From the NCBI RefSeq assembly GCF_001278945.1, contig NZ_LGRV01000005.1, positions 62,001-126,000 of the forward strand: a stretch of DNA of 64,000 bases. The letters run 5' to 3'. The DNA comes from Lysinibacillus contaminans (GTDB lineage Bacteria > Bacillota > Bacilli > Bacillales_A > Planococcaceae). A model generated the notes under the pieces. The model saw only the letters and a list, made by a program, of their open reading frames with translations, was not told where the DNA came from and ran no database searches. The translations under genes were made by a program, and so were the position numbers. The first letter of the stretch is position 1. The number at the start of each line of letters is the position of its first letter. Below, one piece after another: positions 1 through 64,000 of this stretch.

Positions 1-40
1 GATAAATTGGTTTTAAATAACAAATAGGAGTTGAATGAAG

Positions 41-1000
41 ATGGGAAATCCAGAAATACAAGTAATTCAAGCATTAAAGTCTGCTGCAAGAAACGAACAG
101 TTTAAACACCAAATACAACAATCAAATGAACTTTATCCATTGCTATTAAAAGCAGCAAAGCGATATATAGCTGGAGAAGAAAGACAAGAAGCAATCAAAT
201 CTGCAAAACAATTAATTTCAAAAGGTTATCATATTTCATTAGAATTCATCGGAGAAAATACAAAGGATGCAGAAGAGTGCCAAAAAGCTAAAAATGAATT
301 TTTGTATCTTATTGAAGAAATGGGATCATTGGCTATGGAACAAACAGTGTCATTTGATTTATCTCATATTGGATTATCCGTGAATCCAGAACTTGCTTAT
401 AAACACCTACTAGAGCTTGCCCATAAAGCACATCAGTATGGGATTACGCTGATGGTAAGTATGGAAGAGTCAGCAAAGACGAACGACATTATCGACATTT
501 ATAAAAAAGTTAGTACACAATATCCAAACGTCGGGATAACGGTACAAGCACATTTATATCGAACAGATTTTGATATTAAGGAGTTAATGCAATGCCCCGG
601 AAAGATACGGCTTGTTAAAGGTGCCTTTCAAGAATCTAGGGATATTGCTTTAAAAAGATCAAAAGAATTGGATGAGCGTTATCTGAATTTTGTCGAACAG
701 TTAATAGAAGTAAATCATCCAGTTTCAATTGCTACTCATGATGAACTGCTGATTCAGGAAATGGAGAAACGTCAATATTTCGAGCATCCTAGTGTAGAAA
801 TAGAAATGCTTTATGGAATACGTCCAGATTTATTAAGTAGTTTAAAAAACAAAGGGTATAACTGTAAAGTTTATCTTCTATATGGAAAGGAGTGGCACTT
901 GTATTTATGTCATCGTTTAGCTGAGTATCCGGAAAATCTTTACTTAGCAGTAACAGATATTATTAACCCGTCCTTATCAGATAACAGGGGGCTATATTGA
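41..1000 (+). CDS. Proline dehydrogenase (PutA/FadM-like)
   Basis: FAD-dependent oxidation of L-proline to pyrroline-5-carboxylate, the first step of proline catabolism. The roughly 320-residue protein has the length of monofunctional Bacillus-type PRODH and shows the family motifs: RLVKGAF near residue 190, an ATHDELL strand, EMLYGIRPDL, and a C-terminal GKEWHLYLCHRLAE stretch that carries the substrate-binding arginine and glutamate. Two ATGs are possible, at 35 and 41. The TAGGAG site at 25-30 is better spaced for 41. It overlaps the next gene by four bases (TTGA), so the two are probably co-transcribed. No P5C dehydrogenase is in the window; a PutP proline importer lies far downstream at 60.5 kb. 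Confidence 0.85.
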   Translation: MGNPEIQVIQALKSAARNEQFKHQIQQSNELYPLLLKAAKRYIAGEERQEAIKSAKQLISKGYHISLEFIGENTKDAEECQKAKNEFLYLIEEMGSLAMEQTVSFDLSHIGLSVNPELAYKHLLELAHKAHQYGITLMVSMEESAKTNDIIDIYKKVSTQYPNVGITVQAHLYRTDFDIKELMQCPGKIRLVKGAFQESRDIALKRSKELDERYLNFVEQLIEVNHPVSIATHDELLIQEMEKRQYFEHPSVEIEMLYGIRPDLLSSLKNKGYNCKVYLLYGKEWHLYLCHRLAEYPENLYLAVTDIINPSLSDNRGLY

Positions 1001-1887
1001 ATGCCCACTTACTGCCAATCTTAAAAATAATTTTGGCTATGATAATCGTGGGCAGCTCGGTTGTGGCTGGTAAACTGATAGTTAAAAGTTTTCCAGTATT
1101 CTTAGCTTCTGAATTACGATTCCTTGTAGCAATAATAATTTTAGTGCCATTATTGATAAAAGTGGAGGGGATACCGTCAATTCACAAGAAAGATTATATA
1201 TTTTTGTTTTTGCAAGCATTATCAGGCGTGTTTTTGTTTAATATTTTCATGTTGTATGGTCTTACAAAAACCACAGCTATTGAAGGGGGGATCATTACAA
1301 GCACAATTCCGGCAGTTACCGGTGTGCTTTCTTTTTTAATTCTTAAAGAAAAAGTAACAACGAATGTCGTGATAGGAATACTACTTGCTGTTTTAGGCAT
1401 GGTGATTATAAATGTTTACGGAGTTCTTTCAAATATAGGTAGTGGTTCATCCTCTCTATTTGGTAATTTACTTATTTTTGGTGCTGTTATTAGTGAGGCT
1501 TTGTTTATTATATTTGGGAAATTTGTTGCTCAAAGAGTAAGCCCTCTTGCTATTTCAACAATTGTCAGTTTCTTTGGTGCTATTTTATTTCTTCCATTTG
1601 CCCTTTATGAGGGTTGTCAGTTCAAGTTTGAAGAGGTATCCATTGCAGAGTGGGGATTAGTATTATACTTCGGTCTAGTTGTAACGGTTATTGCCTTCAT
1701 CCTGTTGCATCAAGGTGTTTCAAAAGTGTCAGCAAGTACAACAGGTGTATTAACTAGTTTTTTACCGTTGAGTAGTGTTTTCTTCTCTATGTTTATCTTA
1801 GGTGAGGAAATCTTCTTTCTCCATAATATAGGATTTGGATTTATATTAATAGCTATTTTTTTCCTTTTTAAACAAAAAGTTTATTGA
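997..1887 (+). CDS. EamA/DMT-family transporter
   Basis: A 296-residue inner-membrane protein of about ten hydrophobic helices arranged as two repeated EamA units (drug/metabolite transporter superfamily). Members export amino acids or other small metabolites; the substrate cannot be read from the sequence. The start is TTG at 997, overlapping the stop of the proline dehydrogenase gene, with an AGGGGG ribosome site five bases upstream. The tight coupling suggests a role linked to amino-acid handling, but that is inference. The 267 bases after it hold no gene; they contain the Fur-box promoter region of the next gene. Confidence 0.85.
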   Translation: MNAHLLPILKIILAMIIVGSSVVAGKLIVKSFPVFLASELRFLVAIIILVPLLIKVEGIPSIHKKDYIFLFLQALSGVFLFNIFMLYGLTKTTAIEGGIITSTIPAVTGVLSFLILKEKVTTNVVIGILLAVLGMVIINVYGVLSNIGSGSSSLFGNLLIFGAVISEALFIIFGKFVAQRVSPLAISTIVSFFGAILFLPFALYEGCQFKFEEVSIAEWGLVLYFGLVVTVIAFILLHQGVSKVSASTTGVLTSFLPLSSVFFSMFILGEEIFFLHNIGFGFILIAIFFLFKQKVY

Positions 1888-2071
1888 CATTTAAAGTGAC
1901 AGTTTTTAATGAATTAAAGTAGATAGTAATAGAAATTGAAGAACCGCTTCATTGTAATTTTTGTCTTCATCTGTGTCCCGTGGAAGCTAATAATACAACT
2001 AGTTGAATTGCTATTGTATAGTAACGATTCTTATTTTAGTGCAAGAAAAAAATGAATTATCGCTTGTAATT

Positions 2072-2090
2072 GAAAAGGATTATCATTATC
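2072..2090 (+). promoter_or_regulatory. Fur box upstream of the AraC regulator
   Basis: The 19 bases GAAAAGGATTATCATTATC match the classical Fur consensus GATAATGATAATCATTATC at 16 of 19 positions. A plausible -10 (TATAGT, 2105-2110) follows, so bound Fur would cover the core promoter. The site lies about 75 bp upstream of the regulator start, implying iron repression of the regulator. Confidence 0.75.
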
Positions 2091-2164
2091 ATTTGATGTA
2101 CTGGTATAGTGTTTTTCCTATATAAGGAATGTGACAGAGAAGATGCAAAAAGAAGGTGTTAATT

Positions 2165-3001
2165 TTGGAAATTTCACTAAATCAAATCATTGATTATTTT
2201 GGGCAGGTACCAATTGCATTTGTAGATATTTTTACTGATACCCTCGAGCCTGGCACAAGGGATCAAGGGCGAACAACAGCACCTGGTTTATGTGGTCTCG
2301 TTATACCGATTTCAGGTGGTGCTTCTTTTAGCTTTAATGGGACTTCTTACGAAATGAAAACAGGCATGGTTGTGCATGCGGGTCCTAAGATGCCCTTAGA
2401 AATTGATGTGAAGGGTACGAAAGCATGGACATATGCAGTTATACATTATCAAATTCTAAAGGGTATGGAGAATAGTTTTCCATTAAATGAGCAGCATTTC
2501 TTAATAGATACAGGTGATAATGCAAAAATAATAGATTTACTCAATCAACTAATAGCTTGTTATGCAACACCAAGTAGCATGGCAATGCTGAAGGCTAAAA
2601 CAATATTCATGAATATACTTGAGGCCATTTTGCTATCGGCAAAAATGAATGTCCAGAATTGTTCAAACGAAATTATGGAGCATGCTCTTCAGTATATAAA
2701 TACAAATTATGCACAGCCAATTTCTATAGAAAAAATTGCTAGGGAGTTTGGCATTGAGCGACGACGTTTTGCCTATTTATTTGAGCAGCATACGGGTATG
2801 AATCCTAGCAAGTATTTAACTGAATTCCGCATTCGTCGTGCAAAAAAATTGATGTGGTCTAGTAATTGCTCCATTGCGCAGGTAGCTGAATCAGTGGGGT
2901 ATATGGATTGTTTTTATTTTAGTAGAGTTTTTAAAAAACACACTGGGATGTCGCCATCAGCATTTCGTAAAGGAATCAATGATGAAACTCAATATATTTA
3001 A
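2165..3001 (+). CDS. AraC-family transcriptional regulator of siderophore uptake
   Basis: About 278 residues. The N-terminal half looks like a cupin-type AraC ligand-binding domain (SGGASFSFNG, then MKTGMVVHAG). The C-terminal 100 residues hold the two helix-turn-helix motifs of AraC proteins, ending with the signature VGYMDCFYFSRVFKKHTGMSPSAFRK. I prefer the TTG start at 2165, six bases after an AGAAGGTG ribosome site; a GTG at 2156 lies inside that site. It sits directly upstream of the receptor gene, as Btr does for feuABC in B. subtilis, but it lacks the C-terminal binding-protein-like sensor domain that Btr has. It is likely an activator of the downstream uptake genes (inference). Confidence 0.85.
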   Translation: MEISLNQIIDYFGQVPIAFVDIFTDTLEPGTRDQGRTTAPGLCGLVIPISGGASFSFNGTSYEMKTGMVVHAGPKMPLEIDVKGTKAWTYAVIHYQILKGMENSFPLNEQHFLIDTGDNAKIIDLLNQLIACYATPSSMAMLKAKTIFMNILEAILLSAKMNVQNCSNEIMEHALQYINTNYAQPISIEKIAREFGIERRRFAYLFEQHTGMNPSKYLTEFRIRRAKKLMWSSNCSIAQVAESVGYMDCFYFSRVFKKHTGMSPSAFRKGINDETQYI

Positions 3002-3103
3002 CAAGTGCTGTTATTAATAAGGAAATGGTACCTGTTATTTTTTTCTCAATCGGCAAAAATCCATGATAGTTGTAAATGCGTCCATTCTATTTATCTTTTC
3101 AGT

Positions 3104-3140
3104 TTGTTACAATGACTATCGAAAATGATAATCAATCTCA
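3104..3140 (+). promoter_or_regulatory. Sigma-A promoter overlapped by a Fur box
   Basis: A -35 TTGTTA (3104-3109) and a -10 GATAAT (3127-3132) are separated by 17 bases. A Fur box (GAAAATGATAATCAATCTC, 3121-3139, 16 of 19 matches to consensus) covers the -10. This predicts iron repression of the receptor gene and of what follows. Confidence 0.75.
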
Positions 3141-3214
3141 ATAGAGGATGGCGTGTCTTTTTGCGGAAAAGTAGATATGGTTATCGCTAAATAAAATAGT
3201 ATAGGAGATCAGAC

Positions 3215-4198
3215 ATGAAAAAATATTTTAAGTATTGTGCACCAGCACTTTTAGCGTTATCGCTTGCGGCATGTGGATCAGAAAAAGTGGAAGATTCTAC
3301 ATCTTCATCAAACAACACAGCAGAATCGAGTGCGACAGAATCACAAACAGAACAGGCAAAAACGCAAACAATTACATATTTAGGTGAGTCATATGAAGTT
3401 CCTTCTGAAATAAACAACATTGTAGCAGCGAGTCTTGAGTCGATGGAAGATACCGCAATGCTTGGTATTAAACCAGTAGGTGTTCTTGAAATTGGTGGTG
3501 AAATTCCAAAGTATCTAGCAAATGATTTAGCGGGCGCAGCACTTGTAGGAAATAAGAGAGAGCCAAATGCAGAAGCTATTTTAGCTTTAGATCCAGATGT
3601 GATTATTGGAACATCTAAATTTCCTGAGGATACTGCTGGCAAGATGAATAAAATCCAAACAATGATTCCTTATTCGCATATATCTACAAATTGGAAAGAA
3701 AATTTAACGGTTCTTGCGCAACTTGCTGACAAAGAGGCAGAAGCTAAAAAAATAATAGCTGATTACGAAGCAAAAGTAGCAGATGCTCAAGTGAAATCTA
3801 AAGAGCAATTGGCTGATAAAACGATTTTAATCATTCGTGTGCGTGGTGGGTTAATGAATATTTATCCTGCAGGCGTTTATTTAAATCCAGTGCTATATGA
3901 AGATTTAGGTGCACTGGTGCCAAGTGTTTTGACTGGTGCTGATGCACAAGCAGAACTCTCGTTAGAAACGTTAGCAGAGGTAAATCCAGATGCGATTTTC
4001 TTACAATTTGAAACATCTGAAAATGCAGATGCGCCTCAGGCTTTAGAGGAACTACAAAAGAACCCAATCTTTACAAGCCTAAAGGCAACGCAGAACAACC
4101 AAGTTTTTGTTAACGCAATCGACCCTTTAGCTCAAGGTGGTACAGCTTGGTCTAAAGTGAAATTCTTAGATGTTGCAGTAGAGAAATTACTGAAATAG
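3215..4198 (+). CDS. Iron-siderophore ABC transporter substrate-binding lipoprotein
   Basis: A 327-residue receptor that captures ferric siderophore outside the cell. It has a lysine-containing signal peptide ending in the lipobox LAAC (Cys20), then a Ser/Thr/Glu-rich linker to about residue 50. Next comes a class III (helical-backbone) periplasmic-binding fold: NIVAASLESMEDTAMLGIKPVG, ALDPDVIIGT and a C-terminal NQVFVNAIDPLAQGG. It resembles the FeuA/YfiY/YclQ group; the siderophore is not determinable by eye. The start is ATG with ATAGGAGATC upstream. A Fur-controlled promoter precedes it and a hairpin terminator separates it from the permease genes, which would favour receptor over transporter. 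Confidence 0.9.
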   Translation: MKKYFKYCAPALLALSLAACGSEKVEDSTSSSNNTAESSATESQTEQAKTQTITYLGESYEVPSEINNIVAASLESMEDTAMLGIKPVGVLEIGGEIPKYLANDLAGAALVGNKREPNAEAILALDPDVIIGTSKFPEDTAGKMNKIQTMIPYSHISTNWKENLTVLAQLADKEAEAKKIIADYEAKVADAQVKSKEQLADKTILIIRVRGGLMNIYPAGVYLNPVLYEDLGALVPSVLTGADAQAELSLETLAEVNPDAIFLQFETSENADAPQALEELQKNPIFTSLKATQNNQVFVNAIDPLAQGGTAWSKVKFLDVAVEKLLK

Positions 4199-4203
4199 TG
4201 CAT

Positions 4204-4254
4204 AAAAAGCTGGTAGTAGAAATGGTGATACCACCAGACTATTACCAGCTTTTT
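4204..4254 (+). terminator. Intra-operon hairpin terminator/attenuator
   Basis: AAAAAGCTGGTA (4204-4215) pairs with TACCAGCTTTTT (4243-4254), with a smaller TGGT-ATA-ACCA hairpin in the loop and a U-rich 3' side. It lies between the binding-protein gene and the first permease and probably makes read-through partial. Confidence 0.8.
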
Positions 4255-4291
4255 GTACAGTAAATATATTCGAAAGAAAAAGGTGTGAAAG

Positions 4292-5299
4292 TTGAAAAGA
4301 ACGAATATTGTACCGTTTTCTATATTGGTAGCTTCTCCATTTCTAATTGCGATTGTGTCACTTATTTCTGTTGTATATGGTACGAAGGATATTAGTGCAT
4401 TAACTGTCTGGCAGTCTATTACGGCTTTTGATGTCCATAATGTTGATCACCAGATTGTTCGCACTGGACGAATACCTCGAATAGTTGCTGTTTTACTTGT
4501 CGGGTCTTTTTTAGCAGTTGCGGGGGCCATTATGCAAGGGATTACGCGCAATTATTTAGCGTCGCCATCTCTTATGGGTGTTAATGATGGTTCTGCCTTT
4601 GTTATTACATTAGCAATAGTCTTTTTTCCAGGACTACAAAATTATCAAATGATATTACTTTCTATGCTTGGGTCGGCATTAGGCGCTGGTATTGTTTTTG
4701 GCTTTGGGTCTCTCATTAGAAATGGGCTATCACCAGTAAGACTGGCCATTATCGGGACAGTTATCGGGACATTTTTAAGCAGTATTGCAACAGCAATTGC
4801 CATGTACTTTCAAGTGTCACAAACGGTTAGTGCCTGGTATAACACGAAGGTGCATGTGGTTAATCCTGATATGCTGATGCTCTCTATTCCTTTTGGTATC
4901 GTTGGTTTGGCATTAGCATTATTGTCTTCTAGAGCGATTACCATTACCTCATTAGGTGAAGATATTGCCATTGGACTTGGTCAAAAAACGAAAACAGTAA
5001 AAATCATCAGTATGTTGGCTGTCGTATGTTTAACAGGAACGGCTGTTGCACTTGTTGGGAAGATTGGCTTTGTCGGACTTGTGATTCCACATATTACACG
5101 ATTTTTTGTAGGTGAGGATTATCGCTTTATCATTCCTTGTGCAGCAGTGATTGGCGCATTTTTCTTAGTGTTTTGTGACTTGTTAAGTCGCTATGTAAAC
5201 TTCCCATTCGAGACACCAATCGGGGTGATAACAGCGATAATTGGCGTCCCGTTCTTCTTATATTTAATTCGTAAACATGGAGGTGAAAAGCATGCGTAA
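4292..5299 (+). CDS. FecCD-family ferric-siderophore permease 1
   Basis: A 335-residue polytopic membrane protein with the features of BtuC/FecCD permeases: RIPRIVAVLLVGSFLAVAGAIMQ near residue 60, the LASPSLMGVNDGSA stretch and the C-terminal GKIGFVGLVIPHITRFFVG motif that contacts the ATPase. The start is TTG at 4292 with AAAAAGGTG upstream. It pairs with the next permease, which it overlaps by eight bases, to form a heterodimeric channel as in FeuBC or YfiZ-YfhA. Confidence 0.9.
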   Translation: MKRTNIVPFSILVASPFLIAIVSLISVVYGTKDISALTVWQSITAFDVHNVDHQIVRTGRIPRIVAVLLVGSFLAVAGAIMQGITRNYLASPSLMGVNDGSAFVITLAIVFFPGLQNYQMILLSMLGSALGAGIVFGFGSLIRNGLSPVRLAIIGTVIGTFLSSIATAIAMYFQVSQTVSAWYNTKVHVVNPDMLMLSIPFGIVGLALALLSSRAITITSLGEDIAIGLGQKTKTVKIISMLAVVCLTGTAVALVGKIGFVGLVIPHITRFFVGEDYRFIIPCAAVIGAFFLVFCDLLSRYVNFPFETPIGVITAIIGVPFFLYLIRKHGGEKHA

Positions 5300-6323
5300 G
5301 CAAGTTTCGCGCGTATTTTTCCTCACAGTTTTTTTTCTGGTTCTATTAATAGTAGGAGCTAGCTATTTACATATTACGAATGGTGTTTTTGACATGTCGA
5401 TAATGGAAGTGCTGAAAACGATCCTCCGTATAGAATCAAATCCCAAGTTTGATTTGGTTATTTTTGAATTTCGTTTGCCTCGCATAGTTATTGCAGCGCT
5501 TGTAGGCGTAGGGCTTGGAATGGCGGGGGTTGTGTTACAAGGAATTACACGTAATGGACTTGCAGACCCTGGCATTTTGGGGATTAATGCTGGTGCTGGC
5601 GCAGCAGTTGTCATCTTCATGTTTTTCTTCCAGTTACGTCTAGTAGATGCGGATATCAGTAGCTGGGCTTCGATTTTAATGATGCCGATTTTTGGTTTTA
5701 TCGGTGGTACGGTGGCGGCAGCTTTTATTTTCTCATTTGCTTTGAAGCAAGGTCGACTTGATATGCAACGTTTAATTTTAACAGGTATTGCGATTAATAG
5801 TGGATTCGGAGCTTTGTCGATGTTCATATCATTGAAGATGAACTCTCAGGATTTCGAATCAGCAGCTGTATGGATGGCAGGTTCTATTTATAATGCGAAC
5901 TGGATTTTTGTTGTAGCCATGTTACCATGGCTTATACTTTTAGGTTTTTATGTGTATAAAAAATCATATTTACTCGATTATTTTCAGCTTGAGGAAGATA
6001 GTATTACGAGTTTGGGAATTGCCGTAGAGAAGGAGAAAATTAAGCTTCTGTTAGCAAGTGTTGGCTTAGTGAGCGCTTGCGTGTCGGTGTCAGGTAGTAT
6101 TGGTTTTATTGGACTAATGGCACCGCATATAGCAAAGCAACTAGTTGGTATTCAACATCGGTATGTCATGCCAGTCAGTGCGCTTGTCGGTGCAGCATTA
6201 CTTATTGTGGCAGATTTTATAGGGAAAACGATATTTGCTCCTTCTGAACTTGCTGTAGGAATTGTTGTATCAATTATCGGAATTCCTTATTTCTTATATT
6301 TACTTGTGAAATCAAAAGCATAG
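5292..6323 (+). CDS. FecCD-family ferric-siderophore permease 2
   Basis: About 343 residues, polytopic, with the same family marks as its neighbour: RLPRIVIAALVGVGLGMAGVVLQ, GLADPGILGINAGAG and GSIGFIGLMAPHIAKQLVG. I chose ATG 5292 because a GGAGGTGA site lies at 5279-5286; an in-frame ATG at 5277 lies upstream of that site. The gene overlaps the end of permease 1, indicating translational coupling and equimolar production. It is the partner half of the channel that carries the ferric siderophore across the membrane. Confidence 0.9.
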   Translation: MRKQVSRVFFLTVFFLVLLIVGASYLHITNGVFDMSIMEVLKTILRIESNPKFDLVIFEFRLPRIVIAALVGVGLGMAGVVLQGITRNGLADPGILGINAGAGAAVVIFMFFFQLRLVDADISSWASILMMPIFGFIGGTVAAAFIFSFALKQGRLDMQRLILTGIAINSGFGALSMFISLKMNSQDFESAAVWMAGSIYNANWIFVVAMLPWLILLGFYVYKKSYLLDYFQLEEDSITSLGIAVEKEKIKLLLASVGLVSACVSVSGSIGFIGLMAPHIAKQLVGIQHRYVMPVSALVGAALLIVADFIGKTIFAPSELAVGIVVSIIGIPYFLYLLVKSKA

Positions 6324-6334
6324 GAGGGAACAAT

Positions 6335-7147
6335 GTGCAAACGGCGTTTCGTATGGAAAATTTATCTTCTGGTTATGAGCAGATTTGTGTATTTGAAGGA
6401 TTAAATTTAGCTATTGAAGAAGGAAAAGTGACAACGATTATTGGACCCAATGGCTGTGGCAAATCAACGCTTCTTAAAACAATTGGTCGAATATTAAAGA
6501 AGAAACAGGGGTCCGTCTATTTACAGGAACAAAACATGCAGGACCTGTCCACCAAGGATATTGCAAAAAGGCTGGCAATTTTGTCTCAGACTCCAGTTGC
6601 ACCTGGACAGTTAAAAGTGGAAGAGCTTATTGCATATGGTCGCTATCCTCACCGTAATAATGTAAATCGTTTGACGAAAAAGGATGAGGAAATGATCGAG
6701 TGGGCCCTTACCGTAACAAATACGATTAGTTTTCGTAATCGAGAATTAGCTCATCTTTCGGGAGGACAACGGCAACGAGTATGGTTGGCAATGGCATTGG
6801 CCCAGGAGACTAATATTTTGTTACTCGATGAACCAACGACGTATTTAGATATGGCGCATCAGCTAGAGGTGTTGGACATTGTGAAAAGTTTAAATGAACA
6901 ACATGGATGTACAGTAGTGATGGTATTGCATGACATAAATCATGCGGCGAGATATTCAGATCAACTGATTGCGATGCGACAGGGTGTAGTTATGGAAACA
7001 GGCACGCCAAAGGAGATTTTAAGTGTCGATGTTATGCGTGAGGTTTTCCGTATTGATGCTCGCATAATGGAAGATCCAGTGACAAAAACGCCTGTATGCT
7101 ATGGCTACGATGTCGTAAAGGGGACAGAAGAGATTAGCGAAGACTAG
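6335..7147 (+). CDS. Ferric-siderophore ABC transporter ATP-binding protein
   Basis: A 270-residue ATPase of the FecE/FhuC group that powers the two permeases. Walker A is GPNGCGKST (around residues 36-44), the ABC signature is LSGGQRQRVWLAMALAQ, Walker B is ILLLDEPTTYLDM, and the switch histidine is in VLHDINHAARYSD. The GTG start at 6335 has a strong AGGAGGGAA site; an ATG at 6333 is in another frame. It lies twelve bases after the second permease, so it is part of the same operon. Confidence 0.93.
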   Translation: MQTAFRMENLSSGYEQICVFEGLNLAIEEGKVTTIIGPNGCGKSTLLKTIGRILKKKQGSVYLQEQNMQDLSTKDIAKRLAILSQTPVAPGQLKVEELIAYGRYPHRNNVNRLTKKDEEMIEWALTVTNTISFRNRELAHLSGGQRQRVWLAMALAQETNILLLDEPTTYLDMAHQLEVLDIVKSLNEQHGCTVVMVLHDINHAARYSDQLIAMRQGVVMETGTPKEILSVDVMREVFRIDARIMEDPVTKTPVCYGYDVVKGTEEISED

Positions 7148-7208
7148 TACCAATTTATTCAGGATGCTAGGTGAGTAGCGGCAACAATATTATTAAGAGG
7201 TGAATAGA

Positions 7209-7946
7209 TTGGAGCTATATTCAAATCATACAAATTATCTATACAATATTGACGTTTATGTACCAGAGGGAGAAGTTCCAATAGAAGGTTTTCCAGTCTA
7301 CTATGTGTTAGATGGGGCTTCGTATTTTCAAATTGTAAAGGAAGCGGTTCGTCTGCAAAGTCGTAATGCACCAAAAACAGGTGTTAAGAAGGCAATTGTT
7401 GTAGGTATTGGACATGGCGCGGATATGCAGGAGCGCCGCTTTTATGATTTTACAGCGCCAGCAGCATCCTATATTTACCCTTCTCGTTTTAAAGGGAAGG
7501 GCCATGACAATCATGGCGGGGCACAAGACTTTAATCAGTTCTTAGAAGAAGAATTAAAGCCGAGGATTGCTTCTGATTTTCCGATTAATACACATCAACA
7601 AATCCTTTTTGGACATTCGTTAGCAGGTTATTATGTGTTGTGGCAATTATTCAATGTGAAGTCGAATTTTCAACGGTATATCGCTATAAGTCCATCTATA
7701 TGGTGGAACGAGCATGAGCTATTAGAATACTCGCAGACTTTTGTGAAAAAATATCAGCATAGCGATGAGAAAGTATTCATCGGTGTGGGCGAGTTAGAAA
7801 TGTTTATGGTGGATGATGCAAAGCTAGTAGCTGGCACCCTTGAGAAAACCATGAGTACAAGCTTTTATGTAGCAATGGAAGAAAATCATGCATCTATCGT
7901 GCCGACTGTACTGAGTAGAGCACTACGTTTTGTGAATGAAAATTAA
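7209..7946 (+). CDS. Siderophore-releasing esterase (YbbA/BesA, IroE-like alpha/beta hydrolase)
   Basis: About 245 residues, cytoplasmic, with the esterase-D type alpha/beta hydrolase fold. The nucleophile is in GHSLAG (about residue 137) and a late histidine is in EENHASIVP. Proteins of this family next to siderophore transporters hydrolyse trilactone siderophores to release iron, as YbbA/BesA does for ferric bacillibactin. The position after the ATPase supports the same role here. I prefer TTG 7209, five bases after AAGAGGTGA; a GTG at 7200 lies inside that site. This hints that the imported ligand is an ester-linked siderophore (inference). Confidence 0.82.
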   Translation: MELYSNHTNYLYNIDVYVPEGEVPIEGFPVYYVLDGASYFQIVKEAVRLQSRNAPKTGVKKAIVVGIGHGADMQERRFYDFTAPAASYIYPSRFKGKGHDNHGGAQDFNQFLEEELKPRIASDFPINTHQQILFGHSLAGYYVLWQLFNVKSNFQRYIAISPSIWWNEHELLEYSQTFVKKYQHSDEKVFIGVGELEMFMVDDAKLVAGTLEKTMSTSFYVAMEENHASIVPTVLSRALRFVNEN

Positions 7947-7954
7947 TAAGTGTA

Positions 7955-7984
7955 GCCGTATTATCTTTTGATAATGCGGTTTAT
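7955..7984 (+). terminator. Terminator of the siderophore operon
   Basis: A ten-base-pair stem, CCGTATTATC (7956-7965) with GATAATGCGG (7970-7979), has a TTTT loop and a T-rich tail. It ends the siderophore uptake operon. Confidence 0.75.
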
Positions 7985-8037
7985 TTATGTTTAAAAATAC
8001 AGTAAAATGAATATTAAAACAGTTAGGAGTGGGAGGA

Positions 8038-8520
8038 ATGAACATAGTATTAGCGAAATTTGAAGATGCAACGGTGATCCACCAGGTAATGTTAGAGGCT
8101 TTTAAAGAGTATGAACATGCAACTCCGCCTTCAAGTGCATTAAGTGAAACAGTGTTTTCCATTGAGCAGGCATTAAATGGTGGAGAGCAAGCTTTCATTG
8201 CATATGTAGATGAGCGACCAGTCGCAATGGTGAGATTTACGCTGAATGATAAGGGTATTTATTTCTTTAGACTATCTGTAATTCCAGAAAGACAAGGGCA
8301 GGGATTAGCAAAGGCGTTAGTTACTGAAATCGAAAAATATGCATGTACCCAAGGGAAGCTAATAAGTGAATGTAAGGTGCGTATGGATGTGCTTAAAAAT
8401 ATTGCTTTATATAAATCAATGGGCTATGTAATTACCAAGGAAGAAGTAGTCGAAAACCGTGATGGCGTAGAGATTCCAGTTGTGACGATGGCAAAGATAC
8501 TTACGGCTAAGGGGATTTAA
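8038..8520 (+). CDS. GNAT-family N-acetyltransferase
   Basis: About 160 residues with the GNAT acetyl-CoA fold. The pyrophosphate loop is read in VIPERQGQGLAKALVTEIEKYA (motif A, Q/R-x-x-G-x-G/A), followed by the IALYKSMGY helix of motif B. The substrate is unknown. The ATG at 8038 is eight bases after a TAGGAG site; a GTG at 8029 lies within that site. The next small reading frame starts two bases after its stop, so the two are probably one transcript. Confidence 0.8.
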   Translation: MNIVLAKFEDATVIHQVMLEAFKEYEHATPPSSALSETVFSIEQALNGGEQAFIAYVDERPVAMVRFTLNDKGIYFFRLSVIPERQGQGLAKALVTEIEKYACTQGKLISECKVRMDVLKNIALYKSMGYVITKEEVVENRDGVEIPVVTMAKILTAKGI

Positions 8521-8521
8521 G

Positions 8522-8790
8522 ATGAAAAAAAGACCAGGTTTTTTGCATGCACATTAATCCTGTGTTTGAGCATCATTCTATTTTTAGTAGGCTGTACACA
8601 AAGTGCAAAGGAGATTGTTCTACCAGAGTATATCCTGGACTTTGTTAAGGTAAGTGAATTTGAAAGCAATGATTGGGATAAAAAAGCTGTAGAATTTGAG
8701 GATAGGGGCATTATCGGCAATGAACATAAATCGGGCGTAATTATACCAGAGCCTGGTGAATGCAAAGTACTTCGATATGCTAATTTATGA
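8522..8790 (+). pseudogene. Small lipoprotein gene with a homopolymer frameshift at its start
   Basis: The frame that runs to 8790 encodes a typical lipoprotein: a basic start, the hydrophobic stretch FFACTLILCLSIILFLVGC with a lipobox at the final Cys, then about 65 acidic residues of unknown function. The only well-placed start, ATG 8522 with an AAGGGGA ribosome site, is out of frame. It runs through seven consecutive A residues and stops after 11 codons. Eight or five A residues would join it to the lipoprotein frame. It may be a pseudogene, a sequencing error in the A run, or a gene expressed by slippage on the A tract. A TTG at 8566 has no ribosome site and would remove half the signal peptide. 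Confidence 0.6.
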
Positions 8791-8822
8791 TCTAAATCAA
8801 TAACAATATAGGAGGGATTATG

Positions 8823-9335
8823 ATGAGAGATGAAAGATATCCAATTGGTCAATTTCAATATCCAGAAGAAATTTTAGAAAAGCATGTTGCAGGATGGATA
8901 GAAGATATCCGTTTGTTACCAAGAAAGTTAGAAGAGGTTCTTAGTGGTGTGAGCGAACAATCATTAGGAAAAACTTATCGTGAAAATAGTTGGACCGTGT
9001 CTCAACTCGTGCATCATATTGCGGATAGCCATATGAATAGCTATATCCGTTTTAAGCTGGCATTAACTGAAGAAGAGCCGACGATTAAGCCGTATAATGA
9101 AGTGAAGTGGGCAAATCTACCTGATTCAGAAATGCCGATAGCGGTTTCGTATAAAATGATTGAAAGCCTGCATGAGCGTTGGGCTTATTTGCTAACAAGT
9201 CTAACAGCTGAACAATTACAAAGAGCTTTCAAGCACCCCGATACAGGACTGGTAACACTTGAACAAGCAGTTGGTCTATATGCTTGGCATGGGAAGCATC
9301 ATCTTGCACATATCCAAAATGCTTTAGTAAATTAA
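8823..9335 (+). CDS. DinB-like/YfiT-family metal-dependent hydrolase or bacillithiol transferase
   Basis: About 170 residues of the DinB/YfiT four-helix family. Histidines that would bind the metal are visible in LVHHIADSH (around residue 67) and in the C-terminal HGKHHLAHI. Bacillus YfiT-type proteins are nickel- or zinc-binding enzymes, and some family members transfer bacillithiol to electrophiles. The product name cannot be narrowed further here. AGGAGG at 8811-8816 fits ATG 8823 slightly better than ATG 8820. A hairpin at 9415-9452 ends the transcript. Confidence 0.8.
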   Translation: MRDERYPIGQFQYPEEILEKHVAGWIEDIRLLPRKLEEVLSGVSEQSLGKTYRENSWTVSQLVHHIADSHMNSYIRFKLALTEEEPTIKPYNEVKWANLPDSEMPIAVSYKMIESLHERWAYLLTSLTAEQLQRAFKHPDTGLVTLEQAVGLYAWHGKHHLAHIQNALVN

Positions 9336-9414
9336 CAGTGTAGTACCCTTTTTGATGAAGGAGAATTATTTTGTCTTCTTTAATTATAGCTAATAAGACA
9401 GCGAATTGATTAAT

Positions 9415-9452
9415 AAAGAAGATCTCGGCTAAGGCTCCGAAATCTTCTTTTT
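9415..9452. terminator. Bidirectional terminator between convergent genes
   Basis: AAGAAGATCTCGG pairs with CCGAAATCTTCTT, with a CTAAGGCT loop and T runs outside both arms. It overlaps the last bases of the minus-strand methyltransferase gene and serves both convergent transcripts. Confidence 0.75.
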
Positions 9453-9971
9453 AAATACATTATTATAATTTGTAGTTTCTCTTAACGCTTTTTCTTCAAT
9501 TGGAATGCGTACTGATAACATGGTGATATTTAAAAGTGTGAAGCAAAAAGCTGTGAAGTACGCTTGGAACATCAAGGGTAGTAGCACAATTTCCAGGCAG
9601 ACAACGGCGTAATTGGGGTGGCGGAAAAATACATAGGGACCTTTTTTGACGATTTGGGAACCAGGTAAAATAATGATTTTCGTATTCCAAAATGGTCCTA
9701 ATGAACGTAAGCACCAAATCCGTAAAGCTTGAACAGCCATAAATAAAATAAAGAATAACGGGAATAAGGGCGAGAGACTACTATTATTCGTCAGCACTTC
9801 TACTATTAAAAACAGAAAAAAACTACAATGCAGTGCAATCATATAAGGATAATGTGAGGCACCTACTTCATAGGCACCTTGTAACAGCATCCATTTTTCA
9901 TTACGCTTCGCTATAAAAACCTCAGTTATTCGTTGGGCGATAACAAGAAATACGATGATGAAAAATAACAT
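9429..9971 (-). CDS. bpsB: Isoprenylcysteine carboxyl methyltransferase-like protein (BpsB/YpbQ)
   Basis: A 180-residue membrane protein with about five hydrophobic helices and the ICMT-type C-terminal motif GPYVFFRHPNYAVVCLEIVLLPL (RHPNY). In B. subtilis the gene after the type III polyketide synthase encodes such a protein, which O-methylates the alkylpyrone made by the synthase. The same order is seen here, two bases downstream of the synthase gene. The ATG start at 9971 follows the synthase stop closely, so translation is probably coupled. Confidence 0.85.
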   Translation of the reverse strand: MLFFIIVFLVIAQRITEVFIAKRNEKWMLLQGAYEVGASHYPYMIALHCSFFLFLIVEVLTNNSSLSPLFPLFFILFMAVQALRIWCLRSLGPFWNTKIIILPGSQIVKKGPYVFFRHPNYAVVCLEIVLLPLMFQAYFTAFCFTLLNITMLSVRIPIEEKALRETTNYNNVFKKKISEP

Positions 9972-9972
9972 A

Positions 9973-11055
9973 CTACTCCCTCCATTTTAGTAATACGGCT
10001 TCCGCACAGAAGCCAGGACCGAGAGCGACGAGCAAACCAGTATCATTGACATTACATTCTCTCAACATGAACTGCTCTAATACATAGAGGACGGTAGGAG
10101 ACGACATATTGCCGTGATGTCGTAATATTTCCCGAGAAATGTCGGTTTTTTGTTTTTTTAGTTGTAACGTGTCTTCATAGGCTCGTAATACTTTTTTTCC
10201 GCCAGGATGCGCGATGAAGTGATTAATTTGTTCACTATAGAGATGCTGTTCTGCTAGAAAGCTTTCGATAAATGGTCCGAGCCAGCTTGTAATAATAGAA
10301 GGAATACTTTTCTGGAAAACGACATGTAGGCCATTATTTCTAATATTCCATCCCATAACATTTTCTGAATCAGGCATCCACTTAGAGCCGGTAGTTATAA
10401 TAGAAGGAATACGTTTTTTCGTGTGAATGTCCACGTCATCGCTACATACAAGTATGCAAGCTGCGCCGTCTGCAAAAAGAGAAGCCCCGATTAAATTACT
10501 TTTTGAAAAGTCGTTCTGCTGAAATGTAAGACTGCAAAGTTCGACACATACGACGAGGACCTTTGCGTTAGGATGTGCCTTGCAAAAATCATAAGCTCTA
10601 CTTATGCCAGCTGCTCCACCAGCACAGCCAAGCCCCCATAGTGGAATGCGTTTTAGTCTGTCTGAAAAAGGAAGTCGATTCATCACCCGCGCATCAATAC
10701 TAGGTGTAGAAATACCTGTACTGCTCACAAAAATAATGGCATCAATATCCGTAGGGTTGATTGCTGTTTCTAAAAAAGCGTCGTTTTGGAGGCAGGCTTG
10801 AATGACTTCAACACTATAATGTGTTGCCAGCTCGATATATAAATTATTGCGTTCTTCAAAAGTATGTTCGGTACGGTGCCACTCAGCTGGAACACAAAAA
10901 TGTCGAGTTTCAATGTCGCCAGTTTCAAATACTTTTAAGTAACGCTCTAATCGTGGGATTTTCTCATGAAAGAGCTCTCTCGTTAATTCTTCTGCATTTG
11001 TCTGTTGTAATGTGTAAGGTGGTTGATATGTACTGACAGAAATAATTTTAGGCAA
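9973..11055 (-). CDS. bpsA: Type III polyketide synthase (alkylpyrone synthase BpsA/BcsA)
   Basis: A 360-residue chalcone-synthase-fold enzyme that extends long acyl-CoA starters with malonyl-CoA to give alkyl-pyrones or resorcinols. The catalytic triad is complete: Cys144 in WGLGCAGG, His283 in IAHPGG and Asn316 in HHGNMSSPT. The length is that of the bacterial family. The start is TTG at 11055 with AAGGAGATG upstream. It forms a two-gene operon with the methyltransferase. Its upstream region is shared divergently with the leader of the rsgA-like gene. Confidence 0.92.
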   Translation of the reverse strand: MPKIISVSTYQPPYTLQQTNAEELTRELFHEKIPRLERYLKVFETGDIETRHFCVPAEWHRTEHTFEERNNLYIELATHYSVEVIQACLQNDAFLETAINPTDIDAIIFVSSTGISTPSIDARVMNRLPFSDRLKRIPLWGLGCAGGAAGISRAYDFCKAHPNAKVLVVCVELCSLTFQQNDFSKSNLIGASLFADGAACILVCSDDVDIHTKKRIPSIITTGSKWMPDSENVMGWNIRNNGLHVVFQKSIPSIITSWLGPFIESFLAEQHLYSEQINHFIAHPGGKKVLRAYEDTLQLKKQKTDISREILRHHGNMSSPTVLYVLEQFMLRECNVNDTGLLVALGPGFCAEAVLLKWRE

Positions 11056-11136
11056 TCAAAAACATCTCCTTCGAAAAAAAGTGGTCTCTTTAATTGTATG
11101 CATGGAAGAATAGGATACATGCTTAACAAACTGGAA

Positions 11137-11165
11137 TTGACAATATTAAAGGATTTCTATATATT
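11137..11165 (+). promoter_or_regulatory. Near-consensus sigma-A promoter of the rsgA leader
   Basis: TTGACA (11137-11142) and TATATT (11160-11165) are separated by exactly 17 bases. The predicted transcript would start near 11172, giving a leader of about 200 nucleotides before the GTPase gene. Confidence 0.85.
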
Positions 11166-11199
11166 TGAAAGTAACTATTATGGAAGTAGGTGATGTGAC

Positions 11200-11274
11200 A
11201 TGATGAATAGATCCGTTTTTAGAGAACTGCAATTCGGTTTGTTCAATTTCACACGCCTAAAATGTACAATATGA
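11200..11274 (+). CDS. Putative 24-residue leader peptide of the rsgA-like gene
   Basis: A short reading frame, MMNRSVFRELQFGLFNFTRL then KCTI, starts at ATG 11200, six bases after an AGGTGA ribosome site and about 28 bases from the predicted transcript start. Its codons 9-13 lie on the strand (11225-11237) that can pair with the downstream terminator. The stop lies inside a small hairpin (11261-11283). It has no resemblance to a functional protein that I know. The position fits a regulatory leader whose translation decides transcription termination, but that role is inferred from layout only. Confidence 0.55.
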   Translation: MMNRSVFRELQFGLFNFTRLKCTI

Positions 11275-11341
11275 TTGTATATTCCCTTGAACGTGCCTGT
11301 GAAACCTTGTAACTGCCGAATTGCAGTTATAAGGTTTTTTT
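11225..11341 (+). promoter_or_regulatory. Candidate attenuator: antiterminator and terminator with shared strand
   Basis: Terminator: 11302-11316 pairs with 11323-11337 over 15 base pairs, with a CGAATT loop and a T tail to 11341; it ends 27 bases before the GTPase start codon. Antiterminator: AACTGCAATTCGG (11225-11237) is a perfect 13-base complement of CCGAATTGCAGTT (11316-11328), which includes the loop and half the right arm of the terminator. The two structures exclude each other. A local hairpin (11261-11270 with 11274-11283) brings the antiterminator arms together. Confidence 0.75.
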
Positions 11342-11368
11342 AATACGCATTTTCAGGAGGAAAACAAA

Positions 11369-12442
11369 TTGAAATTAACAACATTAGGGTTTTCAACATA
11401 TTTTGAAGAGCAAATGACAGCATTTATGGAGGAATCGAAATTAAAGAACTGTGTGCCGGCACGAGTTGTGTTAGAGCATAAGCATTCGTATCGTGTGCTA
11501 GCAGAAGAAGGGGAATGGCTGGCAACAGTTGCTGGGCATTTTGCCTATAGATCTCTGTCACGTGGGGATTTCCCGGCAGTGGGTGATTGGGTGCTTGTTG
11601 AAAAAATGGATGGTGAGGAAAAGGCCATTATTCCCAAGGTGTTTGCTAGAAAGTCAGTATTTTCACGAAAGGTTGCAGGCAGAGAGATTACGGAGCAAAT
11701 CGTAGCATCGAACGTTGACATTGTGCTCCTTGTGATGAGTTTAAATGCAGATTTTAATATTCGCCGCTTAGAGAGATACTTAGTGGCAGCTTGGGATTCA
11801 GGAGCGAAACCAGTAATTGTTCTGACAAAGGCAGATTTATGTTCGGATGTAGAAAGTTATTTACGTGAAGTTGAGGCAGTGGCATTTGGTATAGATGTTT
11901 TTGTGACGAGTGCATTGTCTGGTGAAGGGTTAGCCGATATTCGTGCACTCTTTACAGAAGGTGTAACAGGTGCATTGCTCGGCTCTTCCGGTGCTGGGAA
12001 ATCGACGCTGACTAACGCGCTAGTGGAAGATGAGTTGATGAAGGTTTCAGATATTCGTGAAGACGATGCGAAGGGCCGTCATACAACGACTCATCGGGAA
12101 TTGGTTGTCTTACCGAGTGGCGGTTGTTTAATAGATACGCCAGGAATGCGCGAGCTGCAACTATGGGATCAAGGAGATAGCTTGACTTCTAGTTTTAAGG
12201 ATATTGAAGAGCTTACCGCTGTTTGTCGCTACCGTGATTGCTCGCATCAAAATGAACCGCAATGTGCGGTTCAGCAAGCGATTCGAGACGGGGAACTAGA
12301 AGAATCACGCCTGCAAAGCTATTTTAAATTGCAAAAGGAACTGGCCTTTATCGAGCGTAAAACAAATACGCAGGCAAGACTAGATGAGCAACGTAAGTGG
12401 AAGCAAATTGCTAAGGGATTAAAGAAAGTCAAAAAGAAATAA
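11369..12442 (+). CDS. rsgA: RsgA-family circularly permuted ribosome-assembly GTPase
   Basis: A 357-residue GTPase of the RsgA/YjeQ/YloQ family, which acts in late maturation of the 30S subunit. The order is OB-fold, permuted GTPase, zinc finger. G4 TKAD is at 153-156, G1 GSSGAGKS at 205-212 and G3 DTPG at 256-259. The zinc ligands are Cys286, Cys291, His293 and Cys299. A lysine-rich tail ends the protein. It is longer than the usual Bacillus RsgA of about 290-300 residues, so it may be a second, specialised copy. The TTG start at 11369 has AGGAGG upstream. The preceding leader predicts control by transcription attenuation. It is followed by its own terminator. Confidence 0.9.
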   Translation: MKLTTLGFSTYFEEQMTAFMEESKLKNCVPARVVLEHKHSYRVLAEEGEWLATVAGHFAYRSLSRGDFPAVGDWVLVEKMDGEEKAIIPKVFARKSVFSRKVAGREITEQIVASNVDIVLLVMSLNADFNIRRLERYLVAAWDSGAKPVIVLTKADLCSDVESYLREVEAVAFGIDVFVTSALSGEGLADIRALFTEGVTGALLGSSGAGKSTLTNALVEDELMKVSDIREDDAKGRHTTTHRELVVLPSGGCLIDTPGMRELQLWDQGDSLTSSFKDIEELTAVCRYRDCSHQNEPQCAVQQAIRDGELEESRLQSYFKLQKELAFIERKTNTQARLDEQRKWKQIAKGLKKVKKK

Positions 12443-12451
12443 AGATTATAG

Positions 12452-12486
12452 AACACAGATATTGTTGAGCAGTATCTGTGTTTTTT
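12452..12486 (+). terminator. Terminator of the rsgA-like gene
   Basis: AACACAGATA (12452-12461) pairs with TATCTGTGTT (12473-12482) and runs into six T residues. Confidence 0.85.
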
Positions 12487-12526
12487 GTTGATAAGACATA
12501 AGATTTTTAATAGTTGAGGTGAAAGT

Positions 12527-12949
12527 ATGACCATACAAAGCATTAATCATTTTTTATTTTCAGTGTCCAATTTAGATGCTTCAATAGCGTTTTATCAAAA
12601 TGTACTTGGTGCAAAATTATTAGTAAAAGGGAAAAGTACCGCCTATTTAGATTTAAATGGTGTTTGGCTAGCTTTAAATGTAGAGGTAGGCATCCCGCGT
12701 AATGAAATACATCAATCTTATACACATATTGCATTTTCTATAAATGAAGATGACGTCGATACGATGTTTGATAAGTTGCAGCGGAATAATGTGAACATTT
12801 TAGAAGGTAGAAAAAGAGATGTGGGGGATAAGTCGTCAATTTACTTTACAGACCCAGATGGTCATAAATTTGAATTCCATACAGGAACTTTAACAGATAG
12901 ATTGAATTATTATAAAAAGGAAAAAACATATATGGAGTTTTTTGATTGA
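12527..12949 (+). CDS. fosB: FosB metallothiol transferase (fosfomycin resistance)
   Basis: A 140-residue VOC-fold enzyme closely resembling Bacillus FosB, which opens the epoxide of fosfomycin with bacillithiol. The metal ligands sit where expected: His8 in INHFLFSVSNL, His67 in YTHIAF and Glu116 in FEFHTGTL. The PRNEI and SIYFTDPDGHKFEFH stretches are characteristic. The ATG start has TTGAGGTGA upstream. It is monocistronic between the rsgA terminator and the MetRS T-box leader. Confidence 0.92.
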   Translation: MTIQSINHFLFSVSNLDASIAFYQNVLGAKLLVKGKSTAYLDLNGVWLALNVEVGIPRNEIHQSYTHIAFSINEDDVDTMFDKLQRNNVNILEGRKRDVGDKSSIYFTDPDGHKFEFHTGTLTDRLNYYKKEKTYMEFFD

Positions 12950-13008
12950 TTTTCTTATAGAGAAGATTTAAAGGAATTACTACATGTCAGGGGTTTCTGA
13001 TGTTTGCA

Positions 13009-13037
13009 TTGCTTTTCAACAGAGAAAAGAGTAAAAT
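13009..13037 (+). promoter_or_regulatory. Promoter of the metG T-box leader
   Basis: TTGCTT (13009-13014) and TAAAAT (13032-13037) are 17 bases apart. The transcript would begin near 13044, just before the T-box leader. Confidence 0.65.
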
Positions 13038-13043
13038 AATGCA

Positions 13044-13328
13044 AACTATAAAAAGCGTTGAGAAGGAAAAGTAAATTGGACGAAGTTTGATAGAGAGCCT
13101 CTGTTGGTGGAAATGAGGTAAATGGCCCCTTTCGAAAATGACCTTTGAGCTTCGTACCGAAAGCATTCGCGAGTAGGCTACGACGAGATAGGCACTCGTT
13201 ATAACAGCAGCAGTATCTCTTGCAACAAGTAGACGTACTGAATGAGGCAAATAGTGTAAGCTATTTGTAAATATAGGTGGTAACACGGGTAAACTCGTCC
13301 TAATCGTAATGATTAGGGCGTTTTTTTA
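13044..13328 (+). ncRNA. T-box riboswitch, methionine-specific
   Basis: Stem I shows the AGAGAGCC element and a GTTGGTGGAAATGAGG loop. The likely specifier codon is ATG (13138-13140), followed by A. The T-box sequence is AGGTGGTAACACG (13275-13287); its TGGT would pair with the ACCA end of uncharged tRNA-Met. The terminator is CGTCCTAATC (13296-13305) with GATTAGGGCG (13311-13320) and a run of T. Uncharged tRNA-Met should favour read-through into the synthetase gene. Confidence 0.92.
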
Positions 13329-13359
13329 TACACTTTTTTAGTGAGGGGAGCAATTTAGC

Positions 13360-14994
13360 ATGACAATTGTTATAGGAGGTGCGTGGCCATACGCTAATGG
13401 TTCACTGCATTTAGGGCATGTTGCCGCATTATTACCAGGTGATATTTTGGCTAGATATTATCGACAAAAGGGCGAGAAGGTTTTATATGTATCGGGGAGT
13501 GATTGTAACGGTACACCGATTTCGATTCGAGCAGCGCAAGAAAATACCACGACAGAGGCGATTGCCGATCATTATCATGCTGAATTTACGAAGTGTTTTA
13601 CTGATTTAGGTTTTACGTATGATAAGTACACAAGAACAGACGCGAAGCACCACCATGAAGCGGTGCAAAAGATATTTTTGCAGTTGTTAGCAAATGGATA
13701 TCTCTATAAAAAGAAAATCGAGCAGGCGTATTGCGAGACGGACAATCAGTTTTTACCTGACCGTTTTGTAGAAGGGAATTGTCCAAACTGTGGAGCTAAG
13801 GCTCGTGGAGATCAGTGTGATAATTGCTCTACAATTCTAGATCCGCTCGATTTAATCGACAAACGTTGTAAAATTTGCGGTAATGAGCCGAAGATTAGGG
13901 AAACCGAGCATTTCTATTTTGCCTTTAGTCAGTTTCAGGGGAGACTTGAAACGTATTTGGCAGATGCGAAGGCAGAGGGGAGCTGGCGAGATAATGCACT
14001 GGGCTTAACCGAGCGTTATTTGGTTGAAGGTGTGCCAGACCGCGCTGTGACAAGGGATTTACCGAATGGCATTGATGTGCCAGTTGCTGGATTTGAAGGC
14101 AAGAAAATTTACGTGTGGATTGAAGCAGTGGCAGGATATTTAACGGCAAGTATGGAATGGGCGAGACAGCAGGGCGTTGCGTTTGAAGATTTATGGAATA
14201 AAGAAACGATTTCCTATTATGTGCATGGTAAGGACAATATCCCGTTCCATACAGTTATTTGGCCGGCGATTTTAATGGGTATTAACCAGAAAGCACTCCC
14301 GACACATATTGTATCGAATGAATATTTGACGTTGGAGAAACGAAAGTTATCTACGAGCCAAAATTGGGCGGTGTGGGTGCCTTATATTTTGAGTAAGTAT
14401 GATGCCGATTCAATTCGATATTTTTTAACGATGAATGCGCCCGAAAATCGTGATACTGACTTTTCGTGGCGAGAATTTATTTATAGTCATAATGGAGAGC
14501 TGCTTGGCGCATACGGCAATTTCGTCAATCGGACATTGAAGTTTTTGGAGAAGTCGTTTGAAAGTAAGGTACCACAAGTTTCTGTAGATAGAGATGTGCA
14601 AGAGCGTACAGTGAAGCTATTTGTTGATGCTGGTCAGCAAATTGAAGGTGGGCATTTTAAACAGGCTTTGGAGGGGGTTTTTGAATATATTCGTGCGGCT
14701 AATCGTTATTTTGATGAACAGCAGCCGTGGATACAGGTAAAGGAAGATACGGTAGCCGGTGATGTGACACTCGCAACTTGTGTTTATATCATTGCCAATC
14801 TGGGTCAGCTATTACAGCCGTTTTTACCATTCTCAGCAGGAAAAATTCGTGACATGCTGGATGTGAAAGAAGTTGTGTGGCATGAGCAGGTGGTACTTCC
14901 GTTGGTTATTGATGAGGTCTCTCCATTATTTGAACGTATAGATGTTGGAATGATTGAAGAAGAGTACAATAAATTAGTGGACAGCAGTAAATAA
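13360..14994 (+). CDS. metG: Methionyl-tRNA synthetase (E. coli-like, probable second MetRS)
   Basis: A 544-residue class I synthetase that charges tRNA-Met. The HIGH motif is HLGH near residue 20. The zinc region has paired CxxC knuckles (CPNC, CDNC, CKIC) as in E. coli-type enzymes. The catalytic loop reads KLSTS in place of KMSKS. No C-terminal EMAP/Trbp111 domain is present, unlike the longer MetS typical of Bacillus (about 660 residues). Some Firmicutes carry such a second MetRS, which resists inhibitors of the first; that role is inferred. A Met T-box controls it. The following terminator is shared with leuA. Confidence 0.9.
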
Positions 14995-15000
14995 ATACAA

Positions 15001-15040
15001 AAAAAGCAGTATGACTGATTGTCTAGTCATACTGCTTTTT
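15001..15040. terminator. Bidirectional terminator between metG and leuA
   Basis: A perfect 16-base-pair stem joins 15001-15016 and 15025-15040, with A/T runs on both sides, between the convergent metG and leuA genes. Confidence 0.9.
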
Positions 15041-15059
15041 ATTCTGTTAACGACAATGA

Positions 15060-16634
15060 TTAAGTGTTCATGACAGGTGTTAATTTGGCAACAACAATGC
15101 TGTTAATGGCATTAATATACGCAAGCGCACTCGCTTTTAAAATATCTGTATCTGCTGCTTTAGCGATATACTTTTCGCCTTCGTGTTCGATCGTAATTTT
15201 CACTTTACCAAGCGCTTCTTTTCCGCGAGATACGCTATTGATATTATATTCCACTAGCTTTACATCTATTTTTGTAATGTCTGCAATCGCAGAATATAAG
15301 GCATCAATTGGACCAGAACCAACGGCGCTCGCTTTAAATACTTCATCGCCTTTGCGGATTTTTACGCTAGCAGATGGGAAGGTTGCATTGCTAACGACTT
15401 GTAAATCATTGAAGTCAAAAAATTGCTCACTATAATGAGTAGCGTTGACATGGTTTGCATCATGTTTTTCATAATAGTTTTCCACGATAACATATAAATC
15501 ATGATCATATACTTCTTTCTTCGCATCTGCTAATTTTAGGAAGCCTTCGAAAACACCTTCAAACTCATCGGTAGCAAGATTAGAAAAGCCTAACTTCTCA
15601 AGTGCATTCTTCACCGCGTGACGCCCTGAACGAGCCGTTAATACTAGTTCCATATCGTCTAAACCAACGTCTTCAGGATGCACGATTTCGTAAGCATCAC
15701 GAGATTTTAGTAAACCATCTTGGTGAATGCCTGAAGAATGGGCAAATGCATTGTCACCAGTAATTGCTTTATTTACTTGTACATCTAAGCCCATGAAGCT
15801 TGATACAAGGCGAGATGTGTTCATAATTTCTTTTGTGTTGATGCGCGTTTCTGCGTTATAGACAGAACTACGTGTTTTTAATGCCATCACAACTTCTTCA
15901 AGTGCGGCATTCCCTGCACGTTCACCGATACCATTGATTGTACATTCGACTTTGTCTGCACCGTTTTTAATCGCTGCAAGTGTATTGGCTGTTGCCATAC
16001 CAAGGTCATTATGGCAGTGAACACTTAGTAATACGCTATCGTTTAGGTTTTTCATACGATCATTTAGCTTGTAAATCATTGCACCGAATTCCTCGGGTTC
16101 TGCAAAGCCGACTGTGTCAGGTACGTTAATCATTGTTGCTCCGGCCTTCATAACAGCTTCAATTGTTTTCCATAAATATTCAAAATCAGAGCGAGATGCA
16201 TCTTCAGTTGAATATTGTACTTGTGGTAAAAGAGTTTTTGCATATTTCACGGCATCTACGCCGATTTGTAAAATTTGATCTTTGGATTTACTAAATTTCT
16301 TTTCTACATGAATATCTGAAGTGCCAAGTACCATATGAATCATTGGATTTTCAGCGTATTTTACGGCGTTATAAACAGAATCGATATCTGCTTGCACAGC
16401 GCGTGCTAGTGCTGTAATCATAATGTCATTTGTATTGCCGACTTTTTGTGCGACAGCTTTCACCGCGTCAAAGTCACCTTGTGATGATGCCGGGAAACCA
16501 GCCTCAATAATATCGACGCCTAATTTTTTTAGTTGTTGTGCAATCTCTACTTTTTCGTATAAGTTTAGTTTTGCCCCTGGTACTTGCTCGCCATCACGTA
16601 AAGTTGTATCAAACACCCAAATTTTTCTTCCCAT
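15060..16634 (-). CDS. leuA: 2-isopropylmalate synthase
   Basis: About 524 residues. It condenses acetyl-CoA with 2-oxoisovalerate in the first committed step of leucine synthesis. The catalytic barrel opens with [16 protein letters not shown] and has the metal-binding HCHNDLGMA and the HSSGIHQDG stretch. The C-terminal 130 residues form the leucine-sensing regulatory domain. I place the start at ATG 16634, seven bases after AAGGAGTG; upstream in-frame codons lie in the leader. It is alone rather than within an ilv-leu operon, and is controlled by its own T-box. Confidence 0.93.
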
Positions 16635-16748
16635 TTTCAAACACTCCTTTTGTTTAAGTTCTGTTACTGTTAACTGTGGATTTTTGTGCCTGTATACGCT
16701 CATAAAATCAGTATTGAGGTATAACAGAGCTTTAAAAAAAATAAAAAA

Positions 16749-17017
16749 ACCCGTCTCTATATAAAAATATAGAGACGAGTTTTTACTCGCGGTACCACTC
16801 TAATTGACTTTATCTTTACAGAAAAAGTCCCCTTATCGACAGCTATCACTGTCTATCCCTATAACGGGGGAAACCGACATCCCTTACTCTTTATTTTCAG
16901 GGAGTGGCTCATGGACGAGTTCAAAATGTGTGTCTGCCGATTTGCACCAACCACCGGCTCTCTACAAGTACACAGGCATTTCTACTATTTCCAATCTAGG
17001 CCTACAATGTGTTGTTG
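16749..17017 (-). ncRNA. T-box riboswitch, leucine-specific
   Basis: On the minus strand the T-box AGAGTGGTACCGCG lies at 16801-16788. The AGAGAGCCGGTGGTTGGTG stem I elements lie upstream. The likely specifier is CTC (16919-16917), preceded by GAA and followed by G, as in the Bacillus ilv-leu leader. The terminator pairs 16777-16767 with 16762-16752 and ends in seven T residues. Uncharged tRNA-Leu should turn on leuA. Confidence 0.92.
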
Positions 17018-17023
17018 AAAGCA

Positions 17024-17052
17024 ATAATACTTTGATATTGTCATTATGTCAA
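17024..17052 (-). promoter_or_regulatory. Promoter of the leuA leader
   Basis: On the minus strand TTGACA (17052-17047) and TATTAT (17029-17024) are 17 bases apart, a near-consensus sigma-A promoter. The transcript would start near 17017. Confidence 0.85.
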
Positions 17053-17197
17053 TAATATTCTGAAAATTATTTATTTTCTGTTCGGTGTTAGGGTACTACT
17101 TAATTTTTAGGTGTTTACATTTTTGAATGGATATTAAAGCAAGGTACTTTTTATGAGACAATAGAAATGAATTTTTTTTATGGAAAGGAGAAATAGC

Positions 17198-17947
17198 GTG
17201 AAATTTGTATTCGATTTAGATGGCACTATTTCCTTTAAAGGTAAGCCATTAAGTACAGGCATTATCGCAGAATTAGAGAATTGTATAGTGAATGGGCATG
17301 AGGTTATTTTTGCATCGGCGCGCCCAATTCGTGATTTACTTCCCGTATTACCAGAAGCGATGCAAACGTTCCCGATGGTTGGCGGGAACGGGGCATTTGT
17401 CGCAAATGCTGGTGAAATGATTGCAGTAACAGCGTTTCAAACAGAAATGGTAGAACATATTCGACACTTGATTAGTACATATAAGTTGCCGTATTTGGTG
17501 GATAGTAATTGGGATTATGCATATACGGGTAGTGAGGCACATCCTATTTATCGAAATCTTGACCCACTAAAACTGGCGAAAAAGGTTACTTTAGATAAAC
17601 TTCAAGAGATTGTAAAAGTGGTTTTATTCCCAGGTGAGCATCTTAAGGAAGTAGTAGAGGCTTTACAGCAGCTACCAATTTCAATATATGAGCACACGTC
17701 AGAAAATATTTTAGACATTAGTCCGAATGGAATTGATAAATGGAATGGCTTATCGAAGCTTGGTGTTGTAGCGGGTGAATTTATTGCATTTGGAAATGAC
17801 GCGAATGATGCACCGATGTTTGTAAAAGCGAAAGAAAGTGTTTGCGTGGGGGATCATCGAGTGAGCGAACTTACAACGATGCAGGTGGCAAGTTCAGAGG
17901 AAGCGGTAATAGCTAGCATTCGTTCATACAGTGCGAAATATAAGTAA
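17198..17947 (+). CDS. HAD-superfamily hydrolase (Cof type)
   Basis: About 249 residues of the Cof/YbiV-type HAD phosphatases. Motif I is FDLDGT at the N-terminus, motif II lies in FASARP, the cap domain fills the middle, and motif III/IV is FGNDANDAPMF. It probably dephosphorylates sugar or cofactor phosphates; the substrate is unknown. The GTG start at 17198 follows an AAAGGAG site by seven bases; an upstream ATG at 17180 lies before that site. It is transcribed divergently from the leuA leader. Confidence 0.85.
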   Translation: MKFVFDLDGTISFKGKPLSTGIIAELENCIVNGHEVIFASARPIRDLLPVLPEAMQTFPMVGGNGAFVANAGEMIAVTAFQTEMVEHIRHLISTYKLPYLVDSNWDYAYTGSEAHPIYRNLDPLKLAKKVTLDKLQEIVKVVLFPGEHLKEVVEALQQLPISIYEHTSENILDISPNGIDKWNGLSKLGVVAGEFIAFGNDANDAPMFVKAKESVCVGDHRVSELTTMQVASSEEAVIASIRSYSAKYK

Positions 17948-18051
17948 CGAAGTGAGGGCGATGAATTTACATAAGTATTTGCTGGAAAAAGGAAACTAAG
18001 TGGTATAGAGCACCGTAGATAATAGTAAGAATTAATAACCAAGGGTGTGAG

Positions 18052-18549
18052 ATGATGTATAGGCCGATTTTAGACTTACCAAAAACGAAGCGTGAAAAAG
18101 TGTGGGATTGGATTGGTGGTGGAATATTTCTTGCATCAATATTTTATATTTTCGTTATATGGGGCAAACTTCCGGATGAAATCCCAGGCCATTTTAATGG
18201 AGCTGGAGAAGTAGATCGATGGGGATCGAAAATTGAATTATTTATTTTGCCATTTGTCGGTTCATTTTTGTGGATACTAATGGGATTATTAGAAAAAGCA
18301 CCGCATATGCATAACTACCCAGCGCGTTTAAATGAAAGTAATGTTGAAGTATTTTATCTAAGTAGCCGAAAATTATTAAATGAAATAAAAAATCTCTGCT
18401 TAATTTTATTTGCGCTTATTAGCTTTCAAATAGTACGAATTGCTTTAGGAGAAGCACAGGCTTTAGGGTGGTGGTTCCTCCCAATTATATTAATTGGTAC
18501 AGCTATTTTAATTATTAAGGGCTTAGTTGCAATGTCAAAAATTAAATAA
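18052..18549 (+). CDS. DUF1648-domain membrane protein
   Basis: A 165-residue membrane protein with four hydrophobic helices. The segment LPDEIPGHFNGAGEVDRWGSK between helices 1 and 2 is the DUF1648 signature (LP..IP.HFN..G..D.W..K). Such domains occur in SdpI-like and other small Firmicute membrane proteins; the function of this one is unknown. ATGs at 18052 and 18055 share an AAGGGTG site. A hairpin terminator follows. Confidence 0.75.
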   Translation: MMYRPILDLPKTKREKVWDWIGGGIFLASIFYIFVIWGKLPDEIPGHFNGAGEVDRWGSKIELFILPFVGSFLWILMGLLEKAPHMHNYPARLNESNVEVFYLSSRKLLNEIKNLCLILFALISFQIVRIALGEAQALGWWFLPIILIGTAILIIKGLVAMSKIK

Positions 18550-18557
18550 ATATGTAA

Positions 18558-18593
18558 AAAATCATCATTCCATAGTGGGTTGATGATTTTTTT
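18558..18593 (+). terminator. Terminator
   Basis: AAAATCATCA (18558-18567) pairs with TGATGATTTT (18581-18590), then T residues follow. Confidence 0.8.
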
Positions 18594-18637
18594 GTGATAA
18601 ATTTATTATAAATGAGCGCAGAAGGGGTGCCAGGTCG

Positions 18638-19294
18638 ATGCAAAAAAAATTCAAAGTGAAAGACATGCTGTCTATTGATATTCATCATCAGCCACAAAAT
18701 GTGGTTTTAGAGGGTATTCAACAGAGTGGGAATGCTCCTTATGACCGTATTATTTCTTTTGTATTTTCAGCTGATGAAATGGTGCAGTATTTACAGAACT
18801 GTATACGGGATAGCAATTTAGCAGACCAGGGCTATTTATTTTTTGTTTATCCGAAAAAGGGGAATAAGCAATATGAACAGTTTATTCACCGAGATGAAAT
18901 TTTTCCAGCCATTCAAGTAGATGAAGAAAAATATATTGTCGGTAGTGACTATAAGTTTGCGAGCCTCATGTCTTTAGATGATACGTTTTCCATTCTAAGC
19001 ATCAAACGGGATGGTAAGGCACGTGGGAAGAAAAAGACGGCAAGTAGTCAATGCGTTAGCGATTATGAAAGTATGATTCCACAATTACGTGAGCAACTGG
19101 AAAAAGTTGAGGCTGACCTAGCCTTTTATGATGGATTGACACCGGGTTATCAGAAGGATTGGGCTCGTTTTATTTATAGTGCGAAAAGAGTGGAAACGCA
19201 AAAAGCACGTTTAGCGGAAATGCGTGAACTTACTAGGCTGGGCTTTAAAACGAAGGAATTATACAGAAAAGCGAAAAGTGAGGGGAAAGTATGA
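18638..19294 (+). CDS. Protein with a C-terminal YdeI/OmdA-like domain
   Basis: 218 residues. The N-terminal 130 residues are not recognised by me. The C-terminal 75 residues, with YDGLTPGYQKDWARFIYSAK, VETQKARLAEM and a basic end, resemble the YdeI/OmdA-type domain in which a Trp and an AK(R)-x-E-T pattern recur. No enzymatic motif is evident. It is the first gene of a tightly packed series that continues to 21557. It overlaps the next gene by four bases (ATGA), so translation is coupled to a DUF1801 protein, a pairing that suggests a shared role. Confidence 0.6.
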   Translation: MQKKFKVKDMLSIDIHHQPQNVVLEGIQQSGNAPYDRIISFVFSADEMVQYLQNCIRDSNLADQGYLFFVYPKKGNKQYEQFIHRDEIFPAIQVDEEKYIVGSDYKFASLMSLDDTFSILSIKRDGKARGKKKTASSQCVSDYESMIPQLREQLEKVEADLAFYDGLTPGYQKDWARFIYSAKRVETQKARLAEMRELTRLGFKTKELYRKAKSEGKV

Positions 19295-19725
19295 GTGAAT
19301 ATATTGAGCAAGTCGATGAAAAATGGCGTGCAGACTTCGCAAAGCTTGTAGACGTAGTGGAATCGAATTTACCAGATGGCTTTGAACGTACAATGCAGTA
19401 CGGCATGATCAGTTATGTCGTGCCGCTGTCAACTTATCCTAAGGGCTATCATGTGACACCAAATACACCGCTCCCTTTCATTAGTCTAGCTGCGCAAAAG
19501 CAACATTTGGCTTTGTATCATATGGGTGTTTATGCGGATGAGGCGTTGCTAGCTTGGTTCCAAGAAGAATATGCGAAGAGCGTACCGACAAAGTTGAATA
19601 TGGGGAAAAGTTGTATTCGTTTTACCAACGCGAAAAATATTCCATTTGATTTAATTGGCGAGCTTGTATCAAAAATGACACCAGCAGAGTGGATAGCAAA
19701 ATATGAGGGGGAGTTGAATAAATGA
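19291..19725 (+). CDS. DUF1801 (YdhG-like) protein
   Basis: 144 residues with the DUF1801 pattern: MQYGMISYVVP near residue 37, PFISLAAQKQHLALYHMG in the middle and KLNMGKSCIRFTNAKNIP near the end. These small alpha/beta proteins are widespread in soil bacteria and of unknown biochemical role. It overlaps both neighbours by four bases, so it is within one operon with the OmdA-like protein and the PhnB-like protein. Confidence 0.75.
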   Translation: MSEYIEQVDEKWRADFAKLVDVVESNLPDGFERTMQYGMISYVVPLSTYPKGYHVTPNTPLPFISLAAQKQHLALYHMGVYADEALLAWFQEEYAKSVPTKLNMGKSCIRFTNAKNIPFDLIGELVSKMTPAEWIAKYEGELNK

Positions 19726-20105
19726 GAAGTGCAACAACATTTTTAATGTTCCAAGGACAAGCGAATGAAGCAATTCAACAATATAAAGAGTGGTTTACAG
19801 ATTTAACTGTACAGAGCTTATCATATATGGAGGATTCACAGCAGGTCGCAATGGCGGTAATGGATTTGAAGGGGCTTAAAATAATGGTAAATGATAGCGT
19901 AATAAAGCATGATTTTACCTTTACTCCAGCTACATCAATTTTTATAGAGTGTGAGACACTTGAAGAAATCATAAATCTGACAGCCCAAGTATTAGAGGGT
20001 GGGAAAGCCTTGATGCCACTTGGTCATTATGGCTTTTCTGAGCAATTTGCATGGATCGAAGACCGTTTTGGTGTATCATGGCAATTTACGTATAACTTGA
20101 AATAA
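19722..20105 (+). CDS. PhnB/VOC-superfamily protein
   Basis: 127 residues of the PhnB-like (3-demethylubiquinone methyltransferase-like) branch of the vicinal-oxygen-chelate fold. The usual pattern is visible: FLMFQGQANEAIQQYKEWF at the start, a central FTPATSIFIEC strand and a terminal FGVSWQF. Members lack a known reaction. The ATG overlaps the previous stop, and a GGGGGAG ribosome site of the next gene follows directly. Confidence 0.75.
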   Translation: MRSATTFLMFQGQANEAIQQYKEWFTDLTVQSLSYMEDSQQVAMAVMDLKGLKIMVNDSVIKHDFTFTPATSIFIECETLEEIINLTAQVLEGGKALMPLGHYGFSEQFAWIEDRFGVSWQFTYNLK

Positions 20106-20117
20106 GGGGGAGTATAT

Positions 20118-20573
20118 ATGAATAAGTGGATGGAACGTGCGATTGAATTGGCTTTAGAAAATGTAGCACAGGGTGGTCAACCTTTTGGCGCTGTGTTAGT
20201 AAAGGACGATAAAATTATTGGCGAAGGTGTTAATGAGCTACATATTCGTCCAGATAGTACAGGGCATGCTGAGTTACTTGCTATGCGCCGTGCGCAGCAA
20301 AAATTGAATTCTACAGATTTACGTGGTGCTGTGATGTATGCAAGTGGTGCACCTTGTCCAATGTGTTTTGGCGCAATGGCAATGGCTAATATGGACAAGG
20401 CTTATTATGCAAATTCACTAGCTGAAGCATTAGCAGTTGGCCTAACCCGTTCGAGTGAAGTATATGCAGACTTGCAGAAGGCTGATTCGGAACGAGCTTT
20501 TCAAATGATTCATATGCCCGTGGAGAATGAAGCGATAAGCCCGATGCACGTGTGGTATAAAAAAGGGGAATAA
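20118..20573 (+). CDS. Cytidine/guanine deaminase-family zinc enzyme
   Basis: 151 residues of the cytidine deaminase-like superfamily, nearest by eye to guanine deaminase (GuaD) and related small nucleobase deaminases. The catalytic HAE is in TGHAELLAMRRA and the zinc-binding cysteines are in PCPMCFGA. The whole protein is this single domain. The ATG has AAGGGGGAG upstream. It lies in the packed series between a PhnB-like protein and a double acetyltransferase. The exact substrate is uncertain. Confidence 0.8.
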   Translation: MNKWMERAIELALENVAQGGQPFGAVLVKDDKIIGEGVNELHIRPDSTGHAELLAMRRAQQKLNSTDLRGAVMYASGAPCPMCFGAMAMANMDKAYYANSLAEALAVGLTRSSEVYADLQKADSERAFQMIHMPVENEAISPMHVWYKKGE

Positions 20574-20576
20574 AGT

Positions 20577-21557
20577 ATGGTAGTAACTTTAGTAAAGCAC
20601 AATTTAAAATATGCAGAGGCAATACATGCATTATCCTCAATGCCACAAGTACGAGATGCACTTGGATTACCTGTTGGTAAAGTGGAAGATACGATAAACT
20701 TCATTAAGCGTGAATGTGTGGATGAAGAAGAGGGAAAGACTGTGCCTCGAGTTGTTTTGGATGAGGAAGGGCAAGTTATTGGTGTAACAACGCTCATGTT
20801 TATAGATCATCAAAAAAAGAGCTGCCATATTGGTTCGTGGCTTGGTTATGAATTTTGGGGTAAGGGTTATAATTTAGAGGCGAAAATTGCGATTCTAGAA
20901 ATTGCTTTTTTTGAACTTGGATTAGAACGTGTTTTTGCGGGTGCTAGAGAAGTGAACATCCGCTCGAAAAAGGCGCAAGAAAAGCTACCGTTTATCCGTC
21001 TGAATGTGGAAAAAGATTATCCACAGGAGCACGCATGGCTAGAGATAAAAGAAAAGCAACGATGTGTATTGAATGTTTTTGAACGGGAAGATTTTATTCG
21101 TTTTCGTACATCTTTAGTGGAAATTACAGGCGAACGCGAACTTTATTTACCCTATCTGCTAGTAGCCGATGGAAATGAAGAAGTTGTTCGTAAGTATATG
21201 AATGACGGCGAGTTATACGCGATTTATTGTGGTGAGCATTTAGCAGGTGTTGCATTACTCATTAAGCAATCCGAAGCGTCTATTGAATTGAAAAATATTG
21301 CTGTTGTGCCAGAATTCAAAGGTAGAGGCATTGGCAAGATAGTACTACAAATGATTAGTGACAATTGCAAAGCAAAAGGTTATACACAAGTCATTGTAGG
21401 TACAGCGAATTCCAGTATAGATAATATCGCGTTTTATCAAAAGGCAGGTTTTCGAATGGAGAGGATAGAGAAAGACTTTTTCAGTAGTTATAACAAGCCA
21501 ATATATGAAAATGGTATACGTGCTGTTGATATGGTTATTTTTTCAAAGGCTTTATAA
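20577..21557 (+). CDS. Tandem GNAT acetyltransferase (two domains)
   Basis: 326 residues made of two GNAT domains. The N-terminal one (about 1-165) is RimJ/RimL-like, with FWGKGYNLEAKIAILEIAF in place of a canonical Q/R-x-x-G-x-G/A loop. The C-terminal one (about 180-326) has a canonical loop, VVPEFKGRGIGKIVLQMI, and an IAFYQKAGF helix. Only the second domain looks fully competent for acetyl-CoA binding. The gene begins three bases after the deaminase stop and closes the operon before a terminator. Confidence 0.8.
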   Translation: MVVTLVKHNLKYAEAIHALSSMPQVRDALGLPVGKVEDTINFIKRECVDEEEGKTVPRVVLDEEGQVIGVTTLMFIDHQKKSCHIGSWLGYEFWGKGYNLEAKIAILEIAFFELGLERVFAGAREVNIRSKKAQEKLPFIRLNVEKDYPQEHAWLEIKEKQRCVLNVFEREDFIRFRTSLVEITGERELYLPYLLVADGNEEVVRKYMNDGELYAIYCGEHLAGVALLIKQSEASIELKNIAVVPEFKGRGIGKIVLQMISDNCKAKGYTQVIVGTANSSIDNIAFYQKAGFRMERIEKDFFSSYNKPIYENGIRAVDMVIFSKAL

Positions 21558-21569
21558 AGGAACGGCAAA

Positions 21570-21601
21570 AAGGTATCTCGAACTCATTTGAGATACTTTT
21601 T
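21570..21601 (+). terminator. Terminator
   Basis: GGTATCTC (21572-21579) pairs with GAGATACT (21590-21597), then a run of T. It ends the 18.6-21.6 kb series. Confidence 0.8.
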
Positions 21602-21690
21602 TTGCGTATACAAAAGATAGGATTTAAAATGTGAAGCTATCACAAAGGGAATGTTTGAAGCATTTTGATCATTATTTTCATATGAGGCAT

Positions 21691-21766
21691 TGTGGATAAT
21701 ACATGAATTGGGCTGTGGATAATTGGTGAACGGATCCGGTAAAGAAGTTGTCCACATTGTGGAAAA
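21691..21766. other. Cluster of four DnaA-box motifs
   Basis: Two perfect DnaA boxes (TTATCCACA on the minus strand) lie at 21691-21699 and 21714-21722. TTGTCCACA on the plus strand lies at 21748-21756, and TTTTCCACA on the minus strand at 21758-21766. All four fall within 76 bases of a 312-base gene-free stretch between convergent genes. No dnaA/dnaN genes or AT-rich unwinding element accompany them, so this is not a standard oriC. Confidence 0.65.
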
Positions 21767-21835
21767 GTATTTGTGAGAAAGTCCGGGCTGTGATACGAGA
21801 TTTTATCTGGAAGAATAGCCAGATATTCAATGATA

Positions 21836-21870
21836 AAAACCCCGTCTAACTTTTGTTAAGCGGGTATTTT
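21836..21870 (-). terminator. Terminator of nsrR
   Basis: On the minus strand CCCGCTTAAC pairs imperfectly with GTTAGACGGG around an AAAA loop, followed by TTTTT. It ends the nsrR transcript. Confidence 0.75.
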
Positions 21871-22307
21871 TAATCGCCACGTAAGAGCGCCATTAGCTTT
21901 TCTTTTGAATGTAAAAAATCATCGAGTGAATAACGGTCGAGTACGGCTAAATATGCTTGTAATGCTTCATAAAGCACACCCTTTAGCTGACATTCCGGTG
22001 CAATTTTACATAAGTTATTCTCTTTGTCGAAGCATTCGACAAGATAAAAATCCTCTTCAGTATGGCGCACGATTTCGCCGATTGTAACGGTTTTTGGATC
22101 AATGGCAAGTCGAATACCACCACCACGGCCACGTATTGTTTCGATGTAACCGAGCTGCCCAAGTTGATGCGTCACTTTCATTAAATGGTTTTTCGATATA
22201 TTATAGGCATCTGAAATTTCTTGAATTGTAGATAGTTTACCATTTTCCTGGGCACCTAAATAAATGAGTGTCCGAAGGGAGTAATCTGTGTATAAAGTTA
22301 ATCTCAT
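21870..22307 (-). CDS. nsrR: Nitric-oxide-sensing Rrf2-family repressor NsrR
   Basis: 145 residues with an N-terminal winged helix (LTLYTDYSLRTLIYLGA) and three cysteines at 92, 100 and 106. This is the arrangement that holds the [4Fe-4S] cluster of Bacillus NsrR. Nitric oxide damages the cluster and relieves repression. It is divergent from hmp, its classical target, and an NsrR palindrome lies between the two genes. The ATG at 22307 has a GTAGGGTGTTCCT region upstream. Confidence 0.92.
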   Translation of the reverse strand: MRLTLYTDYSLRTLIYLGAQENGKLSTIQEISDAYNISKNHLMKVTHQLGQLGYIETIRGRGGGIRLAIDPKTVTIGEIVRHTEEDFYLVECFDKENNLCKIAPECQLKGVLYEALQAYLAVLDRYSLDDFLHSKEKLMALLRGD

Positions 22308-22389
22308 AGGAACACCCTACTTTCTGAAGTTCAATACACATTATAGCATTATCCCTTATTTCAAAGGAAGATGAATGCTTTTTTTAAAG

Positions 22390-22406
22390 ATGTATTTAAA
22401 ATGCAT
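22390..22406. promoter_or_regulatory. NsrR operator
   Basis: ATGTATTTAAAATGCAT is an 8-1-8 dyad matching the known NsrR site type (ATGTATTT-N-AAATACAT). A second ATGTATTT half-site starts at 22430, exactly 40 bases downstream, and overlaps the -35 of hmp. Confidence 0.8.
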
Positions 22407-22443
22407 TAATTATGTCTATTTCGTTAAAGATGTATTTTATATA

Positions 22444-22472
22444 TTGCTTTAATAAAATTAAAGGTATATATT
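22444..22472 (+). promoter_or_regulatory. Promoter of hmp
   Basis: TTGCTT (22444-22449) and TATATT (22467-22472) are 17 bases apart. The downstream NsrR half-site at 22430-22446 overlaps the -35. Confidence 0.75.
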
Positions 22473-22499
22473 GTAAGCATGAGAGGGTGGTTATGCGAT

Positions 22500-23666
22500 A
22501 TGTTAAAACAAGAAACAGTTCAAATTATTAAAGCAACAGTACCAGTATTAGAAGTTCATGGTGTAGCGATTACGAAGACGTTTTATAAAAATATGTTTCA
22601 GAAACATCCAGAGTTATTGAATATTTTTAATCATACGAACCAAGAAAAAGGACGCCAACAAACCGCATTAGCAAACACAGTGTATGCGGCGGCAGTTCAT
22701 ATTGAAAATTTAGGGGCCATTTTACCAGCGGTTAGGCTAATTGCTCATAAACACCGTAGTTTAGGAATTTTACCAGAGCACTATCCGATTGTTGGAGAGA
22801 ATCTATTACAAGCAATTAAGGAAGTACTTGGCGATGCGGCAACTGATGACATTATTAACGCATGGGCTGAAGCATATGGTGTTATTGCAGATATTTTCAT
22901 TCAGGTAGAAGAAGATTTATATCAGAAATCTGAAGAAAATGGTGGGTGGCGTTTATTCAAACCATTAAAAGTAGTAAAAAAAGAAGTTGAAAGCGAACTT
23001 GTTACATCAATATACTTTGAAAATGAAGATGGTTCACCGCTACCAACCTATCAACCAGGTCAATACATTAGTATTCGAGTTAAAGTACCGAACGAAGAAT
23101 ATTTAATGACACGTCAATATACACTCTCTTACGCAAACGCAGAGGAAGGCTACCGTATTTCTGTGAAGCGTGAGGATGAGCAAACACCAAATGGTAAAGT
23201 TTCGAACTTTATTCATGACACATTACAAGTTGGAGATATAGTAGATGTAAGTGTACCGGCAGGTTTATTTGTTCTTGAAGAAACGTCTGCCCCAATCACA
23301 TTTATTAGTGGTGGTATCGGTGTAACACCACTAAACAGTATGCTACAATCTTTAGCTGATGACGCAACAAATGAAGTGAACTTCATTCAATGTGCACGTA
23401 ACGAAAAAGTAGTTGCATTTAGTGATGAAATCCAAGAAAAAATAAATGCGCTTCCAAACGCATCCTATACAGCGTTATATTCTGATGAGGACAAACTCAT
23501 TACCAAGGAATTATTAGCTGAAAAGGTAGCAGACAATGCTGACGTTTATGTATGTGGTCCAGTTGGCTTTATGGAAGCGGTTATTAAAAACTTACATGAA
23601 ATTGGCGTAGCTGATGAAAAAATTCACTATGAATTCTTTGGTCCAGCTATGCAATTAGCAAAATAA
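22500..23666 (+). CDS. hmp: Flavohemoglobin Hmp (nitric oxide dioxygenase)
   Basis: About 388 residues in three domains. The globin (about 1-135) carries the proximal histidine region [11 protein letters not shown]. The FAD domain has RQYTLSYA. The NAD domain has [12 protein letters not shown] and [10 protein letters not shown]. It oxidises nitric oxide to nitrate with O2 and NADPH in the cytoplasm. ATG 22500 ([11 protein letters not shown]) matches the usual family start, and a GAGAGGGTGG site lies ten bases upstream; an in-frame ATG at 22479 lies before that site. NsrR control is predicted by the upstream dyad. Confidence 0.95.
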
Positions 23667-23680
23667 TAGTATTAAATTCA

Positions 23681-23720
23681 GCACTGTTACGAGTAGGTAT
23701 TCTCGTAGCGGTGCTTTTTT
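23681..23720 (+). terminator. Terminator of hmp
   Basis: GCACTGTTACGAG (23681-23693) pairs with CTCGTAGCGGTGC (23702-23714, two G-T pairs), then TTTTTT. Confidence 0.85.
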
Positions 23721-23763
23721 ATATGCGGCAATTAACTCTTAGAAAGAAGTGAGAGCTTTCATG

Positions 23764-23792
23764 TTGACAATATACCTAATGGGGTATAACAT
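23764..23792 (+). promoter_or_regulatory. cstR promoter with CstR operator
   Basis: TTGACA (23764-23769) and TAACAT (23787-23792) are 17 bases apart. Between them lies the dyad ATACC-TAATGG-GGTAT (23772-23787), a CsoR-family type operator. This predicts autorepression relieved by persulfides. Confidence 0.75.
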
Positions 23793-23844
23793 AAAGCGCA
23801 TAAACAAATTCAATTATTCGTTTCGAAAAGGAGGCGTGCACAGT

Positions 23845-24105
23845 ATGGCATACAATGTGAAAACGGCAAATCGAGTGAAGCGAATGGAAGGTCAATTACG
23901 TGGGATTTTGCGTATGATGGAAGAAGGTCAAGACTGTAAAGATGTTATTACACAGCTATCTGCCGTGCGTTCAGCTGTCGAACGAACTATTGGTGTTATT
24001 GTGAGTGAAAACCTATTGAATTGTGTAACGACTGCTGAAGGAGATTCTGAAAAAGTGAATTCAGCCATTCAGGAAGCGATGGATTTAGTCGTGAAAAGCA
24101 GATAA
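23845..24105 (+). CDS. cstR: Persulfide-sensing CsoR-family repressor CstR
   Basis: 86 residues, the exact size of CstR. It has the CsoR-family four-helix fold (KRMEGQLRGILRMMEEGQDC, then AVRSAVERTIG) and two cysteines at positions 31 and 60. That pair forms the di- to tetrasulfide bridge in CstR; the copper ligands of CsoR (His and second Cys pattern) are absent. ATG 23845 has AAAGGAGG upstream; longer in-frame starts would run through the promoter. It heads the sulfur operon, whose genes carry matching operators. B. subtilis YrkD is the likely counterpart. Confidence 0.9.
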   Translation: MAYNVKTANRVKRMEGQLRGILRMMEEGQDCKDVITQLSAVRSAVERTIGVIVSENLLNCVTTAEGDSEKVNSAIQEAMDLVVKSR

Positions 24106-24111
24106 AAAATT

Positions 24112-24127
24112 ATACCCTTAACAGTAT
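24112..24127 (+). promoter_or_regulatory. CstR-type operator 2
   Basis: ATACC-CTTAAC-AGTAT, one mismatch from the ATACC-N6-GGTAT dyad. It lies just before the GAGGAGG ribosome site of the first rhodanese gene. Confidence 0.55.
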
Positions 24128-24146
24128 GAATGAGGAGGAAGTTTGT

Positions 24147-24488
24147 TTGGAAACATGGATTATTATAGCAGCTCTTGTAGCATTTTTAGTATGGCGTATG
24201 AAACCAACAAAAGGTGTACATTCAATTTCGGCAGCACAACTGAAAAATATGTTGAATGATAAGGATAAAGTATTCATCGATGTGCGTACACCTGCTGAGT
24301 ACAAAGGTCGTAATATTCCGCAATTCAAAAATATCCCACTTGGAGCTAGTTTCGACAAATTACCGAAAGAGAAAGAAATCGTCGTGATTTGTCAAAGTGG
24401 TATGCGCAGTAGTCAGGCGTGTAAGCAATTGAAAAAACAAGGATTTGAGCGTGTAACAAATGTCCGTGGCGGCATGAGCGCTTACTAG
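24147..24488 (+). CDS. Membrane-anchored rhodanese-like sulfurtransferase
   Basis: About 113 residues: one N-terminal transmembrane helix (WIIIAALVAFLVWRM), then a single rhodanese domain with FIDVRTPAEY and the active-site loop CQSGMRSS. The cysteine carries a persulfide during sulfur transfer. The TTG at 24147 follows GAGGAGGAAG by about six bases; the upstream ATG at 24126 precedes that site. It is the first enzyme gene after cstR. Confidence 0.85.
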   Translation: METWIIIAALVAFLVWRMKPTKGVHSISAAQLKNMLNDKDKVFIDVRTPAEYKGRNIPQFKNIPLGASFDKLPKEKEIVVICQSGMRSSQACKQLKKQGFERVTNVRGGMSAY

Positions 24489-24500
24489 GGGGAGAACAAT

Positions 24501-24797
24501 ATGAAAGAAATTTCAGCAAAAGAAGTGCAGACGGTTTTGGAGCAAGGGCGATCTTTAAATTTAATTGATGTACGTGAAGTAGATGAAGTAGAAGCTGGTC
24601 ATATTCCAGGTATTTTCCACATCCCACTTGGTTTACTTGAATTTCGAATGAATGAATTAAATAAAAATGAAACGTATATTATAGTTTGTCGTTCGGGTGC
24701 GCGAAGTGGTCGTGCTACTCACTTTTTAGAAAGCCGAGGCTTTGATGTGACCAATATGGTTGGTGGTATGCTCGCTTGGGAAGGCGAAGTACAGTAA
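24501..24797 (+). CDS. Single-domain rhodanese sulfurtransferase
   Basis: 98 residues, cytoplasmic, with LIDVREVDEVEAGHIPG and the catalytic loop CRSGARSGRA. It is similar in form to the preceding anchored rhodanese but lacks the membrane helix. It would shuttle sulfane sulfur between low-molecular-weight persulfides and the TusA-type carriers downstream. It begins 12 bases after the first rhodanese gene, with a GGGGGAG ribosome site. The 72-base gap that follows holds another CstR-type dyad. Confidence 0.88.
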   Translation: MKEISAKEVQTVLEQGRSLNLIDVREVDEVEAGHIPGIFHIPLGLLEFRMNELNKNETYIIVCRSGARSGRATHFLESRGFDVTNMVGGMLAWEGEVQ

Positions 24798-24841
24798 AAA
24801 ATGGACTCAAGAGGCCTCGCTATATTTTTTTAGCAAAAATA

Positions 24842-24857
24842 ATACCCTTATAGGTAT
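24842..24857 (+). promoter_or_regulatory. CstR-type operator 3
   Basis: ATACC-CTTATA-GGTAT, a perfect ATACC-N6-GGTAT dyad. It directly precedes the AAGGAGG ribosome site of the TusA-rhodanese gene. An internal promoter is possible. Confidence 0.7.
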
Positions 24858-24869
24858 AAGGAGGAAGTT

Positions 24870-25424
24870 ATGAGTATTAAAGCAGATTTTCAGCTAGATG
24901 CAAAGGGGCTTGCCTGTCCTATGCCCATCGTGAAGACGAAGAAGGCAATGGCTGAATTAGTAGATGGTCAAGTTTTAGAAGTGGCTGCAACAGATAAAGG
25001 CTCAAAAGCGGATATTGCAGCTTGGGCTGAAACAGTTGGTCATCAATATATTGGGACAACTGAGGAGGATGCTGTGTTAAAGCATTATATTCGTAAATGT
25101 GCAGATGACACAGTAGTCGAAAAAACATTTGAGCAGACAATCGATCTAGGTGAAATCGTTGGTAGAGATGGACTTATTCTTGATGTGCGAGAGGAAGCAG
25201 AGTTTGCTTTTGGTCATATTGAGGGTGCGAAATCAATACCAATGGGTGAACTACCTACTCGAATGGCTGAACTCGATAAGGCGCAAGAAATTTATGTGAT
25301 TTGTCGCACGGGTAAGCGCAGTGATTTAGCGGCGCAAAAGCTTGCGGCAAATGGATTTACTAAGGTCTTCAACATCCTACCGGGTATGACAGCTTGGACG
25401 GACGAACTAAAAAAATCAATTTAA
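24870..25424 (+). CDS. yrkF: TusA-rhodanese fusion sulfur carrier (YrkF-like)
   Basis: 184 residues. An N-terminal TusA domain has the carrier cysteine in LDAKGLACPMPIVKTKKAM. A C-terminal rhodanese domain has LILDVREEAEF and the loop CRTGKRSD. The same fusion and length are found in B. subtilis YrkF. Within one polypeptide, sulfane sulfur could pass from the rhodanese cysteine to the TusA cysteine. It is followed immediately by the DsrE-like gene. Confidence 0.9.
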   Translation: MSIKADFQLDAKGLACPMPIVKTKKAMAELVDGQVLEVAATDKGSKADIAAWAETVGHQYIGTTEEDAVLKHYIRKCADDTVVEKTFEQTIDLGEIVGRDGLILDVREEAEFAFGHIEGAKSIPMGELPTRMAELDKAQEIYVICRTGKRSDLAAQKLAANGFTKVFNILPGMTAWTDELKKSI

Positions 25425-25439
25425 TTGGAGGAATTTATT

Positions 25440-25835
25440 ATGTCAAACAAAGTAGCAATTATTGCAAGTAACGGTGGTCTTTTTGATGCGTATAAAGTGT
25501 TCAATATCGCAACAGCAGCGGCGGCTTCTGAGAAGGAAGTAACAATCTTCTTTACATTTGAAGGGTTAAATTTAATTCATAAGCAAGGTATGCATGCATT
25601 ACCAATGCCTGCTGGAAAAGAGCATTTTGCTGAAGGTTTTGCGAAAGCCAATGTACCTACGATTCCACAATTAGTAGAAATGGCGCAAGAGTTAGGTGTG
25701 AAATTTATCGGTTGCCAAATGACTATGGACGTAATGGGCTTAACAACAGATGATTTCGTTGATGGTATTGAAGTAGGTGGAGCAGTAACATTCTTAGAGT
25801 TTGCTAAAGATGCAGCACCATCATTAGCATTCTAA
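25440..25835 (+). CDS. yrkE: DsrE/F-family sulfurtransferase (YrkE-like)
   Basis: About 131 residues of the DsrE/DsrF/DsrH-like fold: AIIASNGGLFDAYKVFNIA at the start, then FFTFEGLNLI. A conserved cysteine in KFIGCQMTMDVMGL would carry the persulfide. ATG 25440 follows TTGGAGGAA by eight bases; the TTG at 25425 is part of that site. By analogy with TusA-DsrE relays it would pass sulfur between the carriers of this operon. An imperfect hairpin without a T tail follows (25857-25883). Confidence 0.87.
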   Translation: MSNKVAIIASNGGLFDAYKVFNIATAAAASEKEVTIFFTFEGLNLIHKQGMHALPMPAGKEHFAEGFAKANVPTIPQLVEMAQELGVKFIGCQMTMDVMGLTTDDFVDGIEVGGAVTFLEFAKDAAPSLAF

Positions 25836-25899
25836 TTATTAAACAATAGACAGATAAGCGGAGAGGCATGTCCTTTCCGCTAAAAAAATCAATAAAATA

Positions 25900-25915
25900 A
25901 TACCTATGGGGGTAA
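25900..25915 (+). promoter_or_regulatory. CstR-type operator 4
   Basis: ATACC-TATGGG-GGTAA, one mismatch from the dyad. It overlaps the ribosome site of the persulfide dioxygenase gene, whose ATG is at 25920. Confidence 0.6.
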
Positions 25916-25919
25916 GATA

Positions 25920-27047
25920 ATGTCGGTTCAACAATGGAGCGCTGCGGATGTAGCGAAAAAAGTAATTAATAATGATGATCTATTTATTTTAGATGTACGT
26001 AATAACGATGCATTTGAAGATTGGAAAATTGAGGGGCATAAGTTTGAATACCTCAATATTCCGTACTTCGAGTTACTTGATGGTGTAGAAGAAATCTTAC
26101 CGAAAATCCCAACAGATAAAGATGTGTTAGTCGTTTGTGCAAAGGAAGGGTCATCTCTGATGGTTGCAGAAATGCTAGCGGATGCTGGTCGCCCTGTTGG
26201 ATATTTAGCGGGTGGTATGAAAACGTGGAGCGAATACTTAGAGCCGATTAAAGTCGGTGATTTAACAGGTGGGGGTGAGCTTTACCAATTCGTTCGCTTA
26301 GGAAAAGGTTGTCTTTCTTATATGGTGATTTCTGAGGGCGAGGCGGCAATCATTGATGCAGTGCGATTTACAGAAATATTCACGAAGTTTGCAGAAGAAA
26401 AAAATGTGGAAATCAAACATGTATTTGATACACATTTACATGCTGACCATATTTCAGGTGGACGTCATATCGCAGCTGAAACAGGTGCCATTTATTACTT
26501 ACCACCAAAGGATGCGGAAGAAGTTGTATTTGATTACACTTCATTAGTAGATGGTACAGCGGTTCAAATTGGTGCATCGAAAATCGACGTAGGTGCGCTT
26601 TATTCACCTGGTCACACTATTGGTTCAACTTCATTCGTTGTAGACAGCAAATACTTATTAACTGGGGACATTTTATTTATCGATTCAATTGGGCGTCCTG
26701 ATTTAGCGGGGCTTGCTGAAGATTGGGTTGGTGATTTACGTGAAACACTTTACGAACGTTACCGTGAATTGTCGGAGGATTTAATTGTACTACCAGCCCA
26801 CTTTATGATTATTGATGAGTTAAATGAAGATGGTACGGTCGCAAAACGTCTGGGTGAATTATTTGCTGAGAATCATGGTTTAAACATTGAGGATGAAGCA
26901 AAATTCCGTAGTATCGTAACGCATAACTTACCACCACAACCTAATGCATATCAAGAAATTCGTCAAGTGAACATGGGTAAAATTACACCAGCACAAGAAG
27001 AACAAACAGAAATGGAAATCGGTCCAAACCGATGTGCCGTAAGATAA
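25920..27047 (+). CDS. yrkH: Rhodanese-MBL persulfide dioxygenase (YrkH-like)
   Basis: 375 residues. The N-terminal rhodanese domain (about 1-105) keeps its cysteine in [10 protein letters not shown] metallo-beta-lactamase domain follows, with [11 protein letters not shown] (HxHxDH), [11 protein letters not shown] and [16 protein letters not shown], typical of ETHE1-like persulfide dioxygenases. These oxidise glutathione-, CoA- or bacillithiol persulfide to sulfite with Fe(II) and O2. The domain order is the reverse of staphylococcal CstB. Sulfite would leave through the TauE-like exporter downstream. Confidence 0.88.
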
Positions 27048-27247
27048 AAGCAAAAAAAGCCCGTTAATATCCGAAATGCAAGTGCGATAGAGGGAAAATA
27101 GAAATGCTGAAATGTAATGAATACGCATGTATGTTAGTCGCATGCAAGTATCGAGATACGAAGGAGCTCATCCTTGGTAAGTTCGCAAAAAAATCAAAAA
27201 GGACCGGTAAATTGCTTACAACGTATACCGTTCTAAAGGAGATCAAC

Positions 27248-27475
27248 ATGAATTCAAACTTACAATTAGATGCAAAGGGATTATCTTGTCCGATGCCAAT
27301 CGTTAAAACAAAAAAGGCAATGGATACATTAGCTTCAGGCGAAATTTTAGAAGTACACGTAACAGATAAAGGTTCTTTAGCAGACATCCCAGCCTGGGCA
27401 AAAGCAGGTGGGCACACGATTTCAGATCAATCTGAAGATGCTAGTGTTCTTATATTCTTTATTCAAAAAGCGTAA
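27248..27475 (+). CDS. yrkI: TusA-family sulfur carrier (YrkI-like)
   Basis: 75 residues, a lone TusA domain with LDAKGLSCPMPIVKTKKAM, almost identical in this segment to the TusA part of the fusion at 24870. The ATG at 27248 has TAAAGGAGATC upstream; an in-frame ATG at 27104 has no ribosome site. A 200-base gap precedes it, with an A-rich start and a GTATCGAGATAC palindrome near 27152, but no clear gene or terminator. Confidence 0.88.
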   Translation: MNSNLQLDAKGLSCPMPIVKTKKAMDTLASGEILEVHVTDKGSLADIPAWAKAGGHTISDQSEDASVLIFFIQKA

Positions 27476-27538
27476 TTCAGTAGGTGAGTGTTCAAGTTTG
27501 GACATTCGCCTTTTCAATATAGAAAGAAGGGAAAAATA

Positions 27539-28315
27539 ATGGATATAACATGGATCACTACGATATTTTTAATAGGATTTGTAGGCTCATATGTATCGGG
27601 GATGCTAGGGATTGGCGGGGCAGTTATTAAGTATCCAATGTTATTATATATTCCACCGTTATTTGGTTTTACTGCTTTTACGGCACATGAGGTATCGGGT
27701 ATTAGTGCAGTAGAAGTATTTTTCGCCTCCATTGCAGGTGTTTGGGCATATCGAAAAGATGGCTATTTGAATAAATCACTTATTATCTATATGGGTAGTG
27801 CTATTTTAGCTGGTAGCTTTGTCGGAAGTTTTGGTTCGCAGTTTTTATCAGAGAATGGCGTAAATGTTGTCTACGGTATTTTAGCCTTATTTGCAGCAAT
27901 AATGATGTTTATTCCGAAAAAGCAAATCGATGATAAGCCAATGGATGAAGTAACATTTAATAAGGCATTAGCGGCAGGTTTGGCGCTAATTGTTGGCGTT
28001 GGTTCAGGTGTTGTTGGGGCTGCGGGTGGCTTCTTGTTGGTACCAATTATGCTCGTGGTTTTAGGTATTCCTACGCGTATGACAATTGCGACTAGTCTCG
28101 CGATTACCTTTATTTCATCTATCGGTGGTACAATCGGGAAACTTATGACAGGGCAAGTCGATTATTACCCAGCGGCAATTATGATTGTAGCAAGTTTAAT
28201 TGCAGCCCCACTTGGCGCGAAAGCCGGGAAAAAAATGAATACAAAAGTATTGCAAGGAATATTAGCGGTGCTGATTTTAGTAACTGCCATTAAAATTTGG
28301 TTCGATATATTGTAG
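27539..28315 (+). CDS. yrkJ: TauE/SafE-family sulfite or sulfonate exporter (YrkJ-like)
   Basis: About 258 residues with seven or eight hydrophobic helices and the paired TauE repeats [13 protein letters not shown] and [13 protein letters not shown]. Members next to persulfide dioxygenases are thought to export sulfite or thiosulfate. ATG 27539 follows GAAGGG; the upstream in-frame ATG at 27488 adds a basic non-membrane tail with no ribosome site. Twelve bases separate it from the DsbA-like gene. Confidence 0.87.
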
Positions 28316-28327
28316 GAGGTTTTAAGA

Positions 28328-29032
28328 ATGAAAATTGAGATCTTCGCGGATTTCACATGTCCGTATTGTTATATTGGGAAACGTGAATTAGAACATGCAA
28401 TTGACACATCAGGTTATACAGGTCAGGTGGAAATTGAGTATAAAACATATCAAATTGGCCCAGAGACACCAAAGGAAAATGCTCCTTCTTTGTATCAAGG
28501 GATGGCAGCTAAATTTGATTCTTCTATAGAGGATGTAAAAGAAATGACAAAAGGCATTGCGATGCGTGCAACTGAAGTAGGACTTCATTACAATTTTGAA
28601 GATATGAAAACGGCGCATACTGAAAAAGCTCACCGTCTTGCGAAATGGACAAAGCAGTTTGGCGTAGAGGCGGACTATACAGAAGCCTTGATGAATGGTT
28701 ATTTCACAGCTGGAAAAGACTTAAATGATGATGTTATGTTACTTGAGGTAATCGCTGAATTAGGTTTAAATGTAGAATCTGCAAAGGTAGTCCTCGCTTC
28801 TAGTGACTTTATAGAAGACTTAGATGAGGATCGCTATGATGCGCAACAGATTGGCATACAAAGTGTCCCATTTTTTGTTTTTGAAAATCGCTATGGCATT
28901 AAAGGGGCGGAGCCAAATGAAGTATTTGTCCGTACATTACATCAAGCAGCTGAAATTGCGGGCATTAAACCAGCTCTGAAGATAATTGGTAATGGAGAAG
29001 CTGTGTGTGCTGATAGTGAGTGTAAATTATAA
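28328..29032 (+). CDS. FrnE/DsbA-family thiol oxidoreductase
   Basis: 234 residues of the FrnE subgroup of DsbA-like proteins. The thioredoxin-fold active site is FADFTCPYCYIGKREL (CxxC, residues about 11-14), followed by a long helical insertion and the cis-proline strand GIQSVPFFVFENRYGIKGA. It lacks a signal peptide, so it is cytosolic. As the last gene of the sulfur operon it may reduce disulfides or persulfides formed during sulfide stress (inference). The AGGAGG site is clear. Confidence 0.87.
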   Translation: MKIEIFADFTCPYCYIGKRELEHAIDTSGYTGQVEIEYKTYQIGPETPKENAPSLYQGMAAKFDSSIEDVKEMTKGIAMRATEVGLHYNFEDMKTAHTEKAHRLAKWTKQFGVEADYTEALMNGYFTAGKDLNDDVMLLEVIAELGLNVESAKVVLASSDFIEDLDEDRYDAQQIGIQSVPFFVFENRYGIKGAEPNEVFVRTLHQAAEIAGIKPALKIIGNGEAVCADSECKL

Positions 29033-29041
29033 GAGAATAAG

Positions 29042-29079
29042 AAAAGTCGAGTGCGTGATGTTGTGCTCGACTTTTTTTA
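29042..29079 (+). terminator. Terminator of the CstR operon
   Basis: AAAAGTCGAG (29042-29051) pairs with CTCGACTTTT (29066-29075), then T residues. It is the first strong terminator after cstR. Confidence 0.85.
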
Positions 29080-29197
29080 TTGACATGAAAATCTAAATGC
29101 ATCAAGGAGTATTAAGTCTGATTTCTTGTGTTATAGCACAAAAATAATTTCAATAAATATCCATTTATATCGTCTTTTTGGTTCTAAAATTGTGAAG

Positions 29198-29213
29198 TGT
29201 GAGAAAAATCACA
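29198..29213 (+). promoter_or_regulatory. CRP/FNR-family operator upstream of tsdA
   Basis: TGTGA-GAAAAA-TCACA is a perfect dyad of the Fnr/CRP type. With the -10-like TAAAAT at 29236-29241, the dyad centre lies near -42, the class II activator position. Confidence 0.75.
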
Positions 29214-29271
29214 TCGAAAAGAAACGCTATATTGATAAAATGAGAACAAGGATATATAGGGGGGATTAAAT

Positions 29272-30222
29272 ATGAAAGCAATAGTAACAGGTGTAGCAGG
29301 AACGATATTATTGGCTGGCGCGCTTTTCGTTGGTGCGGTAATCAGCGACAACATTTTAGGGGATGCAAAAGGTGAAATGCAGGAAACAGCTGTACAAACA
29401 CAAACACCGGCGAACACAGCAACTCAAACATTAGCATATGCACCTCCAAGCATTGAGGAAGTGCCAGATGGACCAATGAAGGAATCGATTTTATATGGCT
29501 ATGAGCTTGTGAATAACACACATGTAGCGGCAGACGAATACGTGGGAAACCAGTTATCGTGTACAAGTTGTCATGCAGGAGCAGGGTATGATGAGCAAGC
29601 TTCTTCATTAGTTGGGGTTATGGCAAATTATCCACAATATATTGGACGTTCAGGTGGCGTCGTGACGATTGAGGAGCGTATTAATGGCTGTATGGTGCGC
29701 AGTATGAACGGTAAAAAATTTGAAATGAACAGTGATGAGCTAGAGGCAATGGTTGCGTACTTCGCTTATATTTCAGAAGGAGTGCCAATTGGTGCTAAAC
29801 GTGAATGGGCAGGTACAAGTAATATGGAAAATGTTCCTGTGCCAGATGTAGCAAATGGCCAAGAATTGTATGGACAATCTTGTATTGCTTGTCACGGAGC
29901 TGATGGCTCAGGTACTGGCGCCAATACGGGTCCAGCGTTATGGGGTGAAAACTCATTCAATGATGGTGCAGGGATGATTCGTATGTCGAAAATGGCTGGT
30001 TACATCCAAAATAATATGCCAATTGGGGCTGGTGGTACATTAACAGACCAGGATGCCTCTGATTTAGCAGCATATATTTTATCGCAAGATCGTCCAGAAT
30101 GGGCAAACCATGATAAAGACTGGCCAAAAGGTGGTCGTCCAAATGATGTTATGGATAAAGAAAAGCGTGAGCAAGTGAAAAATGGCACGATTGATTGGGA
30201 ACAAGTGCTTTCAACAAATTAA
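29272..30222 (+). CDS. tsdA: Diheme thiosulfate dehydrogenase TsdA
   Basis: 316 residues. An N-terminal hydrophobic helix (about 6-24) anchors it outside the membrane, followed by a Gln/Thr-rich linker. Two c-type hemes are at C97-C100-H101 and C204-C207-H208. The strongly conserved TsdA stretch IEERINGCMVRSMNG contains the active-site cysteine C140. The enzyme couples thiosulfate to tetrathionate with electron transfer to the respiratory chain; some members run in reverse. It follows the persulfide operon, and thiosulfate is a likely product there. The start has AGGGGGG upstream. Confidence 0.88.
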   Translation: MKAIVTGVAGTILLAGALFVGAVISDNILGDAKGEMQETAVQTQTPANTATQTLAYAPPSIEEVPDGPMKESILYGYELVNNTHVAADEYVGNQLSCTSCHAGAGYDEQASSLVGVMANYPQYIGRSGGVVTIEERINGCMVRSMNGKKFEMNSDELEAMVAYFAYISEGVPIGAKREWAGTSNMENVPVPDVANGQELYGQSCIACHGADGSGTGANTGPALWGENSFNDGAGMIRMSKMAGYIQNNMPIGAGGTLTDQDASDLAAYILSQDRPEWANHDKDWPKGGRPNDVMDKEKREQVKNGTIDWEQVLSTN

Positions 30223-30225
30223 AAA

Positions 30226-30258
30226 AGAGGGATGCGGCAATTTTGCTGCATCCCTTTC
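30226..30258 (+). terminator. Terminator of tsdA
   Basis: GGGATGCGGCAA (30229-30240) pairs with TTGCTGCATCCC (30243-30254). Both sides carry A/T runs. Confidence 0.85.
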
Positions 30259-30421
30259 GTATTATCTGTAACTAAGAATAGTGTACTAGCAGTAATACTC
30301 ATCATTTTGAATTTTTATCCGGGTGAAATAATAGATAGCTATCTGGTATGACATTACATAATTTTTTTTGCGATGATTCCTTTGCTTGCATCATACGTCT
30401 ATTTAAGTGAGGAGGTAGATT

Positions 30422-30922
30422 ATGGACCAACATCAGCTGTATCAGCAGTATCAACCTGCTATTTATCAATACATATTTTTTCTTGTACAAAATAAGGAAC
30501 TCGCCGAAGATTTAACACAAGAAACTTTTTATAAGTGTTTTAAAAATATAGAAACATTTCGCCAAGATGCTGAGATCAACACATGGCTCCATCGGATTGC
30601 AAGAAATTTGGCATATGATTATTTTAGGCGTAAAAAACTTATTCAATTTATACCGTTTGCGAAAGTATATGAAGGAATGACAGAAGACTTGCCCGCACAG
30701 TGGGTCGAACATAATGAACAGATGAAAGAATTATTTAATGCAATGGCAAAGTTGAAATTTGCGTATAGGGAAGTACTTATCTTACGTAAAATTAAGGGTT
30801 TATCAGTAAAAGAAACAAGCGAACTTCTCGGTTACTCCGAGACAAAGGTGAAAAACAATACAGCGCGGGCAATTGAGGCTTTACGAAAGAATTGGAAAGG
30901 AGGCGACTTGCATGAAAAGTGA
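30422..30922 (+). CDS. ECF-family RNA polymerase sigma factor
   Basis: 166 residues with region 2 (LAEDLTQETFYKCFKNIETF, then INTWLHRIARNLAYDYFRR) and region 4 (REVLILRKIKGLSVKETSELLGYSETKVKNNTARAI). It would direct polymerase to a small envelope-stress regulon. The next gene overlaps it and encodes a membrane protein with the layout of an anti-sigma factor. The ATG has GAGGAGG upstream. I see no confident autoregulatory ECF promoter in the preceding 160 bases, although a CGTC motif is present near 30396. Confidence 0.88.
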   Translation: MDQHQLYQQYQPAIYQYIFFLVQNKELAEDLTQETFYKCFKNIETFRQDAEINTWLHRIARNLAYDYFRRKKLIQFIPFAKVYEGMTEDLPAQWVEHNEQMKELFNAMAKLKFAYREVLILRKIKGLSVKETSELLGYSETKVKNNTARAIEALRKNWKGGDLHEK

Positions 30923-31895
30923 ATTTGATAAGTTGTTTGAGGAGATGGGAACCTGGCAGCTAAATCAGTTAGAAAAAGAGCATGGGTGTAAGAAAGTGAA
31001 AGGGCGTATAAAGAAAAGCAATCGTTGGGAAAGAATCATGTACCCGCTAGTATTAGTAACGGCAACAGCACTTATTTTTATCATGCTTTTTTTCATCATA
31101 ATGCCTAAGTCGCCTTCGATGGAGAGTATAGGGCATGCTGAGTTACAAAAAGATGTAAAAGTAGAGAAAATCTATGCACAGTCAAATGAAAAAGTAGATA
31201 CGTTTAAGGCGTATAGCACATGGCAATTGGTGTGGACAGGTAGTTCAACAGACGCTGAAATGATGGCAAGTGCAACCGGATTTATTCATGCAATAGAGTA
31301 TTTGCCATTGTCAAAAGAAAAAAACGTAGAGTGGGCTATCGATGCAGTTTTTGTCTTGAGTAATGGCACTGAACAACCATGGAAATTTGGCTACTCAGAT
31401 ATGGGTTTTATAGCAATGGATATGAAAACGGGTTTGCGTTATGTAGACGAAGGGAAAGGTATTTTAACTTTTTTATTGTTTTTACCGACCGGCCCACAAA
31501 ATTCTTGGCGTGGTTATATACGTGTCATCGGTTTACTCCTTTTATTAAACAATGTTTGGTTAGCGAGAGTAGTATGTCGTTTTAGTAAGGAGGAATTGAA
31601 AGATATTAATGAGAAGAAAAAAATAACGAAAGGTCGTTTGCGATATAAAATTACGGCTATTAATATCGTAAAGTTAATCATACTAATCTTGTTATTAGTT
31701 GTTTTAATTTATAACGGTATGCCTAGAATTATTTTTATACCAGTAGTGCTTTTACTATTTGTTGTTATCATATACATGAATGGGTATGAGCGAAAAGTAG
31801 AAGGAGATACACGTAACGAAAAAATGAAGAAAGTAGATAGATGGGCAACAGTGTTTTTACTTATGGGCGCGTTATTAATGGCTCTAGGATTTTAA
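30912..31895 (+). CDS. Polytopic membrane protein, probable anti-sigma factor
   Basis: About 327 residues. A 40-residue cytoplasmic N-terminus (MKSEFDKLFEEMGTWQLNQL) is followed by a first membrane helix (about 43-64), an extracytoplasmic segment of about 130 residues, then three to four further helices. The N-terminus is short for a zinc anti-sigma domain and has only one cysteine. ATG 30912 overlaps the sigma gene by 11 bases and has AAGGAGG upstream, so production is coupled. The role as anti-sigma factor is inferred from position and topology; sequence alone does not identify it. Confidence 0.65.
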   Translation: MKSEFDKLFEEMGTWQLNQLEKEHGCKKVKGRIKKSNRWERIMYPLVLVTATALIFIMLFFIIMPKSPSMESIGHAELQKDVKVEKIYAQSNEKVDTFKAYSTWQLVWTGSSTDAEMMASATGFIHAIEYLPLSKEKNVEWAIDAVFVLSNGTEQPWKFGYSDMGFIAMDMKTGLRYVDEGKGILTFLLFLPTGPQNSWRGYIRVIGLLLLLNNVWLARVVCRFSKEELKDINEKKKITKGRLRYKITAINIVKLIILILLLVVLIYNGMPRIIFIPVVLLLFVVIIYMNGYERKVEGDTRNEKMKKVDRWATVFLLMGALLMALGF

Positions 31896-31982
31896 TACAA
31901 ATGTATAGGGCTCATAAAAGATAATATGAATGTGAATTTGGTATACTTGCAATATTAGGAAGAGACAACGGGGGTGACGCTG

Positions 31983-33971
31983 TTGATTTATATAAAATTT
32001 CTCATTCAACTATTAATCGTTTCAGGTTTTATTTATTTTGTCAGTGGCCGATTAATTGGTTCGAACATTAACTTTGTACGTCGTGTGCTATCGGTTATCA
32101 TTAGTGTGATTCTTACATCTTTCGTCTATTGGTATTCGTATTTACGACATACGAATTTTCTATCAGGAACAATGATGGACATGGTAACAGAAGTCAGCAC
32201 GCTCATATGGGTAGGGAGTATGCTCCTTATTTCCATGTTGTTGTATTTAGTGTTTGAGTTATTTGATCCGATAGGTATTTCGGGCGGAGAACGTCGCAAC
32301 GGCCAAAAATCATTATTACTCCGTATGCGTAGTTATTGGCGCCAGCAAAAGCGACTACGTCAGGTATTGAGAATTGCCGTTACAAATGGCGTTGTACAAA
32401 CGATTAAATATGCTCGTCAACGTGAAAATGAGAAGGAGCTAGCCATTGCTTTACGTACTACGCTAGAGCAATGTGGTGGAATATTTATCAAATTCGGACA
32501 GGTGTTATCGACACGTAAAGAACTATTTTCTCCGGTGTTTATCGAAGAATTAGAGCGCCTGCAACAAAGTGTAAAGCCTTTACCAAGTGACCAGGTTACA
32601 AACATTTTGGAACATTCACTACCCAAAGATATAAATGATATATTTGCTACATTCCAGATGGAACCCCTTGCAGCAGCTTCAATCGGACAAGTACATAAAG
32701 CACGACTGAAAAATTATGATGAAGTCGTTGTGAAGTTACTGCGTCCCGAAGTGAAGGGAATTATGCGTGATGATTTAGATATATTAGAGGAATTTGCGAA
32801 CTGGTTTACGAGCAAATCGACATGGGCAGAATCTTTAGGATTTCGAGAACTTGCAGGAGGATTTGCGGACGGGCTACGAGAGGAAATTCATTTAGATATT
32901 GAAGTGCGTAATACAGTACAGGTGACAAATGCAATGGCAAAAAGTGATTACAAGGTTCGTATTCCGAAGATTTACACTCAGTATTGTGATGAAGATATTA
33001 TCGTGATGGAATATGTGCACGGGAAAAGTGTGGCGGAAGGAACATCGGAATTTAGACGATTACAGGTAGACCCAAGAGACTTTGCGAGAACCGTGCTATA
33101 TTCATTTTTCGAACAAATGCTATTTTCTGGGATATTCCATGCTGACCCACATCCAGGCAACATTTTTATCGATGGGCGAGACGGTACGCCAATCCTTCTT
33201 GATTTCGGTGCGGTAGGCCGTTTAGGTGCAACGCAGCAAGAGGGATTGAAACTGTTTTTAATGGGTATCCATCAAAATGATTCAGGTATCTTATATGATG
33301 GTTTAATGCTACTAGTTGAAAATACCGATCTTGCAGAACGTGCCAAAATAGAACAGGCAATAGATCAAATACTGCTGAAAATTTCGTATGTGGAGAGAAT
33401 TCCGACCGAAGAATTGATATATTCGTTATTTACTGTTGTCCGTGATTTTGGGCTTGCATTCTATCCAGCTGTTGGGTTAGCGTTACGATCGCTCGTTACT
33501 TTGGATGGAACATTACGGGTAATCGATGCGAAGTTTGATATTTTTACTGAAGCGAAAGAATTTTCTTCGTCGTACTTGCGTGCATCCTTTTTAAGGCCGT
33601 TTAAGGAACCGAGGGAGACTAAGGAACGCTTGCAAGAAGAGTTGTCGATGATAATACCAACCTTAAGAAAAATGCCAAGACGTGTTGATCAGCTAATTCA
33701 GCGAGTGGAAAGCGGGAAAATAATCTTACATCATGATATTTTTTCAGACGAGCATAATTCACGCTTTATTACTCAATTGTTTGCGCGGTTTGTCTTATTA
33801 CTCGTTGGTATAACTTTCGGTATTATATCAGTCGCACTTTTAGCGATTTCTCAATTCATTCAAGATGTATATGCAGTGTACTTGAATACAGCGGCCTATT
33901 TAGGATTGTTCTTATGTGCAATTCTATTAGTGAGACTATCGATTCAAGCCATACGCTCAATGAAACAATAG
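31983..33971 (+). CDS. AarF/UbiB (ABC1) family protein kinase-like protein
   Basis: About 662 residues. N-terminal membrane helices (about 1-85) precede an ABC1 atypical kinase domain: the GGIFIKFGQVLSTRKE motif (KxGQ), AAASIGQVHKA (in place of the usual P-loop), VVKLLRPEV with the catalytic lysine, FHADPHPGNIF as catalytic loop and ILLDFGAVG (DFG). Two C-terminal helices end the protein. Family members support quinone synthesis or membrane homeostasis. TTG 31983 follows a GGGGGTGA site; a GTG at 31974 lies inside it. A terminator follows. Confidence 0.87.
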   Translation: MIYIKFLIQLLIVSGFIYFVSGRLIGSNINFVRRVLSVIISVILTSFVYWYSYLRHTNFLSGTMMDMVTEVSTLIWVGSMLLISMLLYLVFELFDPIGISGGERRNGQKSLLLRMRSYWRQQKRLRQVLRIAVTNGVVQTIKYARQRENEKELAIALRTTLEQCGGIFIKFGQVLSTRKELFSPVFIEELERLQQSVKPLPSDQVTNILEHSLPKDINDIFATFQMEPLAAASIGQVHKARLKNYDEVVVKLLRPEVKGIMRDDLDILEEFANWFTSKSTWAESLGFRELAGGFADGLREEIHLDIEVRNTVQVTNAMAKSDYKVRIPKIYTQYCDEDIIVMEYVHGKSVAEGTSEFRRLQVDPRDFARTVLYSFFEQMLFSGIFHADPHPGNIFIDGRDGTPILLDFGAVGRLGATQQEGLKLFLMGIHQNDSGILYDGLMLLVENTDLAERAKIEQAIDQILLKISYVERIPTEELIYSLFTVVRDFGLAFYPAVGLALRSLVTLDGTLRVIDAKFDIFTEAKEFSSSYLRASFLRPFKEPRETKERLQEELSMIIPTLRKMPRRVDQLIQRVESGKIILHHDIFSDEHNSRFITQLFARFVLLLVGITFGIISVALLAISQFIQDVYAVYLNTAAYLGLFLCAILLVRLSIQAIRSMKQ

Positions 33972-34003
33972 GTAAGGGATTCTTTCCCTTGCCTTCTTTT
34001 TAT
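33971..34003 (+). terminator. Terminator of the aarF-like gene
   Basis: GGTAAGGGA (33971-33979) pairs with TCCCTTGCC (33985-33993), followed by TTCTTTTTATTT. Confidence 0.85.
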
Positions 34004-34026
34004 TTCGGCATAAATAAAATCCGTAT

Positions 34027-34043
34027 ATTACATAAACATTACA
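34027..34043 (-). promoter_or_regulatory. WalR-type box upstream of the NlpC/P60 gene
   Basis: On the minus strand TGTAAT-GTTTA-TGTAAT matches the WalR/YycF consensus TGTWAH-N5-TGTWAH at every position. A weaker copy with one mismatch lies at 34138-34154. The rest of the 358-base gap (33972-34329) is AT-rich and shows no gene; the promoter is not certain. Confidence 0.5.
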
Positions 34044-34329
34044 AATTATAGGAATAAATCAGTTTTGTTGTAGATATAACTGGTTATTTGTAGGATATTG
34101 CGCACTTAATAGAGAATAAATGCGCGTTTTCGATAATATTACAGAAATATTTCAAGTTTTACTAAACTATTAAAAATGTGCAATTTGGTATAAAAGTTAT
34201 GGAGCAAATGCTAAACTAACTATTGGCTAATATAAAATATAGGAAAATAACAATATAAAACTATCGTTCAAGTGATTACATACAGGAATACGAAGAGCGA
34301 AATTAATGTTTGAAGGGGTATGAGTATTC

Positions 34330-35451
34330 GTGGGTAAGCGTAACAAATGGCGTAAGTCGATGGTGTTAGCACTAGCTTTAGCAGGCGGCTTATTATTTAA
34401 TACAGTTCAACCGATCCAAGTACAAGCAGAAGAAACGTCTCAACAAATGATTGAGAAGAAAGCACAAATAGATGCAGAAGTAAAAAATTTAGAAGCGGAG
34501 TTAACGCAGCTTCAAAAAGATATGGATGCGAAGGTTAAAGTGTTCAATCAAGTACAAGCAGATATTCAAGAAGTAGATGCAAGTATTGTTGAAACAGAAA
34601 AACGCATTGAGCAACGCACAGCAATTTTAAGTGATCGTATGGCTGCATACCAAGCACAAGATAATACAATGGGTGTTTACTTAAGTGTAGTACTTGAAGC
34701 AAAAAGCTTTGCGGATTTAATGGACCGTGTCGTAGCGGTAAAAACATTAATGGACGCTGACCAAGAATTAGTAGATCAGCAAGAAGCAGATCAAGCAAAT
34801 TTAAAGGTACAAAAAGCTACATTAGACGAAAAACAACAAGAATTACAAAAGCAATTCCAAGAGCTTCAACAAGCTGAAAGTGAAATGGAAGTGAAAAAAG
34901 CTGAGAATGAAGCAAAATCACTTGCATTACAAGCGCAAATTGCATCGAAGCAAGAAGAAGAACGCTTAGAAGCAGCGCGTAAAGCAGCTGAAGAGGAAGC
35001 GGCTCGACTTCGTGCACTTCAAACAGCTACACCAGTCGTGCAAACAACGAAAAACGGTAAACCACAAACAATCGTTGTTGGTTCAGGTACAGGTACTGCT
35101 TCTTCAGGTGATGCTATTTCAACAGCGAAGCAATTTTTAGGTCGTTCTTATGTATGGGGCGGTAACAATCCAACAACTGGATTTGACTGCTCGGGTCTTG
35201 TGCAGTGGGCTTACAAACAAGCAGGGGTATCATTACCTCGTACAGCATCACAGCAATATTTAGCAACGCAACGTATTTCAGCAAGTGAAGCACGTGTTGG
35301 TGACTTAGTATTCTTCAGCTATGGCTCAGGTGTAGCACATGTAGGGATTTACTTAGGTAACAACACGATGATTGACGCGCAAAATAAAGGTGTCGTTATT
35401 GAATCACTAGATTGGTGGAACAAATATTTAGTAGGCTTCGGTCGTATTTAA
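34330..35451 (+). CDS. Secreted NlpC/P60 peptidoglycan DL-endopeptidase (CwlO-like)
   Basis: 373 residues. A signal peptide ends near VQA-EE (residue 33). A long coiled coil (about 35-228) rich in Glu, Gln and Lys follows, then a linker and a C-terminal NlpC/P60 domain (about 260-373). The catalytic residues are Cys287 in TTGFDCSG and His337 in GVAHVGIYLG. This is the architecture of CwlO, which cuts D-Glu-DAP/Lys bonds during cell elongation under WalRK and FtsEX control. The GTG start at 34330 has AAGGGG upstream. Confidence 0.88.
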   Translation: MGKRNKWRKSMVLALALAGGLLFNTVQPIQVQAEETSQQMIEKKAQIDAEVKNLEAELTQLQKDMDAKVKVFNQVQADIQEVDASIVETEKRIEQRTAILSDRMAAYQAQDNTMGVYLSVVLEAKSFADLMDRVVAVKTLMDADQELVDQQEADQANLKVQKATLDEKQQELQKQFQELQQAESEMEVKKAENEAKSLALQAQIASKQEEERLEAARKAAEEEAARLRALQTATPVVQTTKNGKPQTIVVGSGTGTASSGDAISTAKQFLGRSYVWGGNNPTTGFDCSGLVQWAYKQAGVSLPRTASQQYLATQRISASEARVGDLVFFSYGSGVAHVGIYLGNNTMIDAQNKGVVIESLDWWNKYLVGFGRI

Positions 35452-35480
35452 TAAACTATTAGTAACTTCACAGTCTATAT

Positions 35481-35525
35481 AAAAAGGTCATCTTTGTAGT
35501 TCACTCCTACAAAGATGACCTTTTT
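35481..35525 (+). terminator. Terminator of the NlpC/P60 gene
   Basis: A perfect 19-base stem: AAAAAGGTCATCTTTGTAG (35481-35499) with its complement at 35507-35525, and a short loop. It is the strongest hairpin of the region. Confidence 0.9.
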
Positions 35526-35532
35526 GATTTTA

Positions 35533-35605
35533 TTCAGTCGGCGTTCAAATACTAACTGAATGAAGCTAATACCCCCGAACGCAACTTCGCTTTCGCGTAA
35601 TAGAT
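35533..35605. repeat. Intergenic repeat copy A
   Basis: TTCAGTCGGCGTTCAAATAC, then TAACTGAATGAAGCTAA, then a segment (35585-35601) containing CTTCGCTTTCGCGTAAT. It shares the TTCAGT...CTGAA dyad with copies at 37.4 kb and 43.7 kb, and its end matches copy B in inverted form. Confidence 0.5.
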
Positions 35606-35609
35606 AATG

Positions 35610-36668
35610 CTAAATCTTGAAGTTTAATTTAATAATGCCAGTTTCTTTTAAAGCAAAATACAAAATGATGATAAATGGACCAATCAGTAAACCGACGATT
35701 CCAAACAACTGTAATCCAACGAACATTGCAATTAGGGTAGGTAAAGGGGATAAGCCAATATGGGCACCCATGACCTTTGGTTCGACTGTTCGACGAATAA
35801 TGAGTAGAATAGTAGCTAAGATAAATAATTTAATAGCTAGCGAAGTATGGCCCATTAATAAATGATAAGTTCCCCAAGGTGCTAAAATGATAATAGAGCC
35901 GAGGAAAGGGATGACATCAATAATCCAAATTATAATTGCCATAGTAATCGCATATTTTGGTTGAATGATGAATAGCCCGATAAGTGCAACCGCACCAATG
36001 ATAAAACTAACGAGCACTTGCGCTTTCATAAAACCGAAAAATGCATCTTTTAAACGGGTTGTGATGATTTTCATCTTGTTTGCGGTCGTTGGTTTTAAAT
36101 ATTTATAGACAATACGTTTTAATTTCGGTAAATCAAGCATAAATAAAAATAGAGCAATCATATAAACGAGAAGACTAATAAAAAGGCTTGGAATTTCTGC
36201 AAGGAAGCTCGTAACTTTGTTATAATTAAAGAAGCTTAAAAAGGATTCTTCTACCTTTTTGACAAAATCTGATGTTGTATTTTGAAGTGAAGTTCGTACT
36301 TCAGTTGGAAAGTCTTCGGTGAATTGTGAAATGTGTCCCTGCATTTGTAGCCACATGTCTGATAGCTTTGAAATATAGTAAGGTGTTTGTTTAGAAATGG
36401 AAATAATTTGCGACATTAACTGTGTAATAGTAAAGTAACACATAACAGAGATAAATACTGCACTTACTAAATAAATGACCGCGACAGCTATTTTACGTGA
36501 CATTTTCCATTTGCGTTTAAAAAACATAACAATAGGTTCTAATAAAAATGCAGTAATGCCAGCCAGAATAATTGGTACCGAAACAGGTATAATGAAATAC
36601 CCTGCAATAATTAGACCGATTATAACAAGAGTTCGGAAAATCGTTTTTCTTGCAATTGTTCGATTCAA
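35610..36668 (-). CDS. AI-2E family transporter (YtvI-like)
   Basis: 352 residues with about eight membrane helices. The family features are a central amphipathic segment (residues about 95-150), LDLPKLKRIVYKYL, and the C-terminal IIWIIDVIPFLGSIIILAPWG and GHTSLAI regions. It resembles the sporulation membrane protein YtvI more than autoinducer exporters; the transported compound is unknown. The start is TTG at 36668 with AGCAGGTGAG upstream. A second, distinct family member is at 49.7 kb. Confidence 0.8.
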   Translation of the reverse strand: MNRTIARKTIFRTLVIIGLIIAGYFIIPVSVPIILAGITAFLLEPIVMFFKRKWKMSRKIAVAVIYLVSAVFISVMCYFTITQLMSQIISISKQTPYYISKLSDMWLQMQGHISQFTEDFPTEVRTSLQNTTSDFVKKVEESFLSFFNYNKVTSFLAEIPSLFISLLVYMIALFLFMLDLPKLKRIVYKYLKPTTANKMKIITTRLKDAFFGFMKAQVLVSFIIGAVALIGLFIIQPKYAITMAIIIWIIDVIPFLGSIIILAPWGTYHLLMGHTSLAIKLFILATILLIIRRTVEPKVMGAHIGLSPLPTLIAMFVGLQLFGIVGLLIGPFIIILYFALKETGIIKLNFKI

Positions 36669-36776
36669 AAGCTCACCTGCTTATAAAAAAGTTTAATAAT
36701 AAAGTATATATTAAGTGTAACATAAATTTTTCATGAAATTATGGCGTTCTGAAAGAATTAAAGGTAGGGATGGATA

Positions 36777-37325
36777 ATGGAAAAAGAAATTTTGCAACTT
36801 TTTAGCAAATTGACAGAGCATGACCGTGATATTCAATTTGAATCGTTTGAAGAGTTAATGAAAATTGTGAAGGAACCTGTAGATTGGACATATTCAGTCT
36901 GGGAGCAACTTATTAAAGCACTTACATATAAAAATGCGCACTCACGCGCACAATCAGCACAGTTTTTATGTGCTTTAGCGGCAAAAAGTGATCCTGAGGA
37001 ACGTGTATTAGAAGATTTTATGAAAATTTGGGCTGTAACCTATGATGAAAAAACGGTGACAGCAAGGCATAGTTTGCAGTCTATTTGGCGTATTGGATTA
37101 GCTGGACAGGTGCAAAGGGATTTAGTTGTTTCGCATTTAGCGAAGCGATTCCATACATGTGTCGGTGAAAAACATCCAACGCTTATTCGCTATGATATTA
37201 TAGTATCCTTCAAAAATTTGTTTGATGCAACAGGCGATATAAAGCTATTGAGTATTGCACAAGATTTAATCCAAAAAGAGCAAGATATTCAATACCAAAA
37301 GAAGTACAAGACAGCCCTTCGTTAA
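36777..37325 (+). CDS. HEAT-like helical repeat protein of unknown function
   Basis: 182 residues, wholly helical by eye, with repeated hydrophobic helix pairs such as EQLIKALTYKNAHSRAQSAQFL and HSLQSIWRIGLAGQVQ that resemble HEAT/Armadillo repeats. There is no signal peptide, membrane helix or enzymatic motif, so it is probably a cytosolic protein-binding scaffold (inference). The ATG has TAGGGATGG upstream. A hairpin that overlaps its stop codon (37311-37347) serves as terminator. Confidence 0.6.
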   Translation: MEKEILQLFSKLTEHDRDIQFESFEELMKIVKEPVDWTYSVWEQLIKALTYKNAHSRAQSAQFLCALAAKSDPEERVLEDFMKIWAVTYDEKTVTARHSLQSIWRIGLAGQVQRDLVVSHLAKRFHTCVGEKHPTLIRYDIIVSFKNLFDATGDIKLLSIAQDLIQKEQDIQYQKKYKTALR

Positions 37326-37347
37326 ATGTCGAGGACGGCTGTTTTTC
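37311..37347 (+). terminator. Terminator overlapping the stop of the HEAT-like gene
   Basis: ACAGCC (37311-37316) pairs with GGCTGT (37337-37342), extended by partial pairing, then TTTTTC. Confidence 0.65.
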
Positions 37348-37372
37348 TATAGGAGGAGAAAATATTTATCTT

Positions 37373-37475
37373 GATTCAGTAGAAGGCTCCCACGGCTATA
37401 GGTGGTGAGAAAAATGCGGAATTAGCTTTTTTTCAGTGAGTATACAAACGTCGACTGGACGAAGCTAAAGCCTTA
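37373..37475. repeat. Intergenic repeat copy C
   Basis: This contains TTCAGTAGAAGGCTCCCACG, then TTAGCTTTTTTTCAGTGAG, then ACAAACGTCGACTGGACGAAGCTAAAG. TTAGCTTT and GAAGCTAA form the ends of a dyad. It shares TTCAGT and CTGRAYGAAGCTAA with copy A. The remaining bases up to 37680 hold no gene that I can support; a TAGCAAC/GTTGCTA hairpin lies near 37640. Confidence 0.45.
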
Positions 37476-37759
37476 TTGATGCAAATAGGCCAAGGGGAAT
37501 TTGATTGATATATAATATGGTAGATTTGATGAATGAGATACAAAATATACGTAGTTGTAAGTGTTTTTATAAGTAACGAACATTGAGTTTTGTCGATAGC
37601 GATTTATTGAGTACATAATGCGGGATTTTCTGTGTTTAGCAACAGATAACTGGTTGCTATAGTGAGAGTGTTTACTTGTTTTCTTAATCTTTCAACTACT
37701 ATTAGGTATGGATTTATGATAAACTGCTTAACAAGTGAATAATTCTTGCAGAATAAAGG

Positions 37760-37945
37760 GGCTAGCTATTAGCATAATCGGGAATTCGGTGTAAGGCCGA
37801 AGCTGTTTCCGCAACTGTAAGTGCAGATGAAGTAAGAGAAATGCCACTGTCGAAAGAAGAAAAATGCTTCTACTAGATGGGAAGGCGCTTATGATTTTGC
37901 TACAAAATTATTGTAGTAAGCTGCACAAGCCAGGAGACCGACCTT
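37760..37945 (+). ncRNA. Cobalamin (B12) riboswitch
   Basis: The conserved blocks appear in order: GGGAATTCGGTGTAAGGCCG (37780 on), CTGTTTCCGCAACTGTAA, GCCACTG (37843-37849), GGGAAGGCGC (37879 on) and the B12 box AAGCCAGGAGACCGACC (37927-37943). No intrinsic terminator follows. An AGGAGG site lies at 37977-37982, so control of translation initiation is more likely than termination. Confidence 0.93.
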
Positions 37946-38000
37946 TATTTGAGCGTATAAGCACTCTTCGGGAGATAGGAGGATATACGGCAAATACATA

Positions 38001-38741
38001 TTGAGCGTTATATGGCGTGATCAATTATGCTATTTTCGTCGTTCCTTTTCGAAGAGGAGCGCTTTTTTTATGGCTTTTTTATTGGTATATGGCATTCTCG
38101 TCGCACTCCAAACATTTGATGCACAAATGAGCTTATCGAAATGTATAGAGTCTTATAGCAGCAAGAATATCTTCATAGTAGAAAGAGGGGACCTAGATTT
38201 GAAAAAAGATGCACGCTATTCTTGTTATCCATTCATGCGTGAAAAAGTAGCGACTGTCGACTTTGAAATTCGTACAGACTGCTTAACGACGCATGCTGGT
38301 GTGGCACTTGTAGCAGTAAAAAAGGAAGCAGTCGAAGTAGTAAAAGAAGATCTGCTTGAAATTTTACCTATGGCTTATCATGTCAATGGTTCGGTACGTG
38401 GAAAATTAGCAGTTACTGACGAGGATTTAGCTTGGTTAAGTAGTCGTTATGATTTCTATGTGAGTCATGTAAAAGAAGAGATCCAAAACTTTGTGTTACC
38501 GCAGGGTACGGAAGCGGCAGCAGCATTGCACTTATGTCGTAGCGAGGCCAAAAAATCTTATCGTGCGCTCCATAAAGTTTCCGAGGAACGAGAAGTACCA
38601 GAAATTCTGTTTGATTATTTAGGTCTACTGGCAAATGTATTTTTTGTTATGGCTGTATACATGAATCAACAAGCAGGCCTTGCAGAAATTCCGTTTATAA
38701 GTAAGTCTTACCCAATGAAAAAGAAGAAGGAGAATGTCTAA
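38001..38741 (+). CDS. PduO-like cobalamin adenosyltransferase homologue, start uncertain
   Basis: Up to 246 residues. The C-terminal 90 residues match the helical core of PduO-type ATP:cob(I)alamin adenosyltransferases: NFVLPQGTEAAAALHLCRS, then VPEILFDYLGLLANVFFVMAVYMN. The N-terminal half is divergent: the TGDxGxT nucleotide motif of PduO is missing and a hydrophobic stretch (MAFLLVYGILVALQTF) occurs near residue 24. The TTG at 38001 is 18 bases from the AGGAGG site, too far; TTG 38199 has a closer AGAGGGG site. The B12 riboswitch upstream supports a cobalamin role. Activity is uncertain. Confidence 0.6.
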   Translation: MSVIWRDQLCYFRRSFSKRSAFFMAFLLVYGILVALQTFDAQMSLSKCIESYSSKNIFIVERGDLDLKKDARYSCYPFMREKVATVDFEIRTDCLTTHAGVALVAVKKEAVEVVKEDLLEILPMAYHVNGSVRGKLAVTDEDLAWLSSRYDFYVSHVKEEIQNFVLPQGTEAAAALHLCRSEAKKSYRALHKVSEEREVPEILFDYLGLLANVFFVMAVYMNQQAGLAEIPFISKSYPMKKKKENV

Positions 38742-38742
38742 A

Positions 38743-39687
38743 TTGAAAAAAATATTTAATTTCAAATGGCTTTCAGTATTAATGCTTGCACTTTTACTTG
38801 TAGGCTGTGGTACAGCAGATGAAAAAACAAAAGAGGATTCACAAGGTGCACAAAGTGATGAGTCAGGCTATAAAGTGAAGGATGATCGTGGGGTAGAAGT
38901 AGCGTTTGATGCAGTACCAAAAACAGTTGTTTCATTACAACCTAGTAACACAGAGATTTTATTTGCATTAGGTGTTGGCGATAAAATCGTTGGTGCAACT
39001 GATTATGATACGTACCCAGCAGAAGCGTTGGAAATCGAACGTGTTTCAGATTCGATGGTATTTAACAGTGAACGTATTTTAGAATTGAACCCAGATGTAG
39101 TTATTGCCTATACAATTGGTGAAAAAGATGCACTGAAGGTACTTGAAGATGCTGGCGTAAAAGTATTCGTCATTCAATCAGCAACATCTTTTGAAGACGT
39201 TTATGGCGACATCGAGCAGCTTGCAACAGTAATGGGTGTTGAAGATAAAGGTGAGCAGTTAAATAAAGAAATTAAAGCGAAAATTGCTGATGTACAAGAA
39301 AAAGTAAAAGAAGTAGAAACACCAAAAAATGCATACTATGAAGTTAGTCCATCACCTAGCATTTATACGGTTGGAGGAGATACGTTCCAACAAGAGATTT
39401 TAGATGCTGCTAATGTAATCAATGTATTTAGCGATTTACCAGGATGGCCACAAGTTTCTGAAGAAAATATCATTGCGAAGAACCCTGAAGTTATATTAGT
39501 ACCTAGCATGGGTGATAAAGGTGTAGTAGAAGAAGTCTTAGGTCGTAATGGCTGGAACACAATACAAGCTGTCCAAAATAAACAAGTATTTTCATTAGAT
39601 CAAGATACATTATCTCGTCCAGGTCCACGTATTGGTGAAGCAGTTGAGCTAGTAGCTAAAGCTGTCTACCCTGAATTATTTCAATAA
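38743..39687 (+). CDS. btuF: BtuF-like cobalamin/iron-complex binding lipoprotein
   Basis: About 314 residues. A signal peptide ends in the lipobox LVGC (Cys near residue 22), followed by an acidic linker. A class III binding-protein fold comes next: KTVVSLQPSNTEILFALGVGDKIVGATDYD, LNPDVVIAYT and a C-terminal NKQVFSLDQDTLSRPGPR. The sequence suits B12 or heme/iron complexes; the riboswitch favours B12. TTG 38743 is ten bases after AAGGAG; ATG 38734 is only one base after it. No permease or ATPase gene follows, so it must use a transporter encoded elsewhere. Confidence 0.82.
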   Translation: MKKIFNFKWLSVLMLALLLVGCGTADEKTKEDSQGAQSDESGYKVKDDRGVEVAFDAVPKTVVSLQPSNTEILFALGVGDKIVGATDYDTYPAEALEIERVSDSMVFNSERILELNPDVVIAYTIGEKDALKVLEDAGVKVFVIQSATSFEDVYGDIEQLATVMGVEDKGEQLNKEIKAKIADVQEKVKEVETPKNAYYEVSPSPSIYTVGGDTFQQEILDAANVINVFSDLPGWPQVSEENIIAKNPEVILVPSMGDKGVVEEVLGRNGWNTIQAVQNKQVFSLDQDTLSRPGPRIGEAVELVAKAVYPELFQ

Positions 39688-39701
39688 TTAAATGTTGTAG
39701 G

Positions 39702-39732
39702 AAGTCGTCTCAATTACTGAGGCGACTTTTTT
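39702..39732 (+). terminator. Terminator of the B12-regulated operon
   Basis: AAGTCGTCTCA (39702-39712) pairs with TGAGGCGACTT (39718-39728), then T residues. Confidence 0.85.
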
Positions 39733-39859
39733 ACTGCGCATTTGATTGTGAAAAGCATAATCCTCGCGAAGAGCTTGCCTAGTGTGAAAATTGGTATTCT
39801 ATCTTTGTATTCTATAAAATGGAAGTTAGGTGGTTGCTAAAACAAGGGAGGCGTAATGG

Positions 39860-40639
39860 ATGAGACAATTTGACATGCAGGTTATTCCGTTTGAGGCAGT
39901 CTATAATTTCCGTGATATGGGTGGATACAAGACAAAGGATGGTCGTTTTGTAAAGGATGGCTTGTTTTACCGCTCGGCAGCTCTTGGTAAGATGACAACG
40001 GCAGATAAAGAGCAATTTGAAACGTTAGGGATTAAAACAATTTTTGATTACCGGGACGACCATGAAGCCCAAAGTAATCCGAATCCAATATTTTTGAACA
40101 CGAAGTATATTCAAATTCCGGCAAAGGGCAACCATGCTTTTGAAATGCCGACAAATGCTGAAAAAACAATGGGTCGCCAGAATTTTTACAAAGTCATTAA
40201 TCCAGATATGTTCCGAGATTTTTATGCGCAAATGCCGTTTAATAATGCTTCGTTTAAAGCACTTATGGCGACGATTCAACAACCTGAAAACTTAGGCCTT
40301 GTCCATCATTGTGCAGTAGGGAAAGACCGTACAGGCATAGGTGGTGCATTGATTTTATTGGCGCTTGATGTACCTGAGGAGACAATCATGCAGGATTATT
40401 TAGATACGAATATTCACCTCCGTCCAATGGTAGAGCGTATGACACAAGCTATTCAACATGATTTTAATGATAAAGAATTACAACAATTTCATGCATTAAT
40501 GTCTGCCAGAGAAGATTATTTACAGGCAGCTTTTAATGAAATGGATGTACGTTATGGCTCAAAGGCAACATTTTTAGAGCAAGAATTTGCCCTGACAAAA
40601 GAGAAACGTGAGCAGTTACAAGCATATTGCTTAAGTTAG
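39860..40639 (+). CDS. Tyrosine-specific protein phosphatase (IphP/LipA type)
   Basis: 259 residues with the bacterial IphP-type PTP layout: NFRDMGGYKTKDGRFVKDGLFYRS near the N-terminus, FDYRDDHE, and the phosphate loop HHCAVGKDRTGIGGAL with Cys151 and Arg157. Relatives dephosphorylate phosphotyrosine, and some act on phosphoinositides. There is no signal peptide. The ATG has GGGAGGCG upstream. It is monocistronic between two terminators. Confidence 0.85.
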   Translation: MRQFDMQVIPFEAVYNFRDMGGYKTKDGRFVKDGLFYRSAALGKMTTADKEQFETLGIKTIFDYRDDHEAQSNPNPIFLNTKYIQIPAKGNHAFEMPTNAEKTMGRQNFYKVINPDMFRDFYAQMPFNNASFKALMATIQQPENLGLVHHCAVGKDRTGIGGALILLALDVPEETIMQDYLDTNIHLRPMVERMTQAIQHDFNDKELQQFHALMSAREDYLQAAFNEMDVRYGSKATFLEQEFALTKEKREQLQAYCLS

Positions 40640-40642
40640 TCC

Positions 40643-40680
40643 TATTCCTTCCCTCAAATATGTGGGAAGGGATATTTTTT
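40643..40680 (+). terminator. Terminator
   Basis: TATTCCTTCCC pairs with GGGAAGGGATA around a TCAAATATGT loop, then TTTTTT. Confidence 0.8.
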
Positions 40681-40740
40681 TGCGAGAAATATGATAAGAT
40701 ACAGTGTGTTTTCACTCAAAGAAGGAAGAAGTGACGTAAG

Positions 40741-42120
40741 TTGACTGATGCAGTCATAAAGAAAAAAGGGGACGGACAGTTAAGTTTATTTCACTTAACA
40801 TGGCCGATCTTCTTAGAAGTTTTTTTATTTATGTTAATGGGACTAGCAGATACGTTCATGCTCAGTGCATTATCAGATGATGCCGTATCGGGTGTCGGCG
40901 CAGCCAATCAATATATTCATATTGCAATTTTAATTCTTGAAGTGGTTGGTAATGGTGCTGCGATTGTGGTGTCGCAGTATTTAGGCTCAAGGCGTTATTT
41001 TGAGGCGGCGCGGATTTCCGCATTGGCTGTCACAATGAATTTAGCAGTTGGGTTGATTATGAGCATGGTGTTCTTCTTTGGTTCAAGTCATGTAATGACG
41101 ATGATGAATTTAAAAGGTGAAGTGCTTGTACATGCGCAAAGCTATTTAGTGATTATCGGTAGTTTCATATTTTTGCAGGCAATCATTAATGCGCTGGCAG
41201 CAGTTATTCGTGTACATGGTTGGACGAAGCAGACGATGTACGTGTCACTTGGCATGAACATATTACATGTTGTGTTGAACTATGGTTTGATTTTCGGTAA
41301 CTTAGGTTTACCAGAGCTAGGTGTACAGGGGGCGGCTATTTCTTCTGTAATTAGTAGAGCACTAGCGGTACTCGTGTTCTTTTGGCTACTATATCAGGTC
41401 ATGGAAGTGCACTTGAAGCTAGAATATTACTTTACGTATTCAAAGGAATATGTACGGAAAATTTTAAATATTGGCCTACCATCAGCATTTGAACAGGTAT
41501 TGTATCAGTTTTGCCAAATTGTGTTTTTATATTATGCGACTTATTTAGGTGCAGAAGCGCTAGCTGCAAGACAATATGCGATGAATATTTCAATGTTTAC
41601 ATACCTATTTGCCATGGCGATTGGAATGGGAACAGCGATTATAATTGGACGTTTTGTCGGCGCTGGCAAAAAGGAGGAAGCGTATCAGCAACTTTGGTTG
41701 AGTGTACGTGCGGCATTTATCTTTACGATTACAATGGTGATTGTTGTGATGATTTTCAGAAAGCCGTTAATGGGTATGTTTACTGATAATCTAGAGGTTA
41801 TTAAAATTGGTGCTTCTGTATTGGCACTAAGTATTTTACTCGAAACAGGACGTACTATGAATATCGTTGTCATTAATTCCTTACGAGCGTCTGGAGATGC
41901 CAGATTCCCTGTGAAGATAGGGTTTCTATCGATGGTATGCATGAGTTTGCCTCTCGGTTATTTCTTTGTCTTCGTGTTAGACTGGGGATTAATCGGCATT
42001 TGGCTAGCTATCTCAGCAGATGAATGGGTGCGTGCAATTATCGTATACTTTAGATGGAAAAGCCGGAAATGGGAGCGATATGCACTCGTTCCTTCAACAG
42101 AACAAAAGGAGGCAAAATAG
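40741..42120 (+). CDS. MATE-family efflux transporter
   Basis: 459 residues with twelve membrane helices in two six-helix halves, typical of NorM/DinF-type Na+ or H+ driven exporters of cationic drugs and toxins. Family stretches include HLTWPIFLEVFLFMLMGLADTFMLS at the start, GNGAAIVVSQYLGS and GMGTAIIIGRFVGAG. The start is TTG at 40741, with AAGGAAG upstream at a long spacing. The stop codon overlaps the GTG start of the RlmA-like gene (TAGTG), so the two are translated together. Confidence 0.85.
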   Translation: MTDAVIKKKGDGQLSLFHLTWPIFLEVFLFMLMGLADTFMLSALSDDAVSGVGAANQYIHIAILILEVVGNGAAIVVSQYLGSRRYFEAARISALAVTMNLAVGLIMSMVFFFGSSHVMTMMNLKGEVLVHAQSYLVIIGSFIFLQAIINALAAVIRVHGWTKQTMYVSLGMNILHVVLNYGLIFGNLGLPELGVQGAAISSVISRALAVLVFFWLLYQVMEVHLKLEYYFTYSKEYVRKILNIGLPSAFEQVLYQFCQIVFLYYATYLGAEALAARQYAMNISMFTYLFAMAIGMGTAIIIGRFVGAGKKEEAYQQLWLSVRAAFIFTITMVIVVMIFRKPLMGMFTDNLEVIKIGASVLALSILLETGRTMNIVVINSLRASGDARFPVKIGFLSMVCMSLPLGYFFVFVLDWGLIGIWLAISADEWVRAIIVYFRWKSRKWERYALVPSTEQKEAK

Positions 42121-42953
42121 TGGGCGCATTATCCAAAAGAGCTGCAGGGGCGGCATTGATGAACGAAAATATTACGTTATTTGCCTGCCCGATTTGTACA
42201 TCGAAAATGCAAGTACGTGAACAAGGTAGCCTTGTTTGTACGGCAAATCATTCTTTTGACGTTGCCAAGCAAGGCTACGTGAATATGATGACGCATGCAG
42301 CTTCTTCAAAATATAGTAAGGAATTATTCGAATCAAGAAAGGCCATTATAGATAGTGGATTATATGATTTACTAGAGGGGAAAATTGCAGAGAAAATCGC
42401 TGGTGTAAAAACTGTATTGGATACAGGTTGCGGTGAAGGATCTCATTTAGCACGCATTATGGCGCAACTTGAAGGAGCTATTGGAGTTGGCATTGATATT
42501 GCTAAAGAAGGGATTTTAGCGGCGGCACGTCATTACAATGAGCAAATTTGGTGTGTTGGTGACTTGGCGAAAAGTCCATATGCAGAAGAGAGCTTTGATG
42601 CAATTTTGAATATTTTATCGCCAGCGAATTATGAGGAATTTAAGCGACTATTAACACCAGATGGCTGTGTGGTTAAGGTTGTCCCGCAAAGTGGCTATTT
42701 ACAAGAGCTTCGCACGCAACTTTATGCGGAATCTGAAAAGGAAACGTATTCTAACGCACAAACAGTTGAACGCTTTAAGGAAAGCTTTGCAGATGTGACA
42801 GTGGAGCGTGTCACGTATACTGTGCCACTTGCTGTGGAGCTTTTACCAGCGTTGCTTGAAATGACACCAATGGGCTGGCATAAGACAGAAGGTAAAGAAA
42901 TAACACTTACAGAAATAACGATTGATTTAGACATTTTGGTGGGTAGAATGTGA
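42120..42953 (+). CDS. rlmA: 23S rRNA guanine-N1 methyltransferase, RlmA family
   Basis: About 277 residues. An N-terminal zinc knuckle, CPIC...C..NH (about residues 23-43), precedes a Rossmann methyltransferase domain with VLDTGCGEGSHL as SAM-binding motif I and FDAILNILSPANYEE further on. RlmA enzymes methylate G745 or G748 of 23S rRNA; in Gram-positive bacteria the G748 branch (RlmAII, TlrB) affects tylosin binding. GTG 42120 follows AAAGGAGGC. Coupling to a MATE exporter suggests a shared drug-related role, but RlmA is also a housekeeping gene. Confidence 0.85.
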   Translation: MGALSKRAAGAALMNENITLFACPICTSKMQVREQGSLVCTANHSFDVAKQGYVNMMTHAASSKYSKELFESRKAIIDSGLYDLLEGKIAEKIAGVKTVLDTGCGEGSHLARIMAQLEGAIGVGIDIAKEGILAAARHYNEQIWCVGDLAKSPYAEESFDAILNILSPANYEEFKRLLTPDGCVVKVVPQSGYLQELRTQLYAESEKETYSNAQTVERFKESFADVTVERVTYTVPLAVELLPALLEMTPMGWHKTEGKEITLTEITIDLDILVGRM

Positions 42954-43032
42954 GAAGTATTACTGTAATTGCAGTGTAATGGTATTTTCGATTACAATGG
43001 TGTTAATCAAAGTATAAGGTAGGAATGCGACA

Positions 43033-43641
43033 GTGTATAAATTAGCAGCTAACATTGTGAAAGCAATTTTAAAGTTATCTGGTTCAAAAGCTCGTGTATA
43101 TGAAGAACAAAACTTGCCGAAAGATGGCGGGTTTATTATTGCATGTACACATACCGGCTATGTTGATATTTTAAATTTAGGTATTTCCGTCTATCCGCGT
43201 GAAATTCACTTTATGGCAAAAAAACAATTGTTCGATATGAAAAGTCTTGGCTGGTTAATTAATCGTTTGAATGCATTTCCGGTAGACCGGGATAACCCAG
43301 GACCAAGTGTTATTAAGATACCTACACAATTGCTGAAGGAAGGGAAAATTGTTGGGATTTTCCCATCTGGTACACGTAACGCAGAAGGAACGGATTTGAA
43401 ACAAGGGGCCATTACGATTGCGCAACTTTCGAAATCGCAAATCGTTCCAGCTGCTTATGTCGGTGCAAGTTCAGTTGGTGATGTTCTAAAGCGTAACAAA
43501 GGGTATTTGATTTACGGCGAACCGTTTTACGTAACAGGTAAAGGGAAAGAAGGTCGTGAAGAATTTACGCATCATTTGGAAGCTGAACTTTTAAGATTAA
43601 CCGAAGAATTACATCAGCGTATTGCTGATCAAAAGAAGTAA
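43033..43641 (+). CDS. plsC: 1-acyl-sn-glycerol-3-phosphate acyltransferase
   Basis: 202 residues. The acyltransferase motifs are in order: HTGYVD (HX4D, about residue 36), FPVDRD, then FPSGTRNAEGTDLKQGA (motif III) and VPAAYVG (motif IV). It adds the second acyl chain to lysophosphatidic acid at the membrane. The GTG start at 43033 has AGGTAGGAA upstream. It is a short PlsC without extra domains. A terminator follows. Confidence 0.88.
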   Translation: MYKLAANIVKAILKLSGSKARVYEEQNLPKDGGFIIACTHTGYVDILNLGISVYPREIHFMAKKQLFDMKSLGWLINRLNAFPVDRDNPGPSVIKIPTQLLKEGKIVGIFPSGTRNAEGTDLKQGAITIAQLSKSQIVPAAYVGASSVGDVLKRNKGYLIYGEPFYVTGKGKEGREEFTHHLEAELLRLTEELHQRIADQKK

Positions 43642-43646
43642 ATAAT

Positions 43647-43680
43647 AACACTCAAAATCAATGTGATTTTGAGTGTTTTA
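43647..43680 (+). terminator. Terminator of plsC
   Basis: AACACTCAAAATCA (43647-43660) pairs with TGATTTTGAGTGTT (43664-43677) with an ATG loop, then TTTA. Confidence 0.88.
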
Positions 43681-43691
43681 TATTCGATCTT

Positions 43692-43740
43692 TTTTCAGTA
43701 GGTGTCACAAACGCTTGCTGAATTACGCGAAGGCGAAAAT
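43692..43740. repeat. Intergenic repeat copy B
   Basis: TTCAGTAGGTGTCACAAACG, then CTTGCTGAATTACGCGAAGGCGAAA. The same TTCAGT...CTGAA dyad as copies A and C is present. The ATTACGCGAAGGCGAA part recurs inverted in copy A (35585-35601). Confidence 0.5.
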
Positions 43741-43759
43741 AATCGTAGGAGGAAAAATA

Positions 43760-44224
43760 ATGATTCGTGTACTTTTTGTTTGTTTGGGAAATATTTGTAG
43801 ATCACCAATGGCAGAAGCGATAATGCGTGATTTAGTGGAACAAGAACATTTAAGTGACAAAATCGAAATAGATTCAGCTGCGACAAGTACCAACCATATT
43901 GGGGAACCACCGCACCGTGGCACGCAAGAAAAACTACGAGAATACGGTATATCAACGACAGGGATGAAAGCGCGTCAATTGAAGAAGGACGATTTTGAAC
44001 AATACGATTATATAGTGGGTATGGATGAAAGCAATATTCGTAACATCAACACGATACTTGGAAATCCTAATTCATTGAAGATTTTTCGCTTCTTAGATTT
44101 AACTAATCTTAAAAAAGATGTACCTGACCCATACTATACAGGTGATTTTCAAGAAACTTATGATTTGGTAGTAGAAGGTTGTCAGGCGTTATTGCAAAAA
44201 ATTAAACAAGAGTACAAGTTATAA
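43760..44224 (+). CDS. Low-molecular-weight protein tyrosine phosphatase
   Basis: 154 residues of the LMW-PTP fold. The P-loop VCLGNICRSPMAEA gives Cys8 and Arg14. The general-acid aspartate is in DVPDPYYTGDFQETYDLV. It resembles Bacillus YfkJ/PtpA. ATG 43760 has TAGGAGGAA upstream; the in-frame ATG at 43673 lies in the plsC terminator. A weak T-rich hairpin (about 44264-44310) may end the transcript. Confidence 0.9.
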   Translation: MIRVLFVCLGNICRSPMAEAIMRDLVEQEHLSDKIEIDSAATSTNHIGEPPHRGTQEKLREYGISTTGMKARQLKKDDFEQYDYIVGMDESNIRNINTILGNPNSLKIFRFLDLTNLKKDVPDPYYTGDFQETYDLVVEGCQALLQKIKQEYKL

Positions 44225-44408
44225 TTAAAGGTAGCGAACCATTTAACACCCAATAGTTATAAGGAAAAAAGAGGAAGAGGTCATGCGTATGTATTATTCT
44301 TCTTTTTTTTTCGTGTTGAAGTAGTGTATAATACTACAGTATTTAAATACCATTTATTGTTGTCTATCAATTATTATAATAAATTAACTTGAAAGAGAGT
44401 GGAAAATC

Positions 44409-45128
44409 ATGGGTCGTAAGTGGAACAATATTAAAGAAAAGAAGGCGTCTAAAGACCAAAGCACGAGCCGTATAAATGCAAAATTCGGTCGTGAAATTTA
44501 TGTAGCAGCTAAATCAGGCGAACCAGATCCAGAATCAAACCGTGCTCTTAAAGTAGTTCTTGAACGTGCAAAAACATATAGCGTACCAAAGCATATCATT
44601 GAAAAAGCAATTGAAAAAGCAAAAGGCGGCGGCGATGAAAACTTCGATGAATTACGTTACGAAGGTTTCGGACCAGCAGGCACAATGCTGATCGTAGATG
44701 CATTAACTAACAACGTAAACCGTACTGCATCTGATGTACGCGCAGCCTTCGGTAAAAACAATGGCAACATGGGTGTAAGTGGATCAGTTGCGTACATGTT
44801 TGATTCAACAGCAGTTATCGGTTTAGAAGGTAAGACTGCCGATGAAGTTCTTGAAATTTTAATGGAAGCTGATGTAGACGCTCGTGACATTCTTGAAGAA
44901 GAAGAGACAGTGATCGTTTATGCAGAACCGGATCAATTATTTGCTGCACAAGAAGCACTTAAAGCTGCAGGTGTAGAAGAATTCAAAGTAGCAGAGCTTT
45001 CAATGCTTCCACAAACTGAAGTTACTTTAACAGGTGATGACATTGCAAAGTTTGAAAAATTAATTGATGCATTAGAAGATTTAGATGATGTGCAAAATGT
45101 CTACCACAATGCTGATTTTGGAGAATGA
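44409..45128 (+). CDS. YebC/PmpR-family protein (YeeN subgroup)
   Basis: 239 residues. The N-terminus [13 protein letters not shown] is that of the YeeN branch (canonical YebC begins with AGHSKW). Three domains follow, with [26 protein letters not shown] and [14 protein letters not shown] as signatures. The family was long annotated as transcriptional regulators; recent work links YebC to translation of difficult proline-rich stretches. The ATG has GAAAGAGAGTGG upstream. A TATAAT -10 lies at 44327-44332, with a poor -35. Confidence 0.88.
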
Positions 45129-45147
45129 TTTTTAGAAAAGAGGAATT

Positions 45148-45178
45148 CCAGTAGCTGATACAGGCTACTGGTTTTTTT
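45148..45178 (+). terminator. Terminator of the YeeN-like gene
   Basis: CCAGTAGC (45148-45155) pairs with GCTACTGG (45164-45171), followed by seven T. Confidence 0.88.
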
Positions 45179-45329
45179 ATTGAAAAAATAGATAAAGTAA
45201 CTTGTTTTTAAGTGAAGTAAAGAATTTACGAAGGAATTGTGATTTACCCATTGTGTAAATATTCAAACCATACCATAATATACATATTAGTAGAATTTGT
45301 GAATTTAGATAAAAAAGGGGTGTTAAACT

Positions 45330-47072
45330 ATGAAATTTTTACGTTCTATACAGGGGAAACTTATAATCATTTCTATGGCATTATTAATCGTGCCAAGTTT
45401 AATTATTGGGATAGTAAGTTATGAAAAAGCAAAAACAGGTATGGAAGATATCGGGGAGCAAGTTCTTTTAAATAGTGTAGAATCTGCTATGCAATTAATT
45501 GAAGTTACTAATGAAAGTGTTGAGAGAGGCGACATTACTTTAGAAGATGCACAAGAAAGAGTGCGCGAGGCCTTATTGGGTCCAAAGGATAGTGAGGGGA
45601 AACGACCTATTAACTACCCTGGTGATTTGGGTGAGTATGGATATTTATACATATTAGACCACGAGGGAACGTTAACAACGCATCCAACACGTGAAGGTGA
45701 TAATCTATGGGAGGACCAAGACAGTAGTGGTCAATATTTCATTCGTGAAGTAACTGCTAGAGCACTAGAGGGCGGGGGTTACACGGTATATGAATTTGAA
45801 TTACCGGGACAAACTGTATTAGCAGATAAAATTATTTATTCGAAATTAGATCCGAATTGGGATTGGATTGTCGTATCGGGAACGTACATGCAAGATTTCA
45901 ATGAAGGGGCCAACTCATTACTATTTTTAATTAGTCTGACATTATTAGGAGCAATTATAATAGGTACGATTATTGTTATTTTAGTATCAAGACATTTGGC
46001 ATTACCGGTACTTCGTTTATCCAAACGAGTACGTGAAGTCGCAAAAGGTAATTTAACTGTAGAAATCGAAAATCTACAAAGGTCCGATGAAATTGGCCAA
46101 CTTAATGAAGGCTTTAACGACATGGTCAATCAGTTAAAAACATTAATTACTGATGTAGAGGAAGCAATTGTCGAAATTCAATCGACGTCTTCTAACTTAA
46201 CGGCTGTTGCCGAGGAAACAAATGCCTATGGTGATGAAATTGTGAAAGCGATTACGGAAGTTTCTAGAGGAGCGACCCAACAGGCATCAGATGCTGAGGA
46301 TACAAATCTGACGGTCATTGACTTTGCACAACAAATTGTAATTTTGCATGATAAAAATGAATTGATGCTGGAATCTTCTCGAGTGATGAAGCAATCTAAT
46401 GAAGAAGGTCTTGTAAACTTAGATCTTTTAAAAGAGAAGTCAGAGCAATCATCTGCTCTTATTAATAATGTGCAAACAGTATTTGATAGTTTGATTGTAA
46501 AAGTACGAGAAATTGAAGGAATCGTAGGAACTATTAATGAAATTTCAGACCAAACTAATTTGCTAGCGTTAAATGCATCCATTGAAGCAGCGCGTGCAGG
46601 TGAACATGGTAAAGGATTTGCCGTCGTGGCTGAGGAAGTGCGAAAACTTGCCGATCAAACATCGGTGGCGACAGATTTAGTACGTACAACATTACGTGGT
46701 ATCGAAAGTGAAACGAACTTAGTGACTGGCGAGATGCATAAAACACATGCAATTGTCCAAGAACAAAATAATTCTGTAGCAATTACAGAATTATCATTTA
46801 AGGAAATCGAATCGGCAGTAAAGAAAATTATTTCTGCGATTGAGGAAATGACTACGGGTGTAGATTATTTAAACAATTCAAAAGATACGATGATGTACTC
46901 GATTGAAAGTATTGCTACGATTAGTGAGAAAAATGCAGCTTCATCAGAAGAAGTAACAGCATCTGTTGACGAGCAGCAGCGCGCAATTCAAATGATCAGC
47001 GAATCATCGAATGATTTAACAGATGAACTTCACACATTACAAGAATCCATAAAACGCTTTACTATACGGTAA
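45330..47072 (+). CDS. Methyl-accepting chemotaxis protein with an extracellular Cache-type sensor
   Basis: 580 residues. Membrane helix 1 is at about 10-30. A single-Cache-like sensor (about 35-195) has [16 protein letters not shown] and [11 protein letters not shown]. Helix 2 is at about 200-220, followed by a HAMP linker and a long cytoplasmic coiled coil. The signalling tip [22 protein letters not shown] and [18 protein letters not shown] is fully conserved. It would sense a small organic ligand and control CheA. The ATG has AAAAGGGGTG upstream. Two hairpins follow. Confidence 0.92.
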
Positions 47073-47083
47073 AAACAAGAATA

Positions 47084-47120
47084 GGGGGTATCGTATGTCA
47101 AGTATGTGATACCTCCTTTT
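47084..47120 (+). terminator. Terminator of the chemoreceptor gene
   Basis: GGGGTATC (47085-47092) pairs with GATACCTC (47108-47115) on a stem whose inner part is imperfect, followed by TTTT. Confidence 0.7.
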
Positions 47121-47137
47121 ATAAAGTCTACGGATCA

Positions 47138-47173
47138 AAGCTTACACAAAGGAAACTTCGTGTAAGCTTTTTT
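47138..47173 (+). terminator. Second terminator before the YdcF-like gene
   Basis: AAGCTTACAC (47138-47147) pairs with GTGTAAGCTT (47160-47169), followed by T residues. Confidence 0.8.
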
Positions 47174-47206
47174 CGTTTCTTATTGTAAATACTTGGGGGT
47201 GAGTGT

Positions 47207-47782
47207 ATGAGGAAAGGAATGTTGGGTGTTGCAGGTGCAATACTAATAGGAGGAATTACCCTGTATCTTTGGTCTGGTACGCTACTTGAAAGAGGAATGC
47301 AACCACAAGCAGACGGCACAAATGCTTATGCCATTGTACTCGGGGCGAAGGTGAATGAAAACGGAGAACCGAGCTTGTCTTTACAATATCGCTTAGAGAC
47401 GGCTGTAGCTTATTTGGAGCAGTATCCACATGTGAAGGTCATTGTATCGGGTGGTCAAGGCAAAGAAGAGCCAGTGAGTGAGGCAGAACTGATGCAAACA
47501 TATTTACTGGAGGCAGGGATAGCAGCGGATCGTGTTCTACAAGAAAATGCATCGACCTCAACTTTTGAGAATTTATCGTTCTCGAAGAAGTTACTCCCTG
47601 AAGGGGAAACGGGTGTGACGATTATTTCGAGTGATTTCCATTTAACACGTGCACAGTATTTAGCGGGGAAGCTGGATTTAGAGGTAGATGTCGTATCGGC
47701 TCGAACACCGAAATCAGTTGAAGAAAAGCTGCGGCTACGCGAAAGAGCCGCGTTGTTAAAAACATATGTAGTGGGATATTAA
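47207..47782 (+). CDS. YdcF/DUF218-family membrane-anchored protein
   Basis: 191 residues: one N-terminal membrane helix (about 5-22), then the DUF218 fold with IVLGAKVNENGEPSLSLQYRLETAV, VIVSGGQGKEEPVSEAELM, ENASTSTFENLSFSK and a late ISSDFHLTRAQYLA. SanA/ElyC/YdcF members act in the envelope; the reaction is unknown. The ATG has GGGGGTGAG upstream. There is no overlap with neighbours, but only 72 bases separate it from the oligoendopeptidase gene and no terminator lies between. Confidence 0.8.
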   Translation: MRKGMLGVAGAILIGGITLYLWSGTLLERGMQPQADGTNAYAIVLGAKVNENGEPSLSLQYRLETAVAYLEQYPHVKVIVSGGQGKEEPVSEAELMQTYLLEAGIAADRVLQENASTSTFENLSFSKKLLPEGETGVTIISSDFHLTRAQYLAGKLDLEVDVVSARTPKSVEEKLRLRERAALLKTYVVGY

Positions 47783-47854
47783 AAATAGATATTGTTTCTT
47801 AATATTGGAGATTCGTCATATAATTAGAAATAAAATGTTATTGGGGGTATTGTC

Positions 47855-49552
47855 ATGACAACGTTTAAAGATTATGAATATAAACGTCCGAATGTAGAGG
47901 CGTTGAAAGAGCAGCAACTTACGATAATTGAGCAATTCAAAAATGCACAATCTGTAGAAGGACAAAGTGACCTCATTGAAAAATTTAATACATTAAGTAA
48001 CGACTATGCGACAATGGCAAACTTAGTATTTATTCGTGCGTCAATAGATACGACCGATGAGTTCTATCAAGCAGAGCGCGATTATTTTGACGAGGTAGGT
48101 CCAGAGCTTGAAGAAGTTTCAACAGAATACTATAAAGCTTTAGTTACTTCACCTTACCGCACGCAGCTAGAAGAAAAATGGGGGCAGCAACTATTCGATT
48201 TAGCGGCGTATCAAATAAAAGCTTTCTCACCAGAAGTAATCGGTTTAATGCAAAAGGAAAATAAACTAGTATCTGAATACAGTAAACTCGTTGCCTCTGC
48301 ACAAATTGAATTTAATGGTGAAACGTTAACATTGGCACAGCTTGGCCCTTATTCTGAGTCAACTGATCGTGCGATGCGTAAGGCGGCAATGGAAGCGCGT
48401 TTCGGTTTCTTCTCAGAGCATGAGTTGGAGTTTGATCGACTATACGATGAACTTGTAAAGGTACGTCATGAAATCGCTGTGAAGTTAGGTTATAAAAACT
48501 ATGTAGAGCTAGGCTACATACTCATGAACCGTATTGATTATAACGCAGATATGGTGAAAAAATTCCGTGATCAAGTGCGTGATTTAATCGTACCTGTTGC
48601 GACGAAATTATATGAACGCCAAGCAAATCGTATCGGTATCTCAGACTTTAAGTTTTACGATGAGAGTTTAAATTTCTTATCTGGTAATGCAACACCAAAG
48701 GGCAATCCTGAGTGGATTGTGGCAAACGGTAAAAAAATGTACGAGGAATTATCACCCGAAACAGGTAAATTCTTCGACTTCATGATTGATAATGATTTGA
48801 TGGATTTAGTGGCAAAGAAAGGGAAAGAAAGTGGCGGTTATTGTACATTTATCGAAAACTATCATGCGCCGTTTATTTTCTCAAACTTCAACGGTACATC
48901 AGGTGATATTGATGTGTTAACACATGAAGCTGGACATGCCTTCCAAGTGTATTCTAGCCGTGATATTGGTATTCCTGAATACTTGTGGCCAACATACGAG
49001 TCTTGCGAGATTCACTCTATGAGTATGGAATTTTTCACTTGGCCTTGGATGGAACTATTTTTCAAAGAGGATACTGAGAAGTATAAATTCACACATTTGA
49101 GTAGTGGTTTATTATTCCTTCCTTATGGGGTAGCGGTTGATGAGTTCCAACATGTCGTGTATGAAAACCCTGACATGGCACCTGCAGAGCGTAAAGCAGC
49201 ATGGAAAAAAATAGAGGAGAAATATTTGCCACACCGTGACTATGACGGTAATAGTTATTTAGAGGCTGGCGGTATATGGCAGCGTCAGGCACATATTTAT
49301 GCGAGTCCATTCTATTACATCGACTATACGTTGGCGCAAATTTGTGCGTTCCAATTTTGGAAACGTTCACGTGAAGAATTTGACGCAGCTTGGAAGGATT
49401 ACGTGCATTTATGTGGACTGGGTGGCTCGCTGTCGTTCACAAAGCTAGTGAAAGAGGCAGGGTTAATCTCTCCGTTTGATGATGGCTGCGTCGAATCGGT
49501 TATTGGTGATATCGAAGACTATTTAAATTCAGTGGATGATAGAAAACTGTAA
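47855..49552 (+). CDS. pepF: M3-family oligoendopeptidase F
   Basis: 565 residues of the PepF branch of M3 zinc peptidases, which degrade short peptides in the cytosol. The zinc motif HEXXH is in LTHEAGHAFQVYSS (about residue 355), with the third ligand glutamate in YESCEIHSMSMEFF about 25 residues later. The GYCTFIENYHAPFIFSNFNGTSGD and YASPFYYIDYTLAQICA stretches are typical. The ATG has TGGGGGTATTG upstream. A hairpin terminator follows. Confidence 0.9.
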   Translation: MTTFKDYEYKRPNVEALKEQQLTIIEQFKNAQSVEGQSDLIEKFNTLSNDYATMANLVFIRASIDTTDEFYQAERDYFDEVGPELEEVSTEYYKALVTSPYRTQLEEKWGQQLFDLAAYQIKAFSPEVIGLMQKENKLVSEYSKLVASAQIEFNGETLTLAQLGPYSESTDRAMRKAAMEARFGFFSEHELEFDRLYDELVKVRHEIAVKLGYKNYVELGYILMNRIDYNADMVKKFRDQVRDLIVPVATKLYERQANRIGISDFKFYDESLNFLSGNATPKGNPEWIVANGKKMYEELSPETGKFFDFMIDNDLMDLVAKKGKESGGYCTFIENYHAPFIFSNFNGTSGDIDVLTHEAGHAFQVYSSRDIGIPEYLWPTYESCEIHSMSMEFFTWPWMELFFKEDTEKYKFTHLSSGLLFLPYGVAVDEFQHVVYENPDMAPAERKAAWKKIEEKYLPHRDYDGNSYLEAGGIWQRQAHIYASPFYYIDYTLAQICAFQFWKRSREEFDAAWKDYVHLCGLGGSLSFTKLVKEAGLISPFDDGCVESVIGDIEDYLNSVDDRKL

Positions 49553-49558
49553 ATAATC

Positions 49559-49590
49559 GAAAGGTTACGGCTCAGTCGTAACCTTTTTTG
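49559..49590 (+). terminator. Terminator of pepF
   Basis: AAGGTTACG (49561-49569) pairs with CGTAACCTT (49577-49585), then TTTT. Confidence 0.88.
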
Positions 49591-49671
49591 TCTAAGATAT
49601 ATTAGGAAACTTGCGAAATGGTTAATATATAAGTAGTATTTTCAGTATATGTAGTAAAGGAAGTGAGTAGG

Positions 49672-50751
49672 TTGACAAGGAAATTATGGTTTCAAGTTGG
49701 GATTGGCGTATTAATTATATTATTAGTCATTAAATATTTTATTGAGATTCATTGGATTTTTTCTCCGTTGGTTATTATTTTTAAAGCTGTTTTTGTGCCA
49801 CTCTTATTAGGTGGTGTTTTGTATTATATCACAGAGCCATTTCAGCGCATTTTAGAAAAGCATAAGTGGCCTAGGTGGGCAAGTATCCTCGCAATTGTTA
49901 TAGGGCTTGTAGCGGTTGTGGGGGGCGTTTTATTCATCATTGGTTCTCCGATTGCAACACAAGTAAATGCTTTGGTGAAAAATGCTCCAATGATTGGTCA
50001 GAAAATTCAAGAGGCATTGGATTATGTGTTAAGCAATAAAGAAAACTTCCCGCCACAATTAAAAGATTTAATTGAGGATATCACAAATTCGGTGCAAGAT
50101 ATTGCTATTGTGGCAAGTGGTTGGCTTGTGTCATTTTTACAATCCATCGTATCTGTATCAATGTTAATGATTTTAATTCCATTCTTCTTTGTCTTTATGT
50201 TAAAGGATCATGAGAAGTTGGCACCTTCGATTTATAAGTATTTTCATGGCGAGCGACGTGAATGGGTAAAGAAGACGTTAAGTGAAATTGACGACGTCCT
50301 ACGCACCTACATTCAAGGTCAACTATTAATTAGCTTCATCCTGGCAATGATGATGTGTGTTGGTTATTTAATCATTGGTTTAGAGTACACATTGTTGCTA
50401 GTGATTTTTGCATTCTTTATGAATATGATTCCGTTTATTGGACCGTGGATTTCCTTTGCTCCCGCTGTAATTATAGCGGTCATTCAAGATCCGATACTTG
50501 TCGTGTGGGTATCTGTTATAACACTCCTTTCACAGCAAATTGAGAGTAACTTCATCACACCAAATGTAATGGGGAAATCTCTCGATATACACCCGCTAAC
50601 TGTTATTACGATTATTTTAGCTGCAGGGAATATTGCTGGTTTTATCGGCATTGTGATTGCTGTACCGTTTTATGCGGTAGTGAAAGTAATCGTGTCGAAT
50701 ATTTATGATGAACGCATGTCTATTAAGAAAACGGCAACAAAGTCCGTATAG
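49672..50751 (+). CDS. AI-2E family transporter
   Basis: About 359 residues with eight predicted helices, a central soluble stretch (about 105-145) and the conserved C-terminal FFMNMIPFIGPWISFAPAVIIA and LSQQIESNFITPNVMGKSLDIHPL regions. The family includes the E. coli TqsA exporter and Na+/H+ antiporter-like members; the substrate here is unknown. TTG 49672 lies after an AAAGGAAGTGAG site; GTG 49663 lies inside it. It runs directly into the NUDIX gene. Confidence 0.82.
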   Translation: MTRKLWFQVGIGVLIILLVIKYFIEIHWIFSPLVIIFKAVFVPLLLGGVLYYITEPFQRILEKHKWPRWASILAIVIGLVAVVGGVLFIIGSPIATQVNALVKNAPMIGQKIQEALDYVLSNKENFPPQLKDLIEDITNSVQDIAIVASGWLVSFLQSIVSVSMLMILIPFFFVFMLKDHEKLAPSIYKYFHGERREWVKKTLSEIDDVLRTYIQGQLLISFILAMMMCVGYLIIGLEYTLLLVIFAFFMNMIPFIGPWISFAPAVIIAVIQDPILVVWVSVITLLSQQIESNFITPNVMGKSLDIHPLTVITIILAAGNIAGFIGIVIAVPFYAVVKVIVSNIYDERMSIKKTATKSV

Positions 50752-50762
50752 GGGTTATGAAA

Positions 50763-51377
50763 ATGGAGCAAGAAATCATTAAGGTGTTTAACGAGAAACA
50801 CGAATATATGGGAACCTCAACTCGTGCCCAAGCACATGAAAAGGGCTTATGGCATGAGACGTTCCATTGCTGGTTAGCGAATGAGGAGTATATTTATTTT
50901 CAAATTCGTAGCTCACAAAAGAGGGATTATCCAGGTCTACTCGATATCACAGCGGCCGGCCATTTACTGGCGACTGAAACAGTTGAGGCGGGTATCCGTG
51001 AAGTAAAAGAGGAACTAGGATTAAATATAAATATTGATGAAGTCGTTAGGATGGGCATGACTTCTTGTAGTATCGTATCGGAAAAGATGATCGATAATGA
51101 ATTTTGCCATGTGTATATAAATCCATTTGAACATAATTGGGATGTATTTGCAGTGCAATATGAGGAAGTGTCGGGTGTTGTAAGAGCAAATCTTAATGAG
51201 GCAGAGGCATTCTTTTTAGGGAAAACGGTCACGCTTAATATAGAGGGCTATGAGTTTTTCCCAGATGGTCAAAGAGTCCGACTTGCACGTCCAGTAAGTG
51301 CTACACATTTTGTACCGTACCGCGAACAGTATGTTGCAGATGTTATTCATTTTGTGAAAAATGAGATGTATAAATAA
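50763..51377 (+). CDS. NUDIX hydrolase (isopentenyl-diphosphate isomerase-like)
   Basis: About 204 residues. The Nudix box GX5EX7REXXEEXG is read as GHLLATETVEAGIREVKEELG. The preceding WHETFHCWLA and RSSQKRDYPGLLDITAAG stretches place it with the IDI/YfcD-like group that hydrolyses or isomerises diphosphates. The catalytic cysteine pattern of true IDI is not clear. ATG 50763 is eight bases after AGGGG; ATG 50757 is only two bases after. It probably shares a transcript with the preceding permease. Confidence 0.82.
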   Translation: MEQEIIKVFNEKHEYMGTSTRAQAHEKGLWHETFHCWLANEEYIYFQIRSSQKRDYPGLLDITAAGHLLATETVEAGIREVKEELGLNINIDEVVRMGMTSCSIVSEKMIDNEFCHVYINPFEHNWDVFAVQYEEVSGVVRANLNEAEAFFLGKTVTLNIEGYEFFPDGQRVRLARPVSATHFVPYREQYVADVIHFVKNEMYK

Positions 51378-51402
51378 CAACATAAAAAAACAAACTATTA
51401 TC

Positions 51403-51445
51403 AGTAGTACAAGCCAAGGTTAAGGTTTGTACTACTATTTTTTTT
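51403..51445 (+). terminator. Terminator of the NUDIX gene
   Basis: AGTAGTACAAGCC (51403-51415) pairs with GGTTTGTACTACT (from 51424) with one mismatch, followed by eight T after an A. Confidence 0.85.
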
Positions 51446-51532
51446 ATTAGGTTGAAAGTGATTTTAGAGTGCGATTTAGGATGGAAAATAAGTTATACTG
51501 TAAGGTAGATTGAAAGAAAAGGAGCATTTAAC

Positions 51533-51997
51533 ATGCTAACATTTGAACAAAAACAGGCGATTATTGAATCATTTCCAGGATTAACGAAGAAGGAGATTTC
51601 ATTAAACCGCGTAAACTATCATTTTGAGAATAGCCTATATGAAAAAACAATTGTAGTTGAAAAGCTACATCCGAATGGTAATGGCTTTGTATTCGTAGGC
51701 GATCTATTGCGCTATGAAAAAGAAGCAAATGATAAAGGCTTAGTGAATATTCGTGACTACGATGAAATGCAACTTCGTGAAATAGTAGAGGATGCCATTA
51801 CGTATTTATCAGAAGAAGTTGTAGTGGAAGAGCCAACTGTTGAAGATTGGCGTAATCGTGAAGGTGATAAATTAGATCTTGTCTGTGAGCAACGTTCTTG
51901 GAATGTTTATCATGGTGAGAATTTAGAAGAAACTTTCGGCACATATGATGCAGCAAAGGCGTATTTACTGGAAGAAGGCTTTCGTAAAAAGAACTAA
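51533..51997 (+). CDS. Conserved hypothetical protein, cytoplasmic
   Basis: 154 residues, acidic, without signal peptide or membrane helix. I do not recognise the family. The first 100 residues contain a mixed alpha/beta pattern (YHFENSLYEKTIVVEKLHPNG, VFVGDLLRYE). The last 45 form a small module, RSWNVYHGENLEETFGTYDAAKAYLLEEGF, that resembles short substrate- or stress-related beta-alpha units. The ATG has AAAAGGAGC upstream. A small membrane-protein gene follows after 21 bases. Confidence 0.6.
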   Translation: MLTFEQKQAIIESFPGLTKKEISLNRVNYHFENSLYEKTIVVEKLHPNGNGFVFVGDLLRYEKEANDKGLVNIRDYDEMQLREIVEDAITYLSEEVVVEEPTVEDWRNREGDKLDLVCEQRSWNVYHGENLEETFGTYDAAKAYLLEEGFRKKN

Positions 51998-52018
51998 GTA
52001 AGACGGGGGAAATACTGA

Positions 52019-52210
52019 ATGAGTGGGAAGAAATTAGTAGGGATCGTTATTGGGGTTGTAATCATTGTATGTTCAATTTCCATAATAACAATTACAAACT
52101 TCTATAAAAACAATGAAGAACAGCCGAATATTGGAAATTGGGAAGAAAATAAGTCGAAAAGTTTGAATTTTATTTTGCCGCAAGCTACAATTATCTCGAA
52201 TTCAAGATAA
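52019..52210 (+). CDS. Small single-span membrane protein
   Basis: 63 residues: a short basic start (MSGKKLVG), one membrane helix of about 20 residues (IVIGVVIIVCSISIITITNF) and a polar tail. The ATG follows a GGGGG site by about nine bases, and codon use matches neighbours, so it is probably expressed. There is no recognisable family. It sits between a hypothetical gene and a carboxylesterase gene, with spacings of 21 and 18 bases, suggesting one transcript. Confidence 0.5.
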   Translation: MSGKKLVGIVIGVVIIVCSISIITITNFYKNNEEQPNIGNWEENKSKSLNFILPQATIISNSR

Positions 52211-52228
52211 TTAAGAGGTGATGTGGCT

Positions 52229-52834
52229 ATGCAACACGTTTTTCACAAAGGAACAGACGAAACAAAACCAACACTTTTACTGCTACATGGTACAGGTGGA
52301 AATGAGCATGATTTAATCGGTCTTGCAAAGAAAATAGATGACACAGCAAATATTTTAAGTGTACGTGGGAATGTGTTAGAAAACGGTATGCCACGATTTT
52401 TCCGTCGTTTAGCAGAAGGTGTTTTTGATATGGAAGACTTAATTTTCCGTACGCAGGAGTTAAATGATTTTGTAACGCAGGCAGCCGAGGAACACGGCTT
52501 TGATCGTAAGTGTGTCGTTGCTATTGGTTATTCAAACGGGGCAAATATTGCAGCAAGTTTGTTATTCCATTATGAGGATGCATTAGCTGGTGCGATTTTA
52601 CACCATCCGATGGTTCCTAGACGCGGAATTGAACTACCAACACTTACAAATGTTCCTGTATTTATCTCAGCTGGAACGAATGATCCTATGTGTTCTGCAC
52701 AGGAATCTGAGGACTTAGACGCGCTTCTATCAGCTGCGGGTGCGGATGTGACAACAGCGTGGTTTAACTACGGGCATCAGCTGACAATGCCGGAAGTAGA
52801 AGCGGCAAGAGAATGGTATCAATCTAAATTTTAA
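52229..52834 (+). CDS. Carboxylesterase/phospholipase-like alpha/beta hydrolase (MhqD-like)
   Basis: About 201 residues: the small alpha/beta hydrolase fold with LLLHGTGGNEHDL (oxyanion region), the nucleophile elbow GYSNGANIAASLL, the acid in SAGTNDPMC and the histidine in YGHQLTMPE. It resembles the MhqD/YodD esterases linked to quinone and electrophile stress. ATG 52229 is eight bases after AGAGGTGA; GTG 52223 directly abuts that site. A strong two-way terminator separates it from the MMPL gene. Confidence 0.85.
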   Translation: MQHVFHKGTDETKPTLLLLHGTGGNEHDLIGLAKKIDDTANILSVRGNVLENGMPRFFRRLAEGVFDMEDLIFRTQELNDFVTQAAEEHGFDRKCVVAIGYSNGANIAASLLFHYEDALAGAILHHPMVPRRGIELPTLTNVPVFISAGTNDPMCSAQESEDLDALLSAAGADVTTAWFNYGHQLTMPEVEAAREWYQSKF

Positions 52835-52838
52835 ACAT

Positions 52839-52882
52839 AAAAAAAACCGAGACCGTCACAAATTGACGGTCTCGGTTTTTTT
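52839..52882. terminator. Bidirectional terminator
   Basis: AACCGAGACCGTC (52845-52857) pairs perfectly with GACGGTCTCGGTT (52865-52877), with A and T runs on both sides. It lies between the convergent hydrolase and MMPL genes. Confidence 0.92.
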
Positions 52883-54990
52883 TATTTTTTCTTCGTGAAC
52901 GGTAACCACCAGTTCCAATCTCCAAATAGTTTCATTAAGCTTGGTACGAGCATAAGACGAATAATAGTCGCATCAATGGCAACGGCAATTGCAATGCCGA
53001 CACCAATTTGCTTGACCGGCATCACGTCTGTGAACGCAAAAGCTCCGGTAATGACAATCATAATGAGCGCAGCAGACGTAATAATGCGACTTGTTGATGT
53101 TAAGCCGTCGATTGTGGCACGTGTGTTATCCGCACCTTTTTGATATTCCTCTTGAATACGTGAGATTAAAAATACCTCATAATCCATACTTAAGCCGAAT
53201 ACAAGACAGAACACAATCACAGGGATAATGAGTACGAGTGTCCCAGCTTCGAGCCCGAAATGCCCATATTGGAAAATATACACGAGAATTCCGAAAGCAG
53301 AAGATAAACCAATAATATTCATGATAATCGCTTTGATTGGAATTAATATTGAACGGAAAGCCAGCATTAAGATAAAGAATGTCGACACAATGATAATGGA
53401 CACTGCGATTAAGATTTTGCTGGCAATTTCATCGAAAATTTCTTGGTTGAATTTCGCTTGCCCACCGAGAGCAAAATCAACGCCTAAATCTTTGTTCATC
53501 CATGTTCTGGCAAATTCTTGTGCTTCTGTTGAAGAACCTGATGTATTCAATGTAATTGGAATAAATAACTGCTCATCCTTTGAAAAAGCTGCAAGAATGG
53601 GCTTTAGCTGCTCTGCTACTTGCGGAGTGGCGAGAGAAGCTGTTAAGTCCTCAGGTGATTTAATATCGGCAGCCGAATAAATAGTGGATACTTCGTCTAC
53701 AAGTGGGTCATCTAGTAGCTGTTGTTGGAGGCCATAAATGAGCTTAAGTGCCTCATCATCCTCCCAACCATCTGGACGTTCCGCGAGCAAATATAAGGTC
53801 GATGTTTTACCAAGATCAAATGTTTCATCCAGTTTATCATATGCTGAACGTGCATCGTAATTGGTCGGGAGCGCATCAACCTCTGGAATTGTTAGCTGAA
53901 TATCCTTAAGTGGAATCATGCCAACCCCAAGTAGTAATAATGCCGCAATGACAATCATTACGGGGTGTTTCATCACAAAGCCAGCAAAACCACGCCAACG
54001 ATCGGCGCCACCTGGCTTCACACGCAGTATGCGCCACTTATTTAACCGATCACCAAGCAACATCATTGTAGCTGGGAGTAGGGTTAAACCGGCTAGTACT
54101 GCCAGTAATACGACGATCGTGCCGCCGAGTGCAATGTTGTGGAAAATCTCCACGTTAATGACAATCATTGCACCTAACCCAATCATTACACAAACAGCAG
54201 AAAAAATAATCGAACGACCTGCTGTTTGAATAGCTGTTTGAATAGCCTGTGCAATCGTAGTACGTCCACGCTCTTCACGGTAGCGATTAATGAGCAGAAG
54301 CGCAAAATCAATACTTAGCGCAAGTCCGAGCATGGGTACGATATTCAGTACAAAAATCGATAAATTAAACGTACTACTTAGCAATGTCATAATACCAAAC
54401 GCTGAAACAACGGTGATTACACCAATTAAAATCGGTAATAGCGCTGCCACGACAGTGCCAAAAGCGAGCAGTAACACAACAAGCGCAATAGGAAGCCCAA
54501 TTGCTTCTGCAGATGCTAGATCTTTTTGGCTTGCCGTATTTATATCCTCAGAAATAACTGGACCACCTGTAAGATGGACTCCATCATCCTCGATTAGTGA
54601 ACGTATTTCTGAGACGATTTCAGGGAGATTATCGACGTCATTGCCGAAATGGAGCATTGCATACGCGATTCCATCCTTCTGCAAGTCTGGGTCTTCTAAT
54701 GGTGACTGAATAGACTGAATGGCATCTACTGTCTTTAAAGTTTCTAACGTATTTTGGATTTTCGTAGTTTCCGCAGGATCAAAAACAACGAGAATTGTTT
54801 CAGCAGGCAAATCGAATGTTTCTGATAACTCATTAGTTACGTAAGTATGATCTCCTTCCACGAAAAAACCGTCACCTTGCAGTTTACTTGGAAGTTGTAT
54901 GGCAAAGACAGTCATTGCGATAAAAACAATGACCCAAATAGCGACAATTGCTTTCGCATGTGCTGTGACAAATGCTGAGAAAGCTTTCAT
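52882..54990 (-). CDS. MMPL/RND-family membrane transporter (YdfJ-like)
   Basis: About 702 residues with twelve helices in two repeats, each with an extracytoplasmic loop domain after its first helix (about 40-180 and 370-530). The RND/MMPL signatures are present: GLALSIDFALLLINRYREE in repeat 1 and FGLSMDYEVFLISRIQEEY in repeat 2, which carry the proton-relay acidic residues. Relatives export lipids, fatty acids or drugs. ATG 54990 is nine bases after AAAGGAGTG; GTG 55002 is inside it. A palindrome just upstream (55008-55032) is a likely repressor site. Confidence 0.87.
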   Translation of the reverse strand: MKAFSAFVTAHAKAIVAIWVIVFIAMTVFAIQLPSKLQGDGFFVEGDHTYVTNELSETFDLPAETILVVFDPAETTKIQNTLETLKTVDAIQSIQSPLEDPDLQKDGIAYAMLHFGNDVDNLPEIVSEIRSLIEDDGVHLTGGPVISEDINTASQKDLASAEAIGLPIALVVLLLAFGTVVAALLPILIGVITVVSAFGIMTLLSSTFNLSIFVLNIVPMLGLALSIDFALLLINRYREERGRTTIAQAIQTAIQTAGRSIIFSAVCVMIGLGAMIVINVEIFHNIALGGTIVVLLAVLAGLTLLPATMMLLGDRLNKWRILRVKPGGADRWRGFAGFVMKHPVMIVIAALLLLGVGMIPLKDIQLTIPEVDALPTNYDARSAYDKLDETFDLGKTSTLYLLAERPDGWEDDEALKLIYGLQQQLLDDPLVDEVSTIYSAADIKSPEDLTASLATPQVAEQLKPILAAFSKDEQLFIPITLNTSGSSTEAQEFARTWMNKDLGVDFALGGQAKFNQEIFDEIASKILIAVSIIIVSTFFILMLAFRSILIPIKAIIMNIIGLSSAFGILVYIFQYGHFGLEAGTLVLIIPVIVFCLVFGLSMDYEVFLISRIQEEYQKGADNTRATIDGLTSTSRIITSAALIMIVITGAFAFTDVMPVKQIGVGIAIAVAIDATIIRLMLVPSLMKLFGDWNWWLPFTKKK

Positions 54991-55007
54991 ATGTAAATGC
55001 ACTCCTT

Positions 55008-55032
55008 TTAAACTAAGTCTTTCTTAGTGTAA
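55008..55032. promoter_or_regulatory. Palindromic operator upstream of the MMPL gene
   Basis: TTA-x-ACTAAG-TCTTT-CTTAGT-x-TAA is a 25-base inverted repeat with one mismatched pair. It lies two bases upstream of the ribosome site of the MMPL gene. This is TetR/MarR-like in form; no such regulator gene is next to it. Confidence 0.6.
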
Positions 55033-55064
55033 AGGATGTGGTTCATTTTGTCGTGTGACAATGT

Positions 55065-55098
55065 AAAGACTCCTGCTCATAGATGAGCAGGAGTCTTT
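55065..55098 (-). terminator. Terminator of pit
   Basis: A 16-base perfect stem pairs 55065-55080 with 55083-55098 (AAAGACTCCTGCTCAT and its complement), four bases after the pit stop on the minus strand, with A/T runs. Confidence 0.88.
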
Positions 55099-55101
55099 AT
55101 A

Positions 55102-56118
55102 TTAGAAGAATAGCGATAGTACGAAATAAATGATAGAAGCCATTACAGCAGAGATTGGCATTGTAATGATCCATGTTGTCACGATTTTACGTGCCATGCC
55201 CCAGTTAACTCCACGTACACGTTGTGCTGAACCTACACCCATGATAGATGAAGAAATAACATGCGTTGTTGATACTGGTAAGTGAATTAATGTTGCACTG
55301 AAAATAACAGAAGCAGAAGCTAAATCAGCTGCAACTCCGTTTACAGGACGGATTTTCATAATCTTACCGCCGACGGTTTTGATGATTTTATAGCCCCCGA
55401 TAGACGTACCAAGACCCATCGCTGCTGCGGCAGATGCTCGTACCCAGAATGGAATATCATCCCCTGTGTGTAACCCTGCAGCAATTAATGCCATTGTCAT
55501 AATACCCATCGCTTTTTGTGCATCGTTCGTACCGTGCGTAAATGATTGGATAGCAGCCGTTAAAATTTGTACCTTACGGAAGCCTTTGTTCGTACGGTAA
55601 AGGTTTAAATCTTTGAACCAAATTTTAAACAGTGACATCATGAGAAAACCCGCACAAATTGCAAGTATTGGTGAAATTATTAAGGCCAAAATAATTTTTG
55701 TGAAGCCATCGTAGTTTAAAACGGCAAAGCCTGATGAAGCAATTGCTGCTCCGGCAATAGAACCGATTAAAGTATGAGAAGAACTCGATGGGATACCGAA
55801 ATACCAAGTTAACAGATTCCATATGATTGCTGAGATTAACGCAGCTAAAATCACGACAGAACCAGTTGTATCTCCTTCAAAGGTATTTAATGAAAATGGA
55901 TCTACAATGTCTTTTGTTAATGCTTTTGCTACACCTACAAATGTAATAGCTCCGACGAAGTTCATCGTAGCTGCCATTAAAATAGCAACACGTGGAGGCA
56001 ATGCTCTAGTTGAAACCGACGTTGCGATAGCATTTGCAGTATCATGGAATCCATTGATAAAGTCAAATGTTAGGGCAAAGATGACTACCAATACGGTTAG
56101 GATAATAATTGTGTTCAT
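55102..56118 (-). CDS. pit: PiT-family low-affinity phosphate transporter
   Basis: 338 residues with about ten helices and the two inverted PiT signatures: FDFINGFHDTANAIATSVSTRAL near the start and QSFTHGTNDAQKAMGIM in the second half. It carries metal-phosphate by proton or sodium symport. The ATG at 56118 has AGGAGATG upstream. The YkaA-like gene lies 20 bases upstream in the same direction, as in B. subtilis, so the two form an operon. Confidence 0.93.
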   Translation of the reverse strand: MNTIIILTVLVVIFALTFDFINGFHDTANAIATSVSTRALPPRVAILMAATMNFVGAITFVGVAKALTKDIVDPFSLNTFEGDTTGSVVILAALISAIIWNLLTWYFGIPSSSSHTLIGSIAGAAIASSGFAVLNYDGFTKIILALIISPILAICAGFLMMSLFKIWFKDLNLYRTNKGFRKVQILTAAIQSFTHGTNDAQKAMGIMTMALIAAGLHTGDDIPFWVRASAAAAMGLGTSIGGYKIIKTVGGKIMKIRPVNGVAADLASASVIFSATLIHLPVSTTHVISSSIMGVGSAQRVRGVNWGMARKIVTTWIITMPISAVMASIIYFVLSLFF

Positions 56119-56138
56119 TGTAAATGTACATCTCCTAA

Positions 56139-56759
56139 TTAAGCGTTACGCATGATAATTGTTTCCATTGTGTTTGCAACGTTTTGACAATAATCAGCAA
56201 TATCTTCTAGTTGTTCATAAATATCTTTGAACTTAATAATTCGGATTGGATCTTTTTCGTTTAGGAATAGTTGCTTGATAGACGTACGTTGCACCTCGTC
56301 ACATTCGCGTTCATAGTCTTTAATTAAAATTGCGTGTGGACGCATTCCAATGAGGTTCTTTTTCTTTAACTCTTCTGTTGCCTTTACAATTTCATCTGCA
56401 CTTTTTGAAATATAGCCTAAGAAAATACGCATTGACTCATCAACTTCTGTTAATGAAAACATTTCGAAGTGGGCGATACAATGTTCAGTACCATCTAAGA
56501 CATCATCCATACGAATCGCTAGTTCTAAAATATCCTCGCGTTCGATAGGTGTCATAAACGATTTGTTTAGCATCACGATTAGTTCATGAATCAGTTTGTC
56601 ACCTGCTGTTTCGTAGTTTTTCATCGTAATACTAATCTCTTTCAAGTCAGCGACACTTTGGATACGAAAATCATTTGCATAATGTACGGCCTCTCTCATA
56701 TTTTCAGCAATTTTATGCAGTGCTACGAAGAAAGGGTCTTGTTTTTTTGAGCTAAGCAT
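56139..56759 (-). CDS. ykaA: DUF47/PhoU-like phosphate transport accessory protein (YkaA)
   Basis: 206 residues, all helical, of the DUF47 family related to PhoU. Acidic metal-binding motifs are visible: NYETAGDKLIHEL (ExxxD) and LAIRMDDVLDGTEH, and DYERECDEVQR and YEQLEDIADYCQNVANTME in the second half. It pairs with Pit and probably regulates its activity. The ATG at 56759 has AGGAGGATTCG upstream. The 362-base gap on its upstream side (56760-57121) is AT-rich and shared with the ABC exporter. Confidence 0.9.
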   Translation of the reverse strand: MLSSKKQDPFFVALHKIAENMREAVHYANDFRIQSVADLKEISITMKNYETAGDKLIHELIVMLNKSFMTPIEREDILELAIRMDDVLDGTEHCIAHFEMFSLTEVDESMRIFLGYISKSADEIVKATEELKKKNLIGMRPHAILIKDYERECDEVQRTSIKQLFLNEKDPIRIIKFKDIYEQLEDIADYCQNVANTMETIIMRNA

Positions 56760-57121
56760 GCGAATCGAATCCTCCTGGATATATATGAATTAAATTAATT
56801 TATCTTTAAACTTTATTATCATAACAAACTCTTAAGGATTTCTATATAAATTTTATCTGCCGAACATAAATCTTTACATTCCTGTAACATAAAATCACTT
56901 GAAATTGTAAATTTTGTTGGTTATTTCATGAAAATAAATACTGAAGAGTACCTAATTGCTAATGTCATTGGGTAAAGAAGAGAGAAGATTTAGGAAATGT
57001 TCCCCAGATAAATGTGTCTCTTTCATGATTTCTTAAGAATATCTTCACTTTTATCCTCCAATATTATTAAGAATTTTTTTCTACAATGGGGTAAGTAATA
57101 GAAAGGGGCGTCAATAAACTA

Positions 57122-57808
57122 ATGATTCAAGTCGATAATTTACAACATACATTTTTAATAGGTAAAAAAGGTAAGGAAAAACGTGTGCCTGTATTAAAGG
57201 GAGTTAATTTTGAGGTGAAACGAGGAGAAATTGTCGCGATTGTCGGCAAAAGTGGCTCAGGGAAGTCAACGCTACTCCAAATTTTGGCCGGTTTTATGAA
57301 GCCAGAACAAGGTTCCATCAAAATAAATAAACAAGAAACAGCTAAACTTAATGAAACGGAAAGTGCTGCATTTCGTCTGCGACAATTCGGTTTCATCTTT
57401 CAGAATTTCCAACTCATGCCGGGCTTAACTGCTTTTGAAAACATCGAATTACCGCTAAAACTACAAGGTATTAGTAAAGCTATACGTAAAGAAAAAGTGA
57501 AAAAACTAATGGATAAAGTAGGTTTAACAGCTGTAGCAGATCATTATCCAAACGAATTATCCGGAGGACAGCAACAACGAGTGAGTATTGCGAGAGCGTT
57601 AATCACAAATCCACCTATTTTGCTAGCTGATGAGCCGACAGGAAGTCTCGATTCTGAAACAGAGCAAGATATTTTAATGCTAATTCAAAGTTTAAATCGT
57701 GAGCTTGGCTTAACATTTGTCATTATTACACACGACGATGAGGTTGCAACTATTGCACACCGACGTTTCCGTATGTATGACGGTGATCTAGTAAAGGAGG
57801 AAGCTTAA
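57122..57808 (+). CDS. MacB/LolD-type ABC transporter ATP-binding protein
   Basis: 228 residues. Walker A is GKSGSGKST (about 43-51), the Q-loop is FIFQNFQLMPGLTAFENIELPL, the signature LSGGQQQRVSIARAL and Walker B ILLADEPTGSLD, with the switch histidine in VIITHDDEV. It powers the permease that starts one base after its stop. In the 362-base upstream gap, TTAAGAAT occurs at 57033 and 57067 before a TACAAT -10 with a poor -35, suggesting an activator. The ATG has AAAGGGGCG upstream. Confidence 0.9.
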   Translation: MIQVDNLQHTFLIGKKGKEKRVPVLKGVNFEVKRGEIVAIVGKSGSGKSTLLQILAGFMKPEQGSIKINKQETAKLNETESAAFRLRQFGFIFQNFQLMPGLTAFENIELPLKLQGISKAIRKEKVKKLMDKVGLTAVADHYPNELSGGQQQRVSIARALITNPPILLADEPTGSLDSETEQDILMLIQSLNRELGLTFVIITHDDEVATIAHRRFRMYDGDLVKEEA

Positions 57809-57809
57809 G

Positions 57810-59132
57810 ATGTTATTTAAAGATCAACTAGATTTTGTTGCACAGCATATTAAGAAAAATAAGATGCGTGTATTTATGACAGTACTCGCAGCGACAATGG
57901 GTTGCGCATTTTTGATTGTTCTTGCCTCAGTAGGATTTGGCTTACAAGATTCGATTCGCAACGATATACTTTCAAATGAAACAGTAACAAAAATTCAAGT
58001 ATTTGGTGAATCAACGTTTACTGATGAGCAAGTAGATGAAATTAAAAAGATGGAGCATGTGGAAACCGTACTTGAAACGATTTCTGTGAATGCAGCTGCA
58101 CAATCTTATTTTGAAGACAGAGAGACATCTTCGGAATTATTTGTAACGAATATGCAAGATTTTGAACAAGTTACGGGTAAGTTATTTGAAGGAAAGTATC
58201 CGACACAACCTACTGAAATAATCGTTGGCTATCACTTTGCACAAACATTGCTAAATGAAGCTGACCGTAATGCCATTGAAGAGAAAAATAAAAAGGCTGA
58301 GGCAGAAGGTACGTATTATGATGGGAATGAGGAAGGGTATAAGAAATCCTTAGTTGGTAAAGAGATTGAATTATCTTTAATGCCGTACACATCAAATGAA
58401 ACAGAGTCCAAAAAAATGACGTATACAATTGTTGGTGTGACAAAGGAACCGTCGTATGATTGGATGATCGATAACAAGGTTTATATGAGTGTTGAGCAGA
58501 AGGATGCATTAGCATCGAACTTTGCAGCGATAAATGATGAAAGTATGGAAGACCAGCTTTTTTATTCGGAGTTTAACATTTTTGCAGACAGTATGGAAAA
58601 TGTAAAACCAATTTTAGAGAAGTTGAAGGATAAAGGGTATAGTGTTTATTCGGTCACAGAGCAATTAGAGCAAATGGATGTATTTTTCTTAGTCTTGAAA
58701 ATTGGTTTAATTTTTGTTGGTACAATTGCAGTTTTAATTGCATCGATTGGTATTTTTAACACGATGACCATGGCTGTTACAGAGCGCACACGTGAAATTG
58801 GAGTATTAAAAGCAATAGGTGCTAGCCCTAAGCTGATTCAGCGCTTATTTTTAATGGAAAGTACGTTTATTGGTATTTTAGGAACTGTTATTGCTGTAGC
58901 TATTTCGTATGCGATTAGTTTTACGGCGAATGCATTACTACCAGTTGTTTTAAAAGCAGCAACAGGAGAAGATGCTTTTGTTGCTACGGACATTACATTC
59001 TCGTTTATTCCGTGGCAACTAGTTGTCATTGCATCAGCGATTAGTATTGGTGTAGCAATGATTTCAGGTTATCGACCAGCGCGTAAAGCTACGAAAATAG
59101 ATGTTATTCAAGCGTTAAGACAAGAATTGTAA
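57810..59132 (+). CDS. MacB-like ABC transporter permease
   Basis: 440 residues: helix 1 (about 20-45), a large extracytoplasmic MacB periplasmic-core domain (about 45-285) and three C-terminal FtsX helices with TMAVTERTREIGVLKAIGASPKLI and GYRPARKATKIDVIQALR, the hallmarks of type VII ABC systems. Such pairs export peptides or drive extracytoplasmic changes and do not import nutrients. The ATG has AAAGGAGGAAGC upstream. A terminator at 59163-59197 follows. Confidence 0.88.
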   Translation: MLFKDQLDFVAQHIKKNKMRVFMTVLAATMGCAFLIVLASVGFGLQDSIRNDILSNETVTKIQVFGESTFTDEQVDEIKKMEHVETVLETISVNAAAQSYFEDRETSSELFVTNMQDFEQVTGKLFEGKYPTQPTEIIVGYHFAQTLLNEADRNAIEEKNKKAEAEGTYYDGNEEGYKKSLVGKEIELSLMPYTSNETESKKMTYTIVGVTKEPSYDWMIDNKVYMSVEQKDALASNFAAINDESMEDQLFYSEFNIFADSMENVKPILEKLKDKGYSVYSVTEQLEQMDVFFLVLKIGLIFVGTIAVLIASIGIFNTMTMAVTERTREIGVLKAIGASPKLIQRLFLMESTFIGILGTVIAVAISYAISFTANALLPVVLKAATGEDAFVATDITFSFIPWQLVVIASAISIGVAMISGYRPARKATKIDVIQALRQEL

Positions 59133-59162
59133 CGTTGTTCAATCAACGTTCAACTATAGAAC

Positions 59163-59197
59163 GAAAAAGCCGAGGCTCATAGGATGCCTCGGCTTTT
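59163..59197. terminator. Bidirectional terminator
   Basis: AAAAGCCGAGGC pairs with GCCTCGGCTTTT around TCATAGGAT, with A and T runs on the two sides. It lies between the convergent ABC permease and methyltransferase genes. Confidence 0.9.
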
Positions 59198-59203
59198 CAT
59201 ATT

Positions 59204-60364
59204 TTATAGATAAGCCTTCAATTCATTTGCTAAAAAAGGTTTTGCATTCAATAGCGTTATGAAAGCATCGTATTTGGCACGTTGTTCAATACTCGGCTTT
59301 TTACCTGTATGATATGCACGAATTAAAATGTTCTTTGGTGTATTTTCCATGTCGATAAATTCAAGTAGCTGAGCTTCATAACCGACGAGTGATAATATTT
59401 CTGCACGAATGGAATCTGTTGCAAGGGCCGCAAAGCGTTCACGTACGAGGCCGTGCTGAAGCATGATATCCAACGACGGCGTATTAAGTTGACGATTGAG
59501 TTCATGCTGACAGCAAGGAACACTTAAAATAACACGAGCGCCCCATTTTACTGCACGTGCTAACGCCATGTCGGTTGCTACGTCACATGCATGTAAAGTG
59601 ACGACCATATCCACGGCAGATTCATCGTTGTAATCATTAATATCGCCAACTAAAAACTCAAGCTGATCATAGCCTAAATCCTCTGCGATACGAGAACAAT
59701 CTTCAATTACTTCCTTTTTTAAATCTAAACCCGTAACACGAATATCTAAGCCCTTTTCTACTTTTAAATAATGATATAGGGCAAATGTTAAATACGATTT
59801 ACCTGAACCAAAGTCTAAAATACGCACTTGGCGGTCTTTTGGTAAATAGGCAAGTGCATCGTCAATAAATTCGATGAAGCGGTTAATTTGCTTAAACTTA
59901 TCATATTTTTGTTTTTTTACTTTACCATCCTCAGTTTGTACCCCGAGGCGAATTAAAAATGGATAAGGTGTCGCATCATCGAGTAAATAGTTTTTCTTTC
60001 TATTATGCGATAAGTTAATTTGTTTTGGAGCTGCCGTTTTGTCAGATTTCCATAATACTTTATTTTTCTTTGATAATTGAACTTGTACTTTTTCTTCTAC
60101 AAAGTCGATATGTACTTGACGGAAGTCTTCAAAAAAAACTTCGAGCTTCTCTGGGAACTCCATTAATAGCACATTCTCATGTTTTAGTATGCGTTCATAT
60201 TGGTATTCAATTTGGATATGGTAAGCGTCTTTTAGCATAAGTGGTTTTAATTTAATGCGTTTTACTTCATTCGATTTCATACGGGGCTGGCTAATTGTAG
60301 CAGCAACAAGTTGTTTGTTTAAAATCTGCTCTTGTAAACGAGCTTTCATTTCTTCAAATGTCAT
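59204..60364 (-). CDS. SAM-dependent methyltransferase of unknown substrate
   Basis: About 386 residues. The N-terminal 150 residues are basic and unrecognised. The C-terminal half is a class I methyltransferase with DRQVRILDFGSGKSYLTFALYHYL as motif I, then VTGLDLKKEVIEDC and MVVTLHACDVATDMALA. It resembles the GSTCD/Methyltransf_32-like group, in which RNA or protein could be the substrate. ATG 60364 has AAGAAGGCG upstream; an earlier in-frame ATG at 60412 has no such site. It is divergent from putP. Confidence 0.78.
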   Translation of the reverse strand: MTFEEMKARLQEQILNKQLVAATISQPRMKSNEVKRIKLKPLMLKDAYHIQIEYQYERILKHENVLLMEFPEKLEVFFEDFRQVHIDFVEEKVQVQLSKKNKVLWKSDKTAAPKQINLSHNRKKNYLLDDATPYPFLIRLGVQTEDGKVKKQKYDKFKQINRFIEFIDDALAYLPKDRQVRILDFGSGKSYLTFALYHYLKVEKGLDIRVTGLDLKKEVIEDCSRIAEDLGYDQLEFLVGDINDYNDESAVDMVVTLHACDVATDMALARAVKWGARVILSVPCCQHELNRQLNTPSLDIMLQHGLVRERFAALATDSIRAEILSLVGYEAQLLEFIDMENTPKNILIRAYHTGKKPSIEQRAKYDAFITLLNAKPFLANELKAYL

Positions 60365-60550
60365 AGGTTTCGCCTTCTTTATTGAGTTATAGATGGCATT
60401 AGTGTAACACAATTCTTTCTATGGTCTACTTTTTTAGATTTCCATGTGAATTTGTGAAAATTCTTGGTAAAATGAATCGTTATTTACGGTATGATTGATG
60501 TAATGAGATCTTTAAGAGATTATTATTAAAAAGAATAGGGGGAAGATCAT

Positions 60551-62035
60551 ATGTCGGAAAACATGTTTCAATTATTGGCGATTATTATTTATATGGTCGT
60601 AATGCTTGGAATAGGTTGGTACTCATTTGTAAAAACTTCAAATTTAACAGACTACATGCTTGGAGGACGTTCATTGGGTCCGGCGGTAACGGCTCTTAGT
60701 GCAGGAGCCGCAGATATGTCTGGATGGCTGTTAATGGGTTTGCCGGGAGCAATTTATGCTTCGGGACTTGTTGAAATGTGGATTGCGATTGGGTTAACAG
60801 TGGGAGCATATTTGAACTGGTTATTTGTGGCGCCGAGATTACGGGTTTACACGCAAGTTTCAAATGATTCTATTACAATCCCAAGTTATTTAGATAATCG
60901 TTTGCGTGACAATACGAAGTTAATAAGAATTGCTTCTGGCATCATTATTTTAGTTTTCTTCACGTTTTACGTATCTTCAGGTATGGTAGCAGGTGGAAAG
61001 TTTTTTGATAGCTCATTCGGCTATGACTATCATACAGGGTTGCTAATCGTATCAGGTGTTGTCGTAGCTTATACGTTATTTGGAGGTTTTTTAGCAGTAA
61101 GTTATACTGACTTTATCCAAGGTTTAATTATGTTTTTGGCGCTTGTGACAGTACCAATAGTCGGTCTGTTTTTAACAGGTGGCATTGGCGATACAGTTGC
61201 ATCCATCAAGGCTGTAAATCCTGAGCATTTTAGCTTGTTACCAGCTTCAGCAACTGCAGCTGCAGTTATTTCGTCTGTTGCATGGGGGTTAGGTTATTTC
61301 GGACAGCCACATATTATCGTGCGTTTTATGGCGATTAGCTCTGTCAAAGAAACGAAGCAAGCACGTCGTATCGGTATTGGTTGGATGATATTAAGTCTTG
61401 TTGGTGCTATGGGGACAGCGTTAGTCGGTGTGGCATATTACCAACAAAATGGCGGTGAAATAAAGGACGCAGAAACAGTTTTCATTGTGTTAGGTCAAAT
61501 TTTATTCCATCCATTTATAGCGGGCATTATGTTAGCGGCTATTTTAGCTGCAATTATGAGTACGATTGCTTCACAGTTAATCGTAACATCCTCAGCACTG
61601 GTAGAAGATATTTACAAGGCGCTATTCAATAAAACAGCCGATGATAAGCACTATGTTTTTGTTGGTCGTATGGCGGTATTACTGGTGTCAATTATTGCAG
61701 GGATTTTAGCTTGGAATCCAGGAAGCTCTATTTTAAGCTTAGTAGGATTTGCATGGGCAGGATTCGGTGCAGCATTTGGACCAATTATTTTATTATCATT
61801 ATATTGGAAGAAACTAACTAATTACGGAGCCCTTCTAGGAATGGTGACAGGAGCGGCAACTGCGTTTGTTTGGGGAAAAGTTCCAACACTCGCAGATACG
61901 TTATATGAAATTGTGCCAGGCTTCTTAGTGTGTTTAATCGTCGCTATCTTTGTAAGTATGATGACATACAAGCAAAATGACGAAATCGAAGAGGAATTTA
62001 ATCGTACATTAGCATTATTAGAAAAAGAAAAATAA
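60551..62035 (+). CDS. putP: Sodium/proline symporter
   Basis: 494 residues, thirteen helices, SSSF family. The N-terminus YMLGGRSLGPAVTALSAGAADMSGWLLMGLPG holds the Na+ and proline-binding determinants of PutP. Later blocks SDFIQG-like (SYTDFIQGLIMF) and GYFGQPHIIVRFMA are typical. It imports proline for catabolism or osmoprotection. The ATG has TAGGGGGAAG upstream. It lies 59 kb from the proline dehydrogenase gene, so the two are not one operon here. A terminator follows. Confidence 0.92.
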   Translation: MSENMFQLLAIIIYMVVMLGIGWYSFVKTSNLTDYMLGGRSLGPAVTALSAGAADMSGWLLMGLPGAIYASGLVEMWIAIGLTVGAYLNWLFVAPRLRVYTQVSNDSITIPSYLDNRLRDNTKLIRIASGIIILVFFTFYVSSGMVAGGKFFDSSFGYDYHTGLLIVSGVVVAYTLFGGFLAVSYTDFIQGLIMFLALVTVPIVGLFLTGGIGDTVASIKAVNPEHFSLLPASATAAAVISSVAWGLGYFGQPHIIVRFMAISSVKETKQARRIGIGWMILSLVGAMGTALVGVAYYQQNGGEIKDAETVFIVLGQILFHPFIAGIMLAAILAAIMSTIASQLIVTSSALVEDIYKALFNKTADDKHYVFVGRMAVLLVSIIAGILAWNPGSSILSLVGFAWAGFGAAFGPIILLSLYWKKLTNYGALLGMVTGAATAFVWGKVPTLADTLYEIVPGFLVCLIVAIFVSMMTYKQNDEIEEEFNRTLALLEKEK

Positions 62036-62038
62036 CAT

Positions 62039-62070
62039 TAAAAGCCCATGATACTTTGTCATGGGCTTTA
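62039..62070 (+). terminator. Terminator of putP
   Basis: AAAGCCCATGA (62041-62051) pairs with TCATGGGCTTT (62059-62069), then ATTC. Confidence 0.85.
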
Positions 62071-62165
62071 TTCATAGCATAGTAATCGCTGAATTGGGAA
62101 AATATATGTTAAGATGGAGAAAATTTTGCACAGTAACACCAAGGATATTGGTGGGAGGTATGATG

Positions 62166-63452
62166 ATGGATAAAATTAAAGAAGTAGATGTTTTGCTGGA
62201 AAAAGCAATTCTTGTAGGTGTGAATTTACGTCATGATACTCATTTTGACTATTCAATGGAAGAACTAGAAAATTTAGCGGAAGCTTTGAACGTTGAGGTA
62301 GTAGGAACAGTGACGCAAAACTTAGATCGTGTTACGTCTTCACATTATGTTGGAACGGGCAAAATCCTAGAAATTAAAAACTTTTATGATGAAGCTCAGG
62401 CAAATCTCGTGATTTTCAACGATGAATTGTCACCTTCACAAATTCGTAACTTAGAGCGAGACCTTGAAACAAAGGTAATTGATCGAACAATGCTCATTTT
62501 AGATATATTTGGTCGTCGTGCAAAAACGCGTGAGGCACAGCTACAGGTAGAGCTTGCACAGCTTCAATATATGTTGCCACGTTTAGTGGGCTTACATGCA
62601 TCACTAAGTCGACAAGGTGGTGGCACGGGTGGTGGGTTTAAAAACCGTGGTGCTGGAGAGACGAAGTTAGAGCTTGACCGTCGGAAAATTGAGGATCAAA
62701 TTTCAAAAATCAAAAAAGATCTAGAGCAAGTGAAGGAGCAACGCGAGACACAGCGTAAGCAACGTCGTAAAAACGCTTTACCAGTCGTATCGATTGTCGG
62801 TTATACGAATGCAGGAAAGTCGACGATCATGAATCAGTTGTTGACGAGAATTGGACAAGAGGAACATAAACAAGTTTTTGAAAAAGATATGCTTTTTGCC
62901 ACACTAGAAACTTCTGTGCGTCAGATTGAATTACCGGACAAAAAATCATTCTTATTAACAGATACCGTCGGCTTTGTTAGTAAGTTACCCCATCATTTAG
63001 TAAAAGCATTCCGCTCGACATTGGAGGAAGCGCGTGATGCTGACTTATTGCTACATGTTGTAGATGTATCGAATCCAGAATATCGTTTTATGATGGACGT
63101 AACAAATGAAACGTTAAAAGCGGTTGAGGTAGAAGGCATTCCAACGATTTACGTTTATAACAAAGCAGATTTAGCAAACGTTCCTTATCCAGTTAATAGT
63201 GGTGATAATATTTGGATTTCAGCGAAGCAGGGTGTTGGTCTAACGGAGTTAATACAAATAATTCGCCAATACATTTTTTCGGATTATGTAACTTGTAAAA
63301 TGCTAATACCATACGAGCAAGGAAATATAGTCTCCTATTTAAATGAAAATGCTTCTATTCATACTACAGAATACGAAGAAGGGGGTACACTACTTGCTCT
63401 TGAAGTCAAAGAAGCGGATTATACAAAGTACCAAAAATATGTAATCAAATAG
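62166..63452 (+). CDS. hflX: GTPase HflX
   Basis: About 428 residues. An N-terminal HflX domain has the glycine-rich segment GGTGGGFKNRGAGETKLELDRR. A coiled linker precedes the GTPase domain: G1 GYTNAGKST, G3 DTVGFVSKLP and G4 NKAD. It splits stalled or hibernating 70S ribosomes under heat or antibiotic stress. Three consecutive ATGs occur (62160, 62163, 62166); the GGGAGG at 62153-62158 is best spaced for the last. It is a second ribosome-associated GTPase in the window besides RsgA. Confidence 0.92.
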   Translation: MDKIKEVDVLLEKAILVGVNLRHDTHFDYSMEELENLAEALNVEVVGTVTQNLDRVTSSHYVGTGKILEIKNFYDEAQANLVIFNDELSPSQIRNLERDLETKVIDRTMLILDIFGRRAKTREAQLQVELAQLQYMLPRLVGLHASLSRQGGGTGGGFKNRGAGETKLELDRRKIEDQISKIKKDLEQVKEQRETQRKQRRKNALPVVSIVGYTNAGKSTIMNQLLTRIGQEEHKQVFEKDMLFATLETSVRQIELPDKKSFLLTDTVGFVSKLPHHLVKAFRSTLEEARDADLLLHVVDVSNPEYRFMMDVTNETLKAVEVEGIPTIYVYNKADLANVPYPVNSGDNIWISAKQGVGLTELIQIIRQYIFSDYVTCKMLIPYEQGNIVSYLNENASIHTTEYEEGGTLLALEVKEADYTKYQKYVIK

Positions 63453-63460
63453 AGAATATG

Positions 63461-63496
63461 AAAAATCAATGGCTAAAATGGCTGTTGATTTTTTTT
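63461..63496 (+). terminator. Terminator of hflX
   Basis: AATCAATGGC (from 63464) pairs with GCTGTTGATT (63481-63490), with G-T pairs, followed by T residues. The remaining gap to 63795 is very AT-rich and shows no gene. Confidence 0.8.
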
Positions 63497-63795
63497 ATTT
63501 ATTTAAAAGAGTGAATAAATATTTTTAAAAAATTAAAAAGATATGCTAAAATAATTTATCTAAAGAACTCAGTTAGTCATACGTAGAAGTGTGTGAATAA
63601 TTAGTTATATTACGTATTTTTGTGAAAAAAAGCTGGAATAAATAATTTTTTTATAAAAATACCTAATATATAACATTTTAAAAGTGTCTTCCTAAAATAT
63701 TTCAAACAATTCTGTATGATGAACTGTAGTTTTTATTCTTCGTAATGGGGAATAATATTTTTGTCATAATAGTAAAAATGAAAGAGGGTATTGAT

Positions 63796-64000
63796 ATGTT
63801 AAGCAAAGATGAAATTGTAAAATCCGTCCCTCAAAAAGGATTTGTGGGACAGCCAAAAGGGCTTTTTACATTATTCTTCACTGAATTTTGGGAACGTTTC
63901 TCATATTACGGTATGCGCGCGATTCTTATTTTCTTCATGTATTATGAATTGAATGAAGGTGGCCTAGGTTTAGATCGTGGTACTGCGAACTCCATTATGG
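63796..64000 (+). CDS. POT/PTR2 di-tripeptide transporter (partial, runs off the window)
   Basis: The first 68 codons of a proton-dependent oligopeptide transporter. The read-out [20 protein letters not shown] is followed by [20 protein letters not shown], the diagnostic helix 1 motif (E-x-x-E-R-x-x-Y-Y-G) of the DtpT/POT family. The frame is open to the window end. The ATG at 63796 has GAGGG eight bases upstream. The rest of the gene lies outside. Confidence 0.88.

Follow-up and report, generated by a model that had tools for sequence, protein, structure and literature searches.

Attenuators built around a leader ORF are a good signpost to intrinsic resistance factors, among them ABC-F proteins, HflXr and BmrCD. 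In the vmlR leader of Bacillus subtilis, stalling on the upstream ORF (uORF) constitutes the ON state (PMC9226507), and according to the paper on cplR it is probably PLSA and nucleoside drugs that stall short uORFs of this kind (PMC10201436). Expression of bmrCD, in the same species, is induced by lincomycin, erythromycin and chloramphenicol (PMC4191407). The same signpost is encountered here, in many Bacilli families, before an RsgA paralog annotated in databases as a 30S-assembly factor. The locus lies in a window of 64,000 nucleotides from Lysinibacillus contaminans, the whole stretch that was analysed, and comprises the following features:

11137-11165, + strand: sigma-A-type promoter TTGACA-17-TATATT, 11 of 12 consensus matches
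11187-11259, + strand: P1, putative anti-antiterminator hairpin, in which 11187-11198 (leader ribosome site) pairs with 11249-11259, plus inner pairs
11188-11192, + strand: ribosome-binding site of the leader ORF, AGGTG, within helix P1
11200-11274, + strand: leader ORF, 24 codons, peptide MMNRSVFRELQFGLFNFTRLKCTI
11225-11237, + strand: 5' strand of the antiterminator (AT), AACTGCAATTCGG, within leader codons 9-13
11247-11253, + strand: 5' strand of the antiterminator extension, TTTCACA, pairing with 11298-11304 and overlapping the 3' strand of P1
11262-11282, + strand: P2, hairpin that spans the leader stop codon and forms the apex of the antiterminator fold
11283-11361, + strand: P3, 11283-11300 paired with 11343-11361, enclosing the terminator and pairing the rsgA ribosome site
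11301-11338, + strand: intrinsic terminator hairpin, 16 bp, with a T tract to about 11341
11316-11328, + strand: 3' strand of the antiterminator, inside the terminator
11355-11360, + strand: ribosome-binding site of long rsgA, AGGAGG, covered by P3
11369-12442, + strand: long RsgA-like GTPase paralog, 357 aa, TTG start
12450-12484, + strand: terminator-like hairpin 3' of long rsgA

The attenuator layout is real and above chance. The promoter, the 24-codon leader frame with its ribosome site and the antiterminator (13 perfect pairs between 11225-11237 and 11316-11328) had been recognised in a first-pass annotation of this DNA and were all found again; the terminator hairpin and its T tail stood as well, with 16 bp in place of the 15 bp at 11302-11341 given originally. 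P1, the stop-codon hairpin P2, P3 and the status of this rsgA as a second, long paralog were absent from that annotation. In a search of the 165 nt ahead of each of 50 terminator-like hairpins (window, both strands), the longest perfect upstream complement was 13 nt at this locus and at most 9 nt elsewhere. None of 200 shuffles was as stable as the terminator hairpin (-21.4 kcal/mol, z -7.3), and the fold of the 206-nt leader reaches a z of -6.6 against shuffles. The terminator was not picked up by a simple consensus scan, probably because its outer A-T pairs consume the T tract, while a second hairpin scan did list it. The promoter match is weak when taken alone, 18 promoter-like sites being present in 6.5 kb versus 18.4 expected. 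A site with at least 9 of 12 matches precedes 63 of the 68 relatives' leaders described below, the window's own included (mononucleotide shuffles, 20.3%), and its distance to the leader, counted from the end of the site to 8 nt ahead of the leader ribosome site, is nearly fixed (median 14 nt, quartiles 14-15).

The terminator was also considered as that of the upstream gene, a possibility that is ruled out since this gene (9973-11055) is divergent, on the minus strand. The divergent pair at 9429-11055 (-), a type III polyketide synthase resembling DpgA, with a score below its cut-off, and an isoprenylcysteine-methyltransferase-like protein, shares its intergenic region with the rsgA promoter. 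On the other side, the hairpin at 12450-12484 makes a single-gene transcript likely. Behind long rsgA lie a FosB/FosM-like bacillithiol transferase gene (12527-12949, +), a homologue of which occurs within the same 4-kb stretch as long rsgA in 26 of 27 host-genus loci, and then, at 13049-14994 (+), a methionyl-tRNA synthetase gene of the PRK00133/metG type preceded by a T-box. A second T-box (16768-17007, -) and a cobalamin riboswitch (37740-37960, +) are found further along the window.

By its sequence, the product of 11369-12442 belongs to the RsgA GTPase superfamily: it scores 180 bits with PF03193 and 175 bits with TIGR00157 (cut-off 100), and the P-loop, KxD, DTPG and C-C-H-C zinc-motif residues are intact and invariant across 26 aligned proteins. 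That it is the housekeeping RsgA (CpgA/YloQ) was rejected. The genome has a second RsgA, an open frame of 299 aa that is 33% identical to the long form. In the PDB this second copy matches 1t9h best ('Probable GTPase engC', E 1.3e-101), the YloQ/CpgA protein of B. subtilis; the long form scores about equally with several RsgA PDB chains (best E 3.1e-38). All of 40 genomes chosen for having long RsgA also contain a separate copy that matches the housekeeping query more closely, and the RsgA_N domain (PF16745) is detected in the housekeeping copy but not in the long form at E<=0.001. Long RsgA occurs in 163 of 200 host-family genomes (E<=1e-60) and in 132 of 299 genomes of the host's class, 18 of them from the host family (E<=1e-75). 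Two to three RsgA matches (E<=1e-60) are seen in some genomes (G023, G024, G109, G115, G170, G192, G198 and others). The first-pass annotation had the switch link ribosome stress to 30S assembly; since the gene is this long paralog, with its 33% identity to the housekeeping copy, and not the 30S-assembly rsgA, that link is a guess, and the earlier interpretation as a whole is partly supported.

To follow the leader across relatives, upstream DNA was taken from 70 host-family loci (L001, L003-L071). A leader ORF, whose conservation the first-pass annotation had proposed as a check, is present in 69 of them, the remaining stretch being cut off, and in 14 of 14 further host-family genomes, as a ribosome-site-led ORF of 20-29 codons. 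The leader of L061 was placed by hand, the L057 stretch started 13 nt inside the leader found by the covariance model described below, and L037 was missed by the parser though its leader is visible; 68 leaders from 13 genera, 27 of them from the host genus, were parsed by script. Of the 14 further genomes, eight gave no match with the covariance model (five listed so, three absent from the match table), two gave weak matches and four lay outside the model search. Parsed leader ORFs are 21-31 codons long. All 68 leaders keep the leader frame open over 20 codons, partly by construction because extraction demanded an ORF of 17-40 codons, whereas frames +1 and +2 are open in 6 and 11, respectively. 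This bears on the idea that the element is a metabolite riboswitch, a T-box or a protein-bound leader in which the ORF is incidental. Although a strong conserved RNA structure is what such a leader would have, 11137-11371 matches no Rfam family at gathering score, while three families reach theirs elsewhere in the window; the frame stays open as just described, in a parsing that needed an ORF and with leaders from 69 of 70 loci; and leaders of other families differ in sequence yet mostly keep the ORF. I regard this idea as highly improbable.

Conservation of the helices was assessed by a swap test, in which the 5' strands from one genus were combined with 3' strands taken from the others (68 leaders, 13 genera). 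Self pairing was stronger than swapped pairing for AT (-24.5 vs -14.5 kcal/mol; 13 of 13 genera), for P1 (-15.4 vs -11.1 kcal/mol; 12 of 13, failing in g16) and for P3 (-16.5 vs -12.1 kcal/mol; 12 of 13, failing in g19), the swap test being the one source for the conservation of P3. The AT extension gave -13.0 vs -9.7 kcal/mol (12 of 13 genera), which is weak evidence because its windows take in P2 pairs. On an alignment of 42 sequences, P1, AT and the terminator reached covariation scores of 0.314, 0.264 and 0.578, respectively; for none of the three did a slid control or any of 500 shuffles score as high. The two pair-counting measures least inflated by relatedness, pairs changed on both sides and pair types, are ordinary for AT (matched by 240 and 37 of 500 shuffles, respectively), mixed for P1 (83 and 9 of 500 as high) and, for the terminator, clear in types (0 of 500) with 29 of 500 in pairs. 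The conservation argument is carried by the swap test and the slid controls. In 65 of 68 leaders P2 bridges the stop codon with 4 or more pairs, and in 54 of 68 its energy falls within the lowest 5% of shuffles. A TTNTTT (NusG pause) motif occurs in 22 of 68 leaders and is absent from the window.

These comparisons indicate that antiterminator and terminator are mutually exclusive and both conserved across genera, so that the covariation suggested as a check in the earlier annotation is borne out, for the antiterminator by swap test and alignment score and for the terminator by alignment score. They further identify P1 as the probable anti-antiterminator hairpin, which would hold the start of the leader ORF; this third helix is required for the switch logic. 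Sequence and comparison show promoter, leader ORF, P1, antiterminator, terminator and P3 to be present and conserved within the host family. One could still suppose that control is constitutive, the terminator merely lowering rsgA expression and the leader setting a fixed read-through. Neither alternative helices preserved in 13 genera nor a retained ORF, however, would be required for a fixed low level, and I consider constitutive control very unlikely.

Of the 68 leader peptides, 51 have Asn as their third residue (27 of the 68 being from one genus), and codons 19-21 encode Arg-Leu-Lys (RLK) in 22 of 27 host-genus leaders, the window's included; at that position other genera have HLK, HLN, RLQ, RHP, HHT or SHS. 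Pairwise comparison of the 27 host-genus leaders, in which pairs are not independent, gave 245 synonymous and 896 non-synonymous substitutions versus 244.2 and 896.8 under neutral expectation, and the leaders of two other genera likewise show neutral-like amino-acid change. Since amino-acid changes run at the neutral expectation, the peptide itself is unlikely to be read. The same data bear on a trp-type amino-acid-starvation attenuator, which would share with this locus a leader ORF and alternative hairpins and to which the four Phe codons of the window's leader might belong. There is, however, no run of a single amino acid, the Phe codons are not retained in other genera, where composition varies freely, and the controlled gene is not biosynthetic; starvation control is barely credible.

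To locate the ON signal, the window leader was folded at equilibrium with the positions from -15 to +17 relative to the P-site codon blocked as a footprint. Once the RNA extends to 11338 and the terminator is complete, a ribosome whose P site is at codons 1-3 leaves the antiterminator at 0.97-0.98 and the terminator at 0.01; codon 4 is mixed, and codons 5-24 give the terminator at 0.97-0.98. Without a ribosome, the antiterminator beats P1 as long as the RNA ends at 11328, and P1 and the terminator win once it reaches 11334, so that P1 must act kinetically. The first-pass annotation had expected pausing at the first codons to favour the antiterminator and had proposed folding with and without a ribosome: in the window the expectation holds, for codons 1-3 and not for mid-ORF positions, but across relatives it is realised only in part. 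Arrest at codon 2 lowers the genus-mean terminator probability in 13 of 13 genera and brings it below 0.5 in 8 of 13 (68 leaders); leader by leader, only 30 of 68 fall below 0.5 at equilibrium, the host-genus mean falls only to 0.58, and in two genera the change is only from 0.97 to 0.92. Arrest at codon 12 lowers the genus mean in one genus (g12, 0.96 to 0.93).

These foldings also weigh on a drug-specific stall of the nascent chain towards the end of the leader, at Arg-Leu-Lys, a +X+ motif as in hflXr and erm, which would free codons 9-13 while blocking the 3' strand of P1. Its attractions are the frequency of RLK in the host genus, an hflXr leader peptide that carries RLR (PMC6310831), and the folding result that a ribosome at codons 19-24 favours the antiterminator (0.97) while the RNA ends at 11328. 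Yet the completed terminator wins at codons 19-24 in the window, in an equilibrium calculation whose reach does not extend to a kinetic role; arrest at codon 21 leaves the terminator above 0.5 in 67 of 68 leaders; and an RLR/RLK-type stall peptide is not kept between genera, with amino acids changing at the neutral rate and no selection on them seen, which speaks against membership of the +X+ class. As the main sensor, the RLK stall was rejected on folding and on leader substitution counts, and I hold it to be unlikely. The effective arrest position and the indifference to peptide sequence together point to arrest just after initiation, and by the folding model a ribosome arrested at codons 1-3 is the favoured ON signal.

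The locus is probably, then, a ribosome-sensing transcription attenuator of the vmlR/cplR type, with probably a translational layer added, that controls the long RsgA paralog. With no ribosome, or with free translation, P1 and then the terminator would form, and most transcripts would end near 11341; in those that read through, the rsgA ribosome site would be kept within P3. A ribosome held at leader codons 1-3 would block the 5' strand of P1 while leaving codons 9-13 free, whereupon the antiterminator would form and the terminator could not. In this ON state P3 would be disfavoured because it would be a pseudoknot with the antiterminator. A second, translational layer through P3 is possible; equilibrium folding opens the rsgA ribosome site by more than 0.2 in only 5 of 68 leaders and closes it in 1, so that topology is the sole argument for the release of P3. 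Drugs that halt ribosomes directly after initiation, such as lincosamides, pleuromutilins, streptogramin A and nucleoside inhibitors, are the likely inducers. The product would be a ribosome-acting GTPase made on demand, which perhaps clears, splits or rechecks stalled or drug-bound ribosomes. As a group, ribosome-associated GTPases in excess are reported to promote subunit dissociation in vitro (PMC8579695), and by analogy the clearing of stalled ribosomes by long RsgA is plausible.

How closely the leader is tied to long rsgA was examined with a covariance model built from 29 leaders. In the window's own genome the one strong match is at the rsgA leader itself (E 1.3e-28). The next (E 0.015) resembles, by eye, a chance terminator, and the leader as a multi-gene element in this genome was discarded. 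Matches at E<=0.05 were obtained in 94 of 151 host-family genomes. At E<=1e-4 all 86 matches in these 151 genomes lie upstream of long rsgA and on its strand, 85 placed by coordinates (at most 464 nt away) and one, in G043, by reading the sequence; 60 of the 86 come from genomes outside the training set of the model. Among the weak matches, those in G135 and on contig C57 of G109 look terminator-like only, and others occur in G031 (opposite strand), G091 (contig C289), G025 and, as a second one, G065.

Two further matches (L157 on contig C52 of G071, E 0.002, and L158 on contig C12 of G090, E 0.008) are leaders with a uORF and a terminator before a multidrug-type ABC exporter pair, the first protein of which matches multidrug ABC families best, below their cut-offs. 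I take this exporter pair to be bmrCD-like. A copy of the leader, 78% identical, is present in the plasmid records CP031730.1 and CP065518.1 (315 kb), labelled Stenotrophomonas rhizophila; the label fits a Bacilli element poorly, and the replicon is possibly mislabelled or a contaminant.

Outside the host family, a recognisable rsgA ribosome site was present at 54 of 63 long-rsgA loci. Directly ahead of the gene, 46 of these 54 carry an ORF of 12-35 codons led by a ribosome site, where shuffles predict 5.1 and the reverse strand gives 4. The nine loci dropped are all named Paenibacillus, and counting them as misses gives 46 of 63. The loci include close relatives, L128 and L171 being the same contig. 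Among 13 loci named Paenibacillus or Paenibacillaceae, 11 showed no leader ORF. A per-sequence shuffle test over long windows is weak (under its criterion 29 of 43 non-family loci have a uORF), and 11 of 43 pass a strict terminator-plus-8-nt rule, so reliance is placed on the count of 46 of 54. These leaders differ in sequence and mostly retain the ORF. By eye, Cytobacillus-type leaders have a CACAGCCCA/TGGGCTGTG antiterminator, while Heyndrickxia and others have changed but still complementary versions. In L162-L166 and L180 the leader is apparently reduced, again by eye, to the ORF and a GGAGG/CCTCC/GGAGG choice, which looks like a pure translation attenuator in some other families.

The placement of the switch suggests a part for long RsgA in an inducible response of these soil bacteria to blocked ribosomes. 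More tentatively, and with somewhat less than even confidence, I propose that long RsgA represents a class of inducible GTPases for ribosome protection or recycling that extends across the Bacilli and is so far undescribed, an RsgA counterpart of HflXr; most of its copies would stand behind a leader ORF that detects ribosome arrest just after initiation, by transcription or translation attenuation according to lineage. The gene under control, the wide leader-ORF association and the length of the ORF appear to be new; the mechanism is already known. The first-pass annotation knew of no described rsgA attenuator, and none, nor a leader peptide or uORF for rsgA, was found among the literature matches listed for RsgA/CpgA by title and start of abstract, which is no proof of absence since subscription literature is mostly outside them. 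RsgA and uORF co-occur in PMC7157823, which concerns Streptomyces.

Of the described systems, the vmlR leader shares with the rsgA leader an anti-antiterminator hairpin with the uORF at its base, a further hairpin at the apex of the antiterminator (in vmlR the pause hairpin), an intrinsic terminator and a helix over the ribosome site of the gene (PMC9226507). The vmlR uORF, however, is M-I-N, of 3 codons, and published short uORFs of the vmlR/cplR type have 3-4 codons, which counts against the model since rsgA leaders have 21-31 (with, as noted, a frequent Asn at residue 3). Moreover, the antiterminator strand of the rsgA leader lies inside the ORF, and the gene is an RsgA paralog whereas vmlR is an ABC-F gene; and induction of vmlR is demonstrated (PMC9226507), while the rsgA switch is known from sequence comparison and folding. 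In the cplR leader of Clostridioides difficile, too, a 5' hairpin hides the uORF and, as proposed for rsgA, transcription and translation layers are combined; it differs in its 3-codon uORF (MRI), its ABC-F gene and a terminator that itself hides the ribosome site (PMC10201436). The bmrB/bmrCD system of B. subtilis, like the rsgA model, uses ribosome-mediated transcription attenuation, but controls a multidrug ABC transporter and has its terminator inside the leader ORF (PMC4191407). By analogy, the nearest functional precedent would be hflXr (lmo0762) of Listeria monocytogenes, likewise an attenuator with a small ORF before a homologue of a ribosome GTPase; it differs in its 14-residue peptide with RLR, in belonging to the HflX family and in that resistance is demonstrated (PMC6310831). 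If induction is true here as well, RsgA paralogs would join HflXr as GTPases made only when ribosomes are blocked, and the role of the second RsgA would become directly testable.
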